Positions 1 to 55,105 of a stretch of 55,105 nt of DNA are shown here, in pieces; positions within the stretch are counted from its first letter, which is position 1, and the number at the start of each line of letters is the position of its first letter. The notes under the pieces are model-generated. The model worked only from the letters and a program-made list of their open reading frames with translations. It had not been told where the DNA came from and searched no databases. The stretch is from Actinomycetota bacterium. GTDB lineage: Bacteria; Actinomycetota; Acidimicrobiia; Acidimicrobiales; Ilumatobacteraceae. The DNA is taken from NCBI GenBank assembly GCA_027592925.1, contig JAQCJO010000006.1:1-55105 (forward strand), given 5' to 3'. Position numbers and translations under genes: made by a program.

Positions 1-2828
1 ATTGTCATGGCTTGCCTGCTGAAGCAGAAGCAGAGCGTCAATTAGGGATTTCTGGACGACAAGCGATCACCGACTTTGGTATCGAGAAATTTAATGAGTA
101 CTGCAAAGAATCTGTGCTGCGTTATACCAGTGACTGGGAGCGTTATGTAACCCGTCAAGCACGCTGGGTTGATTTTGCTCACGATTACAAAACTCTCGAC
201 GTGTCCTACATGGAAAGTGTGATGTGGGCGTTTAAGACGCTGTGGGACAAGGGTCTCATTTACGAAGGATTTCGTGTGCTGCCATATTCGTGGGCGCTTG
301 AAACACCATTATCAAATACCGAAACGCGCATGGACGACGCGTATAAGCAAGTGCAAGATCCAGCACTGACCGTTGTGTTCGTGCTCGAAACTGGTGAATC
401 ATTGCTTGCGTGGACGACCACGCCGTGGACATTGCCGAGCAACTTGGCTCTTGCGGTGGCGCCAGACGTGAGTTATGTGCGAGTGCGCCATAACGGAACT
501 ATTTTTATCTTGGCCGAAGCGCGACTTGGTGCGTATGAAAAAGAATTGGAAGGCGCCGAGGTGTTGGACACTGTGCTCGGATCGGCATTGGTCGGCCGCA
601 TGTATACGCCAATGTTTTCGTACTTCGCTGATGAGTCAGACGCATTTCGGGTAATTGCGGGCGATTTCGTAACAACGGAAGACGGCACTGGGGTAGTGCA
701 TCTTGCCCCTGGCTTTGGCGAGGACGATCAACGAGTATGCAGCGAAAACGGCATTGGGCTGGTGGTGCCGGTCGATAGTCGGGGATTGTTTACGAGTGAA
801 GTTCCTGACTTCGAGGGAATGTTGGTGTTTGATGCCAACCCATTGATTATTCGCGAACTCAAATCGCGTGGAGTTGTGTTGCGCCACGAAACATACGACC
901 ACGCATACCCGCATTGTTGGCGCACCGGAAAACCACTCATCTATAAAGCCGTGAGCTCGTGGTTTGTCAATGTGACGGCAGTGAAAGAGCGCATGGTTGC
1001 GTTAAACGAACAGATCACGTGGGTACCCGAGCACTTGCAACACGGCAGTTTCGGCAAATGGCTCGAAAATGCGCGCGACTGGACAATTAGTCGCAATCGA
1101 TTCTGGGGCTCACCAATTCCCGTATGGCGCAGTGATGACCCTGCGTATCCACGCATCGATGTGTACGGCAGCCTTGCCGACCTCAAGCGCGATTTTGGTG
1201 TGAACGTCACCGAATTGCATCGCCCTGTGGTCGATGACCTGGTGCGACCTAACCCAGATGACCCAACGGGTAAGTCGATGATGCGCAGGGTTCCCGAAGT
1301 TCTCGATTGCTGGTTTGAGAGTGGCTCGATGCCGTTTGCTCAGGTGCATTATCCATTTGAGAATCAAGAATGGTTTGATCAGCATTATCCCGGGGACTTC
1401 ATTGTTGAATACATCGGCCAGACACGTGGCTGGTTTTACACGCTGCACGTGTTGGCAACAGCGCTGTTTGATCGCCCTGCTTTTTCGACGTGTGTCAGTC
1501 ACGGAATTGTGTTGGGTGACGATGGCGCAAAGATGTCCAAGAGCCTGCGCAACTATCCAGACCCGATGAATGTCTTCGATACCCATGGCGCCGATGCCAT
1601 GCGCTGGTATCTGCTTTCATCTTCGATTTTGCGCGGGTCAGACTTTGCGGTAACAGAAGAAGGTATTCGTGACACCGTGCGACAAGTGATGTTGCCATTG
1701 TGGAACAGTTGGTATTTCTTGTCGTTGTATGCCAACGCCGAGTCAATGACAGGCGAAGTTCGCTACGACTCAACAAACGTGCTGGATCGATACGTATTTT
1801 CAAAATTGAAGCGTCTGATCGAAGATACGACTGTGTCGATGGACGAATACGACCTCTTTAATGCCTGCCAACAAGTGCGTACTTTTTTAGACGTTCTGAC
1901 AAATTGGTATATCCGTCGCAGCCGCGATCGTTTTTGGAAAGGCGACAAAGAAGCGATTGACACGTTGCACACGGTGTTGCAGGTGCTGACCCGCATTGCT
2001 GCGCCTCTGTTGCCATTAACTACCGAGAAGATTTACAAAGAACTCACGGGTATGAGAAGTGTGCACCTTGAGGATTGGCCAGACGCCAGCATTGTGCCGA
2101 GTGATAACGAACTTGAAAAAGTGATGGATCAGGTGCGCGACGTGTGTTCGACAACGTTGTCATTGCGCAAGGTTCATTCGCGCCGTGTTCGACTGCCACT
2201 TGGAGAACTCACCGTTGCTTCACCATTGGCCAATGCGTTGCAATCGTTTGTCTCGATTATCACCGACGAAGTGAATGTTCATAAAGTGACACTCACAACC
2301 GAACTCGGCCAAGTGGCCAAACACGAATTGCAACTCATTCCTGCAGCGCTTGGTCCACGACTTGGCGCAAATACTCAAAAAGTGATTGTTGCGGTCAAGA
2401 AAGGTGATTGGTTGATAAACGGAGACGAAGTTATTGCTGGTGGAGTCGCGCTCGAACCGCACGAATTTCAAGTTAAATTAGTGGCCGCTGCAGGCGATAC
2501 CGAAACGATTGCGAGCGCCGCACTCGCCGATGGTCAAGGGATCGTGTTGTTGAATATTGAATTGACTGATGCGTTATTGGCCGAAGGTGCTGCCAGAGAC
2601 ATTGTGCGGATGGTGCAACAGGCTCGGCGAGAAGCCGGATTGGCCGTATCTGATCGCATCGTGTTAACACTCGGTTTGCCAGATTTATTGCAGTCACAAG
2701 TGTCCCAATTTGAGACATATATCGCTTCCGAGACACTGGCACAGCGGATTGAGTGGGTTTCAGGCCTAGAACCAACTGGGGATTTGGATGGGAATGCCGT
2801 CCATATAGGTGTTGATCAAGTACGGTAA
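1..2828 (+). CDS. ileS: Isoleucyl-tRNA synthetase, 5'-truncated by window edge
   Basis: Charges tRNA-Ile with isoleucine in the cytoplasm. The reading frame is open from base 3, where it reads [11 protein letters not shown], the class I HIGH-type signature of IleRS, so the real start lies upstream of the window. The KMSKS loop is at 1530-1544. The remaining protein covers the catalytic core, the editing domain (Thr-rich stretch [12 protein letters not shown]) and the anticodon-binding domain. The long C-terminal part looks like the eukaryote-like IleRS form that mycobacteria also carry (recalled similarity, not aligned). Downstream order dksA-like, lspA, rluD is the usual actinobacterial neighbourhood. 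Confidence 0.97.
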
Positions 2829-2851
2829 AACGCCAAGTTCGAGAGGGAAAC

Positions 2852-4057
2852 ATGCCATCAGCAGTTGCAAAGAAAAAGGCTTTTGCCAAGAAAAAGGCTC
2901 TTGCCAAAAAAAAGCCAATAGCCAAGAAGAAAGCGGATCTCGCGAAGAAAGTTGCTGCGCAGAAAAAGCTCGAATTGGCTAAGAAGCTTGCGGCGAAGAA
3001 GAAGGCTGAACTGGCGAAGAAAGTTGCTGTCCAGAAGAAGGTTGCTGCGCAAAAAGCATTAGCCAAGAAGAAGGCTGAACTGGCGAAGAAAGTTGCTGTC
3101 CAGAAGAAGGTTGCCGCGCAAAAAGCATTAGCCAAGAAGAAGGCTGAACTGGCGAAGAAAGTTGCTGCGCAGAAGAAGCTCGCTGCGCAAAAAGCATTAG
3201 CAAAGAAGAAAGCCGACCTAGCGAAAAAAGTTGCGGCACAAAAGAAGCTTGCTGCCCAGAAAAAGCTCGCTGCGCAAAAAGCGCTTGCCCTGAAAAAGGC
3301 CGAGTTGGCCAAGAAGGCCGCTGCTAAAAAAGCCGCTGCTGCGGCACGCAAAAAGGCATTGCGCGAAAAAGAAGTTGAGCGCAAAAAGATTGCCGCTCAA
3401 CGCAAGAAAGACATGGCGTTACAGCAGAAGATGAAAGCATTGGCAGCGAAAGAGGCTGCCAAGGAAAAGGCACGCGTTGCTGCCGAAAAGTTGGCTCTCA
3501 AAGCAGCACAGGAGGCCGAGAAGGCTCGTCTCCGTGAGGAAAAAGAAGCTGCCCGACTCGCTCTTGCCGCAGAAAAAGAAGCTGCCCGCGAAGCCGCATT
3601 GCGCGCCAAGCGCAAACCAGAGCCGCCGCCGCGCCCACCGATCATCAAAACTGAGTTTGCCGACGGTATTCAGGCGACGAAAGAGTTTGATTTGAAGTTC
3701 TTGTCAGGTCAGCGTGAGTTGATGCTCGAAAAGAAAACCGTGCTCTTGCGTCAGGCTCTGCGTCTTGATGATGAGGCAAACTCGCTGATTCAAGATGCGG
3801 AGATGGGTGATGTGCAATTTGATGAAGAGGGCGGCGAAGGTGACACCATGGTGGTTGAACGCTCTCGCGACCTCATGCTCTCGGCACAGGCTCGGCAGAT
3901 TGTTGAAGAGTTAGATGCTGCACTTGAGCGAATCAAGACTGGCGAGTACGGATATTCCGTACACACCGGTTTAGCGATTCCGCGCGAGCGTCTCAAGGCG
4001 ATTCCGGAAACAACCGAGTCGGTTCTTGAGCGTGTCGGTGGCATCGGCCGTCGATGA
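2852..4057 (+). CDS. Lys/Ala-repeat protein with DksA/TraR-like C-terminus
   Basis: 401 residues with two parts. Residues about 1-260 are almost entirely Lys, Ala, Leu, Glu and Arg, built from tandem copies of a 23-residue unit (AELAKKVAAQKK-like), as in histone H1-like or HU-tail domains, and probably bind nucleic acid. Residues about 265-401 resemble DksA/TraR: a coiled-coil hairpin, then ERIKTGEYGYSVHTGLAIP, which matches the zinc-finger entry. All four zinc cysteines are missing (SVHT replaces the first CxxC and no later CxxC exists). An SD-like GAGAGGG at 2841-2847 supports the ATG at 2852. The position between ileS and lspA matches actinobacterial TraR/DksA genes. Role as an RNA polymerase regulator or nucleoid protein is inferred. 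Confidence 0.8.
   Translation: MPSAVAKKKAFAKKKALAKKKPIAKKKADLAKKVAAQKKLELAKKLAAKKKAELAKKVAVQKKVAAQKALAKKKAELAKKVAVQKKVAAQKALAKKKAELAKKVAAQKKLAAQKALAKKKADLAKKVAAQKKLAAQKKLAAQKALALKKAELAKKAAAKKAAAAARKKALREKEVERKKIAAQRKKDMALQQKMKALAAKEAAKEKARVAAEKLALKAAQEAEKARLREEKEAARLALAAEKEAAREAALRAKRKPEPPPRPPIIKTEFADGIQATKEFDLKFLSGQRELMLEKKTVLLRQALRLDDEANSLIQDAEMGDVQFDEEGGEGDTMVVERSRDLMLSAQARQIVEELDAALERIKTGEYGYSVHTGLAIPRERLKAIPETTESVLERVGGIGRR
3005..3280 (+). repeat. 69-bp coding tandem repeat, four copies
   Basis: Copies begin at 3005, 3074, 3143 and 3212, an exact 69-bp period (23 codons). A diverged copy starts near 2933 and further degenerate Lys/Ala units run to about 3400. The period is a multiple of three, so copy-number change would keep the frame of the DksA-like gene. 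The near identity of the second and third copies suggests recent slippage or recombination. Confidence 0.9.
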
Positions 4058-4094
4058 CAGACGCCAATCACAATTTTTGGGCAGCCGATTTTTC

Positions 4095-4577
4095 ATGATG
4101 AAAACATCGCGTATGAGTCTGTTGATAGCAGCCGTCATCGTGCTGTTGGATCAGATTTCAAAAGCATGGGCTCTTAGAGATCTTGCTGATGGTCGCATCA
4201 TCCATGTGATCTGGACAATGCAATTTAATTTGACCTATAACCGGGGCATGGCATTCTCGCGCGGTACTGGAATCGGTCCGATTATCGGTGTGATCGGCTT
4301 GGTCGTTGTGGCGTTGTTGTTGCTGTCGCTGCGCAGAGCAGACAACGCCCTGACGCGTGTGGCAACGGGTTTAATCATTGGTGGGGCTGTAGGAAACATA
4401 TTGGATCGTCTATTTCGAGGGTCCGGATGGATGCGTGGGGCCGTTATTGACTTCATTGATTTTCAGTGGTGGCCTGTTTTTAACATCGCCGACATGGCAA
4501 TCATGATCGGAGCCGCGACAATGATGGTGGCAATGCTCAAGTACAACTCTCAGATCAATCGAACGGATGTCCTCTAG
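4095..4577 (+). CDS. lspA: Lipoprotein signal peptidase (signal peptidase II)
   Basis: Membrane aspartyl protease that cleaves prolipoprotein signal peptides before the lipid-modified cysteine. From the ATG at 4095 it has 160 residues, a normal LspA length, with four hydrophobic segments. The catalytic pair is D104 (in GNILDRL) and D133 (in FNIADMA). An in-frame start at 4026 would overlap the upstream gene and add an unrelated polar tail, so 4095 (or 4098) is preferred. The stop TAG overlaps the next start as TAGTG, indicating translational coupling to rluD. A likely substrate in this window is the DUF3048 lipoprotein. Confidence 0.94.
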   Translation: MMKTSRMSLLIAAVIVLLDQISKAWALRDLADGRIIHVIWTMQFNLTYNRGMAFSRGTGIGPIIGVIGLVVVALLLLSLRRADNALTRVATGLIIGGAVGNILDRLFRGSGWMRGAVIDFIDFQWWPVFNIADMAIMIGAATMMVAMLKYNSQINRTDVL

Positions 4578-5491
4578 TGCTGAACGAAATTATTCCTGCA
4601 GCACTCAATGATCAACGTCTGGATCGCATCGTTGCATTGGTTGCCGATGTGAGTCGCGCCTCTGCGGCGTCGCTTATTCAGGCCGGCGGAGTGGTGGTCG
4701 ACGGAGTATGTGCCGTGACCGGCAAAACCAAAATTGCTGAAGGTCAGTCAATATCTATTGATACGGCATTGCTGCCTAAAAAAGAGTTGCCGACGGCCGA
4801 TACAACCGTGATCTTGGATGTTGTCTTTGAAGACGCCGACGTCGTGGTGATCAATAAGAATGCAGGTTTGGTCGTGCATCCTGGCGCTGGTAATCCAACA
4901 GGCACGATGGTCAACGGAGCCCTTGCGAGGTTTCCTGAAATGGCATCTGCTGGTGACCCGTTGCGTCCTGGCGTTGTGCATCGATTAGATGCGGGCACGA
5001 CCGGCTTGATGGTGATGGCAAAAACGCAAGCAGCGTACGAAGCACTTGTCGATGCGTTATCAAAGCGTGAAGTGAAGCGCACCTATTTGGCGCTCGTGTG
5101 GGGACACCTAACCGTATTGTCTGGCACCATTGATGCTCCTATCGGTCGAGATCAGAAAGACCCGACGCGCATGGGGGTCGTTGTCGACGGCAAGGCTGCT
5201 CGAACTCGATTTGAAGTGAAGTCAAAGTTTGATCTGCCGTTGCCGAGCTCATTGGTCGAATGCAATCTCGAAACTGGACGAACCCACCAAATCAGAGTTC
5301 ATCTCGAATCGATTGGTCATCCCGTAGTGGGAGATTCGACATACGGAGGTGCGCGAAGTTCGCTGTCTGCGCCGCGTCCGATGTTGCATGCGCTTCAGTT
5401 GGCCTTCTCGCATCCGATTAGTGGTCAATCGATGTCGTTTGAAGCCGAAATGCCCGACGACATGAAAGCATTGCTTGCACGTTGTAGCTAA
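4577..5491 (+). CDS. rluD: RluD-family 23S rRNA pseudouridine synthase
   Basis: Converts uridines of large-subunit rRNA to pseudouridine. It has 304 residues, starting at the GTG that overlaps the lspA stop. An S4-like RNA-binding domain occupies about residues 10-60. The catalytic domain carries the RluA/RluD motif with nucleophile D138 in VHRLDAGTTGL, and the later ETGRTHQIRVH motif. Specific target positions cannot be read from sequence, so RluC/D-type is the safe level. It ends 27 bases before the convergent Rrf2 gene. Confidence 0.94.
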   Translation: MLNEIIPAALNDQRLDRIVALVADVSRASAASLIQAGGVVVDGVCAVTGKTKIAEGQSISIDTALLPKKELPTADTTVILDVVFEDADVVVINKNAGLVVHPGAGNPTGTMVNGALARFPEMASAGDPLRPGVVHRLDAGTTGLMVMAKTQAAYEALVDALSKREVKRTYLALVWGHLTVLSGTIDAPIGRDQKDPTRMGVVVDGKAARTRFEVKSKFDLPLPSSLVECNLETGRTHQIRVHLESIGHPVVGDSTYGGARSSLSAPRPMLHALQLAFSHPISGQSMSFEAEMPDDMKALLARCS

Positions 5492-5518
5492 ACGACTATG
5501 GGCAATTGTTTTACTGAT

Positions 5519-5965
5519 TTAGTGATGTAGTTGTGGCCAAGGCGATGTGCCTTTGGCCGCAGAGGCAATTTTTGCCAACGTGTAATCATCGAGGTGCTCG
5601 CGCATGTGCTCACCAGCAACATTCCAGATCGCGAGCAGTACGCAGTGTCCTTCATGATCGCATGAGCCATCCTGGTGTGGTTTTCCAAAATCACCAAGAC
5701 TGATCGGGCCGTCGGCTGCAGCAATTATTTGTGAGAGCAAGATCTCTTCTGGTGGTCGAGCCAGTGTGTATCCGCCGCCTACGCCACGTTTTGATTTGAC
5801 GAGGCCTGCACCCTTGAGCACCAAAAGAATTTGCTCAAGATAAGGCTGTGGAAGTGCGGTGCGTGTAGCGATGTCGCGCACCGATGTTGGGCCTGGCTCG
5901 CCTTCATGGAGGGCAAGAGAGAGAAGAGCGCGACACGCATAGTCGCCCCGAGTAGATACACGCAC
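5519..5965 (-). CDS. Rrf2-family transcriptional regulator
   Basis: 148-residue winged-helix repressor of the Rrf2/IscR/NsrR family (MRVSTRGDYACRALLSLA start, recognition helix around residues 35-60, wing GVGGGYTLARP). IscR-type Fe-S sites use three Cys. Here C102 and C108 align with the second and third (C-x5-C followed by LLAIW), but the first Cys position is Pro96 and the His after the last Cys is Leu. An ordinary [2Fe-2S] site is therefore incomplete. The start is GTG at 5965, with a TACACT -10 six bases upstream (leaderless). It diverges from the phosphodiesterase gene only 18 bp away, its most likely target besides itself. Confidence 0.9.
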   Translation of the reverse strand: MRVSTRGDYACRALLSLALHEGEPGPTSVRDIATRTALPQPYLEQILLVLKGAGLVKSKRGVGGGYTLARPPEEILLSQIIAAADGPISLGDFGKPHQDGSCDHEGHCVLLAIWNVAGEHMREHLDDYTLAKIASAAKGTSPWPQLHH

Positions 5966-5970
5966 GGTTG

Positions 5971-5977
5971 TAGTGTA
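5971..5977. promoter_or_regulatory. Symmetric -10 box shared by divergent genes
   Basis: TAGTGTA reads TAGTGT on the + strand, 7 nt before the GTG at 5984, and TACACT on the - strand, 6 nt before the GTG at 5965. Both match the TANNNT form seen at other leaderless starts in the window. No convincing -35 is visible on either side. Confidence 0.6.
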
Positions 5978-5983
5978 GATCGC

Positions 5984-7093
5984 GTGTCAGATCCAACGCT
6001 CCCTCAGTATTCGGGGGGTTGTATCTCCAGCATTATCCCAAGCCTGCTCGGGCCACGGGGCACAGATTCGGTTCCTGCATGGATGCCAAAAGCAGTAGAG
6101 GGAGCAAACCAAGTTGTATTGCTCGTCATCGACGGTCTTGGTTGGCATCAACTGCAAAGCAACATTGCGCATGCGCCAACGATTTCTACGATGCAAGGTG
6201 GATTGATCACCACGGTTGCACCATCGACAACGGTGACCGCATTGACGTCGATTACCACGGGTTTGACACCTGGCGAACACGGTCTCATGGGTTATCGCAT
6301 GGACATGGGGCGTCACGTGATGCAGATGTTGCGCTGGGGAGATGAAAAGGGCGACTTGCGCACAACGTATCCGCCAGAGATGGTGCAGCCATGCCCTCCC
6401 TTTATGGGCGCGTCAGTACCGGTGCTGAGCAAAGCCGAACTTGAAGGATCGGCATTTACCGAAGCGCACTTACGTGGTTCTCGTCCGATGGGCTGGAGAT
6501 CTTCGTCGAGCATTGCAGTGCAGGTGGGTCTCTTGTTGCGATCGGGTCAAAAATTTATTTATGCGTATTACGACGGAGTCGACAAGATTGCTCACGAGCG
6601 CGGTTTCGGTGAGTTTTATGAAGCAGAGTTGCGCCAAGCAGATCGGTTGGTTGCAGATGTTCTTGAGCAACTGACACCAGGGAGTGTGTTGATCGTGACG
6701 GCAGATCATGGTCAGGTGCATATCGGTGATGCATCAATAACTCCGCACCGCGATGTACTGGATCAAGTTGCGTATCAGTCTGGCGAGGGCAGGTTTCGAT
6801 GGCTTCACGCACGTAATGGCGCAACCCAGTCGCTTCACGCAACCGCACAGGAACTGTACGGCGACGTTGCTTGGGTCGTCACTCGCGACGAGACGATAGA
6901 CAATGGCTGGTTTGGTCCACGGGTGACCGATGCTGCGTGCAGGCGTCTTGGCGATGTTGCACTTGTGCCGTTTAAGGACGTGAGTTTTCATGAGCCATAT
7001 GACACTGGTCCATATCAGCTGGTTTGCCGACACGGCTCGTTGACAGAAGCAGAAATGCATGTTCCGTTGTTGGCAATTGCCCAACGACCGTGA
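5984..7093 (+). CDS. Alkaline phosphatase superfamily phosphodiesterase
   Basis: 369 residues from GTG 5984. Two-metal hydrolase of the type I phosphodiesterase/nucleotide pyrophosphatase group. Visible metal and nucleophile motifs: VVLLVIDGLGW (metal Asp), APSTTVTALTS (nucleophile Thr region), IVTADHGQVHIGD (metal Asp-His) and a late His in EMHVPLL. No signal peptide or membrane segment is evident, so it is probably cytoplasmic; the substrate is unknown. The frame is open upstream into the Rrf2 gene, but the only plausible early start is GTG 5984, supported by the TAGTGT box seven bases before it. bpa follows after 12 bases. Confidence 0.85.
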   Translation: MSDPTLPQYSGGCISSIIPSLLGPRGTDSVPAWMPKAVEGANQVVLLVIDGLGWHQLQSNIAHAPTISTMQGGLITTVAPSTTVTALTSITTGLTPGEHGLMGYRMDMGRHVMQMLRWGDEKGDLRTTYPPEMVQPCPPFMGASVPVLSKAELEGSAFTEAHLRGSRPMGWRSSSSIAVQVGLLLRSGQKFIYAYYDGVDKIAHERGFGEFYEAELRQADRLVADVLEQLTPGSVLIVTADHGQVHIGDASITPHRDVLDQVAYQSGEGRFRWLHARNGATQSLHATAQELYGDVAWVVTRDETIDNGWFGPRVTDAACRRLGDVALVPFKDVSFHEPYDTGPYQLVCRHGSLTEAEMHVPLLAIAQRP

Positions 7094-7099
7094 GATAAT
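7094..7099 (+). promoter_or_regulatory. -10 box of bpa
   Basis: GATAAT lies six bases before the ATG at 7106, overlapping the end of the phosphodiesterase gene, giving a leaderless or nearly leaderless transcript. Confidence 0.45.
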
Positions 7100-7105
7100 G
7101 CAATC

Positions 7106-7570
7106 ATGACTGAAGTAGTGCAAGAAGAAGCCCCAGAAAACCCACCAGTAATTCCAAACGAAACGGTGACAGCACCAGCCAAGGTGATGCGCATCGGTTC
7201 GATGATTAAGCAACTGCTTGACGAAGTGCATTCAATGACGATGGATGGACCGGCACGCGAACGTCTTGCGGAAATTTATGAACGATCTATTGTTGAATTG
7301 ACTGAAGCCCTGTCTCCCGACTTGGCAGAAGAGTTACGGATGTTGTCGCTGCCTTTTCGCGATGGAGTGACACCGTCAGACAGCGAACTACGAGTTGCCA
7401 AGGCCCAATTGGTTGGTTGGCTCGAGGGTCTGTTCCATGGAATACAGGCAACATTGTTTGCGCAGCAACTGGCCGCGAATCAGCAATTAAATCAAATGCG
7501 CCAATTGCCCAGTGGTCCTGGTGGGGCAGAGGCCCCAGAAATCTCGGATCGCCCTGGCACATATCTCTAG
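7106..7570 (+). CDS. bpa: Bacterial proteasome activator Bpa/PafE
   Basis: ATP-independent ring activator that docks on the 20S proteasome and feeds unfolded proteins to it. The 154-residue protein matches the mycobacterial Bpa family (Rv3780): PAKVMRIGSMIKQLLDEV near residue 24, then the four-helix segments including LRVAKAQLVGWLEGLFHGIQ and LFAQQLAANQQLNQMRQ. It ends GTYL, equivalent to the GQYL C-terminus that inserts into proteasome alpha-ring pockets. The N-terminal tail is shorter than in mycobacteria. No proteasome subunit lies in the window, but this gene predicts one elsewhere in the genome. Confidence 0.95.
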   Translation: MTEVVQEEAPENPPVIPNETVTAPAKVMRIGSMIKQLLDEVHSMTMDGPARERLAEIYERSIVELTEALSPDLAEELRMLSLPFRDGVTPSDSELRVAKAQLVGWLEGLFHGIQATLFAQQLAANQQLNQMRQLPSGPGGAEAPEISDRPGTYL

Positions 7571-7697
7571 CCAGTTGCGAGTGAGGTTCAGCGAAAATCA
7601 CAGGTAAGCACCACGGGTAAACACCCCACTGATAATCTCAGTCTTCCAACGCGGCTTTTTGCATTAAACATCGATCGAAAAACGAAAGGGGATCTAA

Positions 7698-10600
7698 GTG
7701 GGAGATTCGTTTACCCACTTGCATGTCCATACTGAGTTTTCGATGTTAGATGGCGCATCGCGACTTGACGAGTTGGTTGCCGCAGCCGCAGCCGATGGTC
7801 AGCCCGCGCTGGGAATGACCGATCACGGCAACATGTACGGAACGCTCGATTTTTATCGACAGTGCAAAGAGCAGGGTATTAAGCCAATCATTGGCACTGA
7901 GGCATACATGGCACATGAGCATCGCTCTGAGCGGCCTTCTCGGCGAGGCAGGGTGGATGATTCGGGTGGAGAAACTGAGTCTGGCGGCAAGGTGTACTAC
8001 CACCTCACACTCCTTGCAGAAAACAATGTCGGCTACAAAAATCTGATTCAGTTGTCAAGCCGCGCATTTTTGGAGGGCTACTACTACCAACCGCGCATTG
8101 ACTGGGAGTTGCTCCACGAGCATCATGAAGGTTTGATCGCAACGAGCGGTTGCTTGGGTGGACACGTATTGCAACGCTTGATGAAGGGCGACATCACTGG
8201 TGCCCATGATTGCGCTGGAAGGCTGCAAGATATTTTTGGCAAAGACAACTTTTTTATTGAATTGCAAGATCATGGACTTGCAGATCAAAAGCGAACCAAT
8301 CCACTCTTGATTGAACTCTCACGCAAAATTGGTGCTCCACTTCTTGCCACAAACGACACCCACTACACGCATCGAGACGATCATGCCGCTCATGACGCTT
8401 TGTTATGTGTGCAAACAGGCTGCACGATGTCAGATCCAAATCGTTTCAAGTTTGACGGATCCGAACACTATTTGAAGAGCGCTCAGGAGATGCAGTGGTT
8501 GTTTCGAGACGTACCAGAAGCGTGCAGCAATACGCTGTGGATTGCCGAGCGAGCAAACATCGAGATTGAATTTGGAAATCCGGTGCTCCCAAACTTTGAG
8601 CTTCCAGCAGGATTCAAAACGGACGGAGAATATCTATATCACCTGGCTGTTGAGGGGGCCAAAGAGCGATGGGGTCAGAAGCTTCCACCTGCAGTAGTCG
8701 AGCGACTTAACTTTGAATTACAAACAATCGAGCAGATGGGTTTCAGTTCATATTTCTTGATTGTGTGGGACATGATTCGATATGCGCGCGACCATTCGAT
8801 ACGCGTCGGTCCTGGTCGTGGATCAGCCGCTGGGTGCGCCGTTGCGTATTGCTTGCGCATCACAGACTTGGACCCGATCAAGTACGACTTGCTGTTTGAA
8901 AGATTCTTGAATCCGAGTCGTGTCACTATGCCCGATATTGATATGGACTTTGACTCGCGTTACCGCGATCAGATGATTCGGTATGCGGCAGATAAATATG
9001 GTCGTGACCACGTTGCGCAAATCATTACTTTTGGCACGATCAAGGCACGTAATGCTGTGCGCGATGCAGCGAGAGTGCTGGGCAAGCCATATCTCGTTGG
9101 CGACAGGATTGCCAAGCTGATGCCGCCTGTGATTATGGGGCGCGACACTCCTCTGAGGTTTTGTTTAGAGCCCGATCCGAAAGGTGAACACAAAGACGGA
9201 TATCGCGCTGCTGCAGAATTGCGGGCTTTGTACGAACTCGATAGCGAAGTCAAAGAAGTTGTGGACGTTGCACGCGGACTCGAAGGTCTCAAGCGCAACG
9301 TTGGCATCCACGCCGCTGCCGTGGTAATTACAAAAGAAAAATTGACTGAGTATCTACCTATTCAGCGCAAAACCGAACAGGGTCAAGATCCGGAAGATGC
9401 ACCAGTGGTGACGCAATTTGAAATGCATGGTGTTGAGGCTCTCGGACTACTCAAGATGGATATTTTAGGGCTTCGAAACCTTGACGTGTTGAGCGATGCC
9501 AATGCCATGATCCGCCAATTTCGCGATAGCGACTTTGATGTAGACAAATTACCGATTGACGACAAGCCAACTTTTAATTTGCTTGCACGTGGTGACACCA
9601 TTGGGGTTTTTCAGCTGGAGAGCACCCCAATGCGGGCGTTGCTGAGGTCCTTGATGCCAGAAACGTTTGAGCATCTTTCTGCAGTTCTTGCTTTGTATCG
9701 CCCTGGTCCAATGGGCGAGAACATGCATAATGATTTTGCCGACTACAAAAACAATCGCAAAAAGACCGAATATTTCCATCCAGATGCTGCAGAACTGTTG
9801 GGTGATACATATGGTCTCATGATTTATCAAGAGAGCGTGATGCGCGTGGCGCAAAAATTTGCCGGGTACTCGCTGGCCGAAGCAGACACGTTGCGAAAAG
9901 CATGTGGCAAAAAAGACAAAGTTGCGATGGCGGAACAACGCGCTGGCTTTGAAGCAGGTTGCATCAACTTGGGTTATGGGGATGAGTTGGGAACAACCAT
10001 TTTTGACATGATTGAAAAGTTTGCCGACTATGCGTTTGCAAAAAGTCACGCATATGGTTACGGACTAATTTCATATCAAACCGCATATTTGAAAACGCAC
10101 TTCCCGGTTGAGTACCTTGCATGTTTGCTCACCAGCGTCAAGACCAATTACGAGAAGGCGGCCGTTTATCTGTCTGACGCTCGCATGAACAACATTGTTG
10201 TGCTCACACCCGACATTAATCTTTCTGGCGTCAATTTTGAACCAGTGCTCGAAGGCGAGGTGCGCAAGATCACATTCGGCCTCTCTGCTATTCGCAACGT
10301 GGGCGAGGGTCTCTCGATGAAAATTGTTGAGCACCGCAACACATATGGCCCGTTCGAATCTTTTTACGACTTTGCTGAACGAGTACCAACAGACGTGCTT
10401 AACAAGAGGGCGATCGAGTCGCTGATCAAAGCAGGTGCGTTTGACAAGCTTGGACATCCACGTAAGGGGTTGCTTGCTTCATTCATGCCGATTATCGACA
10501 CGACTCTGAAGCGTCGCGAAGAAAAAGATCAAGGTGTCATGAGTCTGTTTGGCGAGATGGAAGAAACTGAAGGTGGGTTCAGTGAGCGTCAGTTGATTCC

Positions 10601-11231
10601 AGACTTGCACTTTGAAAAATCTGAGCAACTGAAATTCGAAAAAGAAATGCTCGGACTGTACGTTTCGGATCATCCGCTGATGGGCATTGAAGGTGCTCTG
10701 CGACGTCGGGTTGATTGTTCAATTCCTGAAGCGCTCGAATCTGCTGACGGTGCGTTTATGACCATCGGTGGGATCGTCAACCAGGTCAATCGGCGCTACA
10801 CCAAAAAAGGTGACCAGATGGCCACATTCATGTTGGAGGATCTGCAGGGTGTAATTGAGGTCACCGTTTTTCCGAAGACTCTCGAAAAATACGGGCATCA
10901 ACTTGCCGATGACATGCTGATCTCGGTGCGGGGCAGAATGGATGCGCGCGATGAAACAAAAGTCGGCTTTATGGCCACTGAAATTATTGTTTTGGAAGGT
11001 TTGCGATCATCGCAGGACTCATTGCACTTGAGGTTCAGTGCTCAGGCGATCACCGAAACCCTGATTGCGGACTTGCAGGCGGTGTTGCTAGAGCACCCTG
11101 GTGATGCGCCTGTATTCCTGCATTTGTCAGACAACAAAGCAGTGAGCCTTGGCGCGCAATACACGGTCAACCTAGATCGAGTGATGGGTCAACTACGAGC
11201 ATCGTTTGGAGATGCCGCAACGATTGCATAG
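7698..11231 (+). CDS. dnaE: DNA polymerase III alpha subunit
   Basis: Replicative DNA polymerase, 1177 residues, full length for DnaE1. An N-terminal PHP domain keeps its metal motif (HLHVHTEFSMLDG), so PHP-type 3'-5' exonuclease proofreading is possible, as in mycobacterial DnaE1. Polymerase active-site acidic residues sit in PDIDMDFD, followed by fingers, a helix-hairpin-helix region and a C-terminal OB fold (MATFMLEDLQGVIEVTVF). The start is GTG 7698 with an SD-like AAAGGGGA at 7685-7692. The 127-bp upstream gap is the longest non-coding stretch nearby and shows no hairpin or gene I can support. Confidence 0.97.
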   Translation: MGDSFTHLHVHTEFSMLDGASRLDELVAAAAADGQPALGMTDHGNMYGTLDFYRQCKEQGIKPIIGTEAYMAHEHRSERPSRRGRVDDSGGETESGGKVYYHLTLLAENNVGYKNLIQLSSRAFLEGYYYQPRIDWELLHEHHEGLIATSGCLGGHVLQRLMKGDITGAHDCAGRLQDIFGKDNFFIELQDHGLADQKRTNPLLIELSRKIGAPLLATNDTHYTHRDDHAAHDALLCVQTGCTMSDPNRFKFDGSEHYLKSAQEMQWLFRDVPEACSNTLWIAERANIEIEFGNPVLPNFELPAGFKTDGEYLYHLAVEGAKERWGQKLPPAVVERLNFELQTIEQMGFSSYFLIVWDMIRYARDHSIRVGPGRGSAAGCAVAYCLRITDLDPIKYDLLFERFLNPSRVTMPDIDMDFDSRYRDQMIRYAADKYGRDHVAQIITFGTIKARNAVRDAARVLGKPYLVGDRIAKLMPPVIMGRDTPLRFCLEPDPKGEHKDGYRAAAELRALYELDSEVKEVVDVARGLEGLKRNVGIHAAAVVITKEKLTEYLPIQRKTEQGQDPEDAPVVTQFEMHGVEALGLLKMDILGLRNLDVLSDANAMIRQFRDSDFDVDKLPIDDKPTFNLLARGDTIGVFQLESTPMRALLRSLMPETFEHLSAVLALYRPGPMGENMHNDFADYKNNRKKTEYFHPDAAELLGDTYGLMIYQESVMRVAQKFAGYSLAEADTLRKACGKKDKVAMAEQRAGFEAGCINLGYGDELGTTIFDMIEKFADYAFAKSHAYGYGLISYQTAYLKTHFPVEYLACLLTSVKTNYEKAAVYLSDARMNNIVVLTPDINLSGVNFEPVLEGEVRKITFGLSAIRNVGEGLSMKIVEHRNTYGPFESFYDFAERVPTDVLNKRAIESLIKAGAFDKLGHPRKGLLASFMPIIDTTLKRREEKDQGVMSLFGEMEETEGGFSERQLIPDLHFEKSEQLKFEKEMLGLYVSDHPLMGIEGALRRRVDCSIPEALESADGAFMTIGGIVNQVNRRYTKKGDQMATFMLEDLQGVIEVTVFPKTLEKYGHQLADDMLISVRGRMDARDETKVGFMATEIIVLEGLRSSQDSLHLRFSAQAITETLIADLQAVLLEHPGDAPVFLHLSDNKAVSLGAQYTVNLDRVMGQLRASFGDAATIA

Positions 11232-11274
11232 ATGACCCCTGCCGAAACCGAAGTTTTGCTGGCAGACTGTAGGC

Positions 11275-11931
11275 ATGTCAGTTGTGGTCGAGACGCGTGA
11301 TTGTGGGTCTCTGACCGATGCCGAACTTGATGAGTTGGCAGCAATGGGCGGGGCCTTCGGAATCGGCCCAGTGTCAAAGGCCAAAGACGAGTGGGTGTTG
11401 TTTACTAGCGCCCGTATTGACGGCAAGATTCACGGTTTTACCTTCTCGACGCTAGAGCGCATCGGTGGCACGCCTTGCGTGCTGGTCGGAATGATGAGCA
11501 TCAAAAAGTCTGGCAAGCGCGACATGGTGTTGAAGGGCTTGATGGGCGAGGCCTATCACCGCGCACTGATGGCATTCCCCGACGAAGATGTCGTAGTCGG
11601 TTCACGGTTTGCATCGGCAAACGGTCTTGAGGCCTTTAAGTCACTCACTGAATTAATTCCTCGACCAAGCCATCGCGCAGTAGGCGAAGAGCGTGCATGG
11701 GGCAAGCGCTTGGCACGACGCTTTGGAGTCGAGTCTTCCTACGACGACCAGAGCTTCACCGTCAAGGTCAATGCACAAAGTGGTTTTCTTGATTACGAGA
11801 CGTTGAAGCCAGAAAAGATCGAAGCCGATGTTGCTGCTCAGTTTGCAACTGCAACCAAGGCCAAGAGTGGCGTTGTGATTGTGCACGGTTGGACAATGGC
11901 CGAGTCTTTGGCCAAACTCGGCAAACACTAA
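11275..11931 (+). CDS. Conserved-looking protein of unknown function
   Basis: 218 residues, soluble, without signal peptide or membrane segment. I do not recognise the family. The middle part (HGFTFSTLERIGGTPCVLVG, then an Arg/Lys-rich loop, a helix, and FPDEDVVVGSRFA) has the strand-loop-helix rhythm of a GNAT acetyltransferase core, but no clear acetyl-CoA loop can be named. The ATG at 11275 lies 43 bases after dnaE with a weak CAGACT box six bases ahead. The nitroreductase starts 10 bases after its stop, so the two are probably co-transcribed. Confidence 0.7.
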   Translation: MSVVVETRDCGSLTDAELDELAAMGGAFGIGPVSKAKDEWVLFTSARIDGKIHGFTFSTLERIGGTPCVLVGMMSIKKSGKRDMVLKGLMGEAYHRALMAFPDEDVVVGSRFASANGLEAFKSLTELIPRPSHRAVGEERAWGKRLARRFGVESSYDDQSFTVKVNAQSGFLDYETLKPEKIEADVAAQFATATKAKSGVVIVHGWTMAESLAKLGKH

Positions 11932-11941
11932 GCAGTCAACG

Positions 11942-12547
11942 TTGGAGTTCGCCGACGTAGTACGCGGTCGGCGCATGACGCGCGGGTTTTCAACTCATCC
12001 CGTTAACTCAAAACTCGTTTCGCAGATCGTAGATCTTGCGTCGCGCGCACCATCTGCAGGCAAGACGCAGGGTTGGCACGCGCTGGTTATCACAGCGAGT
12101 GACACGGCAAAATTTTGGGATGACACACTTGCTGTTGAGAAGCGCGAGAGTTTTCGCTGGAAGCAATTGCTGGACGCCCCAGTTATTGCGCTCGTGTTTG
12201 CTGACCCGCTGGCATATGTGGAGCGTTACTCCGAGGACGACAAGGCACACACGGGATTGGGCGCAAGTGCAGAAACATGGCCGACCCCGTATTGGACTGT
12301 TGATGCTTCGTTTGCTGCGATGACGATGCTGCTTGCTGCCGAGGACGCAGGACTAGGTGCGTTGTTCTTTGCAGTATTTAATGGCGAGAAAGAATTGCGC
12401 GCCAGGCTGTGTGTTCCTGACAAAATGCAATTGATCGGTGCAATCGCACTTGGATGGCCACTTGAGAGTGATGCGTCGAATGCAAGCGCCAGTGCAGCTC
12501 GGACCCGCCGTAGCGCCGACCAAATTATTCACCTCAACGGTTGGTGA
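11942..12547 (+). CDS. Nitroreductase-family FMN protein
   Basis: 201 residues from TTG 11942. Flavin-dependent reductase fold: N-terminal FADVVRGRRMTRGF with the family's paired Arg that contact FMN phosphate, then ASRAPSAGKTQGW. The C-terminal ARLCVPDKMQLIGAIALGWP is the usual closing motif before a basic tail. Substrate unknown. The frame is open further upstream (TTG 11879), but that would overlap the preceding gene and add residues without family match; 11942 gives the normal spacing of about 9 residues before the Arg pair. It meets the YyaL gene tail to tail with one base between stops. Confidence 0.85.
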   Translation: MEFADVVRGRRMTRGFSTHPVNSKLVSQIVDLASRAPSAGKTQGWHALVITASDTAKFWDDTLAVEKRESFRWKQLLDAPVIALVFADPLAYVERYSEDDKAHTGLGASAETWPTPYWTVDASFAAMTMLLAAEDAGLGALFFAVFNGEKELRARLCVPDKMQLIGAIALGWPLESDASNASASAARTRRSADQIIHLNGW

Positions 12548-12548
12548 A

Positions 12549-14585
12549 TTAACCCCGATCTGGTTGCAGGGCGACGCGTAGTGCTTCGTCAAAAGTCTTC
12601 GCGTCATTCGTTGGAGCCATACATGCGTATTGGCGACACACATAGGCAAGATCATCGTTGCGGTCGTGCCAGATAGGCGAGTCATAGCGCTCGCCCCAGG
12701 CACTTACCACGGTAGGCAGCCATTGGGCGTGTAGTTGCACTACCAAGTCGGGTCGATTGCCGGTGATTGCAACTTCGACTACACCGCGGTGTCGCAGGTG
12801 TGCAGCACTGAGCAAATTGCCGAACGCAGTTGGTGCGCTTGTAGCGATGTGAGAGAGCAATTGCGAAATCTGGTCGGCGTGCTGCACATAGCGCTCTTCG
12901 CCAGTAAGTGCAGCAAGTCGATACAACGCGAATGCTGCAGTCGAGTTGGCTGATGGGGTTGCGTTATCCATCAGATCTTTTTGTCGCACAATCAGCTGTT
13001 CGCCGGTGTGTGATGTTGTGAATATGCCGCTGTTTTCGGCATCCCAGTAATCGGATAACAGTTTGTTCGCAATGGTTTTGGCGTGAGTGATCCAAGAGGC
13101 TTTGCCGGTTGCTTCTGCAAGTCTGGTGAAGCCATCGACGAGTTGTGCGAGGTCAGCTCCAAGTGCTGCATGCTGCGCTTGTGGGTTTCCATCTTGATGC
13201 CAGCTGCGTTTGATTGTTGTTGTTCCAGATTCTGTGCATAATTGGTTGATCAGGAATTCTCCGTTTTTCACAGCAGCAGCGAGCCAGTCCGGTCGCTGCA
13301 GTAAGGCTGCAGCTTCCGCGAGAGTTGCCAGCATCATCCCATTCCATTCGGTGAGAACCTTGTCGTCTAGCCCTGGCCACGGGCGCGTATTGCGAGATTC
13401 AAGCAATAACGCTCGAGCGCGTTCAACTTGCGAGTTCCTCTTGAGATCGCCGCGATGGTGCAGTCTGCTCAAGATGTTTGTACCTTCGAAGTTTCCCGCT
13501 TCAGTTACTTCGTACCATTCGAGTGCAACTTCGTGCAGATCTTGGGGGAGAGTGTCTACGACCTGTTGGCGCGACCACACATAAAAATGTCCTTCAACCA
13601 TGTGGCCCTGTTCGTCAGCAGAATCGGCATCTTGTGCACAGAAAAATCCGCCGCCTGGGTGGCTTAATTCGCGCAACACATAGTCGATGGTTTCAGAAGC
13701 AATCTGTAGCCAACGGGGTTCGTTGAGTGCCACACCAGCATGCAGGTAGACGCGAGCGAGTAACGCCTGATCGTACAACATTTTTTCGAAGTGGGGCACC
13801 AGCCACTGAGCATCCACGCTGTAACGGGCGAACCCACCACCGAGGTGGTCATACATGCCTCCAGAGGCCATCGCATCCAACGAAGTGGTCAGTATCTGCA
13901 GAATTTCTGCATTCGGGTTATCGAGATAGACCCGCAGTAGTAAATCGAGATTCATGGTGCTCGGAAATTTTGGTGCAGAACCAAACCCACCCCATTCGGC
14001 GTCAAAGGTCTGGCGCATCTGTTCGACTGCTGCGTTCAGATGCTCGGGTCCGATTAATGCCGACTGTGCACTTTCTGTATCGCCTGAGTTGCTAGTGATG
14101 CGGCTCGTGCGGCTCAGACTTTGCATGAGTGCCTCAACATTGATCTCAATGTCGTCGCGGCGGTTGTGCCACGCGTCAATAATTGCGTTCATTAATTGAA
14201 TAAATGTTGGCTTCGGAAAATATGTGCCACCATAAAACGGCTTGGCATCTGGCGTAAGGAATACGGTCATTGGCCAGCCACCACGACCGGTCATGGCCTG
14301 CACTGCGTCCATATAAATTGCGTCGACGTCTGGTCGTTCTTCGCGATCAACTTTGATATTGACAAACAACTCATTCATCAGCGAAGCAGTTTCGACATCT
14401 TCAAAACATTCATGAGCCATGACGTGGCACCAGTGACATGCCGAGTAGCCAACCGAAAGAAGTATTGGCTTGCCGGTGACGCGTGCGAGAGCAAACGCCT
14501 CGTCACCCCACGGAAACCAATCAACTGGGTTATCGCGATGTTGGCGCAGGTATGGGCTGATCTCGTGACTCAGGCGATTGGACAT
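12549..14585 (-). CDS. YyaL/SPATA20-like thioredoxin-domain protein (DUF255)
   Basis: 678 residues. An N-terminal thioredoxin-like domain starts SNRLSHEISPYLRQH and carries C50-H-W-C53 in SACHWCHVMAHECFED. This is followed by an (alpha/alpha)6 barrel resembling N-acylglucosamine 2-epimerase/glycosidase folds, with DADSADEQGHMVEGHFYVW and the TEWNGMMLATLAEAA motif. This matches the YyaL/spermatogenesis-associated protein 20 family, whose biochemical role is not established. It starts one base after the subtilase stop, so it is the third gene of a leftward fabI run. No signal peptide is seen. Confidence 0.93.
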   Translation of the reverse strand: MSNRLSHEISPYLRQHRDNPVDWFPWGDEAFALARVTGKPILLSVGYSACHWCHVMAHECFEDVETASLMNELFVNIKVDREERPDVDAIYMDAVQAMTGRGGWPMTVFLTPDAKPFYGGTYFPKPTFIQLMNAIIDAWHNRRDDIEINVEALMQSLSRTSRITSNSGDTESAQSALIGPEHLNAAVEQMRQTFDAEWGGFGSAPKFPSTMNLDLLLRVYLDNPNAEILQILTTSLDAMASGGMYDHLGGGFARYSVDAQWLVPHFEKMLYDQALLARVYLHAGVALNEPRWLQIASETIDYVLRELSHPGGGFFCAQDADSADEQGHMVEGHFYVWSRQQVVDTLPQDLHEVALEWYEVTEAGNFEGTNILSRLHHRGDLKRNSQVERARALLLESRNTRPWPGLDDKVLTEWNGMMLATLAEAAALLQRPDWLAAAVKNGEFLINQLCTESGTTTIKRSWHQDGNPQAQHAALGADLAQLVDGFTRLAEATGKASWITHAKTIANKLLSDYWDAENSGIFTTSHTGEQLIVRQKDLMDNATPSANSTAAFALYRLAALTGEERYVQHADQISQLLSHIATSAPTAFGNLLSAAHLRHRGVVEVAITGNRPDLVVQLHAQWLPTVVSAWGERYDSPIWHDRNDDLAYVCRQYACMAPTNDAKTFDEALRVALQPDRG

Positions 14586-14586
14586 G

Positions 14587-16098
14587 TTAAGAAACGGTGA
14601 TGATCGAAGTAAATCCCAATCTCGGGAATGGCGCTTTTGCGGCTATTGAAACTTTGAGAGTGCACACTCCAGGCAATACAGGAGCAACGAGTACAGAATT
14701 ACGCAACTTGCACGAACCATTGACAATTTTGAAAGTTCGCGTTCCCTTCGACGGGCTTCGAAGCAACTCGCTCAATGGAGTCTTGGTCTTGGAAGAAATA
14801 GTGGAGGTCGTTATCCATGCACCAGATTCGGGAATAGTTGATGCCGAGAAATGGGTGCTTGTAATCGATCCGTTAAGACCACTCGCTGCTGTTATTGAAT
14901 AGCGAAGAAACTTGCGTAGGTCTTTGACGGTTGACCGATATGTCGTGGCAACAGCGTTGGCGATAGCGGTGCAATCTGCTGGCTCGCTTGTAGTTGCTTC
15001 TCCCGGAGCGGTGCATCGATACCACTGACTGGTGGCGGTAGCCAAAAAAGTTGACGCGGTACCTACTGCGAGTGCGCCAACACGACCTTTAGTGGTAAGT
15101 GATGCGGTGATGATTTTTGGAAACATCACGTCAAGTTCGGCAAATGCAGCAACCAAGTTGATGAGGCCATAACCAAACGTTGTGTCGCGCCCGGGTGCGC
15201 CGATGTCGGTGGCGGTGCGTTGCAGTACGTCGCGCACTTGAAGCGCAGTTATTGAAGGTTGGGCGGCAAACAACAATGCTGCTGCACCGGTGACGAATGC
15301 TGCAGCCATGCTGGTGCCGCTCTGAATTTTGTAGTCATTAGTGGCCGTAGAAAGGATTGAAGCCCCTGGGGCAGCAAGATCGATGTAATCGCCGCGTTGA
15401 TCGAATGAAGTAACGCTGTTGTTGCGGTCTACGGCAGTCACTGCGATTGTGAGATCACTAGTACCAGGCCATTTTGGTGGCGAATCCGCAGCACCATTGC
15501 CCGCTGCAGCAACGACGAGCACATTACGATCAACTGCATACTGAATCGCTGCAGTAAGTGGCGTGCTCTCGGTTGCACGACCAAGAGAGAGATTGATCAC
15601 TTTTGCGCCTGAGTCCACAGCAAGGCGGACTGCTTTGGAAACATCCTTGGAATCTCCAGACCCCTGTGCGTCCAACACTCTGATTGGCAAGATGCGAGAT
15701 TGCGGTGCAACACCCGAACCACCTATTGCGTTGTCGGCAACTGCAGCGATGATGCCTGCTACGTGGGAACCATGACCCGCAACATGGACATCTATCGCTC
15801 CAACACTGTCGATTGATCCGAACATCGTGCGGCCGGCATCAAGATTGGCATTAAGGTCGGGGTGCGGACCACTGCCGCTGTCGATCACCGCAACAGTCAC
15901 ACCGGCACCACGGGTGATTTTCCAAACTGATGGTGTACCGATTGCAGTCAAGCCCCACTGTTGATCGAGCAGCGGGTCTATACCAGATGCGGCAAATGAC
16001 GTTGTTGAATCGAGAGCGACAGCAAGAACAGTCGCACATGAAACAGGTAACGAGAGAGCGAGCACATGCGCGGCAAGACGCCTTGCAAATTTTTGCAT
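14587..16098 (-). CDS. Secreted subtilisin-like serine protease (S8)
   Basis: 503 residues. A signal peptide is likely at about 1-37 (basic start, hydrophobic run, SFAA). The mature enzyme begins at once with DPLLDQQWGL, with no I9 propeptide. Catalytic triad: D73 (VAVIDSG), H109 (GHGSHVAG), S263 (SGTSMAA), with oxyanion N201 (AAAGN). Residues from about 330 form two small domains, one with the Ig-like QWYRC...CTAI pattern and one with GSCKLRN...GVCTLKV, each with a likely disulfide and typical of actinobacterial surface proteins. The ATG directly abuts the fabI stop codon, an unexpected operon partner. Confidence 0.93.
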   Translation of the reverse strand: MQKFARRLAAHVLALSLPVSCATVLAVALDSTTSFAASGIDPLLDQQWGLTAIGTPSVWKITRGAGVTVAVIDSGSGPHPDLNANLDAGRTMFGSIDSVGAIDVHVAGHGSHVAGIIAAVADNAIGGSGVAPQSRILPIRVLDAQGSGDSKDVSKAVRLAVDSGAKVINLSLGRATESTPLTAAIQYAVDRNVLVVAAAGNGAADSPPKWPGTSDLTIAVTAVDRNNSVTSFDQRGDYIDLAAPGASILSTATNDYKIQSGTSMAAAFVTGAAALLFAAQPSITALQVRDVLQRTATDIGAPGRDTTFGYGLINLVAAFAELDVMFPKIITASLTTKGRVGALAVGTASTFLATATSQWYRCTAPGEATTSEPADCTAIANAVATTYRSTVKDLRKFLRYSITAASGLNGSITSTHFSASTIPESGAWITTSTISSKTKTPLSELLRSPSKGTRTFKIVNGSCKLRNSVLVAPVLPGVCTLKVSIAAKAPFPRLGFTSIITVS

Positions 16099-16866
16099 CT
16101 ACACGCCCATTGCGTGATAGCCGCCATCCACATGAATCACTTCTGCGGTCGTGGCCGGAAACCAGTCGGACAGCAGTGCGACACATGCGCGCGCAACTGC
16201 CGTTGAGTCATTGACGTCCCAGCCCAGTGGTGCACGATCGCTCCACACATCTTCAAATGTTTGGAAACCAGGAATAGATTTTGCGGCCATCGTTTTGATC
16301 GGACCAGCAGCAACAAGGTTGCAGCGAATATTCTTTCCACCCAATTCTTTGGCGAGATATCGGCTGGTGGATTCGAGCGCTGCTTTGGCGACGCCCATCC
16401 AGTTGTACGCAGGCCATGCAACAGTGTTGTCGAAGTCAAGGCCAACAAAACTTCCACCCGATGACATCAGCGGCACAAAAGCATCCGCAAGTGTTTTAAG
16501 TGAGTAGGCAGAAATCTGCATTGCAACGGCCACGTCGTTCCACTGTGCAGCCATGAAGTCGTCGCCCAAACACACTGCAGGGGCGAAACCGATTGCGTGA
16601 AGTACGCCGTCAACACTGCCGAGGTGTTGCTTTGCCCCAGCGCGCGCGCTCTCCACATGTTCGGCCACAGTCACATCAAACTCAACAACTTCGGCTGGGG
16701 TGTCGAGCTTGCGAGCGGTTCGCTCAGTGATGGAAAGACCCCGACCTGCTCCGGTCAAGAGAACTGTGGCGCCTTCGCGCTGAGCCAACTGAGCGACCCC
16801 GAAGGCCAACGAAGCATCAGTAAGCACCCCTGTAACCACTATCTTCTTGCCATCCAAAATTCCCAT
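16099..16866 (-). CDS. fabI: Enoyl-ACP reductase, InhA-like FabI
   Basis: NADH-dependent reduction of trans-2-enoyl-ACP, the last step of fatty acid elongation. 255 residues, SDR fold. The N-terminal nucleotide loop is VTGVLTDASLAFGVA and the catalytic pair is Y154 and K161 (AYNWMGVAK, Y-x6-K as in InhA Y158/K165). NLVAAGPIKTMA and the closing AEVIHVDGGYH also match mycobacterial InhA closely. It heads a leftward run with the subtilase and YyaL genes. A TACCGT -10 box at 16874-16879 is seven bases from the ATG, so the transcript is probably leaderless. Confidence 0.96.
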   Translation of the reverse strand: MGILDGKKIVVTGVLTDASLAFGVAQLAQREGATVLLTGAGRGLSITERTARKLDTPAEVVEFDVTVAEHVESARAGAKQHLGSVDGVLHAIGFAPAVCLGDDFMAAQWNDVAVAMQISAYSLKTLADAFVPLMSSGGSFVGLDFDNTVAWPAYNWMGVAKAALESTSRYLAKELGGKNIRCNLVAAGPIKTMAAKSIPGFQTFEDVWSDRAPLGWDVNDSTAVARACVALLSDWFPATTAEVIHVDGGYHAMGV

Positions 16867-16873
16867 GCCATCA

Positions 16874-16879
16874 ACGGTA
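16874..16879 (-). promoter_or_regulatory. -10 box of fabI
   Basis: TACCGT on the minus strand with exactly 7 nt before the fabI ATG. The same hexamer and spacing recur before pimA and tgt. Confidence 0.6.
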
Positions 16880-16912
16880 GTTGTTGGGGGGTGTTTGTGG
16901 CAGGCTCGTTGG

Positions 16913-17605
16913 ATGAAAATAGGAATAATTGGTGGTACTGGGCCTGCGGGTAGTGGACTTGCACTTCGCCTAAACGTGGCTGGCTACGACGTTGTGATCG
17001 GGTCACGAGAGAAGACTCGATCAATCGAGAAGGTGAAAGAGTTGCAAGCACTGTGGCCAAGCCACAAATTAACCATTCAGGGTGGCGACAACGCTGAAGC
17101 AGTGAATTGCGATCTTGTCGTCGTTGCAACGCCTTGGGATTCCACCGCCACGATTGTTGGGGACTATGCGAATCAACTAGCTGGAAAAATTGTGATCACA
17201 ATGGCTAATGCATTGGTCAAAGTCGGCAAAGAGTTTCAGCCACTTGTTCCACCTCGCGGAAGCATTGCTGCCCATGTGCAAGCCGAAATTCCTCTGAGCA
17301 AAGTTGTTGCTGCGTTGCAACACCTGCCCGCAAAGGAGCTTGGCAACCTCAATCATCACGTCGACAGTGATGTGTTGATTTGCTCGGATCATCCTGAAGC
17401 AATCGAAACTGTGTGCGACATTGTTGAAAAAATTCCTGGCTGTCGACCACTCAACACTGGAAGGTTGTCGAACGCGCTTGCGCTCGAGGCTTTCACTGCA
17501 GTACTGCTGCAGATGAATGTGCGATACAAAACGCGTGTTGCGCCTCGGATGACCGGAATTCCAGATGTTGATCCTGTAAGTGGACGGAACTTGAAGATTT
17601 TATAA
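16913..17605 (+). CDS. npdG: F420H2:NADP+ oxidoreductase
   Basis: Moves hydride between coenzyme F420 and NADP. 230 residues from ATG 16913, where the Rossmann motif begins at once (MKIGIIGGTGPAGSGLALRL, then IGSRE for the NADP phosphate). Later VVVATPWDST, AAHVQAEIP and the C-terminal helix match the NpdG/Fno family. The frame extends upstream to 16847, but that would overlap fabI and add non-family residues. The stop overlaps the mshC ATG by one base, so the two are coupled. With the LLM protein at 25317 it indicates an F420-using cell. Confidence 0.93.
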   Translation: MKIGIIGGTGPAGSGLALRLNVAGYDVVIGSREKTRSIEKVKELQALWPSHKLTIQGGDNAEAVNCDLVVVATPWDSTATIVGDYANQLAGKIVITMANALVKVGKEFQPLVPPRGSIAAHVQAEIPLSKVVAALQHLPAKELGNLNHHVDSDVLICSDHPEAIETVCDIVEKIPGCRPLNTGRLSNALALEAFTAVLLQMNVRYKTRVAPRMTGIPDVDPVSGRNLKIL

Positions 17606-18729
17606 TGCGTCTCTACGACACCGCCAAACAATCGGTGGTTCCGTTTGAACCAGGGCCAACAGTATTGATGTACACGTGCGGAATCACTCCGTACGACGCA
17701 ACACATCTGGGTCATGCGTTTACGTTCATCAGTTACGACATCTTGATTCGACGGTTAATCGACCTTGGTCATGAAGTGAAGTGTGTACGTAACGTGACTG
17801 ATGTTGACGACCCGCTGCTTGCTAAGGCACGCGAATTGGGTGTGCACTATCTTGACCTAGCAGCAGGGGAAGAGGCCCGCTTCACCGGCGACATGGAAGC
17901 GCTCGGAGTCTTGCCGATGTATTCCACGCCGCGCGCGTCGTCAGCCATCTCCGACATTCGTGGATTCATCGGCATGGTGATTGACAAGGGCTTTGCGTAT
18001 CAGTCGGGTGGTTCCGTGTATTTCGATGTCACTCAGTCCAAAACTTTTGGAGAGATTTCGCATTATTCACAAGAAACGATGATCGAACTTGCTCGCGAAC
18101 GTGGAGGCAATGTGGAAGACCCACATAAGCGTCATCCACTCGACTTCGTTTTGTGGCATCCATCGGCAGTGGACGAACCATCCTGGGAAACCATGTGGGG
18201 ACCAGGCAGACCTGGCTGGCATATCGAATGCTCAGCACTTGCATTGCGCGAGTTGGGAACAACGATCGACTTGCATGGTGGCGGCAGTGATTTAATTTTT
18301 CCTCATCACGAATGCGAGCGCGCCCAGTCGGAAGCGGCGACGGGCGAACAGTTCGTGAAGCACTGGATGCATGTTGCGATGGTGTCGATGGATGGTCACA
18401 AGATGTCGAAGAGTCGTGGAAACTTGGTGTTCGTCGACAAGTTGCGAACGCGTTTTGATCCACTGGTAATCCGACTCGGATTGATTGAGCACCATTACCG
18501 ATTTGAGTGGGAATGGGATGAAGAGATGTTTGCTCGCAATATTGACAGGCTCGCAAACTGGGGTACAGGAACAACGAACGATGACGACAAATTACTCAAT
18601 TCGGTTCGTGACGCTCTTGATGACGATCTCGATACACCGCGTGCAATTGCGCTCATCGACAAGGCTGCAGCAAACGGAGTCGACGTGACAGTCGCTGCCC
18701 GTCTTTTGGGAATTGAGATCAAGCGCTAA
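17605..18729 (+). CDS. mshC: Cysteine:GlcN-Ins ligase (mycothiol synthesis)
   Basis: ATP-dependent ligation of cysteine to glucosaminyl-inositol, third step of mycothiol synthesis. 374 residues of CysRS-like fold with MshC-specific wording: MYTCGITPYDATHLGHA (zinc C25; HLGH 34-37), WGPGRPGWHIECSALAL (C209), DLHGGGSDLIFPHHE (H234) and DGHKMSKSRGNLV (KMSKS 266-270). The anticodon-binding domain of true CysRS is shortened, and the CGITPYDATH signature differs from CysRS CGPTVYD. It is slightly shorter than mycobacterial MshC (about 410). Mycothiol would be the likely thiol partner for the arsenate reductase in this window. Confidence 0.9.
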   Translation: MRLYDTAKQSVVPFEPGPTVLMYTCGITPYDATHLGHAFTFISYDILIRRLIDLGHEVKCVRNVTDVDDPLLAKARELGVHYLDLAAGEEARFTGDMEALGVLPMYSTPRASSAISDIRGFIGMVIDKGFAYQSGGSVYFDVTQSKTFGEISHYSQETMIELARERGGNVEDPHKRHPLDFVLWHPSAVDEPSWETMWGPGRPGWHIECSALALRELGTTIDLHGGGSDLIFPHHECERAQSEAATGEQFVKHWMHVAMVSMDGHKMSKSRGNLVFVDKLRTRFDPLVIRLGLIEHHYRFEWEWDEEMFARNIDRLANWGTGTTNDDDKLLNSVRDALDDDLDTPRAIALIDKAAANGVDVTVAARLLGIEIKR

Positions 18730-18758
18730 TTGAGACGTTCTCGTGAGCCTTTCGAACC

Positions 18759-18764
18759 TAGACT
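18759..18764 (+). promoter_or_regulatory. -10 box of thrS
   Basis: TAGACT ten bases before the ATG at 18775, giving a leader of only a few bases. The same hexamer precedes lemA and alaS. Confidence 0.5.
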
Positions 18765-18774
18765 GACAAGCGAG

Positions 18775-20784
18775 ATGAGTGCAGTAGAAACATTCGAAGT
18801 CAGCCTTCCTGACGGCACTAAAAAATCGTTGCCGCTCGGGTCGACGGCGCTCAATCTCGCCCAGGGGATTGGATCCCGGTTGGCGAAAGCCGCGGTTGCT
18901 GCGGTCGTTGATGGCGTAGAAACAGACCTCACCTGTACGTTGGGTGCCGGAGCGAAGGTTTCGATTATTACCGCAGAGAGCGAAGCAGGACGACATGTTT
19001 TGCGGCACTCAACGGCACACGTGATGGCCCAAGCAGTAGTGCAGTTGTTTGCTGGCGCCAAATTCACAATTGGTCCTGCAATAGAAGATGGCTTCTACTA
19101 CGACTTTGAATTGCCGGGTGGCAAAACTTTCAGTGACACTGATCTTGCCGCGATCACCGAAAGAATGCGCGAAATCATCAAAGCAGACCAGTCATTTACT
19201 CGAGATGAAATGTCGGTCAAGGCTGCTCTCGAATTGTTTGCCGATCAGCCATACAAATGTGAAATTATTACACGCGTTACCAGCGGTTCTGCCGATGGCA
19301 CTGATGCATCCGAGGTGCAGGGTGGTGACGTTGTAAGTGTGTATCGCAATACCGATTTGTTCGTTGACTTGTGTCGGGGTCCTCACGTGCCAACAACCGG
19401 CAAACTCGGACACTTTGCATTGATGAAAGTTGCTGGTGCATATTGGCGGGGCAATGAGAAGGGTCCGATGTTGCAGCGGATTTATGGAACGGCATGGGAG
19501 TCGAAGGCTGCGCTCGATGAACACATCACTCGTTTGGCAGAAGCGGAAAAGCGCGATCACCGGCGACTTGCTGTCGAAATGGATTTGCTCTCGTTTCCAT
19601 CCGAACTCGGCGGCGGACTTGCCGTGTGGCATCCAAAGGGTGGAATTGTTCGCAAGTTGATGGAGGACTACAGCCGTCACCGACATCAAAATGGTGGTTA
19701 CCAGTTCGTCTTTACGCCACATCTTGCTAATGCAGATTTGTTTGAAACTTCTGGCCACTTGCACTTCTATAAAGATGGCATGTATCCACCAATGGAGATG
19801 GACAACGGCACGTATTACCCAAAGCCGATGAACTGCCCAATGCATTGCTTGATCTATCGCGACAGACAGCGCAGTTACCGCGAATTGCCATTGCGTTTAT
19901 TTGAGCTTGGCACTGTGTATCGATACGAGCGAGCCGGAACATTGCATGGCTTGTTACGAATTCGCGGTTTCACACAAGATGACAGCCATATTTTTTGCAC
20001 AGAAGACCAGATGGCCGACGAGATCACTTCGTTGCTCGATTTCGTTATCTCGGTATTGCGCAAGTTTGGTTTTGAAGATTTTGAATTCAAACTCTCGACA
20101 CGTGACCCAGAAAAATCGGTTGGCAGCGACGAGATTTGGGAAAAGGCAACTGCGGCATTGCGTGAAGCCCTGCATCGACATGGTGTTGACTATTCGGTTA
20201 ATGAAGGTGATGCTGCGTTCTACGGCCCCAAAATTGATATCGATGTGCGCGATGCAATCGGCAGGAAATGGCAGTTGAGCACAATTCAATGTGATTTCAA
20301 TCTTCCAGAGCGATTCAAGTTGGAGTACATCGGATCCGACAACGGTCGACATCAGCCGATCATGTTGCACCGAGCGTTGTTCGGCTCAGTCGAACGATTC
20401 TTTGGTGTGCTTCTCGAGCACTACGGTGGCGCATTTCCCACCTGGCTTGCACCTGTACAGGTGCGAGTACTTCCAGTGACGAGTGGTCACGAGCCGTACG
20501 CAACAAAACTTGTTGCGCAACTTCTGCGAGCCGGCTTCCGTGTTGATACAAGCGTTGCCGATGAGCAGCTGGGCAAACGAATTCGATCTGCAAAGTTGGA
20601 GCGTATTCCATACGTGCTAGTGGTGGGCGACGACGATGTGGCAAACGAAACAGTTGGAGTGAATCCTCGCGGCGGTGAAGTGATACGCGATGTCAAGTTC
20701 GCAGACTTTGCGAAGCAGTTGCAAGACGAAACTGTCGATCTCACTACTGATGCAACTACCGACGTCTCTGGAATGGCGTTGTAG
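18775..20784 (+). CDS. thrS: Threonyl-tRNA synthetase
   Basis: Charges tRNA-Thr. 669 residues from ATG 18775: N-terminal TGS domain, editing domain with HSTAHVMAQAV, then the class II core (motif 2 around YRYERAGTLHGLLRIRGFTQDD, motif 3 near PIMLHRALFGSVERF) and an anticodon-binding domain. The longer in-frame start at 18730 only adds residues ahead of the TGS domain. TAGACT at 18759-18764 points to the later start. It heads the HIT - membrane protein - pgsA - patA run, as in mycobacteria. Confidence 0.97.
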   Translation: MSAVETFEVSLPDGTKKSLPLGSTALNLAQGIGSRLAKAAVAAVVDGVETDLTCTLGAGAKVSIITAESEAGRHVLRHSTAHVMAQAVVQLFAGAKFTIGPAIEDGFYYDFELPGGKTFSDTDLAAITERMREIIKADQSFTRDEMSVKAALELFADQPYKCEIITRVTSGSADGTDASEVQGGDVVSVYRNTDLFVDLCRGPHVPTTGKLGHFALMKVAGAYWRGNEKGPMLQRIYGTAWESKAALDEHITRLAEAEKRDHRRLAVEMDLLSFPSELGGGLAVWHPKGGIVRKLMEDYSRHRHQNGGYQFVFTPHLANADLFETSGHLHFYKDGMYPPMEMDNGTYYPKPMNCPMHCLIYRDRQRSYRELPLRLFELGTVYRYERAGTLHGLLRIRGFTQDDSHIFCTEDQMADEITSLLDFVISVLRKFGFEDFEFKLSTRDPEKSVGSDEIWEKATAALREALHRHGVDYSVNEGDAAFYGPKIDIDVRDAIGRKWQLSTIQCDFNLPERFKLEYIGSDNGRHQPIMLHRALFGSVERFFGVLLEHYGGAFPTWLAPVQVRVLPVTSGHEPYATKLVAQLLRAGFRVDTSVADEQLGKRIRSAKLERIPYVLVVGDDDVANETVGVNPRGGEVIRDVKFADFAKQLQDETVDLTTDATTDVSGMAL

Positions 20785-20789
20785 TCGAT

Positions 20790-21320
20790 ATGCGCCTGGA
20801 GCGACTATGGAACGGTTGGCGTGCGCAATACGTGCAGGGCGACACAAAGAAAAGCGACTCGGGCAAGTCGGTGTTCAGAGAAATTCTTGAGTCAGATATG
20901 AACGACGAAGACTCGCATATAGTCCATCGCGGCGTTCATTCGTTTGTGATTCTCAATGCGTTTCCATATTCTCCCGGTCATTTGTTGGTTTTGCCATATC
21001 GCGAAGTACCCGAACTTGAAAACCTCACGGTGGAAGAGCACGACGAGATTTGGTCGGCAGTCACGTTTGGTGTACGAGTGTTGAAATCTGAATACAATCC
21101 GCAAGGCATCAACGTCGGCATCAATTTGGGTGCTTCGGCTGGTGGAAGTATTGCTCAGCACCTCCATGTGCACATCGTTCCTCGGTGGGGTGGCGACACC
21201 AATTTCATGGTTGCTATTGCCAACACCAAAATTCTGCCTGAAGCCTTGGATGTCACGGCTGCGCGTGTGAGAACTGCGTGGAAAGTACTCGAATCGCAAA
21301 ACAAGGAAGCAGGGAAGTAA
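20790..21320 (+). CDS. HIT-family Ap4A phosphorylase-like protein
   Basis: 176 residues with the histidine triad QHLHVHIVPRWGGD and the preceding GINLGASAGGS loop, close to the mycobacterial Rv2613c type, which phosphorolyses diadenosine tetraphosphate. The N-terminal RLERLWNGWRAQYV also matches that group. Five bases after thrS and immediately before the envelope lipid genes, as in mycobacteria, so the start at 20790 is well supported. Confidence 0.92.
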   Translation: MRLERLWNGWRAQYVQGDTKKSDSGKSVFREILESDMNDEDSHIVHRGVHSFVILNAFPYSPGHLLVLPYREVPELENLTVEEHDEIWSAVTFGVRVLKSEYNPQGINVGINLGASAGGSIAQHLHVHIVPRWGGDTNFMVAIANTKILPEALDVTAARVRTAWKVLESQNKEAGK

Positions 21321-21323
21321 CCA

Positions 21324-21818
21324 ATGTCAAGCAACGAAATACGCGACGCACTGCCGGACGATCTAGATATTTCTGCATTTGTCGGGCCGTACCAATTTCC
21401 TGATAACCATCGGCGTCGGATTCCTGGATTCATTTATCTTGGTGTTGCAGTTGCATGCTTTGGGTTGTGGCTCGCAGCGCAATCGGCAAATTCGTCACTC
21501 GGGCAAAGTGGTCTTGTGAATGATGGAATGCTCATCGTTGCGATTGTCCTCAGCGTGTTCGGATTATTCGTATTGAGTTCATCTTGGAAAATGACAGTTG
21601 ACGAAAAGACTGCACTCGTGTTTGCGAGTCGCGCGGTTGGCTTTGCAGTAGGGCATTCTTCTGCTCAACAGGTATGGCGTGGATTTCGTAGTCGACCCAC
21701 TTGGCGCGTGTTTTGTTACAGCGCTGAAGAACCCCCAGTACAACGGGGTTTGGTCTTGGTGGATGCAATAGATGCTTCAATTGTCGAATGTTTAGTTGAA
21801 GCCAACCCAGACAAGTAG
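21324..21818 (+). CDS. Small two-helix membrane protein, unknown function
   Basis: 164 residues. A polar N-terminus (about 1-33) is followed by two hydrophobic segments near 35-52 and 68-88, then a soluble C-terminal half with TWRVFCYSAEEPPVQRGLVLVDA. No family recognised. It starts 3 bases after the HIT gene with a purine-rich GCAGGGAAG ahead, and ends 10 bases before pgsA. Co-transcription with pgsA and patA suggests an envelope role, which is inference. I do not recall a gene in this position in the mycobacterial cluster. Confidence 0.8.
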   Translation: MSSNEIRDALPDDLDISAFVGPYQFPDNHRRRIPGFIYLGVAVACFGLWLAAQSANSSLGQSGLVNDGMLIVAIVLSVFGLFVLSSSWKMTVDEKTALVFASRAVGFAVGHSSAQQVWRGFRSRPTWRVFCYSAEEPPVQRGLVLVDAIDASIVECLVEANPDK

Positions 21819-21828
21819 GCTTTCGCAC

Positions 21829-22518
21829 ATGTTTGATGGTCGGTTTCGCGCAGAGATCGAGCGCGTTGTGCGCCCTGTTGGCAAGTTGCTGCTGCGCACA
21901 GGTTTGTCGCCTGATCACGTCACCATCTTGGGTCTGCTCATTGCAATTGGCGCATCGGTTGCTATTGGTCTTGGATCATTGCCTCTCGGTCTCGCCCTTG
22001 TCATCTTGTCGGCGCTTCCCGACATGTTTGATGGTGCGCTCGCCAAGGCATCAAATTCGGCAAGTCAACGTGGTGCGTTTTTTGACTCAGTCATTGACCG
22101 AGTAAGCGACTCGTTTTTGCTCGGTGGTGTGGCGTGGTATTTGGCCGATACCCGCGGGGCCACAGCCGCTGTCTTGCCGTTTGCGGTGATGGCGGTTTCA
22201 TCACTGATTTCGTATCAACGAGCCAAAGCCGAATCGCTTGGTCTTCATGCCAAGGGTGGTTTGATGGAACGAGCAGAGCGCATCATTGTTTTGTGCTTCG
22301 GATTGTTATTTGGTTCGTTGCTGTGGTGGGTGATGTGGGCGATGCTCATACTGACCACGATGACCGCGGTGCAACGTTTTGCAAAGGTTTGGAAACAGGC
22401 TGCAGTTGCTCCTGTTACTGCACAAAAACAAGAAGTGCGTCGATCACGCCGTGCCTCACGTCGTGTGCGTCGTGATGATTATCGCGAACGTTTTGCGCGC
22501 CGCCGCCGATTGCAATAA
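21829..22518 (+). CDS. pgsA: Phosphatidylinositol phosphate synthase (CDP-alcohol transferase)
   Basis: Transfers inositol phosphate from L-myo-inositol-1-phosphate to CDP-diacylglycerol, making the PI precursor of mannosylated envelope lipids. 229 residues from ATG 21829 with about six membrane segments. The CDP-alcohol motif is DMFDGALAKASNSASQRG followed by FFDSVIDR; all four Asp and the Gly are present, but the usual Arg of AR is Lys here. The C-terminal 45 residues are extremely Arg-rich (RRSRRASRRVRR). PI rather than glycerophosphate specificity is inferred from the pgsA-patA-pimA context. Confidence 0.88.
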   Translation: MFDGRFRAEIERVVRPVGKLLLRTGLSPDHVTILGLLIAIGASVAIGLGSLPLGLALVILSALPDMFDGALAKASNSASQRGAFFDSVIDRVSDSFLLGGVAWYLADTRGATAAVLPFAVMAVSSLISYQRAKAESLGLHAKGGLMERAERIIVLCFGLLFGSLLWWVMWAMLILTTMTAVQRFAKVWKQAAVAPVTAQKQEVRRSRRASRRVRRDDYRERFARRRRLQ

Positions 22519-22524
22519 TTTTAC

Positions 22525-23460
22525 ATGGCGAGTAGGAGCAATAACACGGCAGATCACATTGCTGTTGCTGGCTACAAGGTCGCATCGATGCTCGCTCGTG
22601 TCGCTCCTGCATCGGTACTCACTGGAGCATCTGCTGGCGTAGGGAGTTCTCTGGCAAGAGCAATGAAGCAAAACAGGGCGATGGTGATGCGACATTTACA
22701 ACGAGTTGATCCAAGCCTGACGGGTAAGCGATTGCACGTAGCAACGCAGCAGGCGTTTGTGAGTTACACGCGTTATTACTTAGAGACATTTCGTTTGCCA
22801 TCGCAATCCACGACTCAAATTGCTGCGGGGCATCAAGTCGAGGGGTTCGAGCACATCGAGCGTGCGGCTTCGCATGGCAAGGGCACAATTCTGGCGTTGC
22901 CACACATGGCTGGGTGGGAATGGTCGGGGCGTTGGTTGATTGATCAGGGATTCCAATTGACTGCAGTTGTGGAGCGCTTAGAAAATACCGAATTGTTCGA
23001 GTGGTTTGTAAATCTACGTTCGCGTTATGGGGTCAATGTGATTGCACTGACTGATGACGCGGGTGTGGCTGTTGGCAAAGCCTTGCGCGACAACCATGTC
23101 GTGTCGCTGCTGTGCGATCGCGATATTCCAAAAAATGGCAAGCGCACTGGGGTGCAGGTGCAATTTTTTGGTGAAACCACGACGGTGCCTGCTGGTCCTG
23201 CATTTTTTGCATTGCGCACGGGTGCATCACTCTTGCCAATGGCAACTTTTTTTACTCCCGGTGCCAATGGCCATAAAGCAGTGATCAGACCTGCGCTAGT
23301 GGTTGAGCGACAGGGTTCTTTGCGTGAAGATGTCGCACGCATTACTCAAGTGTTGACAACCGAGATTGAAAATCTCATTCGCCAAGCGCCAGAGCAGTGG
23401 CATTTGTTTCAGCCAAATTGGCCGAGTGATCCTGGTTATGAGGAAGCGACAGTCGCTTAG
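22525..23460 (+). CDS. PatA-like phosphatidylinositol mannoside acyltransferase
   Basis: Membrane-associated acyltransferase of the LpxL/HtrB superfamily, predicted to acylate mannose of phosphatidylinositol mannoside. 311 residues with the active-site H127-x4-E132 in PHMAGWEWSG. This is the H-x4-E variant used by mycobacterial PatA rather than the commoner H-x4-D. CDRDIPKNGKRTG and VPAGPAFFALRTGA are further family blocks. Six bases after pgsA. Its stop codon overlaps the stop of the convergent arsR by three bases, so the arsenic cluster begins exactly where this gene ends. Confidence 0.9.
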   Translation: MASRSNNTADHIAVAGYKVASMLARVAPASVLTGASAGVGSSLARAMKQNRAMVMRHLQRVDPSLTGKRLHVATQQAFVSYTRYYLETFRLPSQSTTQIAAGHQVEGFEHIERAASHGKGTILALPHMAGWEWSGRWLIDQGFQLTAVVERLENTELFEWFVNLRSRYGVNVIALTDDAGVAVGKALRDNHVVSLLCDRDIPKNGKRTGVQVQFFGETTTVPAGPAFFALRTGASLLPMATFFTPGANGHKAVIRPALVVERQGSLREDVARITQVLTTEIENLIRQAPEQWHLFQPNWPSDPGYEEATVA

Positions 23461-23795
23461 CCAAGCACGTCTTGTAATACTTGCAAGCGATCTCGGTTAA
23501 CTCGATACCAAATCCACGTGCCGCGCTTGGTGCCGGTGATCAGGCCCGCCTCGCGTAACACCTTCAAATGGTGACTTACGGTTGGCTGTGAGCGACCCGT
23601 CGGTTTAACCAACGAACACGCGCATGTTTCTGCATCGGCAGATGCGGCGATGAGGCTAAAAAGTTTGAGTCGCACAGGGTCTGCAAGTGCGGCGAAGCCC
23701 TTGGATAAATCGACAGCATCCCGCGTCTTGAGAAATGCCTCAGTGACAGGCGAGCAACAGTTTTCGGTGGTCTGTGTTATATTGATAACTATCAA
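23457..23795 (-). CDS. arsR: ArsR-family arsenic-sensing repressor
   Basis: 112-residue winged-helix metalloregulator (ADPVRLKLFSLIA, SQPTVSHHLKVLREAGLI, wing TKRGTWIWYRV). Candidate As(III) ligands are C13-C14 at the N-terminus and C58/C60. This pattern is like Corynebacterium ArsR (vicinal Cys near residue 15 plus Cys55) rather than the E. coli CVCDLC type. The only usable start is TTG 23795, inside the 34-bp palindrome. A TATTCT box (minus strand, 23804-23809) eight bases upstream suggests a leaderless message. Divergent from arsI and likely represses both directions. Confidence 0.9.
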   Translation of the reverse strand: MIVINITQTTENCCSPVTEAFLKTRDAVDLSKGFAALADPVRLKLFSLIAASADAETCACSLVKPTGRSQPTVSHHLKVLREAGLITGTKRGTWIWYRVNRDRLQVLQDVLG

Positions 23796-23805
23796 TATAA
23801 CACAG
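23772..23805. promoter_or_regulatory. 34-bp palindromic ArsR operator
   Basis: Perfect inverted repeat: 16-bp arm CTGTGTTATATTGATA at 23772-23787, centre AC, complementary arm at 23790-23805. ATCAATATAA-type palindromes are typical of ArsR/SmtB operators. It covers the arsR start codon, abuts the arsR -10 on its right edge, and contains a TATATT (23778-23783) that could be the arsI -10. One bound repressor could therefore silence both genes. Confidence 0.85.
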
Positions 23806-23808
23806 AAT

Positions 23809-23814
23809 AAGGAG
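23809..23814 (+). promoter_or_regulatory. Ribosome binding site of arsI
   Basis: AAGGAG six bases before GTG 23821. It is one of the few consensus Shine-Dalgarno sites here and decides the start against the longer open frame that begins at 23650. Confidence 0.8.
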
Positions 23815-23820
23815 ATCGTT

Positions 23821-24234
23821 GTGTCACGAGTTCAACTAGCACTCAATGTTTCAAACCTGGCTGAAGCAATTGAATTTTATTCAAAGATGTTCAACGCAAC
23901 TCCTGCCAAGGTTCGCGAGGGCTACGCCAACTTTGCCATCGCTGACCCACCGCTCAAATTGGTATTGATCGAAACACCCCGAGATGTCATGGCCGAGTAC
24001 CAGCATCTCAACCATCTCGGCGTAGAACTTGAGACGACTGCTCAAGTTGAGAGTTCGATTGAAAGATTTGAACAACTAGGCCTTGTTGATTCTGTTGAAA
24101 AAGACACAACGTGCTGTTATGCGGTGCAAGACAAAGTGTGGATGCAAAGTCCTGATGGGGCTCCCTGGGAGTACTACACAGTGTTGTCAGATGCGCCAAC
24201 TTTCCACGCGACTATCGACCAGAAGTGCTGTTAG
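23821..24234 (+). CDS. arsI: ArsI/CadI-type C-As lyase (glyoxalase fold dioxygenase)
   Basis: 137 residues of the vicinal oxygen chelate fold. ArsI cleaves the carbon-arsenic bond of trivalent organoarsenicals; CadI is the cadmium-induced mycobacterial relative. Family blocks: SRVQLALNV, GYANFAIADPPLKLVLIE, NHLGVELE, TTCCYAVQDKVWM. The presumed Fe(II) ligands Q5, H65 and E117 and the arsenic-binding pair C98-C99 are all present at the positions expected for ArsI. It also ends in a vicinal pair C136-C137. GTG 23821 follows a good SD. First gene of the rightward arsenic operon; its stop overlaps the aquaporin start as TAGTG. Confidence 0.88.
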   Translation: MSRVQLALNVSNLAEAIEFYSKMFNATPAKVREGYANFAIADPPLKLVLIETPRDVMAEYQHLNHLGVELETTAQVESSIERFEQLGLVDSVEKDTTCCYAVQDKVWMQSPDGAPWEYYTVLSDAPTFHATIDQKCC

Positions 24235-24914
24235 TGACAACTGATTCAAAAATCTCAATGCCGCGCCGGCTAGCGGCTGAAGCAATTGGGACAGGGCTGC
24301 TGATTGTTGCGGTCATTGGTTCGGGAATTATGGGCGAGAGACTCACCGACATTGTGGCGCTGCAATTGCTGTGTAACGCTGTCGCTACCGGTGGGGCATT
24401 GGTCGCACTGATTTTGATCTTCGCACCTGTGTCAGGGGCATCCTTCAATCCAGTTGTGGGCATTGTTGGAGTATTTACTGGAGAGGCGACAGTTCGAGAC
24501 ACAGCGATTTATGCAGTCGCACAAACAGTTGGTGGATGTTTGGGTGCTGTCACAGCAAACCTGATGTTTGATTTGGATGCCATTAATATTTCGCAAAAAG
24601 TTCGCTCTGGTTCAGGGGTTCTGTTCTCTGAAGTTGTTGCAACAGTTGGTCTACTACTGGTGATCTACGGGACTATTCGTGCACAGCGTGCAAATTTGGT
24701 GCCGTTCACTGTTGCGGCATGGATTACTGGAGCATATTTTTTCACTTCGTCAACTTCGTTGGCAAACCCAGCAGTCAGCGTTGCTCGAAGTCTGAGCAAC
24801 ACGTTTGCCGGAATTGCTCCAGAGTCAGTGACGATGTTTGTACTGATGCAACTTATTGGCGCCATGCTGGCAGTGGTGATCATCAAGTTTGTTTTTGGTA
24901 AACCGCGTTCATGA
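24234..24914 (+). CDS. MIP/aquaporin-family channel, probable As(III) exit (AqpS-like)
   Basis: 226 residues with six membrane helices and two half-helix motifs: SFNPVVGIV (NPV instead of NPA) and ANPAVSVARSLS (NPA). Aquaglyceroporins pass uncharged As(OH)3. In Sinorhizobium meliloti the ars-operon channel AqpS replaces the ArsB pump, and this gene sits in the same role between arsI and arsC, with no arsB or acr3 in the cluster. Start taken as GTG 24234, overlapping the arsI stop; GTG 24225 or ATG 24258 are alternatives. Overlaps arsC by ATGA. Confidence 0.85.
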   Translation: MTTDSKISMPRRLAAEAIGTGLLIVAVIGSGIMGERLTDIVALQLLCNAVATGGALVALILIFAPVSGASFNPVVGIVGVFTGEATVRDTAIYAVAQTVGGCLGAVTANLMFDLDAINISQKVRSGSGVLFSEVVATVGLLLVIYGTIRAQRANLVPFTVAAWITGAYFFTSSTSLANPAVSVARSLSNTFAGIAPESVTMFVLMQLIGAMLAVVIIKFVFGKPRS

Positions 24915-25300
24915 AGGGTGTCTTGTTTTTATGCATCCACAACTCTGGTCGATCGCAAATGGCGGCTGGGTTTATGCGCCATCTCGGTGCAGGTCGGGTC
25001 ACCGTCTTTTCGGCTGGTTCCGAGCCCGCGAACGCAATTAATCCCTCTGCCGTTGCGGTGATGCAGGAAGTCGGAATCGACATTGCATCTGCTCAACCGC
25101 AATTGTGGACGATGGAGATGTTGGATGCTGTCGATGTCGTTGTGACGATGGGTTGCGGTGATGCGTGCCCGTTTTTGCCCGGTAAGAAGTATGTGGACTG
25201 GCCGCTCGAGGATCCTGCGGGTCAAGGCGTGGTCAACGTGCGTCCGATCCGCGACGAAATTCAACGACTCGTTGAGGACTTACTCGCGCAAATTGCGTAA
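24911..25300 (+). CDS. arsC: Arsenate reductase, low-molecular-weight phosphatase fold
   Basis: Reduces As(V) to As(III). 129 residues with P-loop C8-IHNSG-R14, further cysteines C82 and C86 (MGCGDACPF) and the general-acid Asp in DWPLEDPAG. The fold is that of LMW tyrosine phosphatases. The electron donor could be thioredoxin through a Cys relay, or mycothiol/mycoredoxin as in Corynebacterium; the mshC gene in this window makes the latter possible. The ATG overlaps the aquaporin stop. It converges on the LLM gene with 16 bases between. Confidence 0.92.
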   Translation: MKGVLFLCIHNSGRSQMAAGFMRHLGAGRVTVFSAGSEPANAINPSAVAVMQEVGIDIASAQPQLWTMEMLDAVDVVVTMGCGDACPFLPGKKYVDWPLEDPAGQGVVNVRPIRDEIQRLVEDLLAQIA

Positions 25301-25316
25301 CTATGTCTTACTTACA

Positions 25317-26249
25317 TTATGCAAATGCATCAAAAAGTTCGTTGATTGCTTTTGCCTGACCGCCAGAGGTAGACGACATCACTGCAATTGGCAAAACACC
25401 TGCGTTGGCCCATACTGCAAATTGTTCGCGAACTTGTGGTGCAGTTCCCGAGATAGTGCAGTCGCGTAGCCATGAGTCGCTCATTGTCGCTTGCAAAGTT
25501 TGCACCATTGATTCTTTGGGAGTCGTCGCGAGCACATGCTCGATCGCGTCCATCTCGTCGACGTAACCAGCGTTACGCCAATAGTTGCGATAGTTGGGGA
25601 GCGAGACATAGCCCGTCAGCGTTTTTCGGTGCAAGGCCAATGCTGTGTCAATGTCGTCGCTGATGATGGTTGGAACCATGTTGGACATAAAGAATGTTGA
25701 TTGTTTGTCGGCGGGGAGTAACGCAACCTGACGACCAATGTCGCGCAACGATGCATTTGCCCAAATAGCGCCTTGCGATATTTGGTGTGAGAGTGCGAGC
25801 ATTTTGTCTCGCAGGGTCGCTAGATAAATCGGTGGGAGTTCTCCAGAAAATTTTTCATTTGCACGCATCGCTGCAACGTAATTGGCAATGTCGCTGAGTG
25901 GCTTGCCAGTCTCGACTCCGAGACGTTGCACCACCGGTCCGTGGCTGACTCCAATCCCGAGACCAAATCGTCCACCAGAAATTTCGTGAATGTGTGCAGC
26001 GGTATTTGCTGTCTCGACTGGATGGCTGTAATACATCGGTTGTATCGATGTCCAGTAATGAATAGTGCTTGTGGCATGAGCGAGTGAAGCGCACAGCGCC
26101 ATGGTGCCGCCGAGGCTTGGACAGGCAAGACCTGCAAAGCCAAGTTGCTCAGCATTTTGTGCCAACTCCAAAATTGCATTGCGCTTGGTGGGCGATGCAA
26201 CGATCGAAATTGCTGGCTTGGAATACGGGTTTGTAGGGAATTGCGTCAT
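25317..26249 (-). CDS. LLM-class (luciferase-like, F420/FMN) oxidoreductase
   Basis: 310-residue TIM-barrel flavin/F420 enzyme. Recognisable blocks: AILELAQNAEQLGFAGLACP, HATSTIHYWTSIQPMYYSHP, EISGGRFGLGIGVSHGP and PIYLATLRDKM. Substrate unknown. F420 use is suggested by the actinobacterial setting and npdG at 16913. It lies convergent to arsC and divergent to pimA, 71 bases away. Whether it came in with the arsenic genes is not clear; no ars link is known to me. Confidence 0.88.
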   Translation of the reverse strand: MTQFPTNPYSKPAISIVASPTKRNAILELAQNAEQLGFAGLACPSLGGTMALCASLAHATSTIHYWTSIQPMYYSHPVETANTAAHIHEISGGRFGLGIGVSHGPVVQRLGVETGKPLSDIANYVAAMRANEKFSGELPPIYLATLRDKMLALSHQISQGAIWANASLRDIGRQVALLPADKQSTFFMSNMVPTIISDDIDTALALHRKTLTGYVSLPNYRNYWRNAGYVDEMDAIEHVLATTPKESMVQTLQATMSDSWLRDCTISGTAPQVREQFAVWANAGVLPIAVMSSTSGGQAKAINELFDAFA

Positions 26250-26301
26250 GGTCTTACTGCTTTCGTGCTGACTTTGTATTTTCCGTTTGAAAAGCTTCTA
26301 G

Positions 26302-26319
26302 ACGGTCTACCGTATACGG
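26302..26319. promoter_or_regulatory. Nested inverted repeats over the pimA -10
   Basis: ACGGT-ct-ACCGT (26302-26313) overlaps the perfect 10-bp palindrome CCGTATACGG (26310-26319). Together they cover the TACCGT -10 box and end one base before the GTG start. They could be an operator for pimA or only sequence symmetry of the promoter. Confidence 0.4.
26308..26313 (+). promoter_or_regulatory. -10 box of pimA
   Basis: TACCGT with exactly 7 nt to GTG 26321, predicting a leaderless transcript. A TTGAAA at 26287-26292 is a possible -35, though the 15-nt spacer is short. Confidence 0.6.
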
Positions 26320-26320
26320 C

Positions 26321-27493
26321 GTGAACATGTTGCGGGTTGCAATGGTGAGTCCCTACAGCGTGTCAGTTCCGGGTGGAGTGCAAGCCCAAGTCATGGGTTT
26401 GGCGCGCGAGCTTCGCCGCATCGGCCACGAAGTACGAGTGCTTGCGCCATGTGATGGTCCGCCTCCTGAGCCATTTGTGACACCGTTGGGTCAGAGCCTG
26501 CCAACTTCTGCCAACGGATCCGTTGCACCGCTTGCGCCAGATCCATCAGCAGCATTGCGCACGATTCGCGCCCTTAATGATGAGGCGTTCGATGTCATTC
26601 ATCTCCACGAACCCATCGTGCCTGGTCCTACGGTCACGAGTTTGTTGTTGCGGCTCGCGCCGACGGTTGGAACATTTCATGCCGCTGGCGATTCATCGTC
26701 GTATCGGGTACTCAACAAAACTGCGCGTTGGGCGGCCAACCACTTGAGTGCGCGCGTTGCGGTGTCTGAAGCCGCGAAGGAACTTGCATCGAGATATCTC
26801 GATGGCGACTATCAGGTGCTGTTCAATGGCATTGAAACTTCTCGCTATCTAAAAATTGGTGCGCAACGCGAGACTCAACCAACTATTTTTTTCTGTGGGC
26901 GTTTTGAGCCACGCAAAGGACTTGAGGTGTTACTTGGTGCGATGAAGCACTTGCCGCACAACTTTGCACTGTGGATAGCAGCAGATGGTCCTGGCATAGA
27001 CGAGATGCACAAGCTGTATGAAAACGATCATCGCATTTCATGGCTTGGCCGAATTACCGAAACAGACAAGCTCGATCGACTCTCGCGCTGCACTGTCTTT
27101 TGCGCGCCTTCATTGCGCGGTGAATCATTTGGCATTGTTTTGCTTGAGGCAATGGCTGCGGCGGCCCCACTTGTGACAACCGATATTGATGGGTACCGAA
27201 ATGTTGCAACGCACGAAGTGAATGCATTGCTCGTTGCTCCTGGCGACGAGGAGCAATTAGCAAATTCGATTACTCGGATCGTTCACGACACAAATTTGTC
27301 GCAGCGTTTGGTGGCTGGTGGTCTTAAGCGTGCAGAGGATTTTTCGATGCAACGACTTGCTACCGAATATGTAGCAATCTACGAGAGGCTCTTGGCGGCT
27401 GAAAAAAATAATGAGATTGCAGTGCCGCCAAATAGACTTTTGGCAATGTTTGAGCATCGCGTGCTCCGCCGACCACAAGTCGGCCAAAATTGA
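26321..27493 (+). CDS. pimA: Phosphatidylinositol mannosyltransferase PimA-like (GT4)
   Basis: Adds the first mannose from GDP-Man to phosphatidylinositol on the cytoplasmic face of the membrane. 390 residues, GT-B fold. N-terminal VSPYSVSVPGGVQAQVMGLA and HLHEPIVPGPT blocks, then the donor-side GRFEPRKGLEVLL and the E-x7-E motif in GESFGIVLLEAMA, all as in PimA. GTG 26321 is favoured by the TACCGT box; the ATG at 26327 is two codons in. In mycobacteria this gene directly follows patA; here 2.8 kb of arsenic/LLM genes intervene. Confidence 0.92.
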   Translation: MNMLRVAMVSPYSVSVPGGVQAQVMGLARELRRIGHEVRVLAPCDGPPPEPFVTPLGQSLPTSANGSVAPLAPDPSAALRTIRALNDEAFDVIHLHEPIVPGPTVTSLLLRLAPTVGTFHAAGDSSSYRVLNKTARWAANHLSARVAVSEAAKELASRYLDGDYQVLFNGIETSRYLKIGAQRETQPTIFFCGRFEPRKGLEVLLGAMKHLPHNFALWIAADGPGIDEMHKLYENDHRISWLGRITETDKLDRLSRCTVFCAPSLRGESFGIVLLEAMAAAAPLVTTDIDGYRNVATHEVNALLVAPGDEEQLANSITRIVHDTNLSQRLVAGGLKRAEDFSMQRLATEYVAIYERLLAAEKNNEIAVPPNRLLAMFEHRVLRRPQVGQN

Positions 27494-27530
27494 TACGAAC
27501 ATGTCAAGACGCGATATCACGAGACTGAAC

Positions 27531-27536
27531 TAGACT
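27531..27536 (+). promoter_or_regulatory. -10 box of lemA
   Basis: TAGACT with exactly 7 nt to ATG 27544, so transcription should start at or beside the A of the start codon. Confidence 0.6.
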
Positions 27537-27543
27537 GAGCAAC

Positions 27544-28095
27544 ATGAACATTCTTGTTGTATTGATCGTTGTTGCAGCCTTGTTGCTGGCGTTGGTGCTG
27601 CTGTATAACTCGCTCGTTGGTCGCCGCAACGAAGTTGACAACGCATGGTCTCAAATTGATGTGCAACTCAAGCGCCGACTTGACCTCATTCCAAACTTGG
27701 TCGAAACCGTCAAGGGATATGCCGCCCATGAAAAGGCAACACTTGACGCAGTAATCCAAGCGCGGAATTCGGCGATCGGAGCCACGTCTTCGCCAAATGC
27801 CCAAGCAGCAGCTGACTCCGCAGTCACCGGGGCACTGCGACAGTTGTTTGCACTTTCAGAGGCGTACCCAGACCTCAAGGCCAATCAAGGTTTTGTTTCG
27901 TTGCAAGAAGAACTGTCCAACACCGAGAGTCGCATTGCGTATGCGCGACAATTTTATGGCGATGCTGTGCTGTCGTACAACACGGCAATACAAAAGTTTC
28001 CTGGATCGCTCGTTGCTGGTTCGTTCAAGTTCACTCAGCGTGAATATTTTGAGGCCGAAGATGCTGCGCGCACCACACCCGAAGTTAAGTTTTAG
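27544..28095 (+). CDS. lemA: LemA family protein
   Basis: 183 residues: one N-terminal membrane helix (about 1-21), then the LemA helical domain with YNSLVGRRNEVDNAWSQIDV and RRLDLIPNLVETVKGYA. LemA proteins are membrane-anchored with the bulk outside; their exact function is unsettled. Pairing with an HtpX-type protease, as here, is common and suggests a shared envelope quality-control role. Confidence 0.95.
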   Translation: MNILVVLIVVAALLLALVLLYNSLVGRRNEVDNAWSQIDVQLKRRLDLIPNLVETVKGYAAHEKATLDAVIQARNSAIGATSSPNAQAAADSAVTGALRQLFALSEAYPDLKANQGFVSLQEELSNTESRIAYARQFYGDAVLSYNTAIQKFPGSLVAGSFKFTQREYFEAEDAARTTPEVKF

Positions 28096-28118
28096 TTAGA
28101 TCGGAAGTCAAAAGTTTC

Positions 28119-29024
28119 ATGAATGACCTCATTGCGTCAAATAAGCGACGCACATTTTTCTTACTCACCGGATTTGTCGTCATCGCCGTGTTGGTTGGCA
28201 TGGCTGTTGGTGTGCTCATCGGCAACGGTGCCACAGGGACGGTTATCGCGTTGGTGTTCTCGGCCGCGTTTGCTTTTGGCTCTTATTGGAAATCAGATTC
28301 TGTGGCATTATCTGTGAGTCGCGCAGTGCCAGCCGATCCTGTTGAGTTTCGTCGCTTGCACAACTTGGTGGAAGGCTTGTGTATTGCAAGCGGATTACCA
28401 AAACCGCGCGTATTTGTGATTCGTGATGATGCGCCTAATGCATTTGCGACTGGTCGAAATCCCAAGCATGCGGCAATCGCTGTCACGACTGGTTTGCTCG
28501 AGAAGATGAATCGTGTCGAGTTGGAGGGCGTTGTTGCGCACGAACTCTCACATATTAAGAATTACGACATTTTGGTGAGCACCTTGGCGGTCACTCTGGT
28601 TGGCACGATTGCTCTCATCACCGATATCACTATTCGCATGATGTGGTGGAACGGCGGGCGAGTGAGCCGCGGCAATGACCGCCGCGACAGCACCAATCCA
28701 CTTGCATTTGTTGGAATTGCGTTGTTGATTCTTGCACCGATCTTGGCCAAGATTATGCAGGCTGCTGTCAGTCGAAGGCGCGAAACGTTGGCCGATGTCT
28801 CGGCATGCAAAATGACTAGGTATCCGCCAGGGCTTATCTCGGCACTCGAAAAACTTCAGGCCGATAGCACCGTCACTCATTCGGCCAGCATGGCAACGGC
28901 GCATATGTGGATTGAACAGCCGATGTCTGGCGTGAATGACGCGGGTCGATTGGGTATGTGGCATAGACTTTTTAATACGCATCCCCCATTAGCAGAAAGA
29001 ATTGCGCTGCTCAGAGAGATCTAA
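28119..29024 (+). CDS. htpX: HtpX-like M48 membrane metalloprotease
   Basis: 301 residues. Membrane helices near 13-33 and 37-55 and two more around 155-170 and 195-215. Zinc site HELSH at residues 141-145 plus the downstream Glu in RRETLADVSACKMTRYP. The family degrades misfolded membrane proteins. 23 bases after lemA. The next gene begins two bases after its stop, so lemA-htpX-lipoprotein form one operon from the TAGACT promoter. Confidence 0.94.
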   Translation: MNDLIASNKRRTFFLLTGFVVIAVLVGMAVGVLIGNGATGTVIALVFSAAFAFGSYWKSDSVALSVSRAVPADPVEFRRLHNLVEGLCIASGLPKPRVFVIRDDAPNAFATGRNPKHAAIAVTTGLLEKMNRVELEGVVAHELSHIKNYDILVSTLAVTLVGTIALITDITIRMMWWNGGRVSRGNDRRDSTNPLAFVGIALLILAPILAKIMQAAVSRRRETLADVSACKMTRYPPGLISALEKLQADSTVTHSASMATAHMWIEQPMSGVNDAGRLGMWHRLFNTHPPLAERIALLREI

Positions 29025-29026
29025 CC

Positions 29027-30097
29027 ATGAAAAATCGCACACTGATATTCGGGTCAATCGTTGCAACATCAATGTTGGCGCTGGCTGCCTGCGGAGGCTC
29101 GTCGGGCTCATCAAGTTCGGTTGATACTGCCGTAGTCGACACCACTGTTGTTACAGAGACCACTATTCCAGAGACCACTATTCCAGAGATCGTCAACCCG
29201 TTAACGGGTTTGCCAAATACTGATCCATCTACGCTGACTCGTCCTGCAATGGTTGTAAAAATTGATAACCATCCATCTGCTCTTCCGCAGTTGGGCATCA
29301 ATCAAGCAGATATTATTTTCGAATATAACGTCGAAAAGTTGACACGACTTGCAGCAGTTTTCCAAAGCGAAGGCTCAGACCCCGTTGGCCCAATTCGCAG
29401 CGGTCGCTTTCAAGACATCAACATGGTGAGTTCGCTCATCAAGCCGTTGTTTGTGTGGAGCGGTGGCAACGAACAGGTAACGGCAGCGATCAAAAAATCT
29501 GATCTCGTTGACTTGAGCTACTCAGTGGCAAACAAGGATGGTGGTTTCGCTCGCGATCGCGATCGCTCAGCACCACACAACTTGATTGCAGAGACTACAA
29601 AGTTGTGGACATTGAGCCCAGAGGGTTCGGCGCCACCACCTGCACAGTTTTCGTATCGCACTGCAAGCGATGCAGCACCAGCAACTGCCAAGCCAACAGC
29701 AGGAGTAAAAGTGTCGATGGATGGTGTGAAAGTGCAATGGGACTGGGATGCAACCACCGGAGAATTTTTGCGGTTGCAGGACAATACGCCCGTTGTGGAT
29801 ACTGATGACGTTCGACTCGCCGTACCCAATGTGATCGTGCTCGAAGTTGAGTACACCAACAGATACAGCCCGACGTCCAAGACCCTTGGTGGCGGCAAAG
29901 TATATGTTTTTACTAACGGCACGTTGATCGAAGGCACATGGGAGCGAACCGATCGCTTGAAACCGTTCTTGCTCAAAGATTCGGGTGGGGCAGTGATCAA
30001 ACTCACTCCTGGCCAGACCTTCGTTGAGGTTGCGCGAGCAGCAAAAACAGCCGTGGTGCCTGTGGGCACAAACCCAGACGACGTCAAGTTTCTCTAA
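29027..30097 (+). CDS. DUF3048 (YerB-like) lipoprotein
   Basis: 356 residues. Lipoprotein signal with lipobox LAAC (C22), then a Ser/Gly and Thr/Val linker including a 15-bp tandem duplication (29156-29170 and 29171-29185, ETTIP twice). The DUF3048 domain follows: RPAMVVKIDNHPSALPQLG, ADIIFEYNVEKLTRLAAVF and GPIRSGRFQDI. YerB-family function is unknown. The protein should be processed by the LspA encoded at 4095. It is the last gene of the lemA-htpX operon. Confidence 0.92.
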   Translation: MKNRTLIFGSIVATSMLALAACGGSSGSSSSVDTAVVDTTVVTETTIPETTIPEIVNPLTGLPNTDPSTLTRPAMVVKIDNHPSALPQLGINQADIIFEYNVEKLTRLAAVFQSEGSDPVGPIRSGRFQDINMVSSLIKPLFVWSGGNEQVTAAIKKSDLVDLSYSVANKDGGFARDRDRSAPHNLIAETTKLWTLSPEGSAPPPAQFSYRTASDAAPATAKPTAGVKVSMDGVKVQWDWDATTGEFLRLQDNTPVVDTDDVRLAVPNVIVLEVEYTNRYSPTSKTLGGGKVYVFTNGTLIEGTWERTDRLKPFLLKDSGGAVIKLTPGQTFVEVARAAKTAVVPVGTNPDDVKFL

Positions 30098-30114
30098 GAA
30101 AACTGTCACAAATA

Positions 30115-30133
30115 ACCGACCGTTTTTGTCGGT
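30115..30133. other. Short inverted repeat before pdxS
   Basis: ACCGAC (30115-30120), 7-base loop CGTTTTT, GTCGGT (30128-30133). No T-run follows, so it is a poor intrinsic terminator. It lies in the -35 area of the pdxS promoter and could be an operator. Confidence 0.3.
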
Positions 30134-30144
30134 AACGGCTTCGG

Positions 30145-30150
30145 TACGAT
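30145..30150 (+). promoter_or_regulatory. -10 box of pdxS
   Basis: TACGAT with exactly 7 nt to ATG 30158; a leaderless start. Confidence 0.6.
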
Positions 30151-30157
30151 AGATCAC

Positions 30158-31051
30158 ATGACAAAGAATGCTGCACGCACAACTGGATCAATGCAGGTCA
30201 AGCGCGGTTTGGCCGAGATGCTCAAGGGTGGCGTCATTATGGACGTCGTCAACTCTGAACAAGCAAAGATTGCTGAAGATGCTGGTGCGGTAGCGGTGAT
30301 GGCACTCGAGCGAGTGCCCGCCGACATTCGTCGTGACGGCGGTGTTGCTCGCATGAGCGATCCAGAAATGATTATGGCAATTCAGGCATGTTGCACTATT
30401 CCAGTGATGGCCAAAGCACGCATCGGACATTTTGTTGAAGCCCAAATTTTGCAGTCGCTCGGTGTTGACTTCATAGACGAATCCGAAGTACTCACACCTG
30501 CCGACGAAACCCATCACATCGACAAGCTGGCATTTGATACGCCGTTTGTTTGTGGTGCAACCAACTTGGGCGAAGCACTCCGTCGCATCAGCGAGGGCGC
30601 TGCACTCATTCGTTCAAAGGGTGAGGCTGGCACAGGCAATGTTGTCGAAGCAGTCCGCCACTTGCGCAACATATTCGGTGATATCCGCAAGATCACTCAA
30701 GCCGACTCGGCTGAATTGTTTGATTGGGCCAAAAAACTCGGCGCGCCATTGCCTCTAGTTCAAGAAATCGCTGAGACTGGCTTGTTACAAGTTCCGTTGT
30801 TTTGTGCAGGCGGCATCGCCACACCTGCCGATGCTGCGTTGGCAATGCAACTCGGTGCTCAGTCAGTGTTTGTTGGTTCCGGAATCTTTAAGAGCGACGA
30901 TCCTTCACCCCGTGCGAAAGCGATTGTCGAAGCAACGACGCACTTTATGGACGCCGACATTTTGGCAAAAGTGAGTCGCAATCTTGGTGCTCCGATGACA
31001 GGCATCGGCATGGACCAGATCAACGAGCGTTACGCCGAGCGTGGCTGGTAG
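30158..31051 (+). CDS. pdxS: Pyridoxal 5'-phosphate synthase lyase subunit
   Basis: Builds PLP from ribose-5-phosphate, glyceraldehyde-3-phosphate and ammonia in a 12-mer with PdxT. 297 residues, TIM barrel, highly conserved: [53 protein letters not shown] (catalytic Lys), and [21 protein letters not shown]. Complete length. pdxT follows with a 42-bp gap. Confidence 0.97.
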
Positions 31052-31093
31052 TCAACTCGGTAGTTGTGAGTGTGATGTCATGACGGTGGCGAT

Positions 31094-31666
31094 CTGAAAA
31101 TCAAGGTCGGTGTTTTAGCGCTACAAGGTGCGTTTGCAGTGCACGAAGAAATGTTGCAGAGTCTCGGTGCAGACACAGTGCAAGTGAGAACGCGCCAAGA
31201 TCTCAATTTAGTGGACGCGCTTGTGATGCCAGGCGGAGAATCAACAACGATGTCGCACTTGCTCAGCACATCGCAATTGTTTGACCCGATTGCCGAACGA
31301 ATCAAGGACGCGATGCCAGTATTTGGAACCTGCGCAGGCATGATCTTGTTGGCAAAGAGCATTGCTGACGGGCGGCTAGATCAGCGGTTTTACGGGGCGA
31401 TTGATATCGATATTCAGCGCAACGCCTATGGTCGTCAGGTGGAGAGTTTTGAAACCGATCTGGATGTCGAGGGGCTGGAGTCACCTTTCCACGCAATGTT
31501 TATTCGTGCACCACAAGTAGTTCGAGTCGGTGCAGACGTTGAGGTGCTCTCAATGCACGAGGACAAGGTGGTGCTGGCACGCCAAGGTTCGGTTATGGTG
31601 GCGTCGTTTCATCCAGAATTAACGAGTGACAGTCGCATTCATTCATTGTTTTTGCAGGAGGTGTAG
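31094..31666 (+). CDS. pdxT: PLP synthase glutaminase subunit, probable CTG start
   Basis: Releases ammonia from glutamine for PdxS. The conserved N-terminus KIKVGVLALQGAFAVHEEML is encoded from 31097, but no ATG, GTG or TTG precedes it in frame after the stop TGA at 31073; CTG 31094 is the only near-cognate start. An out-of-frame ATG at 31080 runs into a TGA (31095), so a one-base error is an alternative. GTG 31139 would delete the glutamine-site strand. Later motifs are intact: GGESTTM, catalytic Cys in FGTCAGMI, and His-Glu in SFHPELT. About 190 residues. Confidence 0.85.
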   Translation: MKIKVGVLALQGAFAVHEEMLQSLGADTVQVRTRQDLNLVDALVMPGGESTTMSHLLSTSQLFDPIAERIKDAMPVFGTCAGMILLAKSIADGRLDQRFYGAIDIDIQRNAYGRQVESFETDLDVEGLESPFHAMFIRAPQVVRVGADVEVLSMHEDKVVLARQGSVMVASFHPELTSDSRIHSLFLQEV

Positions 31667-31668
31667 AG

Positions 31669-32418
31669 ATGTCAGGCCATTCCAAATGGGCAACGATCAA
31701 ACACAAAAAGGGCAAAGCCGATAAAGCCCGTGGCAAGACGTTTGCAAAACTTGCACGACAACTCGAAGTCAGTACCCGGGAAGGTGGTGGAGACCAAGCG
31801 TCGAACGCATCGTTGCGCACAATTGTGCTTAAAGCAAAAGCGGCTCAGATGACAAACGACGCAATTGATCGCGCGATCAAACGAGGAATGGGCGAGCACT
31901 CTGGTGCGGCGTTTGAATCGATTACGTATGAGGCTTATGCGCCGGGCGGTGTTGCAATGTTGATTGATGCACTCACTGACAATCGCAATCGCACCGCATC
32001 GGATGTGCGGCTCGCGTTTAGTAAGTCGGGAGGCGCGATGGCAGAGCCTGGCGCCGTCGGCTGGCAGTTTTCACGCAAGGGTGTTGTGCAGATAGACAAA
32101 TCGGTTTCGGAAGATGAAGTGATGATGGTTTCGCTTGAACATGGGGCAGAAGATGTGGTGGACGACGGCAATACATGGCGCGTGACATGTGATTCACATG
32201 CGTTGTACGAACTCAAAGCTTCATTGGAAGGTGCCGGTATGACGGTTGTCAGTGCAGTGTCAACAATGGTTTCGTCGCTTCAAGTTCCAGTTACCGATAT
32301 CGCCGATGCTAAAGCAATCTTGCGGATCATGGATGATCTGGAAGACAACGATGACGTGCAAGATGTGTACGCTAATTTCGATATGAGCGATGCAATTCTT
32401 GAGGAGGCAGCATCATGA
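31669..32418 (+). CDS. yebC: YebC/PmpR-family protein
   Basis: 249 residues opening SGHSKWATIKHKKGKADKAR, the family signature, followed by EVSTREGGGD. YebC proteins act as DNA-binding regulators and, for some members, help ribosomes through proline stretches. An SD-like AGGAGGTG lies inside the pdxT end just before the ATG. The gene order yebC-ruvC is widespread. Overlaps bcp by ATGA. Confidence 0.96.
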   Translation: MSGHSKWATIKHKKGKADKARGKTFAKLARQLEVSTREGGGDQASNASLRTIVLKAKAAQMTNDAIDRAIKRGMGEHSGAAFESITYEAYAPGGVAMLIDALTDNRNRTASDVRLAFSKSGGAMAEPGAVGWQFSRKGVVQIDKSVSEDEVMMVSLEHGAEDVVDDGNTWRVTCDSHALYELKASLEGAGMTVVSAVSTMVSSLQVPVTDIADAKAILRIMDDLEDNDDVQDVYANFDMSDAILEEAAS

Positions 32419-32867
32419 GCGTGGCAGTTGGAGAAAAGGCACCGGGGTTCACGTTGCTCGGCAGCGGTGGCAAGTCATATTCATTGTCTGACTATGCAGG
32501 CAAACCTGTTGTCCTGGTTTTTTATCCTGGCGACAACACCGCAGTGTGCACAAAGCAATTGTGTTCGTACAACAACGAACTAGCGCAATTTAATGACATC
32601 GGTGCACAAGTGCTCGGTATTTCGGCACAGGACGTTGCAAGCCACGATGCATTTTCTGCCAAGCACGGTTTCGGGTTTCCGTTATTGGCCGATACCAAAA
32701 AAGATGTGGCAGGGGCCTATGGAGTGGTTGGACTATTGGGCATGGTGAGGCGCAGCATTTTTGTGCTGGATGCCCAGGGCGTTATCCGCTACGTACACAG
32801 ATCTGCAGTCGGACTTACCTTTCGCCCAGTTGACGAATTGGTAACTGCACTGCGTTCGGCCCTCTAA
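32415..32867 (+). CDS. bcp: Peroxiredoxin, Bcp/PrxQ type
   Basis: Thiol peroxidase, 150 residues. Peroxidatic C45 in YPGDNTAVCTKQLC (PxxxTxxC), with a candidate resolving C50 five residues later, the PrxQ arrangement. A thioredoxin- or mycothiol-linked reductant is likely. Coupled to yebC by a 4-base overlap; ruvC has its own promoter downstream. Confidence 0.94.
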   Translation: MSVAVGEKAPGFTLLGSGGKSYSLSDYAGKPVVLVFYPGDNTAVCTKQLCSYNNELAQFNDIGAQVLGISAQDVASHDAFSAKHGFGFPLLADTKKDVAGAYGVVGLLGMVRRSIFVLDAQGVIRYVHRSAVGLTFRPVDELVTALRSAL

Positions 32868-32894
32868 ATCCTTACCTAGCAGGTGTTTTGGCAC

Positions 32895-32900
32895 TAGGAT
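32895..32900 (+). promoter_or_regulatory. -10 box of ruvC
   Basis: TAGGAT with exactly 7 nt to ATG 32908; leaderless start of the ruvCAB operon. No clear LexA-type box was seen upstream. Confidence 0.6.
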
Positions 32901-32907
32901 AGAACAT

Positions 32908-33447
32908 ATGTTCGCCCAGTCTGAAGCGCTCGTCGTGCTCGGCATTGACCCTGGTTTGACCCGCTGTGGGTACGCAGTGTTGAGAAGTCAATCGCTGCAG
33001 CAAACCGACGTGGTTGCGCTTGGTGTGATGACGACTCCAGCAACTGAACAATTGCAGCACCGGTTGTGTGCGTTGCAACTGGATATCGAGAAACTGATCG
33101 ATGAAACTCAGCCCAATGCGATTGCGGTGGAGCAAGTATTTTTTCAAAACAACGTGCGTACCGCAATGAGCGTTGGTCAGGTGAGTGGGTTGGTTCTCGC
33201 GATGGCTAGCAGGTTGGGAATCGATGTTGTTCAATACACGCCAAGCCAAGTGAAAAGCGCTGTCACTGGTTCGGGAACTGCCAATAAGTTGCAGGTGCAA
33301 AAGATGGTACAAAAGCGTCTTGGTCTTTCATCATTGCCGGAGCCTGCAGACGCAGCCGATGCTGCTGCGATTGCGCTGTGTCATCTGGCAGTGGCTCCCT
33401 TGCGTGGCAGTATTCTGCGCGCCAAAAATGCGGTAGGTGCAAAATGA
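32908..33447 (+). CDS. ruvC: Holliday junction endonuclease RuvC
   Basis: Resolves four-way DNA junctions with RuvAB. 179 residues. Acidic catalytic residues: Asp in VLGIDPGLTRCGYAV, Glu in AIAVEQVFFQNN, and the C-terminal Asp pair in PADAADAAAIALCH. First gene of ruvC-ruvA-ruvB, overlapping ruvA by ATGA. Confidence 0.97.
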   Translation: MFAQSEALVVLGIDPGLTRCGYAVLRSQSLQQTDVVALGVMTTPATEQLQHRLCALQLDIEKLIDETQPNAIAVEQVFFQNNVRTAMSVGQVSGLVLAMASRLGIDVVQYTPSQVKSAVTGSGTANKLQVQKMVQKRLGLSSLPEPADAADAAAIALCHLAVAPLRGSILRAKNAVGAK

Positions 33448-34037
33448 TTGGGTCGTTGCGTGGAGTAGTGATTGAGCGCAATCAGGATTCGACCGTGTTG
33501 CTCGAGGTTGGTGGTGTTGGCTATCTCATCCATGTCACACCCCGCACACTTGGTGAGCTCGAGCCGACATCGCAGGCTTTTGTCTACGTGCATCAACACA
33601 TTCGCGAAGATGCACAGACGCTGTACGGTTTTTTGGACAGAGACGAGCGACGCACCTTCGAGATTCTGATCGCAACACACGGAGTCGGCCCAAATATGGC
33701 GATGTCAATACTCGCCACACACACGCCGCGTGCATTGATCGACATTGTTGCCACCAACGATCACGGAGCACTGACTCTGGTGTCCGGGGTTGGTCGCAAA
33801 ACTGCTGAACGACTGCTGATCGAGTTGAAAGGTCGAATGAATCTGCCCGTTATGGACACGCCCCAAGGTGAACAAGCACACGGTCATCGTGCAGTGACCG
33901 ATGTGCGTGAAGCATTGACAGGGCTTGGGTATTCAAACGAAGAGATTCGTGATGTACTGAGAGAGTTGTCAGCCACAGACACCGCAGAAAACTTGTTGCG
34001 CCAGGCGCTTAATGCATTGGGAGTGAAACGTGCGTGA
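33444..34037 (+). CDS. ruvA: Holliday junction binding protein RuvA
   Basis: Tetrameric junction clamp that loads RuvB. From ATG 33444 it begins [13 protein letters not shown], the canonical RuvA start, giving 197 residues. Domain I OB fold, helix-hairpin-helix repeats ([11 protein letters not shown] and [15 protein letters not shown]) and the C-terminal RuvB-binding domain ([13 protein letters not shown]). The open frame upstream of 33444 overlaps ruvC and is rejected. Confidence 0.97.
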
Positions 34038-35067
34038 AGAATTTGTAGATCCGCATAAGCGCTCGAAAGACGAGAGCGACGACGGCGAGATGTTGGATGA
34101 AGTTGGGCTGCGACCACGCTCCCTCAGTGATTTCGTCGGTCAACGCGAACTCAAAGAGCATCTCAGCATTGTGCTCGAAGCTGCAAGACGCCGAGGTCAG
34201 GCAGCAGACCATTTATTGTTCGCTGGTCCACCTGGGCTTGGCAAAACCACACTTGCCGGAATTGTTGCAACCGAAATGTCTGCACACCTCCATGTCACTT
34301 CGGGCCCAGCGCTTGAGCGTGCCGGAGACCTGGCTGCAATCTTGACCAAACTCGAAGACAACGACGTTTTATTCATCGACGAGATTCACCGTTTATCGCG
34401 CACTGTTGAAGAAATCTTGTATCCGGCAATGGAAGATTTTCAGATCGACATTGTCGTAGGTAAGGGTCCATCTGCTTCGTCGATTCGCCTGACATTGCCC
34501 AAGTTCACGTTGATCGGTGCAACGACTCGTACGGGGATGATCACCGGACCACTACGTGATCGGTTTGGACTTGTAGCCCGACTCGATTATTACGACAACA
34601 ACGAGCTGCAATCAATCATCAGTCGTGCGGCAGGTATTTTGCAGGTCGATATTGATGGACAGGGTGCCGCCGAAATTGCTCGACGCTCACGCGGAACACC
34701 GCGCATTGCTAATCGGTTGTTGCGACGTGTACGCGATTTCGCCGAAGTTCGTGGTGACGGCACGGTGGACAAGGTGTCTGCCAATGAAGCCTTAAGTGTG
34801 TTTGGCGTAGACGAACTTGGGCTCGATAAAGTTGATCGCGCAGTACTAAGTGCAATCTGCGTTCAATTTGGTGGCGGACCAGTCGGGTTGTCAACTCTTG
34901 CAATCAGCGTGAGCGAGCAAACCGAAACCATTGAAGATGTGTATGAACCATTTTTGATTCAGCAGGGGATGATTGCGCGCACCCCGCGGGGTCGTGTTGC
35001 AATGCCGCTTGCTTATGCACACCTTGGTTTGCAGACACCTGCACAACATCCAGATCTTTTCGCCTAA
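34030..35067 (+). CDS. ruvB: Holliday junction helicase motor RuvB
   Basis: AAA+ motor driving branch migration. 345 residues: [12 protein letters not shown], Walker [12 protein letters not shown], Walker B FIDEIHR, sensor 1 GATTRTG, arginine finger region GPLRDRFG, and a C-terminal winged helix ending in RTPRGRVAM. The GTG start overlaps ruvA by 8 bases. Confidence 0.97.
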
Positions 35068-35082
35068 GTTTCTTTAGTCGCT

Positions 35083-36120
35083 ATGCATCTATCGGATATT
35101 GATTATGACTTGCCGCAGCACCTCATTGCGCAGCACCCAATAGAACCACGTGATGCTGCGCGGTTGCTCGTCGATATTGATGTGAACGATCCCAGTAGCG
35201 AACCAGAGCATCGACATGTTTTTGACTTTGTCGCATTTGTGAGACCAGGCGATGTTGTGGTTGTCAATCACACGCGGGTGATGCCAGCACGTGTGATCTT
35301 GCATCGTGCAAGCGGTGGCGTCGTTGAAGCATTGCTGCTGGAAGAGAAGGATGCGGGCACAACGACATGGGAATCGTTGTTGCGACCAGGCGGCAAGTTG
35401 AAGGTGGGAGAGATTCTGTATTCGTCGGACGACGCAGAATTTTTGCAAGTTGGTGAGCGCACCCAGGCTGGTGACACGTTTTTGGTGCGATTGATGGGCA
35501 GTGATGCTCAGAGTTTGCTCGCAAAACACGGCAGCATGCCGTTGCCGCCGTATATCACCGAGGTGCTTGCAGATGCAGAGCGTTATCAGACGGTGTTTGC
35601 ACACGACCAAAAGTCTTCAGCAGCACCAACGGCAGGATTGCACTTCACTCCAGAACTGTTGCAGCGCATTCGCGATGTCGGTGTGACTATCTGCGAGGTG
35701 GAGTTAGTTGTTGGCCTCGACACATTTAAGCCAATTTCGGTTGATAACCCGCTTGAACACCTCATTCACACCGAGTCATATCGAGTTCCACAAGCGACAA
35801 TGGACGCATGCAGTGAAGCACGTTTACGTGGAGCACGAGTGATCGCAATCGGTACAACCGCTACACGAGCGCTAGAGAGCGCTGCAAAGTTTGGACAATT
35901 GGAAGGCCGAACCAATCTGTTCATTACGCCGGGCTTCGAGTGGAAAGTGGTTGACATGATGATGACCAATTTCCACATGCCTCGCACAACACTGCTGCTG
36001 ATGATTCAGTCGTTTGTTGGCACTCGATGGCGCAGACTCTACGAACAGGCAATTGCTCGTGAATATCGGATGCTTTCATTCGGTGATGCAATGTTGCTTG
36101 CCCGTCACAATGATGAGTAA
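35083..36120 (+). CDS. queA: SAM:tRNA ribosyltransferase-isomerase QueA
   Basis: Makes epoxyqueuosine on tRNA from the preQ1 base placed by Tgt. 345 residues with family blocks SDIDYDLPQHLIAQHPIEPR, VNHTRVMPAR, SAAPTAGLHFTPELL, and ITPGFEWKVVDMMMTNFH with the following TTLLLM. 15 bases after ruvB, just before tgt. Its purpose depends on a working Tgt, which is frameshifted as given here. Confidence 0.96.
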   Translation: MHLSDIDYDLPQHLIAQHPIEPRDAARLLVDIDVNDPSSEPEHRHVFDFVAFVRPGDVVVVNHTRVMPARVILHRASGGVVEALLLEEKDAGTTTWESLLRPGGKLKVGEILYSSDDAEFLQVGERTQAGDTFLVRLMGSDAQSLLAKHGSMPLPPYITEVLADAERYQTVFAHDQKSSAAPTAGLHFTPELLQRIRDVGVTICEVELVVGLDTFKPISVDNPLEHLIHTESYRVPQATMDACSEARLRGARVIAIGTTATRALESAAKFGQLEGRTNLFITPGFEWKVVDMMMTNFHMPRTTLLLMIQSFVGTRWRRLYEQAIAREYRMLSFGDAMLLARHNDE

Positions 36121-36172
36121 CTATGAGAAACGATGAGCACCGATTAGCAACTTGCTGGCTAATGCGTGCCAC

Positions 36173-36178
36173 TACCGT
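36173..36178 (+). promoter_or_regulatory. -10 box of tgt
   Basis: TACCGT with exactly 7 nt to ATG 36186, identical in hexamer and spacing to the fabI and pimA boxes. Confidence 0.55.
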
Positions 36179-36185
36179 GTAGACA

Positions 36186-37291
36186 ATGTTTCCTGTTCAG
36201 TTCACCACAGATGCTGTTGATGGCAACGCTCGCGCAGGAACTGCCGTAACCCACAGAGGTTCGTACACCACACCATGTTTTATGCCGGTGGGTACTCGTG
36301 GCGCGATCAAATATTTGAGCGCTGCCGACTACGAAGACTTGGGCGCACAGATCGTGCTTGGCAACACCTACCACTTGATGTTGCGCCCAGGAGCAGAGAC
36401 TGTCAGTGCAATGGGTGGACTTGGCGCATTTGCCGGATGGAAAGGTTTGACACTGACCGACTCGGGCGGTTTTCAAGTGTTCTCGCTGAACCCCGATGTT
36501 GATGACGACGGCGTCACGTTTAAGTCGACATACGACGGTTCGCGTCACCGCTACACGCCAGAGTCGGCAGTGCACACGCAGCAATTACTGGGCGCCGATA
36601 TTCAAATGGTGCTCGATGTCTGTCCACCGCTTCCTTCGCCTGCACATGTGGTGCGCCCGCTCTCGAACGCACGTCATCGTGGGCGAAGCGCGCCGTTTCA
36701 ACCCACACGCGCACTGATCAATCGTTGTTTGGGATTGTGCAGGGCGGCATTGATGTCCACTTGCGTGCAGAGAGCGCAGCACGCACTGCAGAACTCAACT
36801 TTGACGGATACGGCATCGGAGGATTGTCGGTTGGCGAGTCGCGCGAGGAGATGTTGCCAGCACTAAAGGCTGCACTTGCGCACCTGCCTCTTGATCGACC
36901 TCGCTACTTGATGGGCGTAGGAGATCCTGCATCGCTAGTTGAGGCTGTGCACTTGGGTGTCGATCAATTTGATTGTGTTCTGCAAACTCGACTTGGCAGG
37001 CATGGCACAGCTCTTACATCACAGGGCCGTGTCAACTTGAAGCGCTCAGAGTTCACATTGAATAGCGAGCCAATCGATTCGACTTGTTCGTGTGCGGTTT
37101 GTGCTCGCCATACACGCGGTTACATCAGGCATCTCTTTCAAGTGGGTGAACCAACGGCATCGCGTTTGGTGTCAATTCATAACATCGCGTGGACGCTCTC
37201 ACTGATGGATCAGATGCGAAATGCGATTATCGCTGGGCGTTTTGAAGCACTACGGCAAGAGATTTTGGCTGTCTGGGGCACTGCGGCTTAG
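36186..37291 (+). pseudogene. tgt: tRNA-guanine transglycosylase, single-base frameshift
   Basis: Would exchange guanine-34 for preQ1 in GUN tRNAs. Residues 1 to about 156 read correctly from 36186 (TDSGGFQVFSL, LDVCPPLPSPAHVV), then the frame is lost near 36654-36659. Homology resumes one frame back with ALERTSSWAKR from 36659 and LFGIVQGGID from 36725. The nucleophile region FDCVLQTR and zinc site CSCAVC...H are intact to 37291. One missing base, probably next to CGCCC, explains it. No canonical slippery heptamer is visible. All catalytic parts survive on both sides, so sequencing/assembly error or a very recent mutation is more likely than old decay. Confidence 0.9.
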
Positions 37292-37304
37292 CTCGTTGGA
37301 GCGA

Positions 37305-37310
37305 TAGAGT
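37305..37310 (+). promoter_or_regulatory. -10 box of yajC
   Basis: TAGAGT with 8 nt to ATG 37319; probable leaderless start of yajC-secD-secF. Confidence 0.5.
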
Positions 37311-37318
37311 TACGACTT

Positions 37319-37678
37319 ATGTTCATCAGTCTTTTTGCCACAATTGGCGCCGCAACAACCGAAACGAATTCAGGCGGGGGCATCCTGTCGATCCTCCCAC
37401 TCGTACTTATATTTGGCGCAATGTACTTTCTCTTGCTTCGCCCACAGCGCAAGCGCCAAAAGGAAACACGCAGTTTGCAAAGCGCATTGCAAGAGGGTGA
37501 CGAAGTCATTTTGGCCTCTGGCATCTACGGCTTTATCTCTGCCATCGAAGATGGTTATGTCTGGCTTGATATTGCAGAGAAGGTAGAGATTCGCGTGGCA
37601 CGCAGCGCTATCGCGACGAAGGTGTCAACACCAAGCTCAAACGATCAGTCTTCATCCGACAAGAACGACAAGAAGTAG
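37319..37678 (+). CDS. yajC: Preprotein translocase accessory subunit YajC
   Basis: 119 residues, single membrane helix (about residues 20-40: ILPLVLIFGAMYFLLL) followed by RPQRKRQKE and the small YajC domain (LQEGDEVILASGIYGFI). Works with SecDF at the Sec translocon. The C-terminus is a Ser/Asp/Lys tail. 37 bases before the secD start. Confidence 0.95.
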   Translation: MFISLFATIGAATTETNSGGGILSILPLVLIFGAMYFLLLRPQRKRQKETRSLQSALQEGDEVILASGIYGFISAIEDGYVWLDIAEKVEIRVARSAIATKVSTPSSNDQSSSDKNDKK

Positions 37679-37715
37679 GTCAGCACCGCGCAGTCGTTTG
37701 CGGGTCTTTATTTAT

Positions 37716-39284
37716 ATGGCACGTCGTCTCTATTTTTCTCTCATCGGCATTGTGGTGCTGGTGGGTTCGCTGTTGGGTGGCAATCTTTTTGCTGGCAATA
37801 TGCCATCCCTTGGGCTCGACTTGCAGGGTGGCGCATCGGTCACGTTGCAGCCAGAGGGTGACTTCACACCCAGTGCTCTAAATCAAGCCGTAGAGATTAT
37901 TGAGCAGCGCGTCAATTCGCTGGGAGTTTCAGAACCTGAAATCACTCGCCAGGGTGACAACGTTGTTGTCAACTTGCCCGGTGTAAATGATCAGCAAAAG
38001 GCACTCGACATCATTGGCCGACAGGGAGAGTTGTTGTTGCGACCAGTGTTGCAAGCAGGCACTCTGAACACCGACACGGCGACGACGATCCCAGGCACAG
38101 ATACGACTATTGCTGGAAGTGAAACATCAGTAGTAGATACGTCGGTAGTAGACACAACCATCGCCGCAACAGAAGGTGGCCCAGGCAGTGTGCGAAGCAG
38201 GGGTGCTGCAACAACAATTCCTGCAAGCACCGACACAACCGTGCCAGCGTCGTCTGACTCAACTGTGCCCGCAGTAGCGGAATCAAATATTTCGATTTCC
38301 GAAGACACCACCGACCCATATTCCAATGCAGTGTTGCTCGGTCAAAATGACGAGGCATATCTTGTTGGTCCTGCTGGAGCATCCGGCAAAGTTTTTACCA
38401 ACAACGCTCAGGCAGTTATCAATAACGGCAACTGGACGGTCACTGTTGAGTTACGAAAAGGTGCAGAAGGCGAAGACCTGTGGAACGCGCTGACGACTCG
38501 ATGCTTTAATCGCGATGCAACCTGCCCTACGGCACGCATTGCTATTGCATTGGACGGAACAGTGATTTCGGCGCCGGCAGTGCAAGAAGCGGTATTTACG
38601 GGTGGCAATGTGCAGATCAGTGGAGACTTCTCGCAATCTGAAGCACGCGACCTTGCCAAGATTCTCGAGTTTGGTGCCGTTCCTGTCAAGTTCAGTGTTG
38701 CAACAGTGCAAACAGTTTCTCCGACTCTCGGTAAAGACTCATTGCGTGCAGCAATCATCTCTGGTCTTATCGGTGTGCTCTTGGTAATGGCATTCTTCTT
38801 CGTGTATTACCGCATGTTGACCATCGTCGTGATCGGTGGACTTATGGTGTCTAGCGCGCTGATGTGGAGCATCATTGCATTTATCTCGCGCTCAAATGGT
38901 CTTGCTCTTACACTTTCTGGAGTCGCCGGCATCATCGTGTCTATTGGTGTAACTGTCGACTCGTACGTGGTATTTTTCGAACGAATCAAAGATGAACTCC
39001 ATGCCGGCAAGTCGTTGCGTAGTTCTGCACAACGAAGTTTTTCGCTTGCATGGCGCACTATTTTGGCTGCAGACACCGTGTCATTCTTGGGAGCAATTGT
39101 GCTGTGGTGGCTGACTGTTGGGTCGGTGCGTGGTTTTGCATTCTTCCTTGGGCTGTCTACATTGTGCGACGTGATTGTTTCTTACTTCTTCACAAGACCA
39201 GCAGTGCTTCTTCTTGCACGTAGCAAGTTTCTGCAGGGTCGCAAAATATTGGGCGTTGCATTGCCGGAATCGGGTGCGCAATGA
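37716..39284 (+). CDS. secD: Protein export membrane protein SecD
   Basis: Proton-driven export partner of SecYEG. 522 residues from ATG 37716 (the TTG at 37698 is less likely). One N-terminal helix, the motif LGLDLQGGASVTL, a large extracytoplasmic region, then five C-terminal helices. A Thr/Ser/Asp-rich insert encoded by about 38061-38319 interrupts the first periplasmic domain, with repeated VVDTT/TTIP/TTVP units. It would be a flexible linker facing outside. Overlaps secF by ATGA. Confidence 0.95.
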   Translation: MARRLYFSLIGIVVLVGSLLGGNLFAGNMPSLGLDLQGGASVTLQPEGDFTPSALNQAVEIIEQRVNSLGVSEPEITRQGDNVVVNLPGVNDQQKALDIIGRQGELLLRPVLQAGTLNTDTATTIPGTDTTIAGSETSVVDTSVVDTTIAATEGGPGSVRSRGAATTIPASTDTTVPASSDSTVPAVAESNISISEDTTDPYSNAVLLGQNDEAYLVGPAGASGKVFTNNAQAVINNGNWTVTVELRKGAEGEDLWNALTTRCFNRDATCPTARIAIALDGTVISAPAVQEAVFTGGNVQISGDFSQSEARDLAKILEFGAVPVKFSVATVQTVSPTLGKDSLRAAIISGLIGVLLVMAFFFVYYRMLTIVVIGGLMVSSALMWSIIAFISRSNGLALTLSGVAGIIVSIGVTVDSYVVFFERIKDELHAGKSLRSSAQRSFSLAWRTILAADTVSFLGAIVLWWLTVGSVRGFAFFLGLSTLCDVIVSYFFTRPAVLLLARSKFLQGRKILGVALPESGAQ

Positions 39285-40402
39285 ACGGAATGATTGGAAG
39301 GTTGTATCGCGGAGAGACCACGTTCAACTTTGTTGGGCGGCGTTGGTGGGGCTTTGGAATCTCGATTGCATTCGTCGTTGTAACAGTTGTTTCGCTGTTT
39401 GCACAAGGTCTCAATTTGGGCATTGACTTCAAGGGTGGTGTTGCATGGGAAGTGCCTGCTAGCACGATCACAGTTGAAGATGTTCGAACCATTTTGGATG
39501 CAAACGAAATTCCAACTTCGGATGCAAAAATTCAAATACTCAACGGTGCCGAAGGCCAACGAATCCGTGCTCAGGTTGGAGAAATTTCGACCGAGATTCG
39601 TACGGTGGTGCAGGCTGCATTGAGCGTAAAAGCTGGTGTCGAATTGCAAGAGGTGAGCGTTGCTTCGGTGAGCTCGTCATGGGGTCGAAACATTACCGAA
39701 AAGGCAGTGCGCGCGCTGTTGACCTTCTTTGTGATTGTGTCGATGTATATCGCATGGCGTTTTGAATGGAAGATGGCGATAGCCGCAATTCTTGCAATGA
39801 TGCATGACGTCTTGATCTCGGTTGGTGTTTATGCAGTATTTGGGTTTTCGGTCACTCCTGCAACAGTGATCGCGTTTTTGACAATTCTTGGCTTCTCGTT
39901 GTATGACACCATCGTTGTGTTCGACAAAGTGCACGAAAATACCACGCGGTACTCGGCATCCAAGGTGTCGTATGGCGACATCATCAACGTGTCAATGAAC
40001 CAAGTTCTTATGCGTTCGATTAACACTTCACTTGCAGCAGTGCTGCCAGTGCTCTCTTTGTTGGTGCTTGGTTCATGGATCATGGGCGCAATTGCATTGC
40101 AAGAATTTGCTTTAGCACTGTTGGTCGGCATGTTGCTCGGTACATATTCGTCGATTTATATTGCAACACCGCTGTTGGCGGTGTTTAAGGGTCGCGAACT
40201 CAAGTTTCGCTCACTGCAGGGGAGTCTCCGACTGGGTGAAGAAATGGCTCGGCTTGGCGCAACGTCTAAGAAAGTTGTTACTCGCGCCCCGGGCGATGCC
40301 TCGACAACAACAAGCACGCAATCCGAAATTGAGCGTGAAACCGTATTGGTAAGTTCGGCACTGTCGCATCCGCCACGCCCGCGCAAAAATCGTCGTCGTT
40401 AA
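39281..40402 (+). CDS. secF: Protein export membrane protein SecF
   Basis: Partner of SecD. 373 residues: N-terminal helix, LGIDFKGGVAWEV, P1-like domain, then five helices with the conserved FSLYDTIVVFDKVHEN. The C-terminus is a cytoplasmic Ser/Thr/Arg-rich tail of about 60 residues ending PRPRKNRRR. Translationally coupled to secD. Confidence 0.96.
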   Translation: MNGMIGRLYRGETTFNFVGRRWWGFGISIAFVVVTVVSLFAQGLNLGIDFKGGVAWEVPASTITVEDVRTILDANEIPTSDAKIQILNGAEGQRIRAQVGEISTEIRTVVQAALSVKAGVELQEVSVASVSSSWGRNITEKAVRALLTFFVIVSMYIAWRFEWKMAIAAILAMMHDVLISVGVYAVFGFSVTPATVIAFLTILGFSLYDTIVVFDKVHENTTRYSASKVSYGDIINVSMNQVLMRSINTSLAAVLPVLSLLVLGSWIMGAIALQEFALALLVGMLLGTYSSIYIATPLLAVFKGRELKFRSLQGSLRLGEEMARLGATSKKVVTRAPGDASTTTSTQSEIERETVLVSSALSHPPRPRKNRRR

Positions 40403-40403
40403 T

Positions 40404-40423
40404 CCTTCCCATACACTGGAAGG
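40404..40423. other. Hairpin between secF and relA
   Basis: CCTTCC (40404-40409), 8-base loop, GGAAGG (40418-40423). A second overlapping pair GGCAT (40422-40426) / ATGCC (40440-40444) could form instead. No T-run follows, so terminator activity is uncertain. Confidence 0.3.
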
Positions 40424-40459
40424 CATGGGTCAGGGACTAATGCCCCTAGTGGGTAACAG

Positions 40460-42706
40460 ATGAGCGCAACGTCGCGCGTCTTGCCATGGCGTCGCAATCA
40501 ATCGGTGGTAGTTGAAGAACTCGTCCCGTTATTGTCGGCCTACCGAAGCAGGCATCCAAAAGGCTCTGTTGCTCAAATTACTGCGGCATACGAAATGGCG
40601 CGAGCAGCGCATCAACATCAGTCGCGAATGAGCGGCGAGGGATATATCAGTCATCCCATTGCCGTTGCTCGCATCGTTGCAGAGATTGGGCTTGATGATG
40701 TCTCACTCGTGGCGGCTTTGCTGCACGATGCTGTTGAAGACACCGAAATTACGCTCGCTGATGTTGAGTCGACATTTGGCGCAGAAATTGCAGGGATCGT
40801 AGATGGTCTCACCAAACTTGAACGGCTGCAGTTTGATTCTCGGGAAGCGCAGCAAGCAGCAACGATGCGCAAATTGCTTGTTGCAATGGCAAAGGATATG
40901 CGCGTTTTAATTATTAAGTTGGCAGATCGTTTGCACAACATGCGCACCATTGCTTCGGCACCACTTGACAAGCAGCGCCGTGTTGCACAAGAGACACTTG
41001 ATATTTATGCACCGCTTGCACACAGATTGGGTATGCAGGAAGTGAAACAGCAACTTGAAGACCTCTCGTTCGCAGCGTTGTACCCAAAGCGCTACGCCGA
41101 ACTTGACTATCTTGTTTCCACTCGTGCTCCAGAGCGCGATATTTTTCTTGCCAAGGCCTTGGGTCAGGTGGGTGTGTGGCTCAAAGAAGTGCAGATTGAA
41201 GCAGAGCTGACGTCGCGCGGCAAGCACCTGTGGAGCCTGTACGAAAAAATGATGCAGAAGGGTCGTGGGTTCGACGAGATCTTTGACCTGATGGCAATTC
41301 GAATTGTTGTCGACTCGGTAAAGGATTGTTACGGAGTGCTTGGCTGCATTCACGGTCATTGGAAGCCTGTTGTTGGCAGGTTCAAAGATTACATTGCGAT
41401 GCCGAAATTTAATTTGTATCAGTCACTGCACACCACAGTGATCGGGCCAAGTGGCAAACCGATTGAAGTGCAGATTCGTTCTCGAGATATGCACCAACGT
41501 GCAGAGTGGGGAGTTGCTTCGCACTGGTCATATAAGGACGGAGTTCCATCCACTGATGTTGATTGGCTCAACCGCATCATCGACTGGCAGGACGAAGTTT
41601 CAGATCCACGACAGTTTTTGGAGAGTCTGAAGAGTGATCTTGATCAGGACGAGATCTTTGTATTCACACCGAAAGGTCGGGTGATTGCTCTGCCGGTGCA
41701 GGCAACACCAGTCGACTTTGCGTACGCAGTGCACACCGAGATTGGTCATTCGTGCATGGGCGCACGAGTCAATGGACGACTTGTACCGCTCGACACTGTG
41801 CTGAATTCTGGTGACACGGTAGAAATTTTGACATCTACGGCCGAGACTGCAGAGCCGTCTGAAGAGTGGATGAACTTTGTTGCGTCACCAAAGGCCAAAA
41901 GCAAGATCAAGCAGTGGGTGTCGAGAGAGCGCATTGATGATCTGGTCGAGAATGGCCATGACGATTTGGTGGAGGCTTTGCGACGAGAGGGTGTGCCTGT
42001 GCAAAAGGTGCTGGACTCAGAAGTATTTACCCAAGAGATCGAGTCGATGAATTACTCCGATGCCCCCGCTCTATTTTTGGCGATTAGTGAAGGTCATGTG
42101 CAGGCAGATGCAATTGCAATGCGAATGGCTAAAGCGATCCGCAGCGGACCAGATGACGAGCGCTTGTCGGTGGGTACTCGCAACTTTGTACAAAATGAAA
42201 GCAGCGACCAACAGGCTGGAGTGAATGTTGAAGGAATGGACGACGTGGTGGTGCGTTTAAGTAAGTGCTGCACGCCTGTGCCCGGCGACGAGATTTTGGG
42301 ATTTATTGGTCAGGGCCAAAACCGCAGCAAGGGTGTCAATATTCATCGCGCTGACTGTCTGAGCGCTATCTCACTTGTTTCGCAGAACCTAGAACGAGTA
42401 GTGGATGCAGAGTGGACGGGGATCTTGCAGGGCGCTACATTCGTTGCCGCAGTAGAGGTTGTGGCACTCGATCGCTCTCGTCTGCTCCGAGACGTTGCCA
42501 ACGCGTTGTCTGATGAGCATGTCAACATTGTTTCTTGCACCACTCACACCGGAGCCGACCGAGTGGCCAAGATGCGATTCGAGTTTGAGTTCGCCGACCC
42601 TGGTCATTTGCAATCGGTCTTGCACACCATCAAACGCATTGATTCTGTGTATGACGCTTATCGTGTGATGTCAACCGAGCATCCAGCGTCTAACCTCATC
42701 GTGTGA
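40460..42706 (+). CDS. relA: Bifunctional (p)ppGpp synthetase/hydrolase (RSH)
   Basis: Makes and degrades the stringent-response alarmone. 748 residues: HD hydrolase domain (HPIAVARIVAEIGLDD, ALLHDAVEDTEI), synthetase domain (YIAMPKFNLYQSLHTTV, EVQIRSRDMHQRAEWGVASHW), TGS (IFVFTPKGRVIALP), a Zn-finger-like CCTPVPGDEI stretch, and a C-terminal ACT domain. HD residues are intact, so it is probably bifunctional like mycobacterial Rel. hisS starts in its stop codon (GTGA overlap). Confidence 0.96.
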   Translation: MSATSRVLPWRRNQSVVVEELVPLLSAYRSRHPKGSVAQITAAYEMARAAHQHQSRMSGEGYISHPIAVARIVAEIGLDDVSLVAALLHDAVEDTEITLADVESTFGAEIAGIVDGLTKLERLQFDSREAQQAATMRKLLVAMAKDMRVLIIKLADRLHNMRTIASAPLDKQRRVAQETLDIYAPLAHRLGMQEVKQQLEDLSFAALYPKRYAELDYLVSTRAPERDIFLAKALGQVGVWLKEVQIEAELTSRGKHLWSLYEKMMQKGRGFDEIFDLMAIRIVVDSVKDCYGVLGCIHGHWKPVVGRFKDYIAMPKFNLYQSLHTTVIGPSGKPIEVQIRSRDMHQRAEWGVASHWSYKDGVPSTDVDWLNRIIDWQDEVSDPRQFLESLKSDLDQDEIFVFTPKGRVIALPVQATPVDFAYAVHTEIGHSCMGARVNGRLVPLDTVLNSGDTVEILTSTAETAEPSEEWMNFVASPKAKSKIKQWVSRERIDDLVENGHDDLVEALRREGVPVQKVLDSEVFTQEIESMNYSDAPALFLAISEGHVQADAIAMRMAKAIRSGPDDERLSVGTRNFVQNESSDQQAGVNVEGMDDVVVRLSKCCTPVPGDEILGFIGQGQNRSKGVNIHRADCLSAISLVSQNLERVVDAEWTGILQGATFVAAVEVVALDRSRLLRDVANALSDEHVNIVSCTTHTGADRVAKMRFEFEFADPGHLQSVLHTIKRIDSVYDAYRVMSTEHPASNLIV

Positions 42707-43956
42707 CGGTTTTTTCAACTAGCCCAGGAACACGGGACATTTTGGCTCCCGATGCCGCGCGCTGGCGTCAATTTCAAGAGGTATTTGCCTCGGTTGTGCA
42801 GGATGCTGGCTATCAGTTGATCATTCCGCCGATGTTTGAAGACCTCGGAGTGTTTTTGCGCCTCGGTGAAGCAACTGAAGTAGTGACCAAAGAGATGTAT
42901 GACTTTGAGGACAAGGGTGGTCGTCGGGTTGCCTTGCGCCCAGAGCAGACTGCAAGCGTGTGCAGGGCTTTTGTGGAGCACCGACCCACTACTCCTTGGA
43001 AGGTGTGGTATTCGGGCCCTAATTTTCGTTACGAAAAACCTCAGCAGGGTAGATATCGGCAATTTGATCAGGTCGGTATCGAGGTCTTGGGTGTGGACGA
43101 TCCGCTCTTAGATGCAGAAGTGATTGCACTCGCTGCAACGTTCTTTTCGAGACTTGGTTTGAAGGATGTGCAGTTGGCGGTCAATTCACTTGGCGATGAT
43201 GGTGATCGCGAAAAGTATTCGGCAGCACTTCATGAGTATTTTTCTGCTAACCTTTTTCAACTTTCCGAAGAATCACAGATCACCTTGCAGAAGAATCCGC
43301 TGCGTGTGCTCGACTCAAAGCGCCGTGAAGATCAGGTGCTGATCAATGCTGCACCAAAGATTCGGCATTACTTGAGTGCGGATGCTGCGAATCATTTTGA
43401 TTCGGTCTTGCGTGCTCTTGACGCACTCGGTGTGAAGTATGCAATTGATGATCGGTTGGTGCGTGGTCTTGATTACTACCGCCGAACGACATTTGAATTT
43501 GTCTCGACAGCACTCAAGGCGGCTCACACTGCTATCGGTGGAGGTGGCCGATATGACGGTTTGGTTGAGCACTTGGGTGGTCCGTCAACGCCTGGAATCG
43601 GATTTGCTCTTGGGCTTGATCGAACGCTGCTGGCCTGTGATGCCGAAAATGTTTTTTCCGCACCCAATACCAACGTGTCTGTGTTTGTTGTTGATACCAC
43701 TGGTGGATTGCATGCTGCAGAGGTATGCAATTTGCTACGCAACAATGCAATTAGCGTCGACAGAGCTTTTGACAATCGAAGCATGAAAGCACAAATGAAG
43801 GCGGCCGACAGAAGTGGCGCGATGATCGCATTGATTATTGGCACCGATGAAGTAGCCGCAGGGCATATCATCGTGCGTCCGATGAATTCCGGTCAACAAT
43901 ACGCAATCGCACAAGATCAGCTCGTTGCAGCAATACGCAGCGAACTACAGAAATGA
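42703..43956 (+). CDS. hisS: Histidyl-tRNA synthetase
   Basis: Charges tRNA-His. 417 residues, class II core: GTRDILAPDAARW, motif 2 around RYEKPQQGRYRQFDQVG, histidine-A motif LVRGLDYYRRTTFEF, motif 3 TPGIGFALGLDR, then the anticodon-binding domain. GTG start, 4-base overlap with relA. Confidence 0.97.
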   Translation: MTVFSTSPGTRDILAPDAARWRQFQEVFASVVQDAGYQLIIPPMFEDLGVFLRLGEATEVVTKEMYDFEDKGGRRVALRPEQTASVCRAFVEHRPTTPWKVWYSGPNFRYEKPQQGRYRQFDQVGIEVLGVDDPLLDAEVIALAATFFSRLGLKDVQLAVNSLGDDGDREKYSAALHEYFSANLFQLSEESQITLQKNPLRVLDSKRREDQVLINAAPKIRHYLSADAANHFDSVLRALDALGVKYAIDDRLVRGLDYYRRTTFEFVSTALKAAHTAIGGGGRYDGLVEHLGGPSTPGIGFALGLDRTLLACDAENVFSAPNTNVSVFVVDTTGGLHAAEVCNLLRNNAISVDRAFDNRSMKAQMKAADRSGAMIALIIGTDEVAAGHIIVRPMNSGQQYAIAQDQLVAAIRSELQK

Positions 43957-43966
43957 GAGTAAGTAC

Positions 43967-45754
43967 ATGTCCGGTTCTCTAACCCCCTCAATCAACGCGA
44001 CGGCGCTGCGCACACAGTTGTGTGGCAGCCTGCGCCCCGAGCACATTGGTCAATCCGTCACATTGTGTGGTTGGATCGCACGCCGCCGCGAACACGGCGA
44101 GCATCTGGCGTTTCTCGATGTACGTGACTATTCCGGTGTAGTGCAGTGCGTGGTCAGCGATGTAAAAGATGTTCGCAACGAGTGGGTGGTGCAGATAACT
44201 GGCAAAGTGCAGGCACGCCCAGAGGGCACAGTCAATGCCAACCTTCCAACTGGTGGCGTCGAATTGGTCGAGTGTCAACTCACCGTCCTTAACGCAGCGG
44301 AGTCTCCACCGTTTCCAATCGATGCTCGTGCAGACGATGTGGATGAAGGCGTTCGCCTCAAGTTTCGCTATCTCGACATTCGCCGCGAGCGAATGCAGAA
44401 GAACTTGCGGATTCGTGCCAAGGTCAACTCGGCAATTCGTGGCGCCATGGAAGCTCAAAATTTTGTTGAAGTTGAGACTCCATTTTTAATGCCTTCGACT
44501 CCAGAAGGTGCACGCGAGTTTCTTGTTCCGTCGCGCAAGGAACCCGGATCGTTTTACGCATTGCCACAGTCGCCGCAGTTGTGGAAACAGTTATTGATGG
44601 TCGCGGGTATCGACCGCTATTACCAAATTGCCCGATGCTTACGTGACGAAGACTTGCGAGCAGATCGCCAGTACGAGTTCATGCAGCTCGATGCCGAAAT
44701 GAGTTTTGTAACCAAAGACGACGTACTCGCCGCGATTAGTAGGGCAGTTGTTGCAGCAGCCGAAGCCGCACTTGGTCAGACCCCGCCACCGATCGAGCAA
44801 ATTACATGGCACGACGCAATGAATCGCTTTGGTAGCGACAAACCAGACTTGCGTTTTGGAATGGAACTGATCGATCTCACTGATGTATTTGCGGCAACCG
44901 AATTTAAGGCATTTGCAACAGCCAAATCGATTAAAGGGCTGCGAGTTGACGCAGCGACCTACCCTGAGGCCGCCGCATCTGGACGCAGCAAGTTGGACGC
45001 GTTTACCGATCGCGCAAAACAGATGGGCGCAAAAGGTTTGGTTTGGATCAAGGTTGGCGATGATCTTGCCTTAGATTCGCCAGTTGCCAAATTTTTGAGC
45101 GATGCCGAGCGTGCTGCACTACTGCAACAGATGCAGGCAAAGTCGGGCGACTTACTGCTGTTGGTGGCTGACGAATGGTCCACAACATGCGAAGTACTTG
45201 GTCATTTGCGAAATGACATCGGCCGTCCTCCGGTGCACGAAGGTCCGTATCGCTATGTCTGGGTGATCGACTTTCCATTGTTCGTAGGTGTCAACGCAAT
45301 AACTGGTAAGCCCCAGCCTGGGCATCACCCGTTTTGTCAACCGCATCCAGACGACATCGAGCGCCTTGAGTCAGACCCAATGAGCGTTCGTGCTCTTGCT
45401 TATGACTTGGTGCTCAACGGATGGGAATTGGGCTCTGGTTCAATTCGAATTCATGACCCAGAGATGCAACGACGCGTGTTTCGCCAACTGGGAATTTCGG
45501 ATGAAGATGCCGATCGTCGATTCGGTTTCTTTTTGCAACCGTTCAAATACGGTGCACCACCACACGGTGGGTTCGCATTCGGAACTGATCGTCTTGTGGC
45601 GATCTTGGCCGGAGAAGAAAATATTCGTGAAGTGATTGCATTTCCAAAAACGCAGTCGGGTAGCGATCCAATGACCAATGCTCCTACTCCTGTAGATCCT
45701 GCACAGCTCAACGAGTTGGGTATTCGTTTATTGCCACCTCCTGCAAAGAGCTAG
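43967..45754 (+). CDS. aspS: Aspartyl-tRNA synthetase
   Basis: Charges tRNA-Asp. 595 residues from ATG 43967: OB-fold anticodon domain (VTLCGWIARRREHGEHLAFLD), class II core (FVEVETPFLMPSTPEGAREF, YQIARCLRDEDLRADRQYEF), the bacterial GAD insertion and motif 3 (PHGGFAFGTDRLVAIL). The open frame to 43925 overlaps hisS and adds no family residues. Whether it also charges tRNA-Asn cannot be decided here. Confidence 0.96.
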   Translation: MSGSLTPSINATALRTQLCGSLRPEHIGQSVTLCGWIARRREHGEHLAFLDVRDYSGVVQCVVSDVKDVRNEWVVQITGKVQARPEGTVNANLPTGGVELVECQLTVLNAAESPPFPIDARADDVDEGVRLKFRYLDIRRERMQKNLRIRAKVNSAIRGAMEAQNFVEVETPFLMPSTPEGAREFLVPSRKEPGSFYALPQSPQLWKQLLMVAGIDRYYQIARCLRDEDLRADRQYEFMQLDAEMSFVTKDDVLAAISRAVVAAAEAALGQTPPPIEQITWHDAMNRFGSDKPDLRFGMELIDLTDVFAATEFKAFATAKSIKGLRVDAATYPEAAASGRSKLDAFTDRAKQMGAKGLVWIKVGDDLALDSPVAKFLSDAERAALLQQMQAKSGDLLLLVADEWSTTCEVLGHLRNDIGRPPVHEGPYRYVWVIDFPLFVGVNAITGKPQPGHHPFCQPHPDDIERLESDPMSVRALAYDLVLNGWELGSGSIRIHDPEMQRRVFRQLGISDEDADRRFGFFLQPFKYGAPPHGGFAFGTDRLVAILAGEENIREVIAFPKTQSGSDPMTNAPTPVDPAQLNELGIRLLPPPAKS

Positions 45755-45767
45755 CGAGCACGAGCGA

Positions 45768-47060
45768 TTGACTCAGGCCGACGACCTTTTCTCTGCGGCG
45801 GTGGCTGACAGACTTCGCTCGCAGGCACCGCTTGCAGCAAGGTTGCGACCACGCACGTTGGATGAGATTGTCGGTCAAGAGCATTTGATCGCACAAGGTG
45901 CTCCATTGCGAAAACTGATTGAGGCTGATCGGTTGTCGTCGGTAATTCTGTGGGGGCCGTCGGGCACTGGCAAGACGACACTTGCTGAAGTTGTTGCGTC
46001 GAGTACCAATCGCGCGTTTGAAAGATTGTCTGCAGTGACATCGGGTGTGAAAGACGTGCGCGAAGCAATTGAGCGAGCAACCGATCGACTGGGGCAACAC
46101 GGGCGCTCAACGATTGTTTTTGTTGACGAGATTCATCGCTTCTCAACGTCGCAACAAGATGCTCTGCTTCCTTCAGTTGAAAGTGGCATCATCACGTTGA
46201 TCGGCGCAACTACGGAGAACCCGTTTTTTGAAGTTAATGGCCCATTGCGAAGTCGAAGCACAATGTTTCGACTCGAGACTCTTGGCGTTGGCGCTATTCG
46301 CAGTTTGTTGGAACGAGGATTAACGGCAGAAGGTATGACTGCTGATGACGATGCTCTGACAATACTTTCTCAGCGCGCGGCAGGAGATGGGCGACAAGGT
46401 CTTACTGCACTCGAAGTTGCATGCGCATTGGCGCGACCAAACAAGGTGACCACTGCTCACGTTGAGGCTGCACTAGGAGTGAGTGCGTTGAATTATGGCC
46501 GCGATGATCACTATGACGTGGTCTCTGCATTTATTAAACGAGCGTGCGCCCGAACCGTCGACGCAGGAATCTTTTGGCTCGCTCGCATGCTCGAAGCAGG
46601 AGACGATCCGCGGTTCATTGCGCGTCGCCTCATCATCTTGGCTTCTGAAGACATCGGCATGGCAGATCCACAAGCACTAGTGGTTGCGGTTGCTGCAGCC
46701 CAAGCAGTCGATCATGTTGGACTTCCCGAAGCACAACTTAATCTTGCGCAGGCGGTTGTGTATCTTGCTCAAGCACCAAAGAGCAATGGCTCTGCGGTTG
46801 CAATTTGGAATGCACGAAGCGATATTCGCCAAGGCGTCGATGTTGAGGTGCCTGCGCATCTTCGAGATGCTCATTATGCAGGCGCCGAAGTGTTGGGTCA
46901 TGGCACCGAATATCGCTCACCCCACGATGAGCAGTTGGACGAAAAGGCCAGTAGCACAAAGAATTCGAGTCAGAAAGTGGAACAGGACTATCTTCCTGCG
47001 CACACTGAAGGTGCTGTTCGGCGGAGTGATCCGTATTACAAGCCGCCGCAGAGCAAGTGA
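45768..47060 (+). CDS. rarA: Replication-associated AAA+ ATPase RarA/MgsA
   Basis: 430 residues acting at stalled replication forks. LAARLRPRTLDEIVGQEHL, Walker A WGPSGTGKTTLAE, Walker B FVDEIHRF, sensor IGATTENPFFE, then the MgsA C-terminal domain (YDVVSAFIKRACARTVDAG...WLARMLEAGDDPRFIARRL). The start is TTG 45768, 13 bases after aspS, with no ATG alternative near. C-terminal residues about 380-430 are a polar tail. Confidence 0.94.
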   Translation: MTQADDLFSAAVADRLRSQAPLAARLRPRTLDEIVGQEHLIAQGAPLRKLIEADRLSSVILWGPSGTGKTTLAEVVASSTNRAFERLSAVTSGVKDVREAIERATDRLGQHGRSTIVFVDEIHRFSTSQQDALLPSVESGIITLIGATTENPFFEVNGPLRSRSTMFRLETLGVGAIRSLLERGLTAEGMTADDDALTILSQRAAGDGRQGLTALEVACALARPNKVTTAHVEAALGVSALNYGRDDHYDVVSAFIKRACARTVDAGIFWLARMLEAGDDPRFIARRLIILASEDIGMADPQALVVAVAAAQAVDHVGLPEAQLNLAQAVVYLAQAPKSNGSAVAIWNARSDIRQGVDVEVPAHLRDAHYAGAEVLGHGTEYRSPHDEQLDEKASSTKNSSQKVEQDYLPAHTEGAVRRSDPYYKPPQSK

Positions 47061-47115
47061 TATCAATAGTCCGACAGGTACGTTTGACTGTCAGCACACA
47101 ACGAGGTGGTTTGAG

Positions 47116-47358
47116 ATGATGAAGCGTCTATTTTGGTTTTCGATGGGAGTCCTAGCCGGCGTGTTCGGTTGGCGTTACGTCAAGGAAAAGGCGCGCGATG
47201 CCGCGAGCCAGATCACGCCTGCCCAGGTGGCAAGTGATTTGTATGATGGCGCTGTCAAACTGGCCACTCAGGGAGCAGAGATCGTGCGCAACCTGCGTGC
47301 CAAAGACAGCAGTTTTGTGCATGACCAGGGTGAGTCGAAGCAGAGCGATATCAAGTAA
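47116..47358 (+). CDS. Small membrane-anchored protein (DUF6167-like)
   Basis: 80 residues. One N-terminal helix (FWFSMGVLAGVFGWRYV) then an amphipathic Ala-rich helix (EKARDAASQITPAQVASDLY). Size, position between rarA and alaS and opening MMKRLFWFSMG fit the small proteins found in this place in other actinobacteria (DUF6167 type); that match is tentative. The SD-like GAGGTGG ahead of ATG 47116 supports the start against a much longer open frame overlapping rarA. Confidence 0.7.
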   Translation: MMKRLFWFSMGVLAGVFGWRYVKEKARDAASQITPAQVASDLYDGAVKLATQGAEIVRNLRAKDSSFVHDQGESKQSDIK

Positions 47359-47377
47359 GGCTGCACTGCTCGAGAAC

Positions 47378-47383
47378 TAGACT
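47378..47383 (+). promoter_or_regulatory. -10 box of alaS
   Basis: TAGACT with 8 nt to ATG 47392. Its last base overlaps the alternative TTG start at 47383, which argues that ATG 47392 is used. Confidence 0.6.
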
Positions 47384-47391
47384 TGTCACAA

Positions 47392-50031
47392 ATGTCGGCA
47401 AATACAAGTTCAATCACATCGGCCAATCAGCTTCGCGAGGCCTTCACGGGCTTCTTTGAATCGAAGGGCCACACGCCCGTGCAATCGGCGAGCCTGATCC
47501 CTCACGAGCGCACCACACTTTTCACCTTTGCGGGCATGGTGCCATTCAAACCGTATTTCGTCGGTGACGAGGCTGCTCCATACAAGCGTGCGGTCAGTGT
47601 GCAAAAGTGCGCACGTGCTGGCGGCAAGCACAATGACCTCGATGACGTCGGGCGCACTAAGCGACATCTCGTGTTCTTCGAAATGATGGGCAACTTTAGT
47701 TTTGGTGATTATTTCAAATCCGACGCAATTCCATGGTCGTGGGAACTTGTAACGGAAGTTTTTGGGTTTGACGGTGACCAGCTATGGATCACCGTGCATG
47801 AGAGCGACGATGAGGCTGAGCAAATTTGGCATGACGTCGTTGGTTTGCCGATGAACCGTATTCAGCGACTTGGCGATGCGGACAATTTTTGGCAGATGGG
47901 TGATGCCGGTCCTTGTGGACCGTGTTCGGAAATTCATATTGATCGCGGCGCAGCCTTCGGACCTGAGGGTGGTCCGCTGAACGACAAGAAGGGCGACCGC
48001 TTTCTCGAATTTTGGAACTTGGTGTTTATGCAGTTCAACCAGGCCAAGGACGGATCCCGCACACCGTTGCCAAAACCATCAATCGATACCGGAGCGGGAT
48101 TAGAAAGAATTCTTGCTTTGATGCAGGGCACCGATTCGGTATGGGAGACAGACGTGTTGTTTCCACTTGTGCAACAAGCACAGTCACTCACGTCTGCCAA
48201 ATACCGTGCGGGCGATTATGACGACCGGGATAGTTTTAGTTTGCGCGTATTGGCAGAGCACGCACGATCGGCAACCATGCTCGTCAATGACGGAGTGTTT
48301 CCATCAAACGAGGGACGAGGCTATGTGTTGCGACGAATCATTCGTCGAGCCGTGCGCCATGCCTATTTGTTGGGCACAGAAAAATTGGTCATGCCAAAAT
48401 TGACAGAGACCGCTTTCGAAGTCATGCGCACTGCGTATCCAGAACTCAATGCCAACAAAGACTTCATTTTGGGAGTGTTGACCAAGGAAGAAGAGAGTTT
48501 CCGTCAGACGCTAAAGACTGGCATCACAATTCTTGAAGATGAGTTGTCGGGTGGTGCAAAGAAGCTTGGTGGAAGTACCGCGTTCTTATTGCACGACACA
48601 TACGGATTTCCGCTCGAACTGACCCAAGAGATTGCTAGCGAGCGCAATATAGAAGTCGATGTCGAAGGTTTCGAGAAGGAAATGTCGGCACAGCGAAAGC
48701 GTGCCAAGAGCGCACGTAAGGGTGCAGCTGTTAATGCTTCATCAGTCGAGAGTTATAGGGCTGTGATGGAACAACACGGCACAACTACATTCGTTGGCTA
48801 CGAGACGACAGAATCGACAAGCAAGGTTCTGGCTGTATTGCCGGTTGTGAGTGATTCGGCTGAAGGCGGCAACACCGTCGAGATCTTTTTGGACATCACG
48901 GCTTTTTATGCCGAGAGCGGTGGTCAAGTTGGCGATACAGGAGTGATCACATCTTCAACTGGCGAAGCGCGTGTAGTCGATACGACTTTTGCTTTACCTG
49001 GTTTGAGAAAACACACATGCGAGATGACTCGTGGGGTTATCGAGTCTGGCCAGCAAGTGCAGGCATCTGTGGACGTCACTATTCGCGATGCAACTCGACG
49101 AAACCACACTGCAACACACGTATTGCATTGGGCGCTGCGCCAGGTGTTGGGCGAGCATGTAAAGCAGGCTGGTTCATTGGTGTCAGATGAACGGCTTCGT
49201 TTTGACTTCAGTCATTACGCGAGCGTCACGCAGGACGAGATCGAACAGATTGAGCGCCTCGCAAATAGTGAAGTGCTGAGCAATACTCAGACACGAAATT
49301 ATGAAACATCAAAAGACGAGGCAACTGCTGCAGGAGCAATTGCCTTCTTTGGCGACAAATACGGCGACATGGTGCGTGTGTTGGAGGCCGGAAATTCAAT
49401 CGAGCTATGTGGCGGCACGCATGTTCGTGCCACTGGCGATATTGGTTTGATCAAGATCGTTGCAGAGTCTTCAATTGGATCGAACCTGCGTCGCATTGAA
49501 GCGGTAACGGGCGAGAACGCACTGAATTTTGTCTTGGATGCCTCGCGCACGCTGCACTCTGCGGCGGACTTGTTGGGTGCAAGTTCGTCAGACATGGTTG
49601 CAACTGTCAAACGCAAATTGAGTGAGATCAAGAGTCTGCAAGACGAAATCAAGCAGTTGCGAGGTGGTCAGGCACGACAACTTGCAGGCGGACTTGCAGC
49701 ACAGCATGTCAATGGAGTTGTGATCTCTCGAGTTGATGGCATCACACCAAACGATTTGCGTGAGTTGGCTCTTGCTATTCGCCAAGACTCTCAAGTACAG
49801 CTTGTTGTGTTGGGTGGCGTGACCGACTCCGGTGGCGTTGCACTTGTGGCAACTGTTTCGAGCGGTGTTTCGATGTCGGCAGGTGATTTGATTAAGGACG
49901 CTGCCAAAGCCGTGGGCGGTGGCGGAGGTGGTAAAGGCGATATTGCAACAGCAGGCGGAAAAAATCCTGCAGCGCTCGACGAAGCGCTTGAAATTGCCAG
50001 ACGAGTGGCGACTGAAGCCATCGGTTCGTAA
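47392..50031 (+). CDS. alaS: Alanyl-tRNA synthetase
   Basis: Charges tRNA-Ala and edits mischarged Ser/Gly. 879 residues from ATG 47392: class II core (REAFTGFFESKGHTPVQSAS, FEMMGNFSFGDYFK), editing domain with zinc site HTATHVLHWALR and the later CGGTHV, and a C-terminal Ala/Gly-rich oligomerisation domain (VGGGGGGKGDIATAGG). ruvX begins two bases after the stop. Confidence 0.97.
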   Translation: MSANTSSITSANQLREAFTGFFESKGHTPVQSASLIPHERTTLFTFAGMVPFKPYFVGDEAAPYKRAVSVQKCARAGGKHNDLDDVGRTKRHLVFFEMMGNFSFGDYFKSDAIPWSWELVTEVFGFDGDQLWITVHESDDEAEQIWHDVVGLPMNRIQRLGDADNFWQMGDAGPCGPCSEIHIDRGAAFGPEGGPLNDKKGDRFLEFWNLVFMQFNQAKDGSRTPLPKPSIDTGAGLERILALMQGTDSVWETDVLFPLVQQAQSLTSAKYRAGDYDDRDSFSLRVLAEHARSATMLVNDGVFPSNEGRGYVLRRIIRRAVRHAYLLGTEKLVMPKLTETAFEVMRTAYPELNANKDFILGVLTKEEESFRQTLKTGITILEDELSGGAKKLGGSTAFLLHDTYGFPLELTQEIASERNIEVDVEGFEKEMSAQRKRAKSARKGAAVNASSVESYRAVMEQHGTTTFVGYETTESTSKVLAVLPVVSDSAEGGNTVEIFLDITAFYAESGGQVGDTGVITSSTGEARVVDTTFALPGLRKHTCEMTRGVIESGQQVQASVDVTIRDATRRNHTATHVLHWALRQVLGEHVKQAGSLVSDERLRFDFSHYASVTQDEIEQIERLANSEVLSNTQTRNYETSKDEATAAGAIAFFGDKYGDMVRVLEAGNSIELCGGTHVRATGDIGLIKIVAESSIGSNLRRIEAVTGENALNFVLDASRTLHSAADLLGASSSDMVATVKRKLSEIKSLQDEIKQLRGGQARQLAGGLAAQHVNGVVISRVDGITPNDLRELALAIRQDSQVQLVVLGGVTDSGGVALVATVSSGVSMSAGDLIKDAAKAVGGGGGGKGDIATAGGKNPAALDEALEIARRVATEAIGS

Positions 50032-50032
50032 C

Positions 50033-50464
50033 ATGCGTGCACTCGGGGTAGATCTCGGGACAAAGCGCATTGGTCTTGCAACAAGTGATGCAAGTGCAAC
50101 TATCGCTACACCAATACAGGTATTGAATCGCAGTGGTTCGCGGTTGCAAGATCATCAAGCAATTGCTGCGATTGTGCAGGAATACGAAATAGATTGCGTT
50201 GTTGTGGGGATGCCCCTCAACATGTCGGGAGATGTTGGTGCCGCAGCACAATCTGCCACTGTTGAAGTGGAGCAAATGACTAGCATTCTGGGAGTGCCTG
50301 TTCACACCTATGACGAGCGATTAACGACAGTGAGTGCCCATCAGATTTTGCAGGGCAACAATGTGAATGCCAAAAACAGAAAACTTGTAGTCGACAAAGT
50401 TGCTGCTGCTGTGATGTTGCAGTCTTGGTTGGATGCGCAAAAGAAAAATTTGATCGATGGTTAG
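50033..50464 (+). CDS. ruvX: YqgF/RuvX Holliday junction resolvase-like protein
   Basis: 143 residues, RNase H fold. MRALGVDLGTKRIGLATSD (first catalytic Asp), DCVVVGMPLNMSG, and the Asp/Glu in HTYDERLTTVSA. The family has been linked to pre-16S rRNA 5' end processing. ATG 50033 gives the canonical start; the longer frame from 49919 overlaps alaS. Overlaps mltG by 8 bases. Confidence 0.94.
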   Translation: MRALGVDLGTKRIGLATSDASATIATPIQVLNRSGSRLQDHQAIAAIVQEYEIDCVVVGMPLNMSGDVGAAAQSATVEVEQMTSILGVPVHTYDERLTTVSAHQILQGNNVNAKNRKLVVDKVAAAVMLQSWLDAQKKNLIDG

Positions 50465-51668
50465 GCCACCGATTGATCCACTGTTTGATCCACTGATCAA
50501 GACCACAAAGAACGATGATCAAGTAGCCGATGATTGGCACGACGACCCCTGGGACATCGTTGTGGACAACAGTGAATCCAGTGTCGAGCCTCGCGACTTT
50601 CGAGAGATTGCCCCAATGGTGCGGGTCGTAGTAGTCGCAGTGGTGTGTTTCTCATTGTTGTTGGGTGCAATAGGGCTTTGGTATCTGCACAAGGTCAATC
50701 CATCTGGTGGCTCCGGAGTCGGTGTGTCATTCACCGTCAATGATGGCGACAGCGTCTCGAGTGTCAGTGCGCGTCTCGAGTCTGAGGGTTTTATTACAAG
50801 TGCTGGTGTGTTTCGTTGGTACGTCGGTCGAAAAGGTGGCATCGAACTGACACCTGGCTATTACACAATTAATCCGCGCGACCACATGGGCAATATCATG
50901 AAGGTTTTGTCAACACCGCCTTCTGCAACGTTTGTCAAGGTGACGTTCCCTGAAGGGTTCACAATTTTGCAAATGGCTAAACGATTGGCCGAAAAGACAT
51001 TGCGACTCAATGCCGACTTGTTTAATCAAGCAGCACAAGACCCAGCGGTCTCTGCTGTTTATCGCCCCGCAGGACAGACTTCACTTGAGGGATTGTTGTT
51101 TCCCGATACGTATCAGATCTCTGGTGATGAGTCCGAGAGTCAGGTAGTTGCGCGGATGGTGCAGTTGATGGAGCGCGTCGGACGACAAGAAGGTCTCGAT
51201 AAGTCTCAGGCCCTCGTTGGGTTTTCGCCCTACAAAACGCTGGTCATTGCGTCGATGATTGAACGGGAAGCAAAGACAGAAGGAGATCGCGCCAAGATTG
51301 CTCGCGTGATCTACAACAGACTTGAACTTGGCAGGAAACTGCAGATTGATGCAACGTTGTACTACGCGGCTCCCGAAGGTTCAACATTTACTCAAGCAAA
51401 AGAACTCGACACGCCGTACAACTCGTATTTGTACAAAGGCCTCACTCCGACACCAATAGCCAACCCTGGTCGTGCCTCTATTGCGGCTGCGCTTCACCCC
51501 GCACAAAACCCGTCGCAAAATGACCCAATCTGTAAGGGCGTTGCAAAACCATGTCGCTATTTGTTCTACGTGTTGTCAGACAAAGATGGCAACCACGCAT
51601 TTGCTGCGACTCTTGCTCAGCATGAAGCAAATGTTGAAGCATCTCGTGTCGCAGGACTCCTGCCATGA
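50457..51668 (+). CDS. mltG: Endolytic transglycosylase MltG
   Basis: Cuts nascent glycan strands outside the membrane. 403 residues: cytoplasmic N-terminus rich in Asp/Pro (about 1-52), one membrane helix (53-77), a LysM-like subdomain, then the YceG core with the catalytic Glu in ASMIEREAKTEGDRAKIA and the conserved NRLELGRKLQIDATLYY and YNSYLYKGLTPTPIANPG. Its stop overlaps aroE by ATGA. Confidence 0.95.
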   Translation: MVRPPIDPLFDPLIKTTKNDDQVADDWHDDPWDIVVDNSESSVEPRDFREIAPMVRVVVVAVVCFSLLLGAIGLWYLHKVNPSGGSGVGVSFTVNDGDSVSSVSARLESEGFITSAGVFRWYVGRKGGIELTPGYYTINPRDHMGNIMKVLSTPPSATFVKVTFPEGFTILQMAKRLAEKTLRLNADLFNQAAQDPAVSAVYRPAGQTSLEGLLFPDTYQISGDESESQVVARMVQLMERVGRQEGLDKSQALVGFSPYKTLVIASMIEREAKTEGDRAKIARVIYNRLELGRKLQIDATLYYAAPEGSTFTQAKELDTPYNSYLYKGLTPTPIANPGRASIAAALHPAQNPSQNDPICKGVAKPCRYLFYVLSDKDGNHAFAATLAQHEANVEASRVAGLLP

Positions 51669-52513
51669 CACTTGAAGTAGCAGCAATAATCGGTGATCCA
51701 GTTGCACAGAGTTTGTCGCCTGCAATGCATAATGCGGTGTTTCATCAACGAAAACTTGATTGGACATATGTAGCAATGGAAGTACATGAAGACGCGCTCA
51801 ATGCAGTGTTGCAAACACTTGGCGGCACGAGTATCAAAGCGTTTTCAGTAACCATGCCGCATAAAAAGACAGTATTTGAAATGTTGTCTAATGCATTGAA
51901 CAATTTAGGAGAGGTGGACGAGTCGGCGAAGGCAGCGCGGTCTGTCAATACCATTGCCATCAGATCGGGTCGGATGTTTGGCTCAAACACCGATGGCGAC
52001 GGTTGTTGCAATGCAATTGAGCAGGCTGGTGTTGGCATCGCAGGATCTCGCGTTGTGGTTGTGGGTGCCGGAGGCACCGCCCGAGCGATAGTCGCAACGC
52101 TTGCACGTCGTGGCGCAAGCGATATTGCGGTCATCAACCGCACAGAGTCACGTGCACGCAATGCCGTTGTAAGCGCTGATGTTGCGCGCATTGGATCAGT
52201 TGATGACATTGCAACTGCGAATATTTTAATTAATGCAACTTCTGTTGGCATGGGTAGTCAAGAAACTGCAGTCGATGCAGCTCGATTGCATTCGTCCCTC
52301 GTGGTGCTGGATGCGGTATATCAACCACTCGAGACAACGCTGCTGCGAGACGCAAAACGTGCCGGAGCAAAAACAGTGGATGGATTGTGGATGTTGGTCC
52401 ATCAAGGCGCATTGCAGCAACTTGCGTGGTTCACAGAGATTGGTGATGTGCCTCTCATGCGTCAGGCTGCGCTCGACGAATTGGCGCATCGTGCATTGCA
52501 CGGCGATAAATAG
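51665..52513 (+). CDS. aroE: Shikimate dehydrogenase
   Basis: NADPH-dependent reduction of 3-dehydroshikimate. 282 residues: shikimate site QSLSPAMHNAVF, catalytic Lys in VTMPHKKTVFE, Asp in NTDGDG, NADP loop GAGGTARAIVATL and NRTESRA. Coupled to mltG. aroC follows with its own promoter. Confidence 0.95.
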   Translation: MTLEVAAIIGDPVAQSLSPAMHNAVFHQRKLDWTYVAMEVHEDALNAVLQTLGGTSIKAFSVTMPHKKTVFEMLSNALNNLGEVDESAKAARSVNTIAIRSGRMFGSNTDGDGCCNAIEQAGVGIAGSRVVVVGAGGTARAIVATLARRGASDIAVINRTESRARNAVVSADVARIGSVDDIATANILINATSVGMGSQETAVDAARLHSSLVVLDAVYQPLETTLLRDAKRAGAKTVDGLWMLVHQGALQQLAWFTEIGDVPLMRQAALDELAHRALHGDK

Positions 52514-52538
52514 CCATAGTCGGCTCATAACCCACAGG

Positions 52539-52544
52539 TAGTCT
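52539..52544 (+). promoter_or_regulatory. -10 box of aroC
   Basis: TAGTCT with 6 nt to ATG 52551; leaderless start of aroC-aroK-aroB. Confidence 0.55.
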
Positions 52545-52550
52545 GTAGGT

Positions 52551-53714
52551 ATGTTGCGTTACTTAACCGCAGGCGAAAGCCATGGCCAGGCCCTTGTGGT
52601 CATTGTTGAAGGTTTGCCTGCAGGGCTTGAGGTGACTGCAGAGCAGATACAAACTGAGCTTGCGCGTCGCCGACTCGGTTATGGGCGCGGGCCACGACAG
52701 CGCTTTGAAGAAGACGAGATCGTATTGCTCGGTGGAATTCGACACGGTCGCACTCTTGGTTCGCCTGTTGCAATTGAAATCAAAAATAGTGAGTGGTCGA
52801 GGAGCGATGTGTGGCACGAAGAAATGTCGCCTGCCCCTGGCAAGACCAAAAAACCACTCACACAGCCGCGTCCCGGTCATGCCGACCTAACGGGTATGCA
52901 GAAATACGGATTTGATGATGCACGCGATGTGTTGGAGCGGGCCAGTGCGCGCGAGACCGCAGCACGTGTAGCCGCGGGCGCTCTTGCCAAAATTTTTCTT
53001 GGAACTATTGGCGTCGAAATTCTGTCGCACGTTGTGCAAATGGGAAGTGCCCGCAATACCACGGCGATACGTCCGCTCATGAGTGACTTGTCACTGGTTG
53101 ATGAATCTCCTGTTCGCTGCTTTAACAAGGATTCAGAAGCACAGATGATTGCCCAGATTGAAGCCGCTGCAAAAGATGGCGACAGCCTGGGCGGGATCGT
53201 TGAAGTGCTGGCATATGGATTGCCTGTTGGTTTGGGAAGTTATGTGCATTGGGACCGCAAGCTAGACGGTCTTTTGGCGCAAGCAATGATGAGTATTCAG
53301 GCAGTGAAAGGTGTTGAGATAGGCGATGGTTTTGAAGTTGCTGGCCGACGGGGTAGCGAAGCACACGACCCAATTATTTGGGATGAGTCAAATCAGTCGT
53401 ATCGACGTGAGAGCACCTTGGCTGGCGGTACTGAGGGAGGAATGACAACTGGCGAGTTGCTAGTTGTTCGTGCAGCAATGAAACCACTCGCGACACTCAA
53501 TCGACCAACGATGAAGACTGTTGACACAGTGACCAAACAAGAGGTGGTGAGTTTCAAGGAACGAACCGATGTCACTGCGGTTCCAGCGATGGGCGTAGTC
53601 GCTGAAACGATGGTTGCTCTTGTGCTTGCCAATGAAGCGCAACGCAAATTTGGTGGAGACTCGGTGACCGAATTTGTACGCAATGCTCAGGCATCTGCTG
53701 CATCGTTGAAGTGA
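52551..53714 (+). CDS. aroC: Chorismate synthase
   Basis: Makes chorismate from EPSP with reduced FMN. 387 residues with the signatures [51 protein letters not shown] and [11 protein letters not shown]. Full length. Overlaps aroK by GTGA. Confidence 0.97.
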
Positions 53715-54313
53715 GTGTGTCGACTGCTCTTTATATGAACGCTCAACCATCGATGACAAAATCTGGTGTGGTAGTACTTGTAGGTGTGATGGGGAGCGGT
53801 AAGTCAACTGTTGGTGCGGGTGTTGCGCATGTCTTGCAGTGTTCGTTTGTAGATCTGGACGCTCAGATTGCAAAGTCAGCAAAATGCACAGTGAGCGAGA
53901 TTTTTGCGCGCGGTGGTGAAACAGAATTTCGCGCTGTCGAAACAGATGTGTTGGCGACGGTGTTGGATGATGCCTGTGCGCTGATTGCCCAACAGACTGC
54001 ACTCTCCGTAGTTGTTGCCACTGGTGGTGGCGCAATAATCTCGCAAACCAACAGGGACAGGATTACTTCTTCTGCTGATCACGTCATTTGGCTAGATGCT
54101 CATGTGGATGAATTGGTAAAACGCACCTCGTCTTCCAAAACCGCTAGACCGCTTTTGTCTAATAATCCACAACAAGTTTTAAGTGCGCTTAGCGGTGAGC
54201 GTGCTGGCTTGTATGAGCAAGTTGCCACAGCAAAAATTGATACAACTGGAAAGCAAATCGATCAAGTGATTGATGCTGCGCTACAGATTCTTCGTCAGTC
54301 GGAGCAAAAATGA
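53711..54313 (+). CDS. aroK: Shikimate kinase
   Basis: ATP-dependent 3-phosphorylation of shikimate. 200 residues from GTG 53711, or 192 from ATG 53735. Walker [12 protein letters not shown], shikimate-binding Asp in [21 protein letters not shown], and the Gly-rich [11 protein letters not shown]. The GTG overlaps the aroC stop, favouring coupling. Overlaps aroB by ATGA. Confidence 0.95.
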
Positions 54314-55105
54314 GTCGCCAGCAAGTAACCGTGCAACTTGGGGATCGTTCGTATCCGGTGATTGTCGGAGCCGGTGTGCGAGTCGAACTTGATGCGGTGT
54401 TGCCCGCAACCGCTCGCCGCGCCGTGATCGTGACGCAACAGTCCATACCCATCCAGGTTGAGACCGATATTCCAAACACCACGGTGGTGATAGGTGACGG
54501 AGAACAGCATAAGACGATGGCCACTATTGAGCATGTCGTGCGTCAATTTGCTGCTGCTGGGCTCAATCGCAATGACGTCGTCATCGGAGTCGGTGGAGGT
54601 TTAGTAACGGATGTTGCTGGCTTTGCTGCAGCATCGTGGCATCGAGGTACTCCTGTAGTGCATGTGTCAACCTCTCTCGTCGGCATGGTTGACGCTGCCA
54701 TTGGTGGCAAGACTGGTGTCAATTTGCCAGAAGGTAAAAATCTGGTTGGTGCATTTTGGCAACCGCACGCCGTGTTGTGCGACACCGATGCATTGGCAAC
54801 ATTGCCAGAGCGAGAGTTGCGGTGTGGTTATGGAGAGATGGCGAAATATCATTTTTTGACAGGCGACGACTTGCTGGCGATGGATCGCACTTCGCGTATT
54901 GCGCGTTGCGTGCAGATTAAGGCCGACATTGTGGCCAGCGACGAGCGTGAAGGTGGACGTCGGGCTGTGCTCAACTACGGGCACACACTTGGGCATGCAC
55001 TCGAGATTGCGACCGGATTTGATATCGCGCACGGAGAGTCAGTTGCCGTTGGAATGATCTTTGCTGCGCATCTTGCGCATATTCTCGGACGGATTGACGA
55101 TGAGA
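54310..55105 (+). CDS. aroB: 3-dehydroquinate synthase, 3'-truncated by window edge
   Basis: NAD-dependent cyclisation of DAHP to 3-dehydroquinate. The first 265 residues are present and the gene runs off the window. Visible: GDGEQHKTMAT, NAD motif VIGVGGGLVTDVAGFAAAS, substrate block STSLVGMVDAAIGGKTGVN, and the zinc ligand regions NYGHTLGHALE and HGESVAVGM. Last of the aroC-aroK-aroB run in the window. Confidence 0.96.
   Translation, partial: MSRQQVTVQLGDRSYPVIVGAGVRVELDAVLPATARRAVIVTQQSIPIQVETDIPNTTVVIGDGEQHKTMATIEHVVRQFAAAGLNRNDVVIGVGGGLVTDVAGFAAASWHRGTPVVHVSTSLVGMVDAAIGGKTGVNLPEGKNLVGAFWQPHAVLCDTDALATLPERELRCGYGEMAKYHFLTGDDLLAMDRTSRIARCVQIKADIVASDEREGGRRAVLNYGHTLGHALEIATGFDIAHGESVAVGMIFAAHLAHILGRIDDE

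Follow-up and report, generated by a model that had tools for sequence, protein, structure and literature searches.

Can one -10 element serve two divergent genes whose start codons both lie only a few nucleotides away from it? The question is raised by a junction in an Actinomycetota genome of the family Ilumatobacteraceae (GCA_027592925.1, contig JAQCJO010000006.1, positions 1 to 55,105; this whole stretch of 55,105 nt is what we call the window). Here the gene of an Rrf2-family transcriptional regulator (148 aa, 5519..5965, minus strand; PF02082, E-value 8.3e-37) diverges from the gene of a type I phosphodiesterase / nucleotide pyrophosphatase-like protein (369 aa, 5984..7093, plus strand; PF01663, E-value 1.5e-21). 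A sequence-only reading of the junction had pointed to the heptamer TAGTGTA (5971..5977), which reads as TANNNT on both strands, 7 nt before GTG 5984 and 6 nt before GTG 5965, with 18 bp between the two start codons; on direct reading of the sequence, these coordinates are exact and the distance is borne out. The start codons (5984..5986 on the plus strand for the phosphodiesterase; 5963..5965 on the minus strand, written CAC on the plus strand, for Rrf2) have their first bases 19 nt apart. The predicted -10 hexamers are TAGTGT for the phosphodiesterase gene (5971..5976, plus strand) and TACACT for the Rrf2 gene (5972..5977, minus strand), and inside TAGTGTA the T at -7 and the A at -11 of the two are reciprocally paired. 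The heptamer is flanked by two short spacers, GGTTG on the Rrf2 side (5966..5970) and GATCGC on the phosphodiesterase side (5978..5983), and no purine-rich Shine-Dalgarno sequence was seen in the 18 bp on either strand (judged by eye). We argue below that these 18 bp very probably act as a bidirectional promoter whose core is a single symmetric -10 element, from which two leaderless mRNAs would be made.

Both start codons agree with the protein comparisons. Position 1 of the Rrf2 profile TIGR00738 aligns to residue 1 of the product of GTG 5965. The phosphodiesterase is present in 189 of 200 family genomes (the window's own included), and nearly all of the matches listed begin at residues 1–6 of the product of GTG 5984 (exceptions seen are G018, at residue 75, and G089, at residue 19), so that GTG 5984 is a sound start. 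ATG 6082, about 33 codons further in, had been named in the sequence-only reading as a possible real start of this gene; it is ruled out, since the family matches listed cover residues before it.

Several other features of the two genes and their surroundings were recorded. The Rrf2 protein (5519–5965) has a C-x5-C pair, and no third cysteine at the place expected for IscR-type proteins, in which the cluster ligands include a third cysteine. A search of viral contigs with the Rrf2 protein found no relatives. Directly downstream of the phosphodiesterase gene, positions 7106–7570 encode a bacterial proteasome activator (PF10759), and an ORF at 2852–4057 encodes a long lysine/alanine repeat followed by a non-repetitive C-terminal part. 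The phosphodiesterase match in one relative (L029, G017:C62) contains one in-frame TAG stop.

The positions of TANNNT relative to start codons were counted in a sample of 455,105 bp, consisting of the window and 20 stretches of 20 kb (L244–L263) from seven genomes of the genus (with a 2-kb overlap between two of the stretches; L247 holds the same locus in G002). Simple ORF calling, without a trained gene finder, gave 437 ORFs with 1376 candidate starts. TANNNT was found 6 nt before 27 of these starts and 7 nt before 46, with 16, 11 and 10 occurrences at 8, 9 and 10 nt, and a background of 1–6 at 0–5 nt and 0–12 at 11–30 nt. Judging from these counts, the leaderless signature of the window's genus is a TANNNT placed 6–7 nt ahead of the start codon, and the two predicted spacings of the box, 6 nt on the minus strand and 7 nt on the plus strand, both fall at this peak. 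The motif is otherwise rare: TANNNT occurs in the sample at 0.42 of its dinucleotide expectation, as compared to 0.93–1.13 for the other fifteen XYNNNT classes, and among TA-Nk-T patterns with k from 1 to 8 depletion was observed at k = 3 only. TANNNTA is at 0.21 of expectation, with TA-Nk-TA at 0.92–1.43 for k of 1, 2 and 4–7. In coding sequence, 39 copies of TANNNTA were seen versus 398 expected from a synonymous-codon shuffle; this null, in which dinucleotides spanning two codons are not preserved, exaggerates the effect. The depletion of TANNNT and TANNNTA would be best explained by selection against stray -10 boxes. TAGTGTA itself has five copies genome-wide (two of which lie no more than 25 bases from a contig end), where about 32–40 are expected under models of order 1–4 and 2.8 under an order-5 model, which has the rarity of the hexamer built in (all models were derived from the sample).

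The junction was found in 22 of the 23 genomes of the genus, the window's own included (G011, which is 55% complete, is without it; an extra piece, L024, which is a second G018 fragment, was excluded). An alignment with close relatives had been proposed as a check on the heptamer, and it came out clearly in favor of conservation: TAGTGTA is invariant in 22/22 junctions, and so are the eight bases GTAGTGTA made up of a G and the heptamer, while 9 of the 11 spacer columns differ among the same junctions. Numbered with the first base of the heptamer as zero, the variable columns are -5 to -2 (four of the five on the Rrf2 side) and +7, +8, +9, +11 and +12 (five of the six on the phosphodiesterase side). 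The contrast between 0/7 variable heptamer columns and 9/11 variable spacer columns gives a Fisher p of 0.002 when relatedness is ignored; the 22 rows are non-independent, with 20 of them distinct over 90 bases. The core GTG of the heptamer is also invariant (22/22), although TANNNT demands less. The Rrf2 spacing is 6 nt in all 22 junctions. On the other side, the distance from the heptamer to the phosphodiesterase start is 6 nt in 18 genomes, 5 nt in three (G008, G016 and G019, where the first bases of the two start codons are therefore 18 nt apart) and 12 nt in G005.

We compared these junctions with 59 hand-picked junctions from 24 other genera, taken from the family listings of 200 genomes (L114 was dropped because it lies inside another). 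TANNNT was found upstream of Rrf2 in all 59 (47 at 6 nt, 9 at 7 nt and 3 at 8 nt), with two matches in total at the remaining spacings between 0 and 30 nt. Together with the genus, 81/81 junctions thus carry TANNNT 6–8 nt upstream of the Rrf2 start, which, as far as sequence can tell, is a strong sign that Rrf2 has a leaderless promoter across genera. The commonest hexamer outside the genus is TACGAT (33/59), and TACACT is found in 0/59. The phosphodiesterase side is different. Its start could be inferred in 55 of the 59 junctions, 23–222 nt from Rrf2, and TANNNT stands 5–8 nt before the nearest inferred start in only two of the 55 (L077 and L078), so that the phosphodiesterase promoter in the other genera would be of another kind; in 22 of the 55, either such a TANNNT or a T..ACT hexamer (e.g. 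TGGACT) precedes some candidate start. The first T of the heptamer, which is required by the phosphodiesterase hexamer only, is present in 22/22 junctions of the genus versus 8/59 outside (Fisher p of 1.6e-13, relatedness ignored). Three of the 59 (L056, L062 and L064) combine this symmetric T with a start-like codon 4–8 nt further on, with the nearest inferred phosphodiesterase start farther off; in L056, where an upstream in-frame GTG is a candidate start, there may be a shared box. Most of the other genera examined appear to use separate elements for Rrf2 and phosphodiesterase, and the window's genus appears to have replaced both by one box.

The same comparison bears on the alternative that the box is the -10 element of Rrf2 only, with the phosphodiesterase promoter inside or beyond the Rrf2 gene and the plus-strand reading a by-product. 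Such an arrangement would agree with the finding that the Rrf2 half, and not the phosphodiesterase half, recurs across the family sample, and with the broken plus-strand spacing (12 nt) in G005. We nevertheless consider it unlikely, given that the genus fixes a T that is superfluous for the Rrf2 hexamer, that the plus-strand start lies 5–6 nt past the heptamer in 21 of 22 genomes, and that a second locus likewise fixes this T.

This second locus is another divergent pair in the same genome, with the box in the form CAT-N5-TAGTGTA-N6-GTG (C72:1709–1732, equal to L118:1210–1233; one of the five genome-wide TAGTGTA copies) between the genes of a zinc-ribbon protein (71 aa, minus strand, PF09723) and a DUF3039 protein (98 aa, plus strand, PF11238). 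The region was found in 19 of the 23 genus genomes, the window's own included (an extra G005 piece, L138, was excluded), and all 19 have TANNNTA, as TAGTGTA in 17, TAGTCTA in G008 and TAGCCTA in G009. The heptamer is followed by the DUF3039 start at 6 nt in 17 genomes and at 5 nt in two. Since the core is changed in G008 and G009 and T, A, T and A are kept, the constraint at this locus would fall on these four bases. Outside the genus we used the best-scoring 20 loci, from five other genera, and the zinc-ribbon start could be obtained in 19 of them; TANNNT lies 6–7 nt upstream of that start in 19/19, and the symmetric T is present in 19/19 genus genomes versus 1/19 outside. By eye, the DUF3039 start in the other genera is farther away and often preceded by a TTGACT-like hexamer.

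Hexamers resembling TGGACT or TTGACT were in fact often seen shortly before both phosphodiesterase and DUF3039 starts of other genera (L055–L113 and L183–L202), replacing TANNNT. A general leaderless element of the form GGTKGACT was tried for the family and rejected: 48 matches were found versus 41 for the reversed control in 12 genomes at the 6-nt spacing only, which is no clear enrichment.

A second alternative takes TAGTGTA to be mainly an operator, for example for Rrf2, with its likeness to a promoter secondary. A site of this kind might account for seven bases and a preceding G staying invariant in 22 genomes, for a regulator being one of the two genes, and for the identical heptamer recurring at a second divergent pair. 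It fits less well with the altered core at the second pair (GTC or GCC, in two genomes), where T, A, T and A stay constant, with the other genera retaining TANNNT before Rrf2 and yet having TACACT in none of 59 junctions, and with the heptamer being imperfect as an inverted repeat. We regard the operator as quite improbable, somewhat more so than the Rrf2-only element.

Pattern counts were made in the 23 genus genomes for heptamer spacings of 5/6, 5/5 and 6/6 with RTG starts, using the reversed pattern as control. None of the two-sided geometries is enriched: CAY-N5-TANNNTA-N6-RTG (5/6) has 65 sites versus 85 for the control, 5/5 has 20 versus 55, and 6/6 has 13 versus 68. The one-sided pattern TANNNTA-N6-RTG is likewise not enriched in the window, where it is found four times, with 3.23 expected and 43 of 100 shuffles reaching four. 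The missing two-sided enrichment fits the general depletion of TANNNTA, without supporting the shared-box reading. What is beyond chance, from the alignments, is that the box is conserved and that, at two loci, it coincides with the starts of two real genes. That the letters merely look like a promoter and persist by common descent, functionless on one or both strands, is hardly credible: TAGTGTA shows no rarity in the window (one copy seen, 1.43 expected from shuffles), the two-sided counts show no enrichment and the genomes of the genus are related, but neighboring spacer columns differ across the same genomes, identity to the window's phosphodiesterase drops to 60% within the genus, TANNNTA is strongly depleted in the sample, and the arrangement is maintained at the second locus.

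Further pairs were identified by translating the matched sites, covering 30 of the 65 sites of the 5/6 pattern plus the remaining sites of the window's own genome, 12 of the 20 sites of the 5/5 pattern and all 13 of the 6/6 pattern. In the window's own genome, two of the five 5/6 matches have frames of at least 70 aa on both sides, there is no 5/5 match, and the single 6/6 match has frames of 7 and 193 aa. A solute-binding protein / class-III aminotransferase pair was found by translation in seven genomes (Pfam was run on G010 only; the aminotransferase frame of G005 is short, 258 aa), and for G006 and G014 the assignment comes from similarity of the matched string only. Other divergent pairs with a shared box and long frames on both sides are a poly(A)-polymerase/HD protein with a secreted-looking protein without a Pfam match (G005 and G011), Gfo/Idh/MocA with metallo-beta-lactamase-fold proteins (G005, where the box is again TAGTGTA), an amidohydrolase with an ATP-grasp CoA-ligase-like protein (G005), and two lipoprotein-like proteins (G009, by eye). 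Candidates that were rejected include L144 (frames of 142 and 110 aa, of which the latter does not look like a gene on inspection), L240/L242 (a LysR-like protein of 303 aa and only a 52-aa frame) and L227 (frames of 150 and 66 aa); the remaining sites have one frame shorter than 60 aa or lie at a contig end (L219, with frames of 60 and 4). Among the 38 divergent pairs that the simple ORF caller gave for the sample (the window's pair escaped it), a shared box is present in one, namely the Rrf2–phosphodiesterase locus of G002.

The evidence supports the initial reading of one box driving both genes, with both halves appearing to behave as -10 elements, and a simple mechanism may be proposed for it. 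Sigma reads an A at -11 and a T at -7, positions which in TANNNTA coincide across the strands, and RNA polymerase could bind TAGTGTA either way because the A and T read on one strand pair with those of the other strand. In one orientation transcription would start at GTG 5984 and give a leaderless phosphodiesterase mRNA, and in the opposite orientation it would start at GTG 5965 and give a leaderless Rrf2 mRNA; both start sites (5984 and 5965) are predicted from the sequence. If start sites are about 18 bp apart and the mRNAs are leaderless, the start codons must sit at about that distance, and the observed 19 nt between their first bases (18 in three relatives) fits the expected start-site distance only if both mRNAs are leaderless. 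The conservation of T, A, T and A at two loci is consistent with both directions depending on the shared element. A single polymerase would occupy the box at a time, so that the Rrf2 and phosphodiesterase genes would compete, and any block of the box, possibly by Rrf2 itself, would silence both genes; polymerases would thus exclude each other, and Rrf2 may control the pair jointly.

Warman 2021 is said to be the main paper on bidirectional promoters that arise from -10 symmetry. A distance of 7–25 bp between mapped start sites on opposite strands has been used as a criterion for bidirectional promoters. According to Middlemiss 2023 (PMC10268837), promoters of this kind are already known, chromosomal ones lie mostly between divergent genes, and in the commonest arrangement 18 bp separate the start sites, with reciprocal pairing of -7 and -11. 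The box in the window resembles them in its reciprocally overlapping -10 elements and in its expected start sites about 18 bp apart. It differs from what is described there in that both mRNAs are predicted to be leaderless, with the start codons at start-site distance and an intergenic region of 18 bp, and in that the box is conserved across the genus and appears to replace two separate elements. Archaeal bidirectional promoters have also been described (PMC6640164, partial text).

The leaderless side has precedents as well. As in the leaderless genes of M. tuberculosis (PMC3898074) and P. acnes (PMC3848588), both in the portions available, TANNNT lies a few nucleotides before the start, and GTG starts occur; the same portions report no conserved -35 motif for M. 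tuberculosis and one for P. acnes. Closely juxtaposed divergent promoters are described for M. tuberculosis, and so is one divergent pair, prpD and its regulator, with both mRNAs leaderless (PMC3898074), but the accessible text describes no single shared -10 element like the one proposed here. The lysG/lysE system of M. tuberculosis (PMC5648196, partial text) is similar in that a regulator and its target diverge, promoter elements overlap and one start is leaderless; unlike in the window, the intergenic region is 108 bp, leaderless transcription comes only from the second lysE promoter, and the overlap is between -10 and -35 elements rather than within one symmetric -10. No publication on a -10 element common to two leaderless coding starts was found in a search at title and abstract level, with most subscription journals outside its coverage. 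What appears to be new is one conserved box for two leaderless coding starts, apparently replacing two promoters; -10 symmetry and leaderless genes are each known.

Shared boxes were observed at six or more gene pairs of the genus, including two in the window's own genome, and the replacement of separate elements by one box was followed through comparison at two pairs only. A broader reading, on which we are evenly divided, is that the genus has repeatedly fused divergent promoters into one TANNNTA that is leaderless on both sides, with stray TANNNT and TANNNTA purged from the rest of the genome and the gene pairs locked in competition. Genome compaction is suggested as the cause of the fusion. 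The box was not seen at these two loci in the other small-genome genera (g2, g4, g9 and g25, about 1.0–2.5 Mb), so that small genome size alone is not the explanation.

With one element of seven bases and neither gene having an untranslated leader, this may be a near-minimal layout for two divergent protein-coding genes, and it joins -10 symmetry and leaderless translation, which are usually treated apart, in one arrangement. It leads to single-base predictions, by which a change of the first T would affect the phosphodiesterase, a change of the last A would affect Rrf2, and changes of the inner A and T would affect both directions. It further points to a way in which two promoters may merge into one.
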